From Bacteroidota bacterium (GTDB lineage: Bacteria > Bacteroidota > Bacteroidia > B-17B0 > Aurantibacillaceae), in NCBI GenBank assembly GCA_016194985.1, contig JACQAK010000043.1:1-36650 (forward strand): a stretch of DNA of 36,650 nucleotides, in the 5' to 3' direction. A program made the position numbers and the translations under genes. The notes beneath the pieces are model-generated. The model ran no database searches and was not told the origin of the DNA. It worked only from the letters and a program-made list of their open reading frames with translations. Numbering within the stretch: position 1 is the first letter of the stretch; each line of letters begins with the position of its first letter. Below are positions 1 to 36,650 of the stretch, one piece after another.

Positions 1-123
1 CACCCGCCCTCCGGGCACCCTCTTCAAAAGAGGGAATTAGTAAAACTCAAACAAGAAAGTGAAATATAAAATAGAAGATAAAACATAATTCCTCCTTTGA
101 AGGAGGTGGCCGCAGGCCGGAGG
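1..123. repeat. Mirrored two-hairpin repeat (MITE/REP-like)
   Basis: Two arms of about 38 bases are imperfect reverse complements of each other and flank about 48 AT-rich bases. The left arm holds GCCC(TCC)GGGC at 7-16 and CCCTCTT(CAA)AAGAGGG at 18-34. The right arm holds a CCTCC...GGAGG hairpin at 91-106 and GGCC(GCA)GGCC at 108-118. Both arms meet the spacer with AATT (35-38 and 87-90). GC-rich hairpins in an AT-rich background fit a dispersed repeat. The left end may be cut by the window edge. No coding capacity seen. Confidence 0.65.
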
Positions 124-141
124 ATGTTTAAAACAAAAATA

Positions 142-360
142 ATGGAACAAAAAAACAACCCACTTCACGGAAAAACATTGCAGCTTATTTTAGAAGAATT
201 GCTGGCGCACTACCGTTGGGACGGATTGGCTTATCACATCGATATCAATTGTTTTAAATCAAATCCAAGTATAAATTCCAGTTTAAAATTTTTGCGAAAA
301 ACTCCCTGGGCACGAAAAAAAGTAGAAGATCTTTATGTTCAAATGCTTGAAAACCAGTAA
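142..360 (+). CDS. VF530 family (DUF2132) small DNA-binding protein
   Basis: A 72-residue protein of the VF530 / DUF2132 family, small helical proteins annotated as DNA-binding from structure; the cellular role is unknown. The family signature is plain: N-terminal NNPLHGKTL, a central [16 protein letters not shown] segment, and near the C-terminus [17 protein letters not shown]. The frame stays open upstream to an ATG at 97, but those codons lie in the right arm of the flanking repeat, and family members begin directly before NPLHG, so I chose ATG 142 (ATG 124 is a second alternative). It is monocistronic: the next gene starts 120 bases on behind its own -7 box. Family call secure, function open. 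Confidence 0.88.
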
Positions 361-413
361 GTAATATATTTGCCAAAAAATGTTATTTGAACAATAGTTG
401 TATTATTCAACTT

Positions 414-421
414 TATCTTTG
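414..421 (+). promoter_or_regulatory. -7 promoter element for the DUF2911 gene
   Basis: TATCTTTG matches the Bacteroidota -7 consensus TAnnTTTG, 58 bases before the ATG at 480. The best upstream TTG (387-389) is 24 bases away, slightly longer than the usual spacer, so the -33 box is uncertain. Confidence 0.5.
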
Positions 422-479
422 AAAACAATACGCCTTTTTAATTGTATTATATAAACTAAACTTAAAACCAATAAAAATT

Positions 480-1334
480 ATGTTACTAAACAAACTTAAA
501 ACATTAACCGGAGCTGTTGCAATTGCCGCTCTTACAAGTACATCGTTAAGTGCACAGTTAAAAGTGCCGGCGCCAAGTCCATTACAAACATTAAAACAAG
601 CCTTTGCTTTATCCGACATTACTGTTGAGTATTCTCGTCCGGGAGCTAAAGGGCGTGTTGTATTTGGCGATGTAGTGCCCTTTGGTAAAGTATGGCGCAC
701 AGGAGCTAACTCTACAACAAAAATTACATTTGGCGAAGATGTAAAAGTGGAAGGATTGGATGTAAAAGCAGGAACATACGGTCTTTATACCATTCCTAAT
801 AAAGACAGTTGGGAAATTATGTTCTATAAAGATTTAACTTTAGGCGGAAACGTAGCTGAATATAAAAAAGAAGATGAAGTATTACGTTTTACTGTAAAAC
901 CATCTGCTTTAACCGAAAAAGTAGAAACATTTGAAATTAATGTGGCTGATATTACATCAACTACCGCCAACATTGAATTGTCGTGGGAAAAAACCCGAGT
1001 GGCTTTTAAAGTAACTGCTGACATTGATTCAAAAATCATGAAAACAATTGAATCAACGGTAATTAAGGATAACAAGCCTTATTTCCAGGCAGCAACTTAT
1101 TACTATGATAACGATAAAGATCTGAAGCAAGCATTAGAGTGGGCTGATAAAGCATTTGCGGCTAACCCTAAAGCATACTGGATTGCTATGTTAAAAGCAA
1201 AAATTCAATTTAAAATGAAAGATTTGAAAGGAGCCATTGCAACTGCTGAGCAAGCTAAAGCTCTGGCAACAGCCGATCAGGATGATGCTTACATTAAACA
1301 AGCAGAAAAATTAATTGCAGATGCAAAAAAATAA
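480..1334 (+). CDS. Exported DUF2911 domain protein with TPR-like tail
   Basis: A 284-residue protein with a Sec signal peptide (hydrophobic stretch to about residue 25, cleavage probably after SLSA before QLKVPAPSP). Residues about 30-175 are a DUF2911 domain, seen from the PSPLQTLKQ start, the EYSRPGAKGR motif, the VWRTGANSTTKI motif and the AGTYGLYTIP motif. DUF2911 is common in Bacteroidota periplasmic or surface proteins and has no established function. Residues about 185-284 are helical with TPR-like A/Y/W spacing (ALEWADKAFAANPKAYW). It stands alone between its own promoter and a strong terminator. Role in the envelope is inferred from the signal peptide only. Confidence 0.9.
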   Translation: MLLNKLKTLTGAVAIAALTSTSLSAQLKVPAPSPLQTLKQAFALSDITVEYSRPGAKGRVVFGDVVPFGKVWRTGANSTTKITFGEDVKVEGLDVKAGTYGLYTIPNKDSWEIMFYKDLTLGGNVAEYKKEDEVLRFTVKPSALTEKVETFEINVADITSTTANIELSWEKTRVAFKVTADIDSKIMKTIESTVIKDNKPYFQAATYYYDNDKDLKQALEWADKAFAANPKAYWIAMLKAKIQFKMKDLKGAIATAEQAKALATADQDDAYIKQAEKLIADAKK

Positions 1335-1351
1335 ATTGAGTTTTTAAATTT

Positions 1352-1382
1352 AAAGTCCTATCGGCAACGGTAGGACTTTTTT
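1352..1382 (+). terminator. Rho-independent terminator with GNRA loop
   Basis: Twelve-pair stem AAAGTCCTATCG / CGGTAGGACTTT (one T-G wobble) closed by a GCAA tetraloop, followed by a T run to 1382, 17 bases after the DUF2911 stop. Confidence 0.9.
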
Positions 1383-1402
1383 GTTTTATACTGTTTTGAA
1401 CA

Positions 1403-1686
1403 TTGGGGCGCGTTCCTGCAAGAGACAGGCAGAAACCGGTCCGCCAGCTGGCGGATCCAATCTTTTGTTAATGGCAGAGACAGACATTGAAGCTCCAAAG
1501 TATCGAAGCCATTAACAAAAGGATTTTCGTTTGCATCCCTCGCGCAGGTTTTATATTAAAATGAAATATTAATTTTAATGCTGTAGAGTTGCGTGAGTGA
1601 TTGTAGCGTAAATCCTTTTTGATAGCGAGGCTCAAAAAGATTGCAGCGAAAAGCACGGCCCGCTGCCTCTTTGCGGGGCACGCCCA
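1403..1686. repeat. Large structured intergenic element (~280 bp)
   Basis: The whole gap between the DUF2911 terminator and the symporter stop is one structured unit. Imperfectly mirrored ends: TGGGGCGCG at 1404-1412 and GGGGCACGCCCA at 1675-1686. A perfect 16-base palindrome TCCGCCAGCTGGCGGA at 1440-1455. Long hairpin 1: 1459-1475 with 1508-1525, 17 pairs plus one bulged base. Long hairpin 2: 1611-1622 with 1632-1642, 11 pairs with a bulged base at the same place. Both hairpins share the AATC...GATT frame. I recall similar sequences recurring between genes in Flavobacteriia but cannot verify this. The 62-codon reverse frame inside it (1468-1656) looks non-coding. Confidence 0.6.
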
Positions 1687-1688
1687 TA

Positions 1689-3404
1689 TTATTTTGTAAC
1701 TAATCTTTTATTTAAAATAAGCTGGATAACAAAAGCAAAGCTCATAACCAATAAACAGCCAATCACATTAAGCCACAAGAAAGAAATAATATCTGCAATG
1801 TAAATAGAAATAACACAAATTTCGGTCATTAACGCTGCATAAAAGACAGCTTTTCCTTCTGTTTTTTTTATATAAAAGGCAACAAGAAAAATTCCTAAAA
1901 TAGTTCCGTAAAATAATGATCCCAGCACATTAACAGCCTCTATTAAACTACCTAATTTGCTGGCAAACATGGCTACAATAATTGAAAATACACCCCATCC
2001 AAAAGTAAACCAACGTGATGCCTTAAAATAATGAATTTCAGTTTGTTCTTTTACCCACATACGTTTGTATAAATCAATAACGGTAGTAGACGCCAATGAA
2101 TTAAGAGCAGCAGCAATACTTCCCCAGGCTGCCAGAAATATCATAGCAATTAATAATCCAATTAAACCACGAGGGAGATTTTGTACTACAAAGTACAAAA
2201 AGATATAATTAGTATCATTTACATCAGCTGTTTTATCTGCTTTCTTCATCAAAGAAATAGCATTAGCTCTTACAGTTTTTGCTTGTTCTTCGGTTTGTGC
2301 TAATGCTGATTGAGTTGTTATAATGCCCGCTTTATCTTGTTGGTGCATAGCTTCAATTAACCGACGTGTTTGTGTTTGTTTTATCGTATTTAACGAATCA
2401 TTTTTAGATTGTAGTTCTACAAAGGAAGAATGATACTCTGTTTGCAAAACTTTGTCAATTTGTTTTTGGTTAAAGAAAACCGGAGACTGGTAAAACATAT
2501 AAAATACAAACACTAAACTACCTACTAACAGAATTAAAAATTGCATGGGAACTTTAACCAGGCCATTCATTAATAAACTGATTCTGCTTTCTTTCGTGTT
2601 TTTAGCTGTTAAGTACCTCCCAACCTGCGATTGGTCAGTGCCAAAATAGGAAAGTGCTAAAAAGAACCCTCCTATTAATCCACTCCAGATGTTGTATTTA
2701 TCTTTCCACCAATGTGCATCAGTCACATCAATTTTTGTTTCAATAACATTTAGCTTTCCCATTTTTCCGGCCACATGTAATGCATCGGAAAAACTGACAT
2801 CAGGAGGTAGCATATGAACCACCATATAACCGGCTAAAAACATCCCCACAAAAACAATTAATAATTGTTGCATTTGGGTGTAAGTAACAGCTTTTGTGCC
2901 TCCGCTTACGGTATAAATAATTAAAAATCCTCCCATTACTAAATTGGTATAATAAATATTCCAACCCAGTAATGATGATAAAATAATAGAGGGTGCATAA
3001 ATACTGATTCCTGTAGATAATCCACGTTGTATTAAAAACAAAATAGAAGCCAGAGCGCGTGTTTTTAAATCAAAACGTTGCTCTAAATATTCATAGGCGG
3101 TATAAACTTTTAGTTTATGATAAATCGGTATAAACGTAACACATAATACAACCATAGCTAATGGAAGCCCAAAATAGTATTGTACAAATCGCATACCGTC
3201 GGTATAAGCCTGTCCCGGAGCTGATAAAAATGTAATGGCGCTTGCCTGCGTTCCCATAATCGAAAGCAGTATTAAGAACCAACTCATGGAGTTACTGCTT
3301 TTGAAATAACCGTCTAGTGTTTTTTCACTTTTGCTTTTATAAACTCCATAAGCAATAACAGACAGCAGGGTTATTGTAAGTACAATCCAATCTACGATAC
3401 TCAT
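1689..3404 (-). CDS. Sodium:solute symporter (SSS / SLC5 family)
   Basis: A 571-residue inner-membrane secondary transporter of the SSS family, driving uptake of an unidentified solute with Na+. The N-terminus (IVLTITLLSVIAYGVYKSK, then ERSS-like GYFKSSNSMSW), the GTQASAITFLSAPGQAY motif of TM2 and the SGGTKAVTYTQMQQ segment are typical of the family. About 13 membrane helices are visible. An unusual hydrophilic, Q/K-rich, coiled-coil-like loop of roughly 90 residues (about 305-393) separates two membrane segments. Such loops occur in several Bacteroidota SSS proteins. The start overlaps the stop of the 40-residue gene upstream in an ATGA, so the two are probably translationally coupled. Substrate cannot be named from sequence. 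Confidence 0.92.
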   Translation of the reverse strand: MSIVDWIVLTITLLSVIAYGVYKSKSEKTLDGYFKSSNSMSWFLILLSIMGTQASAITFLSAPGQAYTDGMRFVQYYFGLPLAMVVLCVTFIPIYHKLKVYTAYEYLEQRFDLKTRALASILFLIQRGLSTGISIYAPSIILSSLLGWNIYYTNLVMGGFLIIYTVSGGTKAVTYTQMQQLLIVFVGMFLAGYMVVHMLPPDVSFSDALHVAGKMGKLNVIETKIDVTDAHWWKDKYNIWSGLIGGFFLALSYFGTDQSQVGRYLTAKNTKESRISLLMNGLVKVPMQFLILLVGSLVFVFYMFYQSPVFFNQKQIDKVLQTEYHSSFVELQSKNDSLNTIKQTQTRRLIEAMHQQDKAGIITTQSALAQTEEQAKTVRANAISLMKKADKTADVNDTNYIFLYFVVQNLPRGLIGLLIAMIFLAAWGSIAAALNSLASTTVIDLYKRMWVKEQTEIHYFKASRWFTFGWGVFSIIVAMFASKLGSLIEAVNVLGSLFYGTILGIFLVAFYIKKTEGKAVFYAALMTEICVISIYIADIISFLWLNVIGCLLVMSFAFVIQLILNKRLVTK

Positions 3405-3523
3405 GCGAATTGTTTTGTGAAATAATAAAAGAAAACGATCAGTACTATCAGAACACCAATTACCAGGCTATATGCCAAACGCCATTTTTTATTGATGGAA
3501 TATTTTTCTTCTTGGTTACTCAT
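3401..3523 (-). CDS. 40-residue single-pass membrane protein coupled to symporter
   Basis: A short frame directly upstream of the symporter: start MSNQEEKYSINKKWRLAY, then one strongly hydrophobic helix of about 18 residues (residues about 18-35), ending FTKQFA. Its TGA overlaps the symporter ATG (ATGA, 3401-3404), the classic arrangement of translational coupling. A charged N-terminal tail with K/R just before the helix predicts N-inside topology. Some transporters of this superfamily work with a small membrane subunit, but I do not recognise this one. It could be a stabilising or regulatory subunit, or a coupling leader. No homologue is claimed. Confidence 0.7.
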   Translation of the reverse strand: MSNQEEKYSINKKWRLAYSLVIGVLIVLIVFFYYFTKQFA

Positions 3524-3537
3524 TTTTTTTGTTTTAT

Positions 3538-3641
3538 AGAACGCAGATCCCGCTGATTGTTATGATTTATAATTTTATTGGAGAAATTGTTATTCTGTTT
3601 TTATCATTCAAATTATATTAAATCTGTGTTATCAGCGTTCT
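3538..3641. repeat. Imperfect inverted repeat flanking a 62-bp gap
   Basis: Arms of 21 bases at 3538-3558 and 3621-3641 are reverse complements at 16 of 21 positions (core AGAACGC / GCGTTCT, then CTGAT / ATCAG and GATT / AATC). The type resembles the CGCTGAT-rich dispersed repeats of Bacteroidota. The right arm covers the last codons and stop of the deacetylase gene (stop at 3632-3634). Confidence 0.55.
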
Positions 3642-6130
3642 GTATTTTGATTTTGTGGCAAACTCAATAAATTCACAAATAACCGATAGGCGCCGGGTAT
3701 GCCAGCAGGTAATTCCCTAAAGAAAACCAATCCGGTATACACAAAATTACCCTTCCCGTATTTGCCAATAATTAAACTACCGTCACTGGCTTTTTCGTTA
3801 GGATCACTCATGGTAAAAATGGTGTCGTATTGTTTATCAATTTCTGTGGCAAAATAAATGCCTCGTTCCTGGATCCATCCTTCAAAATCTTTTGGAGTGA
3901 TTATATTTGGAAAATTTAAAACAGAATGTTTTTCATTATTAAATTTCACCTCTGCTTTTTCGTTAGTAACTCTGTCGCGGGATATAGTAAATGGATAAGG
4001 ACCTATTTTTGCAATAACAGGACCAATACGATTATTGGTATTGTATTGTACAATTAAGTTTCCGCCATTTTTTACATAATCCATTAATTTAGTATAGTGA
4101 ACCTGCAATCGATCATTTGTATTATAGGCTCTTACACCGGATACAATGGCATTGTATTTCGACAGATTTTCATTGAGCAGTAATTCGTCTGTAAGCACCG
4201 TAACGTTATATCCCACTTGTTTTAAAGCGGCAGGCACATCATCTCCTGCTCCGGGAACATAACCTATAGTAGTTCCTGCTTTCTTTAAATCAATATTCAC
4301 TAATCCGGCTTCCGCATCACTTAAAATAAACTGATATGGGATATGGTCGTATTCGATGCGCTTAATGCTTTTGTTGTATGCGGTATTATTCACCATAACA
4401 GAAGCCTCTAATTTGCCGTCTTTAGCACCTTTATCAGCAGTGATGGTAGCTTCAATAATTGCCTCATCACCTTTATTGGCTAATTTGAATTCAGGATTTT
4501 TAATGGTGATGTTCCATCCCGGACTTCCTTTTAACTCTACTTTGCCATTTGTATTGGCCGCATTTGCTTTTACGGTTAATGCAATGTTTCTGGCAGAAGC
4601 ATCCGTAAATACAAATACTTTTTCAGGAATATTAATGGTGGCGGGAGGCAGGATTTCAAAGGGACGATAAATTTCTCCCTTAACAGGATCTGTAGATTTA
4701 TAAACCAAAGGGCGTTCGATTTTTAAATTCAAATCCTGAATGGAAATATCAAATGTGACCTTTGTGGCAGATTCATTTTCGGGCTTGCCAATGAATGCGT
4801 GGTTAGTAACTGTATATAAACCAATATCGTGTTTTTGATTCAACCAGTAGGGATTGGAAAAGGGAAGGGAAGACGATAGTTTTTCTTTTCGTTTAAAGGT
4901 GTATAATTCATTAGCTTTTAGGCTAAGAGCTGTTGTTGTATCGCTTTGCAAATATGAAATGCTGTTGAGTTTTACGTTAGTTTTGTTTCTATTGACGATT
5001 TGAGCAGTAATGGCTACATCCTGCCCGGAAATGCCAATATGATCAGCCGCTGTAGCTTCTATCCATAAGCCGGAACAAGCCAGTAAAAGAGATTCAGTTT
5101 CTTTTAACTTCTGTTGTTTCCAATAGTTTACATTAGGATTATTGTCATCCAAAGATTGTAGTTGCTTATATATTGAAACTAAATCCGATACAGAATTTCC
5201 AGGAGACTGAGGGTTATATTTTTTTATGCAATCATCTATCAGCTTTTGAATTTTTTCGAGTCCTTTAAATTTTGTCCAACTGGTATTAATACCTTCAAAT
5301 AAGTCTGTTTTGGCACTATCTCCTTTTAGTAATTTAAAATATTCAATGGTAGAACCACGTTGTTTGGCTGTACCAAAGCCCTGACTTTTATGATTGGAAC
5401 GGCTTTCAGCGGCAATTTCTCCATAGCCTTTGCCAATTAAAGGATTAAATAAACCTGCATCAATCTTTAACTGATCGGGTGCTGTGGTATTGGTTGTCCC
5501 AAAATTGAAGGTGTTCCAGAAGATGCGCTTTGCCTGCCATACCTGCACATATTTTAGTTGCTCAGGAAAGCGTTTTGGATCGGCCGCTGCATCAAATGCT
5601 TCCAACGCTAGTATGGCAGAAGCGGTATGATGTCCGTGTCCGCCTTCACCTGTTGTAGGAAAACGGCAAATGATTACCTCCGGTTTAAATCGTCTGATAG
5701 TGAGAACAACATCCGCTAAAATGCTGTCTTTATTCCAAAAGGTAAAGGTTTCTTCCGGATTTTTAGAAAACCCGAAGTCATTGGCACGGGTAAAAAATTG
5801 TTCAGCACCATCCACTCTTCTGGCTGCTAAAAGTTCCTGCGTTCGAATCAATCCTAATGGTTCGCCCTGTTCTTTACCGATTAAATTTTGTCCTCCATCT
5901 CCGCGGGTTAAAGATAAATACCCCGTCCTTAATTTTTTTTCGTTGGCCAGATAGGCTAATAATCTGGTATTTTCATCGTCGGGATGTGCGGCTACATACA
6001 GCACACTTCCAACAGTATTTAATTTTTTTAAACCCTGCAAAATTTCAGCAGAATTCAAGGATGTGTTTTGCGCCTGTTGAATGATATGGCCCAATAGAAA
6101 AAAGGCAAGTAGTAGAGGTTGTTTTTTCAT
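3632..6130 (-). CDS. Secreted PIG-L family deacetylase with C-terminal ThuA/GATase-like domain
   Basis: An 832-residue exported protein (signal peptide to about residue 20). Residues about 40-250 are a PIG-L/LmbE domain, a Zn-dependent deacetylase of N-acetylated sugars: AHPDDE at 48-53 and HGHH at 165-168 supply the zinc ligands and catalytic Asp. The middle (about 300-600) is helical then beta-rich, with Ig-like modules (EVFVFTDASARNIALTVKAN, GSPGWNITIKNPEF). About 610-830 resembles a ThuA / class I glutamine amidotransferase-like fold (VGYNVTVLTDELL, IVSGVRAYN, YVKNGGNLIVQYNT). Large fusions like this are frequent in Bacteroidota and the substrate is unknown. The last residues (NQNTER, then TGA) are read out of the neighbouring repeat arm, so the C-terminus may have been altered by repeat insertion. 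Confidence 0.9.
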   Translation of the reverse strand: MKKQPLLLAFFLLGHIIQQAQNTSLNSAEILQGLKKLNTVGSVLYVAAHPDDENTRLLAYLANEKKLRTGYLSLTRGDGGQNLIGKEQGEPLGLIRTQELLAARRVDGAEQFFTRANDFGFSKNPEETFTFWNKDSILADVVLTIRRFKPEVIICRFPTTGEGGHGHHTASAILALEAFDAAADPKRFPEQLKYVQVWQAKRIFWNTFNFGTTNTTAPDQLKIDAGLFNPLIGKGYGEIAAESRSNHKSQGFGTAKQRGSTIEYFKLLKGDSAKTDLFEGINTSWTKFKGLEKIQKLIDDCIKKYNPQSPGNSVSDLVSIYKQLQSLDDNNPNVNYWKQQKLKETESLLLACSGLWIEATAADHIGISGQDVAITAQIVNRNKTNVKLNSISYLQSDTTTALSLKANELYTFKRKEKLSSSLPFSNPYWLNQKHDIGLYTVTNHAFIGKPENESATKVTFDISIQDLNLKIERPLVYKSTDPVKGEIYRPFEILPPATINIPEKVFVFTDASARNIALTVKANAANTNGKVELKGSPGWNITIKNPEFKLANKGDEAIIEATITADKGAKDGKLEASVMVNNTAYNKSIKRIEYDHIPYQFILSDAEAGLVNIDLKKAGTTIGYVPGAGDDVPAALKQVGYNVTVLTDELLLNENLSKYNAIVSGVRAYNTNDRLQVHYTKLMDYVKNGGNLIVQYNTNNRIGPVIAKIGPYPFTISRDRVTNEKAEVKFNNEKHSVLNFPNIITPKDFEGWIQERGIYFATEIDKQYDTIFTMSDPNEKASDGSLIIGKYGKGNFVYTGLVFFRELPAGIPGAYRLFVNLLSLPQNQNTER

Positions 6131-6233
6131 AATTGTGGTTTTAGTACAAGATTTTGAAGATAATACATATTATGCCAATTAAAATAGTTATCAATTGTTA
6201 AATTGGATAGTTAAGAAGAGACAAATTAAAGCC

Positions 6234-6241
6234 TATTTTTG
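6234..6241 (+). promoter_or_regulatory. -7 promoter element for the FecR-N-like gene
   Basis: TATTTTTG (TAnnTTTG) ends 24 bases before ATG 6266. It overlaps the first possible start (ATG 6239), which argues for the later start. No well-spaced -33 box seen. Confidence 0.5.
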
Positions 6242-6265
6242 TTTATGAAAATTAAATCCTCGAAT

Positions 6266-6751
6266 ATGAATGATCCGAAACTATTAGTGCTGATATCTAA
6301 ACATATTTCAAAGGAAGAAACCTTAGAAGAAAAAAAAGCACTTAATGATTGGCTTAGCGAAAATGATAGAAACGTTCAGATTTTTGAGAAGATAAAAAAC
6401 ACCTGGCTAGAGATTGAATCGAAACCAACCCCTTTTTTTAAAAGATTTACCAAAAAATATCTAACTAAAGTTGTTATTCAAAAAGCTTTAGGTAATCTGG
6501 TTGGATTTGCTGTAGCAATGCTTGTGAGCAATTCGTTTACACATTATGTAACTGAACGAAGAAATATAAAAAACTTATTTGGCCTTGCCGGCAGAAAAAA
6601 AATAGTGGTCAATGATATGCCGGAATGGTTTCAATATGGCGTGTCTGTTCTTTTAGGTTTTTTTGTTTTGGAATTGATCAATCATATTTTTGAGACTAAA
6701 AAACATATTCTTGCTTTGAATTTTATAAAAGATAAAATTCATAAAAATTAA
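6266..6751 (+). CDS. Small two-helix membrane protein with FecR-N-terminus-like domain
   Basis: A 161-residue protein from ATG 6266 (upstream in-frame ATGs at 6239 and 6245 would lie in or next to the -7 box). Residues 1-50 (LLVLISKHISKEETLEEKKALNDWLSENDRN as separate motifs: ISKHISKEE, KKALNDWL, IFEKIKNTW) read like the cytoplasmic anti-sigma N-terminal domain of FecR-type regulators, which binds ECF sigma factors. Instead of the FecR periplasmic domain it has two membrane segments (about 75-92 and 124-141) joined by a basic loop (ERRNIKNLFGLAGRKK). No ECF sigma factor gene lies nearby. The gene sits 21 bases before meaB, which has its own -7 box. A membrane-tethered regulator is an inference; it may be an unrelated family. 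Confidence 0.6.
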   Translation: MNDPKLLVLISKHISKEETLEEKKALNDWLSENDRNVQIFEKIKNTWLEIESKPTPFFKRFTKKYLTKVVIQKALGNLVGFAVAMLVSNSFTHYVTERRNIKNLFGLAGRKKIVVNDMPEWFQYGVSVLLGFFVLELINHIFETKKHILALNFIKDKIHKN

Positions 6752-6754
6752 ACC

Positions 6755-6762
6755 TATTTTTG
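6755..6762 (+). promoter_or_regulatory. -7 promoter element for meaB
   Basis: TATTTTTG lies only 10 bases before the meaB ATG at 6773, predicting a very short or absent leader. No clear -33 box. Confidence 0.45.
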
Positions 6763-6772
6763 CTTTATTAAA

Positions 6773-7750
6773 ATGAAAAAAGCCTTTAATATTCAGGAAT
6801 ATACAGATGGTATCTTATCATCCAATATCACCTATGTGAGCAAGGCTATTACATTAGTGGAATCCACAAGACAAGAACATCAGGAACAGGCACAGGATAT
6901 CATTAATGCCGTTATAAAACATAGCGGAAACTCCTTTCGGCTTGGTATTACCGGTGTTCCTGGGGTAGGAAAGAGTACTTTTATTGAGAGCTTTGGATTG
7001 GAAGTGATTAACAGAGGGCATAAACTGGCTGTTTTAGCTATCGACCCAAGTAGTCAGTTAAGTAAAGGAAGCATTTTAGGAGACAAGACCCGGATGGAGC
7101 AATTATCCATACATCCTAAAGCGTTTATCCGGCCTTCGCCAAGTTCAGGAAGTCTGGGGGGGGTAGCCCGTAAAACAAAAGAAAGTATTATTATTTGCGA
7201 GGCAGCAGGTTACGATTATATTTTTATAGAAACGGTTGGAGTAGGGCAAAGTGAAACGGCTGTTCATCAGTTAACGGATTTCTTTTTGTTATTGATGTTG
7301 GCCGGAGCAGGAGATGAATTACAAGGCATAAAACGTGGTATTATGGAAATGGCTGATGGTATGGTCATTACCAAAGCGGATGGAAGTAATGCCGATAAAG
7401 CAAAACTGGCAAGAGCAGAATATGCACGTGCGTTGCATTTGTTTCCGCCAACCGAAAGTAATTGGATACCGGAAGTGTTAACCTGTTCCAGCACTGAAAA
7501 TAAAGGAATTAAAGAAGTGTATGATATGATTGATAAATACAAACGTCATACAACCTTAAATCATTTTTTTGAAACGAAACGCATGAATCAAACCAAACAA
7601 TGGTTGCACCAAACGATTAACGATACATTGATTGAACGTTTTTATGCTAATCCAAAAATTAATGAGGAGATTTTAAAAATTGAAAAACAATTAGAACAAA
7701 ATGCCATTAATCCTTATCAGGCAGCCATGGATTTGTTTAAGAAGATATAA
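6773..7750 (+). CDS. meaB: Methylmalonyl-CoA mutase-associated GTPase MeaB
   Basis: A 325-residue cytosolic G3E-type GTPase (ArgK/MeaB family). In the family it gates cobalamin delivery to, and protects, adenosylcobalamin-dependent methylmalonyl-CoA mutase. The P-loop GVPGVGKST is at 61-69, the AIDPSSQLSKGSILGDKTRM segment at about 89-108, the switch ETVGVGQSE at about 153-161, and TKAD serves as the NKxD base motif. Length is normal for the family. The mutase genes are not in this window. An eight-G run (7156-7163) lies in codons 128-131 and is unusual for AT-rich DNA. Presence implies that the organism uses vitamin B12, in line with the riboswitch at 32265. Confidence 0.96.
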   Translation: MKKAFNIQEYTDGILSSNITYVSKAITLVESTRQEHQEQAQDIINAVIKHSGNSFRLGITGVPGVGKSTFIESFGLEVINRGHKLAVLAIDPSSQLSKGSILGDKTRMEQLSIHPKAFIRPSPSSGSLGGVARKTKESIIICEAAGYDYIFIETVGVGQSETAVHQLTDFFLLLMLAGAGDELQGIKRGIMEMADGMVITKADGSNADKAKLARAEYARALHLFPPTESNWIPEVLTCSSTENKGIKEVYDMIDKYKRHTTLNHFFETKRMNQTKQWLHQTINDTLIERFYANPKINEEILKIEKQLEQNAINPYQAAMDLFKKI

Positions 7751-7785
7751 GTGTAAATAAAATTGAAAATAAGTTGCTGAATTAT

Positions 7786-7901
7786 AATCCCGAAGGGATT
7801 AAATGTTAATAGAGAGTTGATATATTATAGGTTGTACGACCCCTTCGGGGTCGAATGTTTAATGTGTTATGGCTTCTGTTAATATTCGAATCCTTCGGAT
7901 T
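7786..7901. repeat. Three spaced triloop hairpins in the meaB-glycosyltransferase gap
   Basis: AATCCC(GAA)GGGATT at 7786-7800, CGACCCC(TTC)GGGGTCG at 7837-7853 and AATCC(TTC)GGATT at 7889-7901: three perfect short palindromes about 50 bases apart. Each is followed by a related T/A-rich stretch (AAATGTTAATAG, GAATGTTTAATG, AGTTAATAGAG). This looks like a direct-repeat array of a hairpin unit, as found in many Bacteroidota intergenic regions. No T run follows, so these are not simple terminators. Confidence 0.6.
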
Positions 7902-7946
7902 GGGGTAACCAGTTAATAGAGTCGCATTTGAAATAGGAATTATAAA

Positions 7947-9068
7947 TTGCAAAAAAAGAAGATCATAGTTTCCGTTATTAATGATTTGGTTACCGACCAA
8001 AGAGTGGCCCGTACTTGCTCTGTACTGTTTGAATTAAACTATAAAGTACTATTGGTAGGTCGTCAGCAAAAGACGTCAAAGCCTTTAGAAAAAAGAGATT
8101 ACGATTGCATGCGTATGAAATTGTTGTTTGAGCAAGGACCACAATTTTATTTATTTTTTAATATTCGTTTGTTCTTTGTGTTACTATTTACCAAAGCAGA
8201 TGTATTGCTGGCAAATGATCTGGATACTTTGCTTCCTAATTACTTGGTATCAAAACTAAAAGGCATACCCTTAATTTATGATAGTCATGAACTATTTTGT
8301 GAAGTCCCTGAGCTGCAAGCTAATCCTGGCAAAAAACGTATCTGGGAAAAACTGGAATCGTGGATTGTTCCGAAATTGAAATACAACATTACGGTTAATC
8401 AAAGTATTGCAAATTATTTTACCAATAGATACAAAGTGCCTTTTATTTTTGTACGAAATATTCCACACTATCCTAAGATCGTGAGTTTAAAATCAAAATC
8501 GGAATTGACCTTACCGGCAGGAAAAAAAATAGTGATCCTGCAAGGAGCCGGAATTAATGTTCAACGTGGTGCGGAAGAATTAGTAGAAGCATTTCAGTAT
8601 CTGGATGACAATTATCTGTTACTCATTATCGGAAGTGGAGACGTCATTCATCAGTTAAAACAAAATGTAATCAGTTTTCAGTTGCAAAATAAAGTTAAAT
8701 TCATTGATAAGATACCCGCTTCCGAATTACGACACTACACAGCGAATGCCAATCTGGGAGTTACGATTGACAAGGATTCTAACCTAAATTATCATTTCTC
8801 GCTACCCAATAAAGTGTTTGATTACATGCATGCTGGTATCCCAATCCCGGCAACAAGGCTTCCTGAAATAGAATACCTTATTAATAACTATCATATTGGC
8901 ACATTTATTGAAAATCATGAGCCTAAGCACATTGCAGATCAAATCGTTCGCTTTTTAAATAGTAAAGAATATCTGGAATATAAGAGCAATACCTTTATTG
9001 CAGCCATTGAAAACAACTGGAAAACAGAAAAACAAAAACTGATCGATCTCTTTAATGAAATTAAGTAA
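7947..9068 (+). CDS. Glycosyltransferase, GT4 (GT-B fold)
   Basis: A 373-residue GT-B glycosyltransferase. The N-terminal half opens with KKIIVSVINDLVTDQRVARTC and holds DVLLANDLDTLLPNYLVSKL and LIYDSHELFCE, usual in Bacteroidota family 4 enzymes. The C-terminal half has the nucleotide-sugar binding region (ILQGAGINVQRGAEELVEAF, LLIIGSGD, then YHFSLPNKVFDYMHAGIPIPATRLPEIEYLI). It lacks a signal peptide and probably acts at the cytoplasmic face in cell-surface glycan synthesis; donor and acceptor are unknown. The start is TTG at 7947; no better in-frame ATG gives the conserved N-terminus. Its last 14 bases overlap the next gene, so the pair is one transcript. Confidence 0.9.
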   Translation: MQKKKIIVSVINDLVTDQRVARTCSVLFELNYKVLLVGRQQKTSKPLEKRDYDCMRMKLLFEQGPQFYLFFNIRLFFVLLFTKADVLLANDLDTLLPNYLVSKLKGIPLIYDSHELFCEVPELQANPGKKRIWEKLESWIVPKLKYNITVNQSIANYFTNRYKVPFIFVRNIPHYPKIVSLKSKSELTLPAGKKIVILQGAGINVQRGAEELVEAFQYLDDNYLLLIIGSGDVIHQLKQNVISFQLQNKVKFIDKIPASELRHYTANANLGVTIDKDSNLNYHFSLPNKVFDYMHAGIPIPATRLPEIEYLINNYHIGTFIENHEPKHIADQIVRFLNSKEYLEYKSNTFIAAIENNWKTEKQKLIDLFNEIK

Positions 9069-9534
9069 CTATATACTTGTTTGTTTAATAACGGTTTCTT
9101 CTGTTGCTTTTTCTCAGCCCTCTTTTACTAATATAGATACTCTTTTGGCGAAGAATATCAGAGCTGTAAATCTTAATGATTCCGTTTATTATTTAAGTCT
9201 GTTGAATCAACCTGCCATTTTTAAAGGTAAAACAGCAAAAACAACATTCGATTCTTTAGTGGTATTAAAACCATTTACAGACGCCTTTTCCGACCTGATA
9301 GAATCTTTAAAAGAAATGACTCTTAGTCCTGATTTTACAGTAGCATATTCCGATTATGAATGTATCGACGGCAAAAAATTACGACCGGATGCTAAAGGAA
9401 AAACACCGCTACATGTTAATCTTATTATTAATGACACGATGTTGTTAAAAATGTTATTCTGGGTAAACATTAATAAGGGGCTTTATTCTATCGAGACACC
9501 GATGGTGCCAATGTTTTTGGAAAGTAAAGAATAA
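9055..9534 (+). CDS. Small exported protein of unknown function
   Basis: A 159-residue protein starting at ATG 9055 inside the last codons of the glycosyltransferase gene. A clear signal peptide (MKLSNYILVCLITVSSVAFS, cleavage before QPSFTN) is followed by a mixed alpha/beta body. The sequence is suggestive of the NTF2-like / nuclear transport factor fold common in small exported proteins, with a helical first half (TNIDTLLAKNIRAVNLNDSV, AFSDLIESLKEM) and strand-rich end (HVNLIINDTMLLKMLFWVNI), but I do not recognise the family. The overlap suggests expression with the glycosyltransferase. Function unknown. Confidence 0.75.
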   Translation: MKLSNYILVCLITVSSVAFSQPSFTNIDTLLAKNIRAVNLNDSVYYLSLLNQPAIFKGKTAKTTFDSLVVLKPFTDAFSDLIESLKEMTLSPDFTVAYSDYECIDGKKLRPDAKGKTPLHVNLIINDTMLLKMLFWVNINKGLYSIETPMVPMFLESKE

Positions 9535-9578
9535 TTCTTGGTAAACGCTATATTTAAAATTACACCTATATTTAGTTC

Positions 9579-10127
9579 GTGAAAAGAAAGATCAAACGAA
9601 CCTATCGTAAAGCAAAATATGTTGTTTACCGGCAAACTATTTTAAGACCTATAGATCATCTATGGACATTTATTGGGGCGTTTACAGGCATAGCGTTACT
9701 TGGTTATATTCAGGGAACACAATTCGGACAATCGGATAATATCTTATTGATAGGTTCATTTGGCGCCACTTCAGTATTAATTTTCGGTGCAACAAACAGC
9801 CCCTTAGCGCAACCCCGAAATTTAATTTTCGGACATCTGATCAGCGCATTTATAGGTGTATTAATTTACAAATTGATTCCTGATAATATGTGGTTATCAT
9901 CGGCATTAGCAGTGTCCTTATCCATTGTAGCAATGCAGATTACCAAAACCATGCATCCTCCGGGAGGCGCTACGGCATTGATCGCCAATATAGGTTCCGA
10001 AAAAATAAAAGCGTTGGGTTTTGGTTATGTTTTATCTCCTGTATTATCGGGTGTGTTAATCCTGTTTTTAGTGGCGATTACGGTAAATAATATTCCTAAG
10101 GACAGAAATTATCCTTATCGAAAATAA
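9579..10127 (+). CDS. HPP family integral membrane protein
   Basis: A 182-residue inner-membrane protein with a basic N-terminus (KRKIKRTYRKAKY) and four to five membrane helices. The family-naming motif is present as KTMHPPGGATALIA, and the GATNSPLAQPRNLIFGH segment is also characteristic. HPP proteins in cyanobacteria and plants have been linked to nitrite transport; in Bacteroidota the role is not settled. The start is GTG at 9579; a TATATTTA box (one base off the -7 consensus) at 9567-9574 sits right before it. Its stop TAA is directly followed by the stop of the opposite ABC transporter gene with no base between. Confidence 0.88.
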   Translation: MKRKIKRTYRKAKYVVYRQTILRPIDHLWTFIGAFTGIALLGYIQGTQFGQSDNILLIGSFGATSVLIFGATNSPLAQPRNLIFGHLISAFIGVLIYKLIPDNMWLSSALAVSLSIVAMQITKTMHPPGGATALIANIGSEKIKALGFGYVLSPVLSGVLILFLVAITVNNIPKDRNYPYRK

Positions 10128-11897
10128 TTATTTTCTCTCACCGATCTGTTGTCTCCACATCGCATAGTACAAGCCTTTTTCAGCCAATAACTCATCGTGT
10201 TTTCCTTGCTCAATAATTTTTCCTTGTTCCAGTACATAGATTTTATCAGCATGCATAATCGTGGATAATCGATGAGCAATCAATACAGTGATCTGATTTT
10301 GTTTGGAAGAAATATCACGAATGGTTTTTGTGATCTCCTCTTCCGTAATTGAATCCAGAGCAGATGTTGCCTCATCAAATATTAATAAATGAGGCTGACG
10401 CAATAATGCTCTGGCTATTGATAAACGCTGTTTCTCACCACCGCTTAATTTAATACCGCCTTCGCCAATAGTTGTGTAAATGCCGTCTGTAGCTCTGCTT
10501 AATAAATTCTGACAAGATGCTTTTTTAAGAACATCCATTACTTCTTCATCGGTGGCATTTGGTTTAGTGAACAATAAATTGTCTTTAATGGTGCCGCTAA
10601 ATAACTGTGAATCCTGAGATACCAAGCCTAGTTGACGGCGTAGCTCTGTTAAATTAATTTCAGTGGATTCGATATTGTTATACAATACCTTCCCTTCATT
10701 TGGTTTATACAGACCCAGTAATAATTTCACCAATGTGGTTTTCCCGCTTCCGCTTGGACCAACAAAGGCAACGGTTTCGCCGTTTTTTATGTGGATATTT
10801 ATATTCTGAACCGCAAATCCATTCGAACTATTATGACCAAATGATACATTTTGATAATTCACATCTTTAATATCACCAAGTACCGATGGTGAAACAGGAA
10901 CTTCCTCAGATTGTGAATTGATTAATTTGGCAAAATTATCCATGCTGACTTTGGTTTCGTTAAATACAGCAATCACGTTACCTAACTCCTGCAAAGGATT
11001 AAAGATGAAGAAAGAGAAAAACATGAGCGTAATTAAATCACCTACTTTAATGATTCCCTGAAAAACAAAACAATACAGGGTAAAAACCAGGGCACTTCTT
11101 ACCAAATGAACGGTAGTCCCCTGAATAAAGCTTAAAGAACGAATGAAACGTACTTTTTTTAATTCTAAACCCAATATTTTCAGGGTTGTTGAATTCAATC
11201 GTTTTTCTTCCTGCTCAATTAATCCAAGGCTTTTTACTAATTCAATGTTTCTTAACGATTCGGTAGTGGCTCCTGCTAATGCCGTTGTTTCACCTAAAAT
11301 TTCTTTGGAGATCTTTTTTATTTTCTTACCCAAAAATGAACTTACGCTGGCAATAATTGGAACGGTAATTAAATACAAGGGGCCAAGCAACCAGTGAATA
11401 CTAATGGCGTATACAAACACAAAAATAATTCCGATGATCGACTGAAAAATAAGTGTGATAAATAAATTGACAAATTTTTCGGTATCCGATTTTACTTTTT
11501 GTAATTTACCTAATGTTTCTCCGCTTCGTTGGTCTTCAAAGTCTTTGTAAGGTAAGGATAATGCTTTCTTAATACCATCCGTATACATTTGCGCGCCGGT
11601 ACGTTGAATGATGATATTGGTAAAATAATCCTGGAAATTTTTCGCAATACGCGACATAAGTGCGGCTCCAATCGAAAGTCCTATAAAAACCAGTAAGCTT
11701 TCCATAAACTGGCTTTGTGTGTCGCCAATATGCCAGTAATAAGTTGCATCTTCGGTATGAGCTGTGCTAAAGCGGTTAATTAATTTTCCCGTAATAATAG
11801 AATCACACAGAGAAAAACATTGATTGATGGCTGCCAGAACCAAGGCTAAAAATAGCAATGGTTTATAAGCTTTAAGATAGGTATATAGAATTTTCAT
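10128..11897 (-). CDS. ABC exporter, fused permease/ATPase (MsbA-like)
   Basis: A 589-residue half-transporter that would work as a homodimer in the inner membrane. Residues 1-320 are the six-helix exporter domain (type IV ABC fold); the nucleotide-binding domain follows. Walker A VGPSGSGKTT is near residue 377, Q-loop LGLVSQDSQLF downstream, signature LSGGEKQRLSIARALL near 484, Walker B LLIFDEATSALD near 504 and the H-loop LIAHRLSTI after it. All catalytic motifs are intact. Substrate is unknown; lipid, peptide and drug exporters share this layout. The gene is divergent from the C40 peptidase and abuts the HPP gene tail to tail. Confidence 0.93.
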   Translation of the reverse strand: MKILYTYLKAYKPLLFLALVLAAINQCFSLCDSIITGKLINRFSTAHTEDATYYWHIGDTQSQFMESLLVFIGLSIGAALMSRIAKNFQDYFTNIIIQRTGAQMYTDGIKKALSLPYKDFEDQRSGETLGKLQKVKSDTEKFVNLFITLIFQSIIGIIFVFVYAISIHWLLGPLYLITVPIIASVSSFLGKKIKKISKEILGETTALAGATTESLRNIELVKSLGLIEQEEKRLNSTTLKILGLELKKVRFIRSLSFIQGTTVHLVRSALVFTLYCFVFQGIIKVGDLITLMFFSFFIFNPLQELGNVIAVFNETKVSMDNFAKLINSQSEEVPVSPSVLGDIKDVNYQNVSFGHNSSNGFAVQNINIHIKNGETVAFVGPSGSGKTTLVKLLLGLYKPNEGKVLYNNIESTEINLTELRRQLGLVSQDSQLFSGTIKDNLLFTKPNATDEEVMDVLKKASCQNLLSRATDGIYTTIGEGGIKLSGGEKQRLSIARALLRQPHLLIFDEATSALDSITEEEITKTIRDISSKQNQITVLIAHRLSTIMHADKIYVLEQGKIIEQGKHDELLAEKGLYYAMWRQQIGERK

Positions 11898-12023
11898 GAA
11901 GAGTATATTTTAAAAGACCGTAAAATTACGACTTATGGGATTATGAAATCAATTAATAATGGATAGTGGATAACTATTTAAGATTGATTAACGTATTACT
12001 AAAACAACCTTTAATTTAGCCTT

Positions 12024-12797
12024 ATGAGTTTTGGTATTTGTTCTCTTAGTATTATTCCTTGCAGGAAAGAACCCGCTAGTACCAGCGAAATGGTGACTCA
12101 GTTGTTATTTGGCGAAACTTATACCATTGTTGAAGACAGAGAAGATTGGATTAGGATTACCACTAATTATGATAATTATCCATGTTGGATCAGTGCAAAG
12201 CAGCATACCCGTTTATCGGATGCTGGTTATAAATCTCTGCAATCTAATACTTTAAGTTCTGAATTAGTACAGGTTGTAAATCAGTCAGATAACCAGGCTG
12301 TTTTTCCTGTAACGATAGGAGCAACCTTACCAAATTTTAATAACGGAATTTTAAAAATCAGCGATATCAATTTTGCTTTTGAAGGACAGACGTCTGACTC
12401 GGGCATAAAAAAAACAGTGAAGGATATTAAAGAAACAGCTTACCTGTTCTTAAATGCTCCCTATTTATGGGGAGGCCGAAGCCCTTTTGGTATCGACTGC
12501 TCTGGTTTTACTCAACTGGTCTATAAATTAAACGGATACAAATTGCCCAGGGACGCAAGTCAACAGGTTGAAATTGGGTCTCCTTTAAGTTTTGTGGAAG
12601 AAGCCGAGGCAGGCGATTTGGCCTTCTTTGATAATGAAGAAGGAAATATTGTGCATGTTGGTATTGTTTTGGAAAATCAACAGATCATCCACGCCAGTGG
12701 CTGTGTACGTATTGATAAATTTGATCATTATGGTATTTTTCATACCGATAATAAAAAATACTCCCATATGCTAAGAGTCATTAAAAAAATCATTTAA
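12024..12797 (+). CDS. C40 (NlpC/P60) peptidase with N-terminal SH3-like domain
   Basis: A 257-residue cysteine peptidase, predicted to cut gamma-D-Glu-diamino acid links in peptidoglycan peptides. Residues about 1-75 form an SH3-like module (ETYTIVEDREDWIRITTNYDNYPCWI). The NlpC/P60 domain follows (about 130-257) with the triad Cys159 (in IDCSGFTQ), His211 (in IVHVGIVL) and His223 (in IIHASG). There is no signal peptide, which suggests action on imported muropeptides in the cytosol (dipeptidyl-peptidase VI-like recycling), though unconventional export cannot be excluded. The start at 12024 keeps the usual short N-terminus of Bacteroidota homologues. Confidence 0.92.
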   Translation: MSFGICSLSIIPCRKEPASTSEMVTQLLFGETYTIVEDREDWIRITTNYDNYPCWISAKQHTRLSDAGYKSLQSNTLSSELVQVVNQSDNQAVFPVTIGATLPNFNNGILKISDINFAFEGQTSDSGIKKTVKDIKETAYLFLNAPYLWGGRSPFGIDCSGFTQLVYKLNGYKLPRDASQQVEIGSPLSFVEEAEAGDLAFFDNEEGNIVHVGIVLENQQIIHASGCVRIDKFDHYGIFHTDNKKYSHMLRVIKKII

Positions 12798-12813
12798 AAT
12801 CCCCTTTTTTTGC

Positions 12814-12821
12814 TACATTTG
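12814..12821 (+). promoter_or_regulatory. -7 promoter element for the oxoamine synthase gene
   Basis: TACATTTG matches TAnnTTTG, 39 bases before the ATG at 12861. No consensus-spaced TTG upstream. Confidence 0.5.
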
Positions 12822-12860
12822 CCAACCATAAATTACTTAGTATAAGAAATCACATTTATT

Positions 12861-14120
12861 ATGAAAGATATATTTGAAAAAATCGAAAAGAACATGGGAC
12901 CTATTGGAGAACACTCTAAAGAATCTCATGGATACTTTACTTTTCCTAAACTGGAAGGGGATATTAACCCTCATATGAACTTCAGAGGAAAATCGTTATT
13001 GAACTGGAGTTTAAATAATTATTTAGGGTTGGCCAATCATCCGGAAGTACGTAAAGCAGATGCTGATGCTGCGGCTCAATACGGTTTGGCATTACCAATG
13101 GGTGCTCGTATGATGAGTGGAAACTCTGATAATCACGAAGCATTGGAAAGAGGCTTATCGGCATTAGTGAAAAAAGAAGACACAATCTTATGTAATTTTG
13201 GATATCAGGCAATGGTTTCTGCTATTGATGCTTTGGTTGACAGAAGAGATGTGATTGTATACGACGCAGAATCTCATGCCTGTATTTTAGATGGAGTTCG
13301 TTTACACATGGGAAAACGTTTTGTATTTAAACACAATGATATTGAGGATTGTGAAAAACAATTAGAACGCGCTAAAAAATTGGCAGAAACAACCGGTGGT
13401 GGAATTTTGGTAATTACAGAAGGTGTTTTTGGTATGCGTGGCGACCAGGGAAAATTAAAAGAAATAGTAGCATTAAAGAAAAAATATGATTTCCGTTTAT
13501 TTGTAGATGATGCTCATGGTATCGGAACAATGGGACCTAACGGTGGAGGAACAGGTGAAGAGCAAGGGTGTCAGGATGGTATTGATATTTACTTTGGAAC
13601 ATTTGCTAAATCATTTGCCCTCATCGGAGGATTCATTAGTTCTACAAAACAAGTGGTAACGTATTTACGTTACAATATGCGTTCTCAGATTTTTGCTAAA
13701 TCGTTGCCAATGCCTTTGGTAGTTGGTTTATTGAAACGTCTGGAGTTAATCAACAAGCACCCTGAATACCGTCAAAAATTATGGGATATCACTAAAAAAT
13801 TACAAAGCGGTTTAGTAGCTGCAGGATTCAATATCGGAGATACCAATACACCTGTAACTCCCGTATACATGAATGGATCTATACCTGAAGCAACAAACAT
13901 GGTAATTGATTTACGCGAGAACTTCGGTATTTTCTGTTCCATGGTTGTATACCCGGTTATTCCTAAAGGAATGATTATTTTACGTTTGATTCCTACAGCT
14001 GTTCATACAGATGAAGATGTAAAATATACCATTGAGTGCTTCTCAAAAATTAAGGATAAATTATATGGTGGCCAATACATGGCCGACAAAATCCGTGAAG
14101 GATTTGCTCAAAAATTATAA
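12861..14120 (+). CDS. Alpha-oxoamine synthase: serine palmitoyltransferase or cysteate acyltransferase
   Basis: A 419-residue PLP enzyme of the alpha-oxoamine synthase family, which joins an acyl-CoA (or acyl-ACP) to an amino acid with loss of CO2. PLP residues are in place: Asp216 and His219 in VDDAHGIGT and the Schiff-base Lys250 in FGTFAKSFALIGGF. LNNYLGLANHPEV and GARMMSGNSDNHEALE are also family marks. In Bacteroidota such enzymes make either 3-ketosphinganine from serine or, with cysteate, the precursor of capnine sulfonolipids; sequence alone does not let me choose. No signal peptide or membrane segment. It has its own -7 box and is followed by a dispersed repeat and TatD. Confidence 0.9.
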   Translation: MKDIFEKIEKNMGPIGEHSKESHGYFTFPKLEGDINPHMNFRGKSLLNWSLNNYLGLANHPEVRKADADAAAQYGLALPMGARMMSGNSDNHEALERGLSALVKKEDTILCNFGYQAMVSAIDALVDRRDVIVYDAESHACILDGVRLHMGKRFVFKHNDIEDCEKQLERAKKLAETTGGGILVITEGVFGMRGDQGKLKEIVALKKKYDFRLFVDDAHGIGTMGPNGGGTGEEQGCQDGIDIYFGTFAKSFALIGGFISSTKQVVTYLRYNMRSQIFAKSLPMPLVVGLLKRLELINKHPEYRQKLWDITKKLQSGLVAAGFNIGDTNTPVTPVYMNGSIPEATNMVIDLRENFGIFCSMVVYPVIPKGMIILRLIPTAVHTDEDVKYTIECFSKIKDKLYGGQYMADKIREGFAQKL

Positions 14121-14134
14121 TTAAACAAAATTTT

Positions 14135-14160
14135 TGTCAGTTCGAGCGAAGTCGAGAACC
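14135..14160 (+). repeat. Dispersed short repeat (GTCAGTTCGAG...CGAGAACC)
   Basis: A 26-base sequence with near-symmetry (GTTCGAG...GTCGAGAAC) between the oxoamine synthase and tatD. From memory it matches a very common intergenic repeat in Flavobacteriia. It ends eight bases before the TTG start of the next gene. Confidence 0.5.
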
Positions 14161-14168
14161 TTAAAAAA

Positions 14169-14807
14169 TTGATACCATACATCAACATACATACACACCA
14201 TTTATCGCAAGAAGATGGTGTGTTTTTGTTTAATAACCGTTTTGGTTTTGATAAGATTATCTATACAGATAGTTTTTTTTCGGCAGGTATACATCCCTGG
14301 GATGCCGATTTACCGATATCGATAACGGATTTGGAACAACTCATTCAACATCCAAACTGTTTGGCGGTGGGTGAATGTGGTTTGGATAGTATATCGGAAG
14401 TTAATTTTCATATACAAACAGAAATTTTTAAAGATCAATTGGATTTGGCTGTTAATTATCAAAAACCTGTTATGATTCATTGTGTGAGGTCTTTTGATGA
14501 ACTCATCGCCATCTGCGAACCTTATCATTCTTCCATACCTTTGATCATTCATGGCTTTAATAAATCTATACAACTGGCCCAACAACTTATACATAAGGGC
14601 TTTTACCTCTCGCTAAGCCATGCAGTATTCAAAAAAAATAATATTGATATGAGTAGTATTCCAGTTGAAAAACTATTTTTAGAAACAGATGACAGGAATA
14701 CTGTTTCTATAAAAGATGTGTATAAATCAGCCTCGTTGCTGCTGAAAATAGATGAAGATGTTTTAAAAGAAAAAATTTACAGTAATTTCACAACCTTATT
14801 TAAGTAA
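14169..14807 (+). CDS. TatD family metal-dependent hydrolase
   Basis: A 212-residue TIM-barrel metallohydrolase of the TatD DNase family, shorter than Escherichia coli TatD (260) as is usual for the Bacteroidota subgroup. Metal-ligand motifs in order: INIHTHH at 6-11, AGIHPWD, AVGECGLD, VMIHCVR, LIIHGF and FLETDD near the end. Family members act as 3'-5' nucleases on damaged DNA or RNA or as D-aminoacyl-tRNA-type hydrolases; the exact substrate here is open. The only start that keeps the first HxH motif is TTG at 14169, just after a dispersed repeat. Three bases separate its stop from tcdA, so the two are co-transcribed. Confidence 0.88.
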   Translation: MIPYINIHTHHLSQEDGVFLFNNRFGFDKIIYTDSFFSAGIHPWDADLPISITDLEQLIQHPNCLAVGECGLDSISEVNFHIQTEIFKDQLDLAVNYQKPVMIHCVRSFDELIAICEPYHSSIPLIIHGFNKSIQLAQQLIHKGFYLSLSHAVFKKNNIDMSSIPVEKLFLETDDRNTVSIKDVYKSASLLLKIDEDVLKEKIYSNFTTLFK

Positions 14808-14810
14808 ACT

Positions 14811-15545
14811 ATGGAAGACAAACATTGGATGCAACGAACCCGTTTATTAGTAGGAGATACGGGATTAGACAATTTGCAAAAAGCACATGTACTTATTGTT
14901 GGATTGGGAGGCGTGGGCTCGTATGCCGCCGAAGCATTATGCAGAGCCGGTATTGGAGAACTCACCATTGTGGATGGGGATGTGGTTGATCCAACCAATA
15001 GAAACCGGCAGTTGCAGGCTTTATCTACTACACATGGCATGGGAAAAGCTGTATTGATGCAGGAAAGAATGTTACAGATCAATCCTTATGTAAAATTGAA
15101 TGTGATCTCTCAATTTCAGGACCCCGAAAAAATGGTGCAATTATTACAGCAAAAATTTGATTATGTGATTGATGCGATTGATAGTATTACGCCTAAAGTA
15201 CATTTGATAAAAACCGCTTTGGATATGGGGCATAAACTGGTATCCTCTATGGGAGCCGGTGGCAAGATGGATCCTACCCAACTTAAAGTGGTTGATATAT
15301 CCAAAACCTGCCATTGCCCTATGGCTTATTACCTTCGAAAACGGTTAAAAGAAGTGGGGATTCGAAAAGGGTTTCAGGCTGTTTTTTCTACAGAATTACC
15401 TGATAAAAAATCGATCATGAAAACAGATGGATCGAATTTTAAAAAATCGGCTTATGGTACTATTTCCTATATTCCTGCTGTTTTTGGAATGACCTGCGCA
15501 TCCGTAGTTATAAGGGATTTAACCGATTGGAAAGAAATAAAGTAA
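14811..15545 (+). CDS. tcdA: tRNA threonylcarbamoyladenosine dehydratase TcdA
   Basis: A 244-residue E1-like (ThiF/MoeB/HesA superfamily) enzyme that cyclises t6A37 to ct6A37 in ANN-decoding tRNAs using ATP. The N-terminus WMQRTRLLVGDTGLDNLQKAHV is the TcdA form. The nucleotide site VLIVGLGGVGSYAAE is followed by GIGELTIVDGDVVDPTNRNRQ. KTCHCPMAYYLRKRLKE probably includes the catalytic cysteine region. It is slightly shorter than the E. coli protein (268). It follows tatD by three bases, a pairing often seen in Bacteroidota. Confidence 0.94.
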   Translation: MEDKHWMQRTRLLVGDTGLDNLQKAHVLIVGLGGVGSYAAEALCRAGIGELTIVDGDVVDPTNRNRQLQALSTTHGMGKAVLMQERMLQINPYVKLNVISQFQDPEKMVQLLQQKFDYVIDAIDSITPKVHLIKTALDMGHKLVSSMGAGGKMDPTQLKVVDISKTCHCPMAYYLRKRLKEVGIRKGFQAVFSTELPDKKSIMKTDGSNFKKSAYGTISYIPAVFGMTCASVVIRDLTDWKEIK

Positions 15546-15614
15546 TACATCTCTCTGAGCTACAAAAACATAACTATTTTAACAAATTAACGATTAGTAA
15601 CTTTTTAACAATAT

Positions 15615-15646
15615 TTTGGTATTATTTAAATTAATCGTTAAGTTTG
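15615..15646 (+). promoter_or_regulatory. Consensus Bacteroidota promoter for the M43 protease
   Basis: TTTG at 15615-15618, a 20-base spacer, then TAAGTTTG at 15639-15646. Both boxes and the spacing match the TTTG-N19-21-TAnnTTTG consensus. The 5' leader would be about 40 bases. This is the best promoter in the window. Confidence 0.75.
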
Positions 15647-15692
15647 TGATTAGAATAAATCCCCATTTATTTAATATAAACTATATAAAAAG

Positions 15693-18440
15693 ATGAAAAA
15701 ATTATTACTTAGTGCTACAGCTTGTTTAACAATGGCAGTTTCCAGTAATGCTCAAGATGTACAGCCTTGTGGTACTTACCAAGCCCGTGAAATTTATTTA
15801 AAAACAGTTCCAGGCTATGCCGCTAAATTGAATGCAGCCGAAGCAGCATCCAAAGCTGAATACGAGGCGTTTTTAAAGAATGGCAACTCAGCAGCCAGAA
15901 CAGCTTCGCTAGATCCCAATTATACATTTACAGTTCCTGTAGTATTTCACGTATTGCATTTAGGTGAAGCTCCCGGTACTGGTACAAATATTAATGATGC
16001 CCTTTGTGCAGGCGCTTTAGATCAGGTAAATAAAGATTATGGAAGAAAAAATGCGGATACAACATTAATTGATCCATTATTCGAGCCTTTATATGTTAAT
16101 TCTCATATGCATTTTGTCCTAGCTAAAAAAGATCCAAACGGGAATTGCACCAATGGGGTAATCCATCATTATGACCCAAAAACAAATTGGGATCAGTCGG
16201 ATTTATTTAACTACCAATACAGTACTATGGCTGCTGGTAACTGGAATCCAAATAAATACTTGAATATTTATATAGTTAAAAATATTATAGGGTCTTCAGC
16301 TGGGATTATTGTAGGATATACACACTTACCGGGTACAGCTCCTATAACTCCGGCAGATGCTATTGTGTATCGTTATGATTTCTTAACAGGAATCAATGCA
16401 CGTTCTTTAAGTCATGAAATAGGTCACTGGTTTGGTTTAAGCCATACTTTTGGGTCTACAAACGATGCAGGAGTTGAATGTGGAGGAGATGACATTAGTG
16501 ATACTCCTAAAACAACAGGTTTCTTTAGTACTTGCCCTAGCCAATCGGTTAACTATACCACTCCTAATCCTGTTACAAACCCAACAGACAGTTCCGATAT
16601 TGTTTATGTATCTCTTGGAAATATGAAATCAACAACAGCGTTGAACTCATTAGCAAGCACTTTTATTCGTGACGCATCTACAACAACAGGAACAGTAACT
16701 ACTACTACTACCAAAACAATTAATATTACTGCTAATGGAACAGCAGGTAGTTACTCGGATTTTAATTATTTTACTTATCCTAATGATTTTGCTACCGGAG
16801 CAAAAACATTAACCATTAAAAGTTTAGCGAAGTCTGTTGATAATAATTATGCAGCAGCATATATTGATTTTAATAGAAATGGTTCTTTTAATGATGCAGG
16901 AGAAAATGTTTTTAATTCGTCTGCGACAAGTGTTTTAGGTACTCAAACTTTTACAGGAAACGTATCAATCCCTAGTAGTAATGGATTAATGAGAATGAGA
17001 GTTATTACAAGTAATACTCCCATTACAGGACCAAATGTAACAGTAAGTAGTGGAGAATTTGAAGACTATTTATTAAATGTTAATTTAGCATCTTGCGACT
17101 CTATCAGACCTAATATCGAAAATATTATGGATTATTCTGGTTGTCCAAGAATGTTTACCAAAGAACAAACTAAGAAAGTAAGACAAACTGCTGTTTCGTC
17201 GATAGCAGGAAGAGATTCTTTAGTGGGAATAGCAAACCTTATATTCACAGGAATCTTAGATGCAAATGGAAACCCTACTGGTCCAAATGCATGTGCTCCT
17301 GTAGCTGACTTTGCATCCAATAAAGTAATTACCTGTGCAAATCAGTCGGTTCTTTATACAAGTACAGCTTATAACTCTACACCATCATCTTATTTATGGA
17401 CATTTGATGGAGGAACTCCTTCTACATCTACGTTAGCTGCTCAAAGTGTTACGTATTCAAATCCAGGAACTTATTCCGTATCTTTAACTGTTACAAATGC
17501 AAATGGTTCTTCTTCCAAAACAGTAGGATCCTATATTACTACAAATTGGAATGCTCCACCAACTACATTGCCTTATTTTGAAGGTTTTGAAAGTGGTCAA
17601 TGGTGGCCGGCAGGTATGACCGTTGTTAACCCTGATTTAGGAACACCATCTTGGTCTTTATCTCCTTACGGAGCAGGCCCAACCGGAGCATCTTCTGTTT
17701 CTATTGTGTTACCAAATGCGAACTCTGTTAGTGGATTCCCGGGATATAACGCAAATGTTGATATATTAGAAACGCCATCTTTTGATTTTACTAATACTTC
17801 TAACATTTCTTTCTCTTTTGATTATTCTTTTGCCAGAAAAACTGGTGTAACACAGGATACATTTAAATTACAATACAGCTTGGATTGTGGTGGTTCATGG
17901 GTTTCTATGCCTGCTGGCCCTACAGCTGCTCAAATGGCTGTGAGTGGTGGAACTGTAAATGCACCATATATTCCATGGAGCTCAGCAACAACTTCAGTTG
18001 TTCCAAATCCTAAATGGGTTACCAAATCAATTCCTTCAACCGTTTTAGGTGTATTAACCAATAAGAGAAGTGTTAAATTCCGTTTTTGGTTCCAAAATGA
18101 TGTAGCAACCGGAAAATCTCAAAACCTTTATATAGATAATATCAATATATCTGGTACAGTAGGCCTTCATGAGTTTGAAAATTCATTGTCTCTGGCTATT
18201 TATCCTAATCCTACAAGCTCATCATCTTCTATTGAGTTTATATCACCTTATAATTCTAAAGTGGATATATTGGTGTATGATGTGATGGGTAGAATGGTTG
18301 AACAGGGAAGTGTAGCCGGTTCGGCAGGGGTAGAATCCAAATATACCGTAAATACTTCTTCTCAGTTAAAACCAGGTATTTACTTTATTACCATTGGTAT
18401 TGAAGGAAGAAAAGTAACTAAAAAATTAATTATCGAGTAA
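15693..18440 (+). CDS. T9SS-exported M43 metalloprotease with inserted GEVED domain
   Basis: A 915-residue secreted Zn protease of the M43 (cytophagalysin/pappalysin) family. Signal peptide to about residue 20 (SSNAQD). The zinc site is HEIGHWFGLSH with His241, Glu242, His245 and His251; the Met-turn is NIMDYSG with Met479, followed by MFTKEQTKKVR. The 228 residues between them contain a complete GEVED-like domain (about 340-464: SYSDFNYF ... AAYIDFNRNGSF ... GEFEDYLLNV). After the protease come a PKD domain (about 538-618), a MAM/concanavalin-like beta domain (about 625-822, start YFEGFESGQWWP) and a type A T9SS sorting domain (about 833-915: LAIYPNPTS ... LKPGIYFITI). Expected to be secreted or surface-anchored and to degrade extracellular protein. 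Monocistronic, with a strong promoter and terminator. Confidence 0.93.
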   Translation: MKKLLLSATACLTMAVSSNAQDVQPCGTYQAREIYLKTVPGYAAKLNAAEAASKAEYEAFLKNGNSAARTASLDPNYTFTVPVVFHVLHLGEAPGTGTNINDALCAGALDQVNKDYGRKNADTTLIDPLFEPLYVNSHMHFVLAKKDPNGNCTNGVIHHYDPKTNWDQSDLFNYQYSTMAAGNWNPNKYLNIYIVKNIIGSSAGIIVGYTHLPGTAPITPADAIVYRYDFLTGINARSLSHEIGHWFGLSHTFGSTNDAGVECGGDDISDTPKTTGFFSTCPSQSVNYTTPNPVTNPTDSSDIVYVSLGNMKSTTALNSLASTFIRDASTTTGTVTTTTTKTINITANGTAGSYSDFNYFTYPNDFATGAKTLTIKSLAKSVDNNYAAAYIDFNRNGSFNDAGENVFNSSATSVLGTQTFTGNVSIPSSNGLMRMRVITSNTPITGPNVTVSSGEFEDYLLNVNLASCDSIRPNIENIMDYSGCPRMFTKEQTKKVRQTAVSSIAGRDSLVGIANLIFTGILDANGNPTGPNACAPVADFASNKVITCANQSVLYTSTAYNSTPSSYLWTFDGGTPSTSTLAAQSVTYSNPGTYSVSLTVTNANGSSSKTVGSYITTNWNAPPTTLPYFEGFESGQWWPAGMTVVNPDLGTPSWSLSPYGAGPTGASSVSIVLPNANSVSGFPGYNANVDILETPSFDFTNTSNISFSFDYSFARKTGVTQDTFKLQYSLDCGGSWVSMPAGPTAAQMAVSGGTVNAPYIPWSSATTSVVPNPKWVTKSIPSTVLGVLTNKRSVKFRFWFQNDVATGKSQNLYIDNINISGTVGLHEFENSLSLAIYPNPTSSSSSIEFISPYNSKVDILVYDVMGRMVEQGSVAGSAGVESKYTVNTSSQLKPGIYFITIGIEGRKVTKKLIIE

Positions 18441-18459
18441 CTAGAATCAATATAGTTTC

Positions 18460-18496
18460 AACGCCCTTCTTAATTGTAAGAAGGGCGTTTTTTTTT
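18460..18496 (+). terminator. Rho-independent terminator after the M43 protease
   Basis: Perfect 13-pair stem AACGCCCTTCTTA / TAAGAAGGGCGTT around loop ATTG, followed by nine T (18488-18496). Confidence 0.93.
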
Positions 18497-18525
18497 GAAT
18501 AAAATTAAAATTCCTGATTTAATTC

Positions 18526-18558
18526 TTGTAAACCGGATTAACTAAAATAGTATCTTTG
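18526..18558 (+). promoter_or_regulatory. Promoter for the TPR protein
   Basis: TTG at 18526-18528, a 22-base spacer and TATCTTTG at 18551-18558. This fits the broader flavobacterial rule TTG-N17-23-TAnnTTTG, 39 bases before the ATG. Confidence 0.6.
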
Positions 18559-18597
18559 CCCCTCAAAATAAGTCGTTTAAAGTAATTACAGAATTAT

Positions 18598-19251
18598 ATG
18601 AAATTTTTAAGATTTTACATTTTATACCGTTTACAAGTAATCATTGCCTTAGTAGTATTAGGAATTCTTTCGCATATTTTCCTGGATCCTGTTACGGCAT
18701 GGATTTGCTATACATTGGCCTTGTTTTCACTGGTGTTTTATTTTGGTATGGGAACGATGCGAATTGTTCAGGAGGCTGTAGCAGATGGGGATGTTGATTT
18801 AGCTATGAAATACCTGAATAAAATTAAATTCCCCAGATTATTATACAAGCCTATTCGTTCAGGTTACTATATGTTGCAAAGTAATTTATCAATGGCTTCT
18901 AACGATTTGGATAAGGCTGAGGATAATATCAGAAAGAGTTTAAAGATTAAATCCAAGATTGTAGGAGATATGGAAGGCTCTAATTTAATGCAGTTAGGAT
19001 TTATTGAACTTAAAAAGGGAAATACAAAACAAGCCCGTTTACATCTTATGGAGGCTGTAAAAGCCGGTATTCCTGATAAAGATAGTTTAGCGGCAGCTCA
19101 CTTACAATTGTGTAATATCGAAGCACAACGTATGCAATATAAAATAGCCAAACAACATTTCAAAAAGGCGAAAGACCTGAAACCTAAAAACGATGAAATT
19201 CTTTCTCAGCTAAAAGCTATGGAAAAACAAATTAGTCGTATGCCGGGATAA
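18598..19251 (+). CDS. Membrane-anchored tetratricopeptide repeat protein
   Basis: A 217-residue protein with two N-terminal membrane helices (about 12-28 and 32-52) and a cytoplasmic helical tail with about four TPR units (for example DVDLAMKYLNKI, DKAEDNIRKSLKI, NTKQARLHLMEAVKAG, QYKIAKQHFKKAKDLKPKN). TPRs bind partner proteins; the partner is unknown. Own promoter upstream, and a bidirectional terminator 2 bases after the stop that it shares with the convergent HD gene. Confidence 0.85.
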   Translation: MKFLRFYILYRLQVIIALVVLGILSHIFLDPVTAWICYTLALFSLVFYFGMGTMRIVQEAVADGDVDLAMKYLNKIKFPRLLYKPIRSGYYMLQSNLSMASNDLDKAEDNIRKSLKIKSKIVGDMEGSNLMQLGFIELKKGNTKQARLHLMEAVKAGIPDKDSLAAAHLQLCNIEAQRMQYKIAKQHFKKAKDLKPKNDEILSQLKAMEKQISRMPG

Positions 19252-19252
19252 T

Positions 19253-19280
19253 AAAAAAAGAGACCTTGGTCTCTTTTTTT
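19253..19280. terminator. Bidirectional terminator between TPR and HD genes
   Basis: AAAAAAAGAGACC at 19253-19265 is the exact reverse complement of GGTCTCTTTTTTT at 19268-19280 (12 pairs with a CTTG loop). A/T runs at both ends serve both convergent genes. Confidence 0.88.
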
Positions 19281-19285
19281 ATTAT

Positions 19286-20515
19286 CTATATTTCCTTGGG
19301 GTAACAGATAAAATACTTTGTTACTTTTTTACTCAGCATTTTTATATTCAATTGATCGGAAGCTTTTGCCACATCCGCCAATTCACCATTTTTATAAAGA
19401 ATGTGTATTTGAAATTTGGATGAATTATAAGCACTGTTATTTACACTTTCCGTAAACACAAAATACTCGGATTCTTTTTTGCTTAATTTATACTTCTTCA
19501 TGACTTTTTCCTGAAGTTGTGCATGGTAAGCAGATGTAAAATTTTTATTTTGTAGTTCGATCTTGTATAAATTTCTATCAATTAAATTTTTACATAAGGA
19601 TGATAAAACAACATCCTCGTGGCTTATCCAGGCCTTTACAGAAGCCATAATGTCGTAATCGTCCAATAACACAAATTGCTGTATTAATTCAGGATTACTT
19701 TTGAATTCTTTTTTTGTAAAATTATTTTTTAAAAATAAAGAGAGTGCCGGAGTGGCAAATAAATCGGTTCCGCTAAGCGATAGCTCCTTCGCACGTTTTA
19801 AGATATTTACCAGAAGTTTTTCGGCACTTAAAACCGTTTTATGCAAATAAACCTGCCAATACATTAAACGACGGGCTATTAAAAAGTTTTCTACACTATA
19901 AATACCTTTTGCTTCAATAACCAATTCGCCGTCTTTTACATTCAGCATTTTAATGATTCGGTCGCTACTCACAACACCTTCCGAAACACCTGTAAAAAAA
20001 CTATCTCTGTTCAGGTAGTCCAAACGGTCCATATCCAGCTGGCTGGAAACCAACTGATGCAGGAATTTTTTTGGATGTTCGTCTTTAAAAATTTTAATAG
20101 CTAATGAAAGTTTGCCTTTAAAGGTTTTATTTAACTCGTCCATCAGCATCGCAGAAATATCTTCGTGATGAATACCCTTAACAATCGTATGCTCCAATGC
20201 ATGAGAGAAAGGACCATGCCCTATATCATGTAACAAAATAGCAACAATCGCTGCTCTCGATTCCTCTTCTGTGATTTTAATATCCTTCGACTTTAAAACC
20301 TGTAAGGCTTCTGTCATTAAATACATAGCGCCAATAGCATGATGGAAACGCGTGTGTAAAGCTCCCGGATAAACAAGGTTCGTTAAACCAAGTTGTTTAA
20401 TTCTACGCAAACGTTGAAAAATAGGATGATTGATAAGATCATATACCAAATCATCCGGTAATGTTACAAAACCGTAGATGGGATCGTTAATGATTTTTCG
20501 TTTGTTTGAAATCAT
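19286..20515 (-). CDS. HD domain phosphohydrolase (YwfO/dGTPase-like)
   Basis: A 409-residue cytosolic HD-superfamily hydrolase of the COG1078 type, related to dNTP triphosphohydrolases. The opening (KIINDPIYGFVTLP, HPIFQRLRRIKQLGLTNLVYPGALHTRFHH) is diagnostic. Metal ligands: His58/His59 region, His96-Asp97 in LLHDIGHGPFSH, and Asp in SQLDMDRLDYLNRDS. Homologues such as Bacillus YwfO hydrolyse dNTPs, so nucleotide-pool control is likely but not proven here. The C-terminal 150 residues are less conserved. Convergent with the TPR gene through a shared terminator. Confidence 0.92.
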   Translation of the reverse strand: MISNKRKIINDPIYGFVTLPDDLVYDLINHPIFQRLRRIKQLGLTNLVYPGALHTRFHHAIGAMYLMTEALQVLKSKDIKITEEESRAAIVAILLHDIGHGPFSHALEHTIVKGIHHEDISAMLMDELNKTFKGKLSLAIKIFKDEHPKKFLHQLVSSQLDMDRLDYLNRDSFFTGVSEGVVSSDRIIKMLNVKDGELVIEAKGIYSVENFLIARRLMYWQVYLHKTVLSAEKLLVNILKRAKELSLSGTDLFATPALSLFLKNNFTKKEFKSNPELIQQFVLLDDYDIMASVKAWISHEDVVLSSLCKNLIDRNLYKIELQNKNFTSAYHAQLQEKVMKKYKLSKKESEYFVFTESVNNSAYNSSKFQIHILYKNGELADVAKASDQLNIKMLSKKVTKYFICYPKEI

Positions 20516-20871
20516 AGTAAAAAAAGTAAAGTTACTATTTTAATTTGTATGCGTCAGGCATTGTTACGAAAAACATTCAGGAGGTATAAGCATATACTGA
20601 AGTCCAAAAATACCGAAGCAAAAAGGGATAATTCAACGGTTGGTGTTTAAACTGCTTGTAGGACTGTTCCGCCCAGCGTCGGAAATACCCTATTTTATAA
20701 AACCTAAATAGTCATACACCTGATTCTGAAATAATCCTGAAGTTGAACATCAGATTTCTGTTTTTAACTTATTTATATAAAATAAGAGACGTTTTTTTGC
20801 CTCAATTTATATAAACCATTTTATATTTAGTTTGTATCTTGTATATAGTCTATTTACTTAAATCGTAAGCC
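20516..20871. other. 356-bp gap between HD gene and M3 peptidase
   Basis: Upstream region of two divergent genes. A weak hairpin TTCCG/CGGAA sits at 20667-20684. The last 110 bases are very AT-rich and carry TAGTTTG-like near matches to the -7 box but no exact one. I see no RNA gene, no credible small protein and no repeat. Confidence 0.5.
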
Positions 20872-22920
20872 ATGAGCAATCCATTCCTATCCAAGTTTAA
20901 CACGCCCTTAAATACTATTCCCTTTGATAAAATAAAAGTAGAACATTACTTACCGGCCTTTGAAGAAGGTATTAAACAAGGCCTGGCAGAGATCGATGCG
21001 ATAGTGAATAATCCGGCTGCACCTGATTTTTCAAATACCATAGAAGCCCTCGAAAAAGTAGGTCCTTTACTGGAAGTAGTAAGTATGACCTTCTCTAATT
21101 TGAATCTAGCCGAAACATCTAAGGAAATGCAGGCTTTAGCTAAAGAAGTATCTCCTAAATTAAGTGATTATTCGAATGACATCATATTGAATGATGCCTT
21201 ATTTAAAAGGGTAGAAGCAGTGTATAACCTGAAACATACACTTACCTTAACGCCCGAACAATCCACCTTGCTGGATAAAACATTTAAGGGGTTTGTGCGT
21301 AACGGGTCTAAATTAAATGATGCACAAAAAGAAACCCTCAGAACAATTGATAAAGAAAAATCACAACTTGCATTAACCTATAGCGAAAATGTATTAGCCG
21401 AAAGCAATGCCTACGAATTGGTAATTACAAATGCATCTGATTTATCAGGATTACCGGAAGGAATTGTGGAAGCTGCCAAGATTACCGCCAAAGAAAAAGG
21501 AAAAGACAATGCCTGGGTATTTACCTTGGATTATCCAAGCTACGGGCCTTTTATGATGTATTCGGATAACAGAGCATTAAAAGAGCAACTATTTAAAGCA
21601 TATGGCTCCAAGGCTTTTAAAAATAACGAATACGACAATCAGGCGGTGTTAAAACAAATAGCCGTATTGCGTCATCAACGCGCTGTATTATTGGGCTATA
21701 AATCTCATGCAGATTTTGTACTGGAAGAACGGATGGCCGAATCTCCGGCAAAAGTGTTTTCATTTTTAGAAAACCTGTTGGATAATGCCTTACCTTTTGC
21801 CAAAGAAGAACTGGAAGAATTGAAGGCCTATGTTGTATCTAATAATGGTCCGGAAGATTTGAAACGATGGGATATCCCGTATTACGCCGAGAGGCTGAAG
21901 AAAGAGAAATTTGCCATTGATGATGAATTGCTAAGACCTTATTTTAAATTAGAAAATGTGATAGCAGGTGTGTTTGAAACTGCCAAACGATTATATGGCT
22001 TAACCTTTACGCAACGCAATGATATTCCTTTATATCATAAAGATGTTACCACTTATGAAGTAAAGAATGAACGGGGAGAATTTTTAGCGGTGTTTTATGC
22101 CGACTTTTTTCCGAGGGCAGGGAAGAGGCAGGGGGCATGGATGACATCCTTTGTGAATCAAAAAATAGAGCATGGCGTTAATATCAGACCACATGTATCC
22201 ATTGTTTGTAATTTTACCAAACCCACAGAAAGCAAACCATCCCTGTTAACCTTTGATGAAGTAACAACCTTGTTTCATGAATTTGGCCATGCCTTGCATG
22301 GTATGTGTGCCAACGGGCAATATGGTAGTATGTCGGGAACCAGCGTGTATTGGGATTTTGTAGAGCTTCCTTCACAAATATTGGAAAACTGGTGTTACGA
22401 AAAAGAATGTCTCGATCTGTTTGCCAAACATTATCAAACCGGAGAAGCCATTCCTTCCGAATACATTCAAAAAATCATTGATTCCTCTAATTTTCAAAGC
22501 GGCTTAGCTACGATACGTCAAATAGGTTTGGCAACACTGGATATGGCCTGGCACAGCAAAGATCCTAAGGATATAGCAAGTGTAAAGGATTTTGAATTGA
22601 ATGTAACGGCCAAAACTGATTTGATGCCTCCCGTGAGTGAAACTTCTACATCCTGTTCGTTTTCGCACATATTTCCGGGAGGATATTCTGCCGGCTACTA
22701 TTCCTACAAATGGGCCGAAGTGATTGATGCCGATGCTTTTGAAGCCTTTCAGGAAAAAGGAATTTTTAATAAAGAAGTAGCCAATGCCTTTTATAAAAAT
22801 ATTTTATCGGCTGGTGGTAGCGAACATCCTTCTATTTTATACAGACGCTTCAGAGGCCGGGATGCTGATCCTAAAGCCCTGTTAAGAAGATCAGGTTTGA
22901 TAAAGGAAGTGGTGAAGTAA
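20872..22920 (+). CDS. M3 family oligopeptidase (PrlC / Dcp-like)
   Basis: A 682-residue thimet-type zinc peptidase that cuts short peptides in the cytosol or periplasm. The active site is LFHEFGHALHGM with His469, Glu470 and His473; the third ligand is Glu498 in WDFVELPSQILENW. The start (NPFLSKFNTPLNTIPFDKIKVEHYLPAFEEGI) is typical of the oligopeptidase A / dipeptidyl carboxypeptidase group, and the late Tyr/His-rich loop (SHIFPGGYSAGYYSYKWAEV) is the substrate loop. No signal peptide, so cytosolic peptide turnover is the likely role. Convergent with GAPDH across a shared terminator. Confidence 0.94.
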   Translation: MSNPFLSKFNTPLNTIPFDKIKVEHYLPAFEEGIKQGLAEIDAIVNNPAAPDFSNTIEALEKVGPLLEVVSMTFSNLNLAETSKEMQALAKEVSPKLSDYSNDIILNDALFKRVEAVYNLKHTLTLTPEQSTLLDKTFKGFVRNGSKLNDAQKETLRTIDKEKSQLALTYSENVLAESNAYELVITNASDLSGLPEGIVEAAKITAKEKGKDNAWVFTLDYPSYGPFMMYSDNRALKEQLFKAYGSKAFKNNEYDNQAVLKQIAVLRHQRAVLLGYKSHADFVLEERMAESPAKVFSFLENLLDNALPFAKEELEELKAYVVSNNGPEDLKRWDIPYYAERLKKEKFAIDDELLRPYFKLENVIAGVFETAKRLYGLTFTQRNDIPLYHKDVTTYEVKNERGEFLAVFYADFFPRAGKRQGAWMTSFVNQKIEHGVNIRPHVSIVCNFTKPTESKPSLLTFDEVTTLFHEFGHALHGMCANGQYGSMSGTSVYWDFVELPSQILENWCYEKECLDLFAKHYQTGEAIPSEYIQKIIDSSNFQSGLATIRQIGLATLDMAWHSKDPKDIASVKDFELNVTAKTDLMPPVSETSTSCSFSHIFPGGYSAGYYSYKWAEVIDADAFEAFQEKGIFNKEVANAFYKNILSAGGSEHPSILYRRFRGRDADPKALLRRSGLIKEVVK

Positions 22921-22923
22921 AAT

Positions 22924-22960
22924 AAAAAACGCTGAAAGAATTTATCTCTCAGCGTTTTTT
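22924..22960. terminator. Bidirectional terminator between M3 peptidase and GAPDH
   Basis: AAAAAACGCTGA (22924-22935) pairs with TCAGCGTTTTTT (22949-22960), 12 pairs with a 13-base loop. It lies 3 bases after one stop and 18 before the other. Confidence 0.88.
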
Positions 22961-22977
22961 ATATGATGTAGTATCTA

Positions 22978-24441
22978 CTAATAGTAAGTAGCGCGTCTTA
23001 CTTCTGCAATGTGTTTCGAGAAACGAATTACCTGACGGGTATAACCATACTCGTTATCATACCATACGTATAATACAATGCTCTTCTTATCCGGAGAGAT
23101 AATCGTTGCATTACTGTCAAATACAGAAGGGCAAGGATTACCAATCACGTCGGAAGATACTAATTCGTTGCTGAAGGCATATTGAATCTGCTCTACCAAA
23201 GCACCATTCAATGCATACTTACGAATGATCTCGTTTACTTCGTCGCGTGTCACTTCTTTGTTGATGTTTAAATTTAAGATCGCTAACGATACGTTTGGTG
23301 TTGGTACTCGTACCGAGTTAGCGGTGAATTTACCGGCTAAGTGTGGTAATACTTTTTTTAATGCACTCTCAGCACCGGTTTCGGTAATTACCATGTTTAA
23401 GGCAGCCGAACGGCCACGACGGTATTTTTTGTGGTAGTTATCCAATAAGTTTTGATCATTGGTGTAGGAGTGAACTGTTTCAATATGTCCTTTTTGAATT
23501 CCTAATTCTTTGTCAATCACATACAGGATTGGCATAATGGCATTGGTAGTACAAGAAGCTGCCGAAAAAATTTGTCCGTTTTTAGTATCAACAGTTTCAT
23601 GGTTTACACCATGCACTACGTTAGGAACATTACCTTTTGCAGGTGCCGTTAACAATACTTTACTGATTCCTTTGGCTTTTAAATGACGACTCAATTCCAC
23701 ATCATCTCTAAAAACCCCGGTATTATCAATTAATAAGGCGTTATCAATACCGTAAGCTGTATAATCTACATCTTCAGGATTTTTAGCATCAATCATGTGC
23801 ACCGTGTGACCGTTAATGATTAAGGCTTTGTTCTCAAGGTCTTCAATAACAGTTCCCGGGAAATTTCCATGAACTGAATCTGTACGTAATAAATCAGCAC
23901 GTTTTACAATATCTTCGTTGCTGCTGCCACGGGTTACGATAGCACGTAAACGTAATTGCTCACCTTTACCTGCCTGAGAAATTAACTCACGGGCAGCTAA
24001 ACGTCCAATACGGCCAAATCCAAATAATACAACATCTTTAGGAGTAATTGTAGATTTTGCACCGATCAGATCTTTTAATTTATTACCAATAAATTCATCA
24101 ACTGATTTAAAGCTGGCTTTTTCCTGTTGGTATTCGTATGCCAGTTTCCCAATGTCTATTCGGGAAGGACAAACATCAGCATGATTGATGGCTGTAGCAA
24201 TTGCTAAGGTATCATTTACCGAAATGGTTTTCTTCACAATGTTTTTGGCATATAAATGTAAGTTCATAATTTCACTCACACTTCTGTCTACTAATTGATT
24301 TCTGAATAATATTAATTCAATAGACTTCTCGAACCATAATTTTCCAATGGTTCCAATTAATTCAATCGCTGCTTTCTCCTGAACAATCCAATCGTTTAGT
24401 TGCGTTTCATAAGCGGCATTTGCTGTTTCTTTGGTTTGCAT
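22978..24441 (-). CDS. gap: Glyceraldehyde-3-phosphate dehydrogenase, long form
   Basis: A 487-residue NAD(P)-dependent GAPDH. The Rossmann motif VVLFGFGRIGRLAARE begins only near residue 135, so there is an N-terminal extension of about 130 mostly helical residues (AAYETQLNDWIVQEKAAIELIGTIGKLW region). The catalytic cysteine is Cys297 in SAASCTTNAI; the phosphate-binding RRGRSAALNMVITETGA, GKFTANSVRVPTPNVS and the C-terminal YVWYDNEYGYTRQVIRF are intact. Long-form GAPDHs are known in Bacteroidota and some other bacteria. Whether it serves glycolysis or gluconeogenesis, and its cofactor preference, cannot be read here. Transcribed from its own start region, 110 bases after the acidic ORF-3-like gene. 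Confidence 0.93.
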   Translation of the reverse strand: MQTKETANAAYETQLNDWIVQEKAAIELIGTIGKLWFEKSIELILFRNQLVDRSVSEIMNLHLYAKNIVKKTISVNDTLAIATAINHADVCPSRIDIGKLAYEYQQEKASFKSVDEFIGNKLKDLIGAKSTITPKDVVLFGFGRIGRLAARELISQAGKGEQLRLRAIVTRGSSNEDIVKRADLLRTDSVHGNFPGTVIEDLENKALIINGHTVHMIDAKNPEDVDYTAYGIDNALLIDNTGVFRDDVELSRHLKAKGISKVLLTAPAKGNVPNVVHGVNHETVDTKNGQIFSAASCTTNAIMPILYVIDKELGIQKGHIETVHSYTNDQNLLDNYHKKYRRGRSAALNMVITETGAESALKKVLPHLAGKFTANSVRVPTPNVSLAILNLNINKEVTRDEVNEIIRKYALNGALVEQIQYAFSNELVSSDVIGNPCPSVFDSNATIISPDKKSIVLYVWYDNEYGYTRQVIRFSKHIAEVRRATYY

Positions 24442-24454
24442 AGTTTATTTATTT

Positions 24455-24529
24455 GTTTAGTTTTAAGTTATTAGTGTTTAATAATTAGGTATTGGTTAAG
24501 AGCTGGTGTTTAATTGCTTAAAACTAAAC
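24455..24529. repeat. 13-bp perfect inverted repeat upstream of GAPDH
   Basis: GTTTAGTTTTAAG at 24455-24467 is the exact reverse complement of CTTAAAACTAAAC at 24517-24529. The 49-base space holds TAGTGTTTAAT and TGGTGTTTAAT as two related copies. It lies in the GAPDH 5' region, so it could be a leader structure, an operator or a repeat remnant. Confidence 0.45.
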
Positions 24530-24552
24530 ACTGGTCACTAAGTACTGGTTAT

Positions 24553-25254
24553 CTAATCTTCATCATGTCCGTAATCTTCCGGGATCTCGTGGTCATCACT
24601 ATCCATATCATCCTCTTCGTCTCCGCCAAATTCATCATCATCGTCGGCTATATCTTCTCCTTCTTCACCTTCCAAATGATTCAAATCTCCTTCATCAATG
24701 CCAATGGTATCATTTTTTATGGCTTTATAGATTTCGCTTTCATCAGCAATTTCAGGATCATTTAACATAGTAGCCATAGCCTGATCAGGAGTTAATTCGC
24801 CTTTGGCCATTTGTGTTTGCTTATATTGTTTTGGTGGATTACCAATAGATTTAACGCAGGAAGGGTAAGTACCTTTTGGATTATCCGGTAATATTTTCAT
24901 TAACTCAATACAAAAGGCCCATTTTACAGCCGGATCAAACACATACATAAAACGCTGACGAGGACTGTCGATGTACTTGGCGATTTTTGTTTTCGACATT
25001 AAATTTTTAGGAGAAACGCCTTTCTTTACTTCATCAGCATCTAATGGTAAGTCTTCAGCTCGTAAGGTAATTTCCTGGTCTTTTCTCCAGTAATCATCGC
25101 TTACAAAAAAAGAGGCAGCATGTTTTTTATCAAATTTGTAAGCCTCCTGAATAGCGTTATGAAAATCTTCGAATGTTTGCCCTGATAATATTTCTATTTC
25201 CCGGTAAATGTCTTCGTTATCTTCAATAAACAATTTAAATTTATATACGGCCAT
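24553..25254 (-). CDS. Plasmid pRiA4b ORF-3 / IS1096 TnpR-like protein with acidic tail
   Basis: A 233-residue protein from the ATG at 25254 (the longer frame adds 17 residues that families of this kind lack). Residues 1-150 are a pRiA4b ORF-3-like domain (PF07929 type): MAVYKFKLFIED, GQTFEDFHNAIQEAYKFD, ASFFVSDDYW, the DSPRQRFMYVFDPAVKWAFCIEL stretch in two halves, and SCVKSIGNPPKQY. The last 45 residues are almost only D, E and G, giving a strongly acidic tail. Despite the database name these chromosomal homologues are not transposon genes; function is unknown. It follows the 152-residue unknown gene by 74 bases and is probably the end of the hbd operon. Confidence 0.8.
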   Translation of the reverse strand: MAVYKFKLFIEDNEDIYREIEILSGQTFEDFHNAIQEAYKFDKKHAASFFVSDDYWRKDQEITLRAEDLPLDADEVKKGVSPKNLMSKTKIAKYIDSPRQRFMYVFDPAVKWAFCIELMKILPDNPKGTYPSCVKSIGNPPKQYKQTQMAKGELTPDQAMATMLNDPEIADESEIYKAIKNDTIGIDEGDLNHLEGEEGEDIADDDDEFGGDEEDDMDSDDHEIPEDYGHDED

Positions 25255-25328
25255 TTTTATTTTATTTAATAAGTTAGTGATTTGGCGAGCTTTAATTTCA
25301 CTCACTTATTCACTAAATCTCTGATTCA

Positions 25329-25787
25329 TTAATTGATCTTTGTTACAATTGCATTATTCCCGTCAAAATTAAAATTCCATCCCTTTTCAAAAATTTTAGG
25401 TAAATAGCGTTTGTATAATTTTAATCGGGCATTCCCTTTAATTTTATTTTTTTTGATATCGGTTTCCGAAGCATGTTCATCTTCATCATCCCTGTCGATT
25501 GCATGAAATTCATAAATATTAACTTTAGAGTGCTGTTCTATAAAGTCCTTTACAATTTTCACAATGGTATTCATCACTCTGTATACTTCGCCACGGTTAG
25601 TAGTTACATATTCTTCTCCTTCAAACTCTTCATTAATAACACCAAATACGATCGTGGAATGTAAAATATTATCCTGCCTTCTCCCAAAACGCACTTCATA
25701 CCTCAGACCCGAAGATGTATTAAAATAATACACCCCGGCACTTTTGATCGGTGGAAACTCGATAGGGAATGTAGAACTTTCAGGCAT
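25329..25787 (-). CDS. Conserved Bacteroidota protein of unknown function
   Basis: A 152-residue soluble protein, no signal peptide. N-terminus PESSTFPIEFPPIKSAGVYYFNTSSGLRYEVRFGRRQDN, then a helix (VYRVMNTIVKIVKDFIEQH), YEFHAIDRDDEDE, and KGNARLKLYKRYLPKIFEKGWNFNFDGN quoted here as motifs. The alternating strands and the conserved RLKLYKRYLPK suggest a compact nucleic-acid- or ligand-binding fold, but I do not recognise a family. Three bases separate it from the upstream hbd stop, so it is co-transcribed with hbd. Confidence 0.78.
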   Translation of the reverse strand: MPESSTFPIEFPPIKSAGVYYFNTSSGLRYEVRFGRRQDNILHSTIVFGVINEEFEGEEYVTTNRGEVYRVMNTIVKIVKDFIEQHSKVNIYEFHAIDRDDEDEHASETDIKKNKIKGNARLKLYKRYLPKIFEKGWNFNFDGNNAIVTKIN

Positions 25788-25790
25788 GAA

Positions 25791-26702
25791 TTAAGCTAAA
25801 ACAGTAGTTGTTTGTTTTTTAAATCGTTCGGCTAATACCAGATCCTTTGTGCCTGAAGAGTAATCATAAAAACCTTTTCCGCTTTTCACACCAAGGTGTC
25901 CGGCTGTAACCATATTTACCAATAAAGGACACGGAGCATATTTAGGATTTCCAAAACCATCCTGCAATACCTTTAAAATATTTAAACACACATCCAATCC
26001 GATGAAGTCTGCCAATTGTAAAGGTCCCATTGGATGAGCCATTCCTAATTTCATAACAGTATCAATTTCTTCAACACCGGCCACACCTTCATACAGTGTA
26101 ATGATGGCTTCATTGATCATTGGCATTAATATTTTATTTGCTACAAAGCCCGGATAATCGTTTACTTCAACAGGGATCTTATTTAATTTTTTAGATGTTT
26201 CCATAACCAGATTACAAACTTCGTTGCTGGTAGAGTAACCTCTGATTACTTCAATAAGCTTCATTACCGGCACAGGATTCATAAAATGCATACCAATGAC
26301 TTTGTCTGCACGTTTAGTAACAGCAGCGATTTGAGTAATGGATATAGAGGAAGTGTTGCTTGCTAAAATGGTATTAGGAGGGCAGATTTCATCTAATTGT
26401 TTAAAGATCGATAGTTTAACATTTACATTTTCACTGGCAGCTTCTACAACAAGATCGGCATGTTTAGCACCTTCTTCCAATTTGGTAAAGGTTTTGATAT
26501 TAGCCAGAGTGGCTGTTTTCTCAGCCTCAGTAATTGTACCTTTGGCAACTTGCCGGTCAATGTTTTTGGCAATAGTAGCCAACGCTTTTTGTAAGGCCGG
26601 TTCACTGATATCTACCAGATTAACGGCATAGCCAAATTGAGCAAAAACGTGAGCAATACCATTTCCCATGGTACCACTTCCTATAACAGTAATATTTTTC
26701 AT
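25791..26702 (-). CDS. hbd: 3-hydroxybutyryl-CoA / 3-hydroxyacyl-CoA dehydrogenase
   Basis: A 303-residue NAD(P)-dependent dehydrogenase of beta-hydroxyacyl-CoA. The Rossmann motif ITVIGSGTMGNGIAHVFAQFGY is at residues about 4-25. The catalytic His-Glu pair is carried by GMHFMNPVPVMKLIEVI, and NDYPGFVANKILMPMINEA with GVEEIDTVMKLGMAHPMGPLQLADFIGLD forms the C-terminal helical domain. Length and motifs fit the short monofunctional Hbd/PaaH class, used in fatty-acid oxidation, butyrate-type metabolism or aromatic degradation. It heads an apparent three-gene operon with two proteins of unknown function. Confidence 0.94.
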   Translation of the reverse strand: MKNITVIGSGTMGNGIAHVFAQFGYAVNLVDISEPALQKALATIAKNIDRQVAKGTITEAEKTATLANIKTFTKLEEGAKHADLVVEAASENVNVKLSIFKQLDEICPPNTILASNTSSISITQIAAVTKRADKVIGMHFMNPVPVMKLIEVIRGYSTSNEVCNLVMETSKKLNKIPVEVNDYPGFVANKILMPMINEAIITLYEGVAGVEEIDTVMKLGMAHPMGPLQLADFIGLDVCLNILKVLQDGFGNPKYAPCPLLVNMVTAGHLGVKSGKGFYDYSSGTKDLVLAERFKKQTTTVLA

Positions 26703-26857
26703 GTATGTTAATTTAAAGTAGACACAAAATAAAGAATTACCCTTTATTTATGAGCCGTAAATCTAAAATCTGTAAGGCATAAATACAAATAGAGTTTTAA
26801 ACCTTTTTAAATGTTAATTTTGATAACTTATTTTTTATTAAAATTAATTTAAACCTA

Positions 26858-26865
26858 TATATTTG
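26858..26865 (+). promoter_or_regulatory. -7 promoter element for gcvH
   Basis: TATATTTG (TAnnTTTG) 33 bases before the gcvH ATG. No properly spaced -33 box seen. Confidence 0.5.
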
Positions 26866-26898
26866 TGAAAAACTTGCACTAAAACTAAAAACAACCAT

Positions 26899-27279
26899 AT
26901 GAATTTCCCATCAGAATTAAAGTACACTAAAGATCACGAATGGATTCGTGTAGAAGGTAATGTAGCAACAATTGGTATCACTGATTTTGCTCAAAAAGAA
27001 TTAGGTGATATCGTTTATGTTGATATTACAACCATTGGCGAAACAGTAGCCAAAGAAGAAATTTTTGGAACAGTAGAAGCTGTGAAAACAGTGTCTGATT
27101 TATTTATGCCAATTTCCGGTAAAGTGTTGGAAATGAATAAAGATATTGATAGTGCTCCGGAATCAGTGAATAATGATCCATACGGAAAAGGCTGGATGAT
27201 TAAAGCAAGTATTGATAATACTGCGGAATTAGCAGATTTATTATCGGCTGATGCCTATAAAGCGTTAATTGGAGCTTAA
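26899..27279 (+). CDS. gcvH: Glycine cleavage system H protein
   Basis: A 126-residue lipoyl carrier that shuttles the aminomethyl group between the P, T and L proteins of glycine cleavage. The full-length H-protein fold is present: [31 protein letters not shown], then the lipoylation site [12 protein letters not shown] with Lys63, and the end [13 protein letters not shown]. The other glycine cleavage genes are absent from the window. A weak terminator follows, then a VanZ-like gene, an adjacency that I recall from other Bacteroidota. Confidence 0.96.
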
Positions 27280-27301
27280 TCTTTTTATAATTTAAAAACT
27301 G

Positions 27302-27330
27302 AAGACCTTCTGTTTTACAGGAGGTTTTTT
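27302..27330 (+). terminator. Terminator after gcvH
   Basis: ACCTTCTG (27305-27312) pairs with CAGGAGGT (27318-27325) with one T-G wobble around loop TTTTA, followed by six T. A few weak A-T and G-T pairs extend the base. Confidence 0.75.
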
Positions 27331-27376
27331 GTTTATAATCATCTGCAGGTGGTTGCATAATCTGCAGAAACCAGTT

Positions 27377-27769
27377 ATGATAAAATTACTTTTAAAATAC
27401 AGCCTGCCGGCGGCCATTGTATGGACCCTCATTATCTTTGCATTGTGTAGTACGCCGGGCAAGTATATTCCAACTACCAATTGGCTGGAATTATTAAGTT
27501 TCGACAAATTTGTTCATGCCTCTATCTTTTTTACCCTAACCGTCTTATGGCTATTGCATGGCTTTCAGACTCATAAACTGTCCACTGCTATGATTGTCAT
27601 TATTATTATAGGATGTATTGCTTATGGAGGCATCTTAGAAGTGATGCAGGCAACCTTGTTCAGCCAGCGTAGTGGCGATTGGCTTGATTTTATAGCCAAT
27701 ACCTTTGGCTGTTTGATGGGATGGTGGATTTTTCATAAGAATAAACAGCGATTTAAGCAAGCTGTTTAA
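27377..27769 (+). CDS. VanZ-like integral membrane protein
   Basis: A 130-residue protein from ATG 27377 with four membrane helices. The frame opens at 27329, but that ATG is in the T run of the gcvH terminator. Family marks: SLPAAIVWTLIIFALCSTPGKYIP, then DKFVHASIFFTLTVLWL with the conserved K-F-H, and the end helix with SGDWLDFIANTFGCLMGWW. VanZ was named for teicoplanin resistance, but most homologues have no such proven role; here it is better read as a small envelope protein of unknown function. Confidence 0.85.
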   Translation: MIKLLLKYSLPAAIVWTLIIFALCSTPGKYIPTTNWLELLSFDKFVHASIFFTLTVLWLLHGFQTHKLSTAMIVIIIIGCIAYGGILEVMQATLFSQRSGDWLDFIANTFGCLMGWWIFHKNKQRFKQAV

Positions 27770-27835
27770 GGTTTTGTTTTAAAATCAAACTTTCAAAACT
27801 TTTTAACTTTCGGAATTTTTGATCTTATATAATAG

Positions 27836-27843
27836 TAATTTTG
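27836..27843 (+). promoter_or_regulatory. -7 promoter element for trxB
   Basis: TAATTTTG (TAnnTTTG) ends 24 bases before the chosen ATG. It overlaps the first codon of the longest frame (TTG 27841), supporting the later start. Confidence 0.5.
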
Positions 27844-27867
27844 TACTCCTTTTTAAACATTAAAACG

Positions 27868-28818
27868 ATGTCAACTACAACCGAACATATCAAATGCCTT
27901 ATTATAGGCTCCGGTCCAGCCGGATATACTGCCGCTATATATGCTTCCCGTGCCGATTTGAAACCTGTATTATATACAGGATTAACTCCTGGCGGGCAAT
28001 TAACCGAAACAACAGAAGTAGATAATTTTCCGGGATATCCCAAAGGCGTTACAGGCCCTGAATTAATGGAAGACCTGAAAGCTCAGGCAGAACGTTTTGG
28101 AACTCAGGTGAGATTTGGATTAGCAACTAAAGCAGATCTGAATGCCTCTCCTAAACGTATCTGGATTGATGAAACAACTGAAATTACTGCCGATACAGTT
28201 ATCATCTCAACCGGGGCATCTGCAAAATGGTTGGGATTAGAAAATGAGACCCGTTTACGAATGAATGCAGGAGGTGTATCTGCCTGTGCAGTGTGTGACG
28301 GCTTCTTTTATAAAGGTCAGGAAGTAGCTATTGTTGGAGCAGGGGATACAGCTGCAGAAGAAGCTACTTATTTGGCCAAATTATGCAGTAAGGTATACAT
28401 GATTGTTCGTAAAGGAGAAATGCGTGCCAGTAAAGCCATGCAATACAGGGTAATGAATACACCTAATATTGAAATGGTTTATAATAGCGAAACTCATGAT
28501 ATTTTAGGCAAAGAAACAGTAGAAGGTGTGGTAGTTAAAAATAACGTTACCAATGAGTTGCGTACCTTAAACGTGACCGGATTTTTTGTAGCTATTGGAC
28601 ATAAACCGAACACCGATATTTTTAAAGGGCAGATTACAATGGATGAGTTAGGATATATTGATGTGATACCTGGCTCAACCAAAACAAATATTGAAGGTGT
28701 ATTTGCGGTTGGGGACTGTGCTGACAAAACTTACCGACAAGCAGTTACCGCCGCAGGTAGTGGCTGTATGGGCGCATTGGATGCTGAACGATACCTTGCA
28801 TCTTCCGGAAAACATTAA
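27868..28818 (+). CDS. trxB: Thioredoxin-disulfide reductase
   Basis: A 316-residue flavoprotein that reduces thioredoxin with NADPH. FAD-binding CLIIGSGPAGYTAAIYASRA at about 10-29, GGQLTETTEVDNFPG after it, the redox-active CAVC with Cys140 and Cys143, the NADPH site VAIVGAGDTAAEEA, and the C-terminal FAD motif GVFAVGDCADKTYRQAVTAAG are all present. I start at ATG 27868 (MSTTTEH); the longer frame begins with TTG inside the promoter box. Cytosolic, redox housekeeping. It precedes a small exported protein gene but they do not overlap. Confidence 0.96.
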   Translation: MSTTTEHIKCLIIGSGPAGYTAAIYASRADLKPVLYTGLTPGGQLTETTEVDNFPGYPKGVTGPELMEDLKAQAERFGTQVRFGLATKADLNASPKRIWIDETTEITADTVIISTGASAKWLGLENETRLRMNAGGVSACAVCDGFFYKGQEVAIVGAGDTAAEEATYLAKLCSKVYMIVRKGEMRASKAMQYRVMNTPNIEMVYNSETHDILGKETVEGVVVKNNVTNELRTLNVTGFFVAIGHKPNTDIFKGQITMDELGYIDVIPGSTKTNIEGVFAVGDCADKTYRQAVTAAGSGCMGALDAERYLASSGKH

Positions 28819-28881
28819 TTTTTTAACGTTTATTTATACTATTTTTTGTTATTTTGCACAAAAATTGGATTTAGGTTAACC

Positions 28882-29616
28882 ATGCATTTTTATAGATTAA
28901 TATATTTTTTTACAATACTAATAGTATCTAAATCTGGTTTTTCCCAATCTTTTTCCAGTCAGGTACCTCAGTTAAAACGATATACACCGGCCGAAATTAT
29001 CGATCCTGATTATGGTATAATCAGATATAATAAACTGGTGCCTATGATGGGGGGAGATTCTCTGAGATATACTAAAGACGGTTATAACGCGCAAGGATGG
29101 CAGGAAGATTTTTATGTAAGTGGTAAACTTTTGCATAAAGGATTTTATGCCGATGGATTTATCAAAATTTTCAAGAATTATTACGAAAATGGTCAGGTGG
29201 AGCGTAGTTTTACCAGTACCGATTTAAAACATGCAAAGCTGGAAGTCTTTTATGAAGACGGAAAAGTAAGGTCAACCATCAACTATTATGAAGGAAATGC
29301 TCAAAATCAATATGATTTTTTCAGGAACGGATCTCCTGAGTATATAGAAGAAAATGATAAAAATATTGAGTACCTGTTTAAGCGTTATTCATATTACGAA
29401 AATGGTTTACCGGAGTCTATGTTTGAATTGGTTGATAAGAAATCAAAGAAATACATCAAAAAAGAATTTTATGAAAATGGTCGCATAAAAGAAGAAGGGT
29501 CAATGATTTTTAGAAAAGATATGGGTGATTATCAAAAAGAAGGATCCTGGTCTTACTACGACGAAAAAGGAAATGTTACCAAAACAGAAAGCTACCACAA
29601 CGGCGAAAAAGAATAA
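28882..29616 (+). CDS. Exported YwqK-like / MORN-type repeat protein
   Basis: A 244-residue exported protein from ATG 28882 (signal peptide to about residue 21, cleavage before QSFSSQ; the longer frame from 28846 would spoil it). The body has at least five repeats of the Y-E-N-G-x-x form: YYENGQVERSF (about 100), FYEDGKVRSTINYY (about 123), YYENGLPESMFE (about 174), FYENGRIKEEGS (about 200) and YYDEKGNVTKTESY. These repeats match the YwqK antitoxin / MORN-variant family. In Bacteroidota such exported versions are very common and need not be antitoxins; no toxin gene is adjacent. Probably a periplasmic or surface beta-structured protein. Confidence 0.85.
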   Translation: MHFYRLIYFFTILIVSKSGFSQSFSSQVPQLKRYTPAEIIDPDYGIIRYNKLVPMMGGDSLRYTKDGYNAQGWQEDFYVSGKLLHKGFYADGFIKIFKNYYENGQVERSFTSTDLKHAKLEVFYEDGKVRSTINYYEGNAQNQYDFFRNGSPEYIEENDKNIEYLFKRYSYYENGLPESMFELVDKKSKKYIKKEFYENGRIKEEGSMIFRKDMGDYQKEGSWSYYDEKGNVTKTESYHNGEKE

Positions 29617-29661
29617 GCGGTTGTTATTTATTAAAATGATGTAGATGTATTTTAATCAATC

Positions 29662-29694
29662 AAAAAAGGGAAACAGTTACTGTTTCCCTTTTTT
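29662..29694. terminator. Bidirectional terminator between YwqK-like and lon
   Basis: Perfect 15-pair stem: AAAAAAGGGAAACAG (29662-29676), loop TTA, CTGTTTCCCTTTTTT (29680-29694). A and T runs at both ends serve the two convergent genes. Confidence 0.93.
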
Positions 29695-29710
29695 AGTGTT
29701 TGTGGTATTT

Positions 29711-32128
29711 TTATTTAAGTAATGCCAATTGCAAAACTTCGGTCATTTGATGAACGTATTTGAAAGTTAATCCTTTTAAATAATCGGATTTAATATCATC
29801 CACATCTTTTTTATTATCGGCACATAAGATAATTTCTTTGATTCCGGCGCGTTTGGCAGCCAGTATTTTTTCTTTAATACCTCCAACCGGCAATACTTTT
29901 CCACGTAATGTAATTTCGCCTGTCATGGCTAAATGCTTTTTCACTTTACGTTTGGTTAATGCCGATGTTAAAGAAGTAAGCATGGCAATACCGGCACTCG
30001 GACCATCTTTAGGAGTGGCTCCTTCAGGAACGTGAACATGAATATTATAATTTTCGAACATTTCAGAATCAATATTCAATTCTTCGTTATGTGATTTTAT
30101 AAATTCTAAAGCCAGCGTAGCGCTTTCCTTCATCACATCTCCTAAGTTTCCGGTTAAGGTTAATTTGGAGCCTTTACCTTTTGATAAACTCGTTTCGATA
30201 AATAATATATCGCCTCCTACCTGCGTCCAGGCTAGACCGGTTACTACACCTGGTACATCATTACCCTGGTATTTGGCTTTTTCGTGAGAAGGGCCTAATA
30301 TTTTTGCAATTTCTTCTTCAGTTATTTTAGGCAAAGCTTCTTCTTTTACCACATGTACCGCCACGTAGCGGGCAATTTTTGAAATTCGTTTTTCTAAATT
30401 ACGCACGCCGCTTTCGGCCGTATAATTTTCAATCACAAATTCTAATTGCTTGTCGCTTAATTTGAGTTGTGATTTTTTTAAACCGTTTTCTTCAATTTGT
30501 TTAGGCAGTAAATGCTGTTTGGCGATTTCAATTTTTTCTTCCACGGTATAACCGCTTACATCAATAATTTCCATACGGTCGCGCAGGGCAGGCTGTATGG
30601 TAGATAAATTATTACATGTAGCAATAAATAACACTTTACTGAGATCAAAATCATTCTCTAAAAAGTTATCATAGAACGTAGCGTTTTGCTCAGGGTCTAA
30701 AACCTCCAGCAGGGCAGAGGAAGGGTCGCCATGATAATCACTTCCTACTTTATCAATTTCATCCAGTATAAATACCGGATTAGCAGATTGTACTTTTTTG
30801 AGGTTTTGTAAGATACGTCCGGGCATAGCACCAATGTATGTTTTGCGATGTCCGCGGATCTCGCTTTCATCTTTTAAACCACCTAAGCTCATGCGAATAT
30901 ATTTGCGGTTTAAAGCCTTGGCAATACTTCGGCCTAAAGATGTTTTACCAACTCCGGGAGGACCATATAAACAAAGGATAGGAGCCTTTAGATCACCTTT
31001 TAGTTTTAAAACGGCCAGATGTTCCAAAATACGCTCTTTTACTTTTTCCAAACCAAAATGATCTTCATTTAAAACAGATTCGGCATGCTTTAAATCAAAA
31101 TTATCAACGGTATACTCATTCCATGGCAGATCCAGCAGGAGTTCCAGATAATTTGTTTGAATGCCGAATTCGGGGGAGTTGGGGTTCATGCGCGACAATT
31201 TATTCATTTGTTTTTCAAATGTATCGGCAATCTCTTTACTCCATTTTTTTGATTTAGCTCTTTCTCTTAACTCTTCAAAGTCCTGTTCATGGCTTTTCTC
31301 ACCTAATTCTTCCTGAATGGTTTTGATTTGTTGATGCAGGAAATAATCACGTTGTTGTTTATCCAGATCAACTTTTACCTTATCCTGAATTTGATTTTTT
31401 AATTCAAGCATTTGCAGGTCTTTGGTAAGATGGGCCAAAACCATGGTGGCTCTGTCTTTCAAACTCGGCACTTCCAGCATTTTTTGTTTTTCGGCCGAAG
31501 ACGCATTCATGTTGGATGAAATAAAATTCACCATAAAATTCTGGCTTTCAATATTATTCAGTGCAAATCCTGCTTCTGTAGGAATATGCTGTGATTTTTG
31601 AATGATCTGAATAGCCGTATCTTTTAAGCTGGAGACAATGGCCTGAAACTCCTCATCATTTTTCTCAGGACGTGTTTCTTCAAACCTTTGGGTTGTGGCC
31701 TTATAATAAGGATCACTTTGAATAAATTCTTTGATGCGAAAGCGCTTTTTGCCTTGAATAATTACGGTGGTATTACCATCCGGCATGCGTAGCATTTTTA
31801 TAATTTGAGCGACAGTTCCTACATTGTGCAGATCTTCGGGTTGAGGGTCTTCAATTCCATCATTTTTTTGAGCAACCACACCAATGGTTTTATCGCCTTT
31901 GTAGGCATCTTTAATAAGGTTAATGGATTTATCCCTGCCAACGGTAATCGGAATAACGACGCCCGGAAATAACACCGTATTTCGAAGCGGTAAAATTGAC
32001 AGTACATCCGGTATTTTTTCGGCATGCATATTATCTTCATCCTCTGCCGAAAGCAGGGGAATAAAGTCGCTGTCTTCGTCAATCATTGGATCAAAGGGCA
32101 ATTTATCTGAATCTTTAAAGAAAATCAT
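29711..32128 (-). CDS. lon: ATP-dependent protease Lon (endopeptidase La)
   Basis: An 805-residue cytosolic AAA+ serine protease that degrades misfolded and regulatory proteins. The N-terminal substrate-binding domain (SILPLRNTVLFPGVVIPITVGR) covers about 40-250. The AAA+ module has Walker A GPPGVGKTS near 387, LGGLKDESEIRGHRKTYIGAMPGR and Walker B NPVFILDEIDKV. The protease domain carries the Ser-Lys dyad Ser711 (in PKDGPSAGIAM) and Lys754 (in VGGIKEKILAAK). It has a usual length for Bacteroidota. It is divergent from the riboswitch gene and convergent with the YwqK-like gene. I see no exact TAnnTTTG box upstream, so a different sigma factor is possible. Confidence 0.97.
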   Translation of the reverse strand: MIFFKDSDKLPFDPMIDEDSDFIPLLSAEDEDNMHAEKIPDVLSILPLRNTVLFPGVVIPITVGRDKSINLIKDAYKGDKTIGVVAQKNDGIEDPQPEDLHNVGTVAQIIKMLRMPDGNTTVIIQGKKRFRIKEFIQSDPYYKATTQRFEETRPEKNDEEFQAIVSSLKDTAIQIIQKSQHIPTEAGFALNNIESQNFMVNFISSNMNASSAEKQKMLEVPSLKDRATMVLAHLTKDLQMLELKNQIQDKVKVDLDKQQRDYFLHQQIKTIQEELGEKSHEQDFEELRERAKSKKWSKEIADTFEKQMNKLSRMNPNSPEFGIQTNYLELLLDLPWNEYTVDNFDLKHAESVLNEDHFGLEKVKERILEHLAVLKLKGDLKAPILCLYGPPGVGKTSLGRSIAKALNRKYIRMSLGGLKDESEIRGHRKTYIGAMPGRILQNLKKVQSANPVFILDEIDKVGSDYHGDPSSALLEVLDPEQNATFYDNFLENDFDLSKVLFIATCNNLSTIQPALRDRMEIIDVSGYTVEEKIEIAKQHLLPKQIEENGLKKSQLKLSDKQLEFVIENYTAESGVRNLEKRISKIARYVAVHVVKEEALPKITEEEIAKILGPSHEKAKYQGNDVPGVVTGLAWTQVGGDILFIETSLSKGKGSKLTLTGNLGDVMKESATLALEFIKSHNEELNIDSEMFENYNIHVHVPEGATPKDGPSAGIAMLTSLTSALTKRKVKKHLAMTGEITLRGKVLPVGGIKEKILAAKRAGIKEIILCADNKKDVDDIKSDYLKGLTFKYVHQMTEVLQLALLK

Positions 32129-32264
32129 CTTAGTTGTTTTTTTGTACGGTATACAATATACGATTATTATGCCATGCCTGTTTTAGGACTTTGTGGCAGA
32201 TACCTGAATTTTAACGAATTTAACTTTAATGGGGAAAATTGAACCAAAAAATACTATTTTTACC

Positions 32265-32397
32265 ATGTTGGAAAAGGGAATTTGGTGTAAATCCAATACT
32301 GTACCCGCAGCTGTAAGTTCTATGGAAGTTATGCATTTGGCCACTGTTTAAATATGGGAAGGCGCATAGCAGGAACAAGTCAGAAGACCTCCCAATA
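32265..32397 (+). ncRNA. Cobalamin (adenosylcobalamin-type) riboswitch
   Basis: Directly upstream of the T9SS gene. Conserved blocks in order: GGGAATTTGGTG, AAATCC, CTGTACCCGCAGCTGTAAG, GGCCACTGT, GGGAAGGCGCATAGCAGG and the 3' B12 box AGTCAGAAGACCT at 32378-32390. A P1 stem can form from 32265-32270 with 32392-32397. In the known class, binding of adenosylcobalamin turns the downstream gene off, by terminator or by hiding the translation start. The region 32398-32452 holds the expression platform; no strong T-run terminator is seen there, so translational control is more likely. A TATTTTTA near-match to the -7 box is at 32255-32262. Confidence 0.93.
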
Positions 32398-32452
32398 AAT
32401 CGATGTTTAGAGTTTCGGGAAGAAAGCTCCTAAAGACATTGTACCTTTTTAA

Positions 32453-33439
32453 ATGAAACATACTTTTTATGTGAGTGTTATTGCCGGATTACTTTTTACC
32501 GGAACCACTGTCAATGCCCAGTTTGCACCATCTGTCGATGAACCCGGCACTACTGCTATGTATAAGGATAGTTCCGCTTTTGTTGAATGGGCAAGTACAG
32601 GAAAAATTATTCGGGGCTTGCAGGATATATCTATGCCAGGTATGGGCTATACCAATGTAGGCGATAGTACTTCTGCTTTTGGTATTGCCGGAACAACGGG
32701 AGTAGTGAGTTTGGGTGATGGAGGGATTGCAATATTGGGATTTTCAGCTCCCATTAGCGACGACGCAGGACCTGATTTTGCCGTTTTTGAGAATAGTTTT
32801 AATGATTCATTTCTGGAACTGGCATTTGTAGAAGTAAGTAGCGACGGTATTCATTTCTTTCGTTTTCCGGCTACCAGTAATACGGATACAACTATTCAAA
32901 CAGCCGGCTTTGGTGCAACGGATGCTTCATCGATAAATAATTTGGCAGGAAAATACCGCGGCTTATATGGTACTCCTTTTGATTTGGATGATATTCCCGA
33001 TGATGCGCTGTTAAATAAACAAGCCATTACTCATGTCAAAATTATAGATGTGGTAGGTTGTATTCAAAATCAGTATGCTACACGGGATGTTAATCATCAC
33101 AAAGTAAATGATCCCTGGCCAACAGGTTTTGGCAGCGGAGGATTTGATCTGGATGCCGTAGGTGTTATTCATCAACAGGCTCAGGTTGGGATTAAAGAGT
33201 TGGTATTAGGTCAGGTATCTGTTTATCCTAATCCGGCAACAGATGTTTTATTTGTATCAATGACTAATCTTGCGATGTATTCTGTATCAGTTACTAATTT
33301 GATGGGCGAGCTTGTATTGCAGACCGATAACAACATCAATACGGCTGGTTTGAATATAAATGAGCTAAAGCAGGGCGTATATATTCTTACAATTACGGCT
33401 AATGGTCAACAGAGGAAACTTAAGTTTGTAAAGTCTTAA
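32453..33439 (+). CDS. B12-riboswitch-controlled T9SS-exported surface protein
   Basis: A 328-residue secreted protein: signal peptide to about residue 22 (GTTVNAQF), an N-terminal beta-rich domain (about 23-245) and a type A T9SS sorting domain (about 253-328: VSVYPNPATDVLF ... NELKQGVYILTITANG). The N-terminal domain has GIAGTTGVVSLGDGGIAILGF, DDAGPDFAVFENSF and LAFVEVSSDGIHFFRFP, a pattern of surface proteins that I recall beside cobalamin uptake genes in Bacteroidota. Control by a B12 riboswitch makes capture or processing of cobalamin or a related corrinoid at the cell surface the natural inference; binding is not shown by sequence. No btuB-type receptor lies next to it, which is unusual. 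Stop is one base from the stop of the opposite gene. Confidence 0.88.
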   Translation: MKHTFYVSVIAGLLFTGTTVNAQFAPSVDEPGTTAMYKDSSAFVEWASTGKIIRGLQDISMPGMGYTNVGDSTSAFGIAGTTGVVSLGDGGIAILGFSAPISDDAGPDFAVFENSFNDSFLELAFVEVSSDGIHFFRFPATSNTDTTIQTAGFGATDASSINNLAGKYRGLYGTPFDLDDIPDDALLNKQAITHVKIIDVVGCIQNQYATRDVNHHKVNDPWPTGFGSGGFDLDAVGVIHQQAQVGIKELVLGQVSVYPNPATDVLFVSMTNLAMYSVSVTNLMGELVLQTDNNINTAGLNINELKQGVYILTITANGQQRKLKFVKS

Positions 33440-33440
33440 C

Positions 33441-33920
33441 TTAAGAAAACCACGATTTAAAAGAATCGTAGAAGAACAGAAAGATAAAGTATAAAATGAA
33501 GCACCAGGCAATGGCAGAGATGCTTAAATAAATAATGACTTTTTTCTTGTCTTTGTAAAAACGTTCTGCTAAAAATGCCCCTATTGGAATAGACAGGAAA
33601 ATAGGGGTAAGAATAGCAATGCCAGTTAATCCAAATCGGTGTTTGATTCGAATGACTCTTCTGTTAAACTTTGTAAATATTTTTTTTGGATGTTTGGAAG
33701 CAAACCATCGGTCTTTAAATTTTTCCCACCACTTTAAAATGCCGGCAAATAAATACGTGAATAAAATGGTTCCAAACACAGCACCGGTGCAGCTACTGGT
33801 GAGAGCCATCAGGTAATTGGATTTATAGATCGCAATTACCGAAGGAATTCCGATTTTAGAAAGGGAAATAGTACATGCTAATGCCGCGGAAATGAATTGT
33901 AAAACATCTGTACTATCCAT
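33441..33920 (-). CDS. Small multi-spanning membrane protein of unknown function
   Basis: A 159-residue protein with about four membrane helices split by a basic cytosolic loop (KWWEKFKDRWFASKHPKKIF, KFNRRVIRIKHRFG). The stretch RFGLTGIAILTPIFLSIPIGAFLAERF resembles the re-entrant segment of the small multidrug export / DedA-like membrane families, but the match is weak and I give no function. It is read towards the T9SS gene and ends one base from it. It may be transcribed with upp, whose stop is 30 bases upstream. Confidence 0.75.
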   Translation of the reverse strand: MDSTDVLQFISAALACTISLSKIGIPSVIAIYKSNYLMALTSSCTGAVFGTILFTYLFAGILKWWEKFKDRWFASKHPKKIFTKFNRRVIRIKHRFGLTGIAILTPIFLSIPIGAFLAERFYKDKKKVIIYLSISAIAWCFILYFIFLFFYDSFKSWFS

Positions 33921-33949
33921 TTTGGTAGAGTAAAATAAGGACTAATAAA

Positions 33950-34600
33950 TTATATTTTTTCACCAAAAGCTAAATCACCGGCATCTCCAAGACCCGGCAC
34001 AATATATGAATGAGCGGTTAATTCTTCATCAATAGCACCACACCAAATGGTAAAGTTTTTAGTAGGCATATTGGCTCTCACAAAATCAATACCTTCACGG
34101 CTGCTAATGGCAGAAACAATATGAACATGTTTAGGAGTACCTTTTGCTAAAATAGCTTTATATGCTAAAACAATAGATCCTCCGGTGGCAATCATAGGAT
34201 CACATAAAATAAGCGTCTTTCCATCTAAATTTGGGCTTGATACATATTCTACATGAATATCAAAGGTATTATCTTTATGATGTCTTCTATAAGCAGAGAT
34301 AAACGCATTTTCAGCTTTGTCGAAATAATTCAGAACACCTATATGCATAGGTAAGCCTGCGCGTAAAATGGTAGCAATGACCGGCTGAGATGTTAAATGA
34401 CTGGTAGCCGCAACTCCAAGAGGAGTGGTGGTTTCCTGCGTTTGATAATCAAATGTTTTAGAGATTTCATAACTCATGATCTCTCCAATGCGCTCTAAAT
34501 TTCTGCGAAAACGCATACTGTCTTTTTGAATGGAAATATCTCGCAGTTCAGCAACATACTGATTGAAAATGGACTTTTGCTCGGATAAAATATGCACCAT
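33950..34600 (-). CDS. upp: Uracil phosphoribosyltransferase
   Basis: A 216-residue type I phosphoribosyltransferase that makes UMP from uracil and PRPP in the pyrimidine salvage pathway. The PRPP-binding loop is ILCDPMIATGGS; TILRAGLPMHIGVL is the flexible-loop region and YIVPGLGDAGDLAFG at the C-terminus is the uracil-binding motif. Length and motifs are those of bacterial Upp. Cytosolic. The upstream gap contains a 7-bp tandem repeat next to the transporter gene. Confidence 0.96.
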   Translation of the reverse strand: MVHILSEQKSIFNQYVAELRDISIQKDSMRFRRNLERIGEIMSYEISKTFDYQTQETTTPLGVAATSHLTSQPVIATILRAGLPMHIGVLNYFDKAENAFISAYRRHHKDNTFDIHVEYVSSPNLDGKTLILCDPMIATGGSIVLAYKAILAKGTPKHVHIVSAISSREGIDFVRANMPTKNFTIWCGAIDEELTAHSYIVPGLGDAGDLAFGEKI

Positions 34601-34661
34601 ATGATTTGTGGTTTAGTAAATGTTAAAAGTGCGTTTGTACTTATAAACACGACTTCTAATG

Positions 34662-34690
34662 TATAATTTATAATTTATAATTTATAATTT
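34662..34690. repeat. Four tandem copies of TAATTTA
   Basis: Three exact 7-base units (34664-34670, 34671-34677, 34678-34684) plus a partial fourth, in the gap between upp and the EamA transporter. It starts 61 bases upstream of upp and ends just before the transporter stop. Such slippage-prone repeats can alter promoter spacing. Confidence 0.75.
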
Positions 34691-34691
34691 T

Positions 34692-35588
34692 TTATGAGGT
34701 TTCTTTCTTTTTAAAACTGGCCAGATAGACTCCCGAAATAATAAGGAAGCCGGAAATAACTTTCAATAAAGTTATTTCATCCTTTCCAAGCCAGATAGCA
34801 ATGGCTGTTGCTAAAAATGGTTGCAAATAAATATACATACTTACCACAGATGAACTTAATGCTTTTAAAGCATAGGTATTTAATAAGTAAGCTAAAAAGG
34901 TGGTAGCAATCACTACAAAAGCCATAGCAAATATAATATGAGGTGTTAAGGAAAGCCATTTTACGTCTAATAAAGCAGGGATGCCAAACGGTGAGACATA
35001 TATGAATCCAAATAAAAAGATCCATTTCATTACCGTTACGGTTTGGTATTTTTGCATGTAGGGTTTTACCATTACTACAAAAACAGCCCACGATAAGGAA
35101 TTGATAAGAGTCATTAAATCACCAATAATGGTCTCACTTCCTATGGCAAAGGAACCATGAGCTTTAAACAGCAATAATGTTAATGCTCCAATAACTCCAA
35201 AACTCAAACCGGTTAATTTTAGAGCTGTTATTTTTTCTTTAAATACAATGATGGTAAAAACCATAACGGCAATAGGATTACTAACCATAATAATGGCTGA
35301 ATTAATCGGCTTGGTTAAACTTAACCCCCAGATAAAAAAGATTTGGTTAACGGCTACACCAAAAACAGCTAATAGCATCATTTTCTTGAGGTCTTCTTTT
35401 TCTATTTTTTCTGATCTTGAAAAAAAAGACACCAGCCAAAATAAGATGAATGCACCCATAACACGCATCATCACAAGTCCTATGGGAGAAATGTGATTGG
35501 GCATTAAATCTTTGGCAATCGAATAATTCAAAGCATATATGACCTGCGCTATAAATAATGCTATATGTGCTTTAAAAGAAGAATTCAT
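34692..35588 (-). CDS. EamA/DMT family transporter
   Basis: A 298-residue inner-membrane protein from the ATG at 35588 (MNSSFKAHIALF). The frame is open for 20 more codons, but these overlap the divergent gene and lack membrane character. Two EamA repeats of five helices each: the first opens IALFIAQVIYALNYSIAKDLM and the second ETIIGDLMTLINSLSWAVFVVMV, ending LISGVYLASFKKKE. DMT members export metabolites or amino acids; the substrate is not predictable. Divergent from the BtuF-like gene. Confidence 0.9.
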   Translation of the reverse strand: MNSSFKAHIALFIAQVIYALNYSIAKDLMPNHISPIGLVMMRVMGAFILFWLVSFFSRSEKIEKEDLKKMMLLAVFGVAVNQIFFIWGLSLTKPINSAIIMVSNPIAVMVFTIIVFKEKITALKLTGLSFGVIGALTLLLFKAHGSFAIGSETIIGDLMTLINSLSWAVFVVMVKPYMQKYQTVTVMKWIFLFGFIYVSPFGIPALLDVKWLSLTPHIIFAMAFVVIATTFLAYLLNTYALKALSSSVVSMYIYLQPFLATAIAIWLGKDEITLLKVISGFLIISGVYLASFKKKETS

Positions 35589-35630
35589 TTTTCGGTAGCA
35601 AATATGCGGTATTATTCTCAATTTTACGGT

Positions 35631-36413
35631 ATGCTTTTTACCGATCAATTAAATAATACCATTGAACTAACGTCATTTCCAAAACGTATTGTTTCGTTGG
35701 TGCCATCTCAGTCTGAATTATTGTGGGATTTAGGCTTAAGAACAGAACTGGTGGGCATTACCAAATTTTGTATTCATCCCAACGAACTATTTAAAACTGT
35801 AAAAAGAGTAGGAGGAACCAAGACCACTGATATAGAAGCCATCAGAACACTTAAGCCTGATTTGATCATTGGCAATAAAGAAGAAAATGAACATACTCAG
35901 ATAGTTGAATTACAAAAGGAATTTAACGTTTGGATGAGTGATATTTACAATTTGAATGATGCTCTTGAAATGATTCGATCCATAGGTAAAATTGTTAACA
36001 AAGCCGCGGAAGCACAGGTATTATCCGATACTATTTATCAATCCTTTTCAGAATTAAAAGTCATCAATAAACGGGCGCTGTATCTTATCTGGAAGCCTTA
36101 TATGGCAGCCGGAAAGGCAACATTCATTGGTGATATGTTGCAAAGAATTGGGTTGGAAAATGTGCTGGTGGATCCTCAAGGTCGATATCCTGAATTAAAT
36201 ATGGCTGATATCAAAGCATTGGATCCCGAATTGATTTTATTATCCTCAGAGCCCTATCCTTTTAAAGAGAATCATATCCTTGAGATTAAAGAACAATTAA
36301 CAAATGCCCAAATTGAATTAGTAGATGGAGAATTATTTAGTTGGTATGGTAGCCGTTTAAAGAAAAGCGTTCAGTATTTTAATGATTTAATCTCCAGTAT
36401 TATTTATAAGTAG
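35631..36413 (+). CDS. BtuF-like helical-backbone solute-binding protein without signal peptide
   Basis: A 260-residue protein from ATG 35631 (MLFTDQLNNTIEL, the usual beginning in Bacteroidota homologues; ATG 35604 is an alternative). The fold is the periplasmic-binding type III (Fe-siderophore / cobalamin): FPKRIVSLVPSQSELLWDLGL, VGITKFCIHP, RVGGTKTTDIEAIRTLKPDLIIGNKEEN, then a helical backbone and the second lobe with GKATFIGDMLQRIGLENVL. There is no signal peptide, so it is not a standard periplasmic BtuF; such forms may act inside the cell or leave by another route. No BtuCD permease genes are near. Cobalamin is the likeliest ligand but iron chelates cannot be excluded. Overlaps the opposite PorP/SprF gene by 14 bases. 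Confidence 0.85.
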   Translation: MLFTDQLNNTIELTSFPKRIVSLVPSQSELLWDLGLRTELVGITKFCIHPNELFKTVKRVGGTKTTDIEAIRTLKPDLIIGNKEENEHTQIVELQKEFNVWMSDIYNLNDALEMIRSIGKIVNKAAEAQVLSDTIYQSFSELKVINKRALYLIWKPYMAAGKATFIGDMLQRIGLENVLVDPQGRYPELNMADIKALDPELILLSSEPYPFKENHILEIKEQLTNAQIELVDGELFSWYGSRLKKSVQYFNDLISSIIYK

Positions 36414-36650
36414 GCCTGTTGATGGAGTTTCCGAGTGCTTTTCCGTATCCCGGGCTTGTATTGAAACGGAGACTAAATTCTAGTCCCCCTCTGGCTTTGG
36501 AAGCCCCTGTTAATTGAGAAAGATTTAAGTCGTAACTTACACTGAAAGCATACTTATCATATTGGAATAAGAGATTAGGGATGATGGCATCCCCCACGCG
36601 ATAGAAAGCCCCCACCGCAATAGCACAAGGCTTTTTGATACCCGTGTAAA
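36400..36650 (-). CDS. PorP/SprF family T9SS membrane protein, C-terminal part
   Basis: Partial: the frame is open to the window edge, so only the last 83 residues are seen (the ATG-like start at 36615 is really an internal GTG). AVGAFYRVGDAIIPNLLFQYDKY, FSVSYDLNLSQL and RGGLEFSLRF quoted in pieces are the C-terminal strands of the PorP/SprF beta-barrel family, outer-membrane proteins tied to gliding motility and T9SS; some bind the SprB-type adhesins. It fits the two T9SS cargo proteins in the window, though the cargo pairing is unknown. Convergent overlap of 14 bases with the BtuF-like gene. Confidence 0.88.
   Translation of the reverse strand, partial: YTGIKKPCAIAVGAFYRVGDAIIPNLLFQYDKYAFSVSYDLNLSQLTGASKARGGLEFSLRFNTSPGYGKALGNSINRPTYK

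Follow-up and report, generated by a model that had tools for sequence, protein, structure and literature searches.

What does a T9SS-exported protein contribute when its gene stands behind a cobalamin riboswitch with no TonB receptor beside it? Capture of B12 at the cell surface of Bacteroidota has been worked out for the lipoproteins of gut Bacteroides, and the stretch of Bacteroidota DNA analysed here (the window, 36,650 nucleotides) carries a gene of this different kind. Our best reading is that its product, P0001, would be a T9SS-exported cobamide-capture accessory that was displaced from a btu operon into a riboswitch unit of its own.

A full-length cobalamin riboswitch precedes the P0001 gene

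A clear cobalamin riboswitch does stand before the gene, as a preliminary description of this DNA had claimed. In a cmscan search (Infernal) it matched RF00174 over the full model (positions 1-189 of 189) with 86.2 bits and an E value of 4.3e-20, against a curated cut-off of 31.5. The interval first given for it, 32265-32397, holds the aptamer core, but the full aptamer starts about 50 nt earlier (Table 1). It is the one cobalamin riboswitch of the window, and two were found in the whole 4.23-Mb, 94%-complete genome. The aptamer ends 42 nt before the start codon of the P0001 gene, and a P13-like hairpin sits at the border of aptamer and gene, ending 11 nt before that codon.

Table 1. Features of the riboswitch unit and of P0001, in window positions.
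Feature	Position	Strand	Basis
Cobalamin riboswitch aptamer (RF00174)	32213..32410	+	cmscan, 86.2 bits
L5 loop CCCG, kissing partner of the L13 loop	32304..32307	+	complements 32416-32419
P13-like hairpin, loop CGGG (32416-32419), likely expression platform	32401..32441	+	pairing in 13-sequence alignment
Gene for 328-aa exported protein (P0001)	32453..33439	+	ORF; 80 kept relatives
Signal peptide, residues 1-22 (VNA|QF), without lipobox Cys	32453..32518	+	by eye
Beta domain (NTD), residues 22-247	32516..33193	+	alignment of 72 sequences; AlphaFold2
FENSF motif, residues 112-116	32786..32800	+	N114/F116 align with BtuH2 Asn399/Phe401 (profile alignment)
T9SS type A sorting domain, residues 257-327	33221..33433	+	TIGR04183, PF18962

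P13 and the L5-L13 kissing loop are features of the cobalamin riboswitch class. Their pairing was followed in an alignment of 13 riboswitches, namely those of the window, of 11 relatives that also form lone units (below) and of the btuB gene of the window's own genome. The L5-L13 kissing cells were paired in 92.3%, the hairpin pairs 32410-32415/32424-32429 in 88.5% and the pairs 32401-32408/32434-32441 in 74.0% of cells, and in the upper stem of the hairpin both sides change in three of six pairs. Taken together, these named pairs were standard in 83.2% of cells versus 77.7% after shuffling, and none of 500 shuffles reached 83.2%. Slid by 1-3 columns the pairs were standard in 35-62% of cells. 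Covariation of the named pairs was 0.280 versus 0.189. The structure was drawn from the window row and the 13 sequences are related; moreover, two of the five measures stay within the range of the shuffles, namely the count of pairs that change on both sides (4, reached by 184 of 500) and the count of further pair types (17, reached by 434 of 500). The hairpin alone was no more stable than shuffles (fold z -0.53), the riboswitch of one lone-unit relative (L037) is degenerate in the hairpin region, and a search of the forward strand of 31900-33700 gave no terminator-like site.

P0001 carries T9SS export signals and a conserved beta domain

The N-terminus of P0001 is hydrophobic and has no lipobox cysteine, and the protein therefore lacks the mark of a surface lipoprotein that BtuH bears. 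Its tail scored 53.6 bits with TIGR04183 (cut-off 23) and 51.4 bits with PF18962 (cut-off 27). With the signal peptide assigned by eye, these scores bear out the architecture first described, a signal peptide followed by a beta domain and a type A sorting domain. T9SS machinery is represented in the genome by SprA matches over the cut-off; the match (G000 contig C215, 1997-8727) falls in two separate open frames of 1928 and 407 aa. A search of the same genome with P0001 returned 41 further matches, all within P0001 residues 194-327. The window also encodes a second T9SS cargo (15693-18440, forward strand), an M43-type peptidase with GEVED, PKD and a type A tail.

Beyond the T9SS tail, P0001 gave no Pfam domain up to E 10 (the filters remove most weak matches), and PF14717 (DUF4465) and PF16819 (the DUF5074 of BtuG) were absent from the Pfam list up to that value. 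Across the 72 rows of the NTD alignment Pfam gave scattered weak matches alone (best E 0.0044), none of them to a convincing catalytic family. In sequence searches of solved structures neither P0001 nor the 72-row profile picked up a relative of the NTD, and tblastn of a plasmid collection with P0001 found no matches. We recognised no description of the domain in the literature on Bacteroidota BtuG, BtuH, DUF4465 and T9SS with cobalamin, a search whose scope lay mostly outside subscription journals.

The AlphaFold2 model of the NTD, built from the 72 rows, has a pLDDT of 94.7 and a pTM of 0.92 and consists mainly of strands with few short helices. Positions invariant in all 72 rows include, among others, G67, D68, G70, D87, E92, N93, E101, E106 and Q128, and also D178, D191, N198, D199, P200 and D211 (these numbers count within the NTD alignment; adding 21 gives the P0001 residue).

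Many relatives of P0001 lie in B12-uptake operons

A total of 125 relatives of P0001 was found and 80 loci were kept (41-65% identity in the best segment). When BtuB, DUF4465 and BtuG of the window's own genome were used as single-sequence probes, 46 of the 80 loci gave a match to at least one (btuB in 39, btuG in 39, DUF4465 in 21) and 34 gave none. In 61 of the 80 loci the relative is preceded, on its own strand, by a cobalamin riboswitch (Infernal, refound by nhmmer), at less than 400 nt in 19 of them. Riboswitches carried over by coordinates were counted if refound by nhmmer, and L029, L035, L054, L074 and L081, for example, were scored as absent; some of the other 19 loci are contigs that start near or within the operon.

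Two gene orders recur. The first is riboswitch, btuB, DUF4465 and NTD, then btuG where the contig continues (L009, L011-L015, L018, L019, L021, L022, L024, L026 and L027, with a short extra frame in L011). The second is riboswitch, a gene X, NTD and btuB, mostly then btuG (for example L028, L030, L036, L043, L044, L047, L057 and L070), and X encodes another T9SS-tailed protein in all four loci scanned (L028, L030, L043 and L047). Five loci (L046, L065, L066, L069 and L071) have the NTD fused to DUF4465, for which B12 binding is proven. The NTD family is a regular part of Bacteroidota B12 loci, one that Pfam has not named. It is first because of the regulation, the operons and the DUF4465 fusions that we assign corrinoid handling to P0001, and the surface or secreted corrinoid-handling protein of the preliminary description is upheld by the same riboswitch, btuB, btuG and DUF4465 counts and fusions.

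A place in the regulon and operons of the Btu genes would also suit a helper with no cobamide binding of its own, working through contact with BtuB, BtuG or DUF4465 or by shaping vesicles or the cell surface, a role proposed for BtuL. As precedents, BtuL and BtuK2 of B. thetaiotaomicron, both in B12 operons, did not bind cobalamin (PMC12751083). For P0001 we consider such a helper unlikely, as the DUF4465 fusion and the distant kinship with BtuH make cobamide binding by the NTD likelier and, in the 12 genomes followed below, the NTD gene is not on the transcript of the receptor operon.

Other proteins are encoded directly behind the riboswitches of this set. In L028, L030, L043, L047, L060, L068 and L080 the first riboswitch gene encodes another T9SS-tailed protein (266-611 aa) for which Pfam gave nothing else at E <= 0.001, and these proteins are candidates for further B12 cargo. 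In L017 (6609-8234) and L020 (6636-8261) it encodes a T9SS protein with stretches of DUF4430, which we take to be related to the C-terminal domain of transcobalamin; the L061 protein, of the same length as these two, had no DUF4430 match. Among the NTD-DUF4465 fusions, that of L071 (7866-9584), a record titled Planctomycetaceae, carries PEP-CTERM motifs in place of the T9SS tail.

The B12 locus of the window's genome is split

The absence of a TonB receptor beside the gene, stressed from the start, holds within the window, where none was present among the 20 other proteins scanned with Pfam (out of 34 ORFs of at least 100 aa). The receptor operon is, however, elsewhere in the genome, where btuB, a gene for a T9SS-tailed DUF4465 protein and a gene for a BtuG-like lipoprotein come, in this order, after the second riboswitch. 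The NTD gene is absent there, and only 6 nt separate DUF4465 and btuG at the place where L012-type relatives carry it. The missing receptor is a local displacement rather than a novel type of B12 locus.

The same arrangement was followed in 11 lone-unit relatives (L003-L008, L016, L023, L033, L037 and L042). In each of these genomes a riboswitch precedes btuB. Eight of the operons can be read through to btuG and do not contain the NTD gene; the other three are truncated by contig ends. Counting the window, btuB-DUF4465-btuG without the NTD gene is seen in nine of 12. Five loci encoding longer proteins (L064, L067, L075, L077 and L082) were kept out of the lone set; each has a riboswitch directly ahead and no match to the Btu probes. 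In a tree of the quick kind, made without bootstrap from 83 rows (58 labelled and 25 without label, these five loci among the latter), the window falls within a group of seven rows, every one of them lone (SH-aLRT 99). The lone/operon label changes three times over the 58 labelled rows, and the well-supported branches require one change. From the receptor operon lacking the NTD gene and from these label changes we infer that the lone state arose by displacement of an operon gene, once to three times.

The gene had also been called a lone one, which is correct in that no receptor adjoins it, but a gene for a periplasmic-binding protein of the BtuF/FhuD type (PF01497; 35565-36413, forward strand) lies 2.1 kb downstream, with three minus-strand genes in between. 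In the PDB its product best matches an iron-binding protein (4e-16) as well as BtuF-type proteins (from 3.8e-12), and no clear signal peptide was seen in the frame as listed. Of the 80 loci, L003, L005 and L006 have a relative of 66-70% identity, likewise downstream; none was found in the remaining 77. This protein may be the periplasmic B12 binder.

The window's genome contains seven matches to B12-binding domains, and neither CbiD nor CbiC/CobH was found in the draft, which is 94% complete. It is probable that cobamides are imported by this organism. Among the other genes of the window is that of MeaB (6773-7750, forward strand; Pfam), the partner of B12-dependent methylmalonyl-CoA mutase. 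A Flavo-1 RNA (RF01705) is at 1583-1664 on the forward strand (49.9 bits, cut-off 42). Third riboswitches occur in some genomes. Weaker ones precede class I ribonucleotide reductase small/large subunit genes in L145 and L146 (Pfam for L145), and one in G002 (L144) precedes PF01497, FecCD and ABC genes, a set that corresponds in composition to btuF, btuC and btuD.

Occurrence of the domain among Bacteroidia

In 296 Bacteroidia genomes drawn evenly, a profile search with the NTD gave matches at E <= 0.01 in 118. Strong matches (205 bits or more) comprised 98 copies in 97 genomes, and the weaker matches listed were partial, mostly covering the core only. At least 47 of the 98 strong copies have a btuG-type gene within 6 kb on the same strand; for 27 such a gene lies elsewhere, and for 24 there was no btuG among the matches listed (down to E 3e-13). 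One of these 51 copies without a btuG link is that of the window, and among the other 50 a riboswitch lies within 700 nt upstream in nine and within 6.5 kb upstream in 19 more. Hence, at least 76 of the 98 copies are linked to B12 (47 by btuG, 28 by a riboswitch, and the window). The 22 copies with neither btuG within 6 kb nor a riboswitch are an upper bound, given the strict filters and the use of the btuG matches listed. In L149, which belongs to these 22, a partial riboswitch (6210-6287, minus strand; nhmmer, 1e-8) that is not in the genome-wide search results lies upstream of the NTD gene.

None of the 15 unlinked neighbourhoods examined, out of these 22, matched any of the three Btu probes. 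In two of them (L154 and L160) the NTD gene stands next to cobT, cobS and a phosphatase gene, as might be expected of an extracellular protein that processes or salvages cobamides, for example one preferring incomplete corrinoids. As cobT-cobS was present in just these two of the 15 and the NTD matches no convincing catalytic family, we regard this role for P0001 as highly improbable.

Kinship of the domain

In a Foldseek search the best of 533 PDB matches to the NTD model was 8blw_B, the BtuG1 lipoprotein (E 1.9e-3, query-length TM 0.48), the aligned part of 8blw_B being unspecified. There was no PDB match at E <= 0.001, and BtuH2 (7biz) was absent from the best 50 of the 533. One Bacteroidia BtuH homologue matched 8blw_B at 4e-59 and 7biz_A at 1.5e-30. 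About two thirds of the other rows among the best 50 are discoidin, F5/8C or CBM32-like proteins (query TM 0.17-0.39). These matches, together with the lack of any B12 link seen for the nearest sequence kin of the NTD (below), would fit an F5/8C-like surface lectin or adhesin that was recruited under B12 control and binds another ligand. We think this quite improbable, since the first match is a B12 lipoprotein and most of the strong copies counted above are linked to B12 genes or riboswitches.

Profile comparison of the NTD with BtuH gave a 51-column core of 37% identity (P 1.9e-5) scoring 42.9; none of 40 column-shuffled controls exceeded 19.4, and the reversed profile scored 15.2. The forced global alignment was weak (P 0.0029). 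According to the structural report, Asn399 and Phe401 of BtuH2 contact the B12 phosphate and lower ligand (PMC8941943). Both have equivalents in the FENSF motif of the NTD core, the Asn in 72 of 72 rows and the Phe in 68. Gln333 of BtuH2 has no conserved counterpart, and His476, Tyr510, Trp511 and Trp577 have no confident alignment to the NTD.

We dropped BtuH as the nearest kin of the NTD when other families scored higher in hhalign. LIC_13355-like proteins, the closest among those compared, scored 138.5 over 130 columns (P 4.6e-20), and tandem T9SS domains scored 120.2 (P 6.4e-18). Scans of 13 regions that hold such proteins (7 with tandem, 4 with LIC-like and 2 with OmpA-tailed ones) yielded no cobalamin riboswitch, and five LIC_13355-like loci had no phmmer match to btuB, DUF4465 or btuG. 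The Asn of the FENSF motif is present in all five LIC-like proteins compared; therefore, the Asn motif need not mean B12 binding. Because these families score higher, the LIC-like proteins share the Asn and no B12 link is seen in the regions scanned, the kinship of NTD and BtuH appears from the sequences to be of superfamily level and cannot alone prove B12 binding.

The tandem proteins form arrays in L100-L106, where T9SS-type proteins of about 470-990 aa mostly carry two or more distant copies of the NTD core; no cobalamin riboswitch was found at these arrays. That they are BtuH proteins was rejected because the one searched in PDB gave sorting tails and one weak unrelated chain, and because of the lack of riboswitches. 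An apparent homology of NTD and DUF4465 (first hhalign P 8.6e-32) was likewise rejected as an artefact because the compared set contained fusion proteins; with these removed the score was 17.3 and P 0.16.

Proposed role

We consider it probable that P0001 is an accessory of Btu B12 uptake, one that most likely captures cobamides and helps to pass them to BtuG and BtuB. At low intracellular cobalamin the riboswitch would permit P0001 expression, a direction of regulation taken by analogy from riboswitch reporter results in B. thetaiotaomicron (PMC12751083). The protein would cross the inner membrane by means of its signal peptide and the outer membrane through the T9SS, and would either remain on the surface or be released. 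Its beta domain would then, most likely, capture cobamides and help transfer them to BtuG and BtuB, both encoded in the second riboswitch unit elsewhere in the genome. The riboswitch, the export signals, the family context and the split locus are computational results; cobamide binding and hand-over we infer.

A more far-reaching version is tentative and, in our judgement, rather doubtful. It holds that the NTD family comprises T9SS-exported cobamide binders distinct from DUF4465 that take part in the B12 uptake of about one third of the sampled Bacteroidia genomes, and that the lineage of the window has made of its copy an extracellular B12 trap with its own riboswitch, unbound to BtuB or BtuG. 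If true, such a trap would be the protein counterpart of a siderophore.

As a capture accessory of the Btu system, P0001 and its family would extend B12 surface capture to T9SS-using lineages, and a domain without a Pfam name would gain a testable function. Two riboswitch units would let the capture protein and the transporter be tuned separately. The fusions, operons and split loci form a natural set for asking what each capture protein contributes.

Comparison with known systems

P0001 most likely works like BtuH or BtuJ and is filed in neither family. BtuH (BT_1956, BT_1488 and the C-terminus of BT_1490; 7BIZ, 8BLW) is, like the NTD, a btu-locus accessory under cobalamin riboswitches, with a homologous core to which the detectable similarity is confined. 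P0001 has a T9SS tail whereas BtuH has a lipobox, and BtuH matches occurred in 7 of the 296 genomes (one sequence, a less sensitive search) versus 97 with strong NTD profile matches. The LIC_13355 family lipoproteins (NF033170) are the nearest profile kin among the families compared and, unlike the NTD family, showed no riboswitch in the four loci scanned out of five. BtuG, a lipoprotein with a DUF5074 beta-propeller, is a frequent neighbour of the NTD but a different domain, and in the window's genome it is under the other riboswitch. BtuJ/DUF4465 (PF14717) has no detectable homology to the NTD after removal of the fusions, yet it resembles P0001 as a T9SS-tailed cargo of the same operons, sometimes fused to the NTD.
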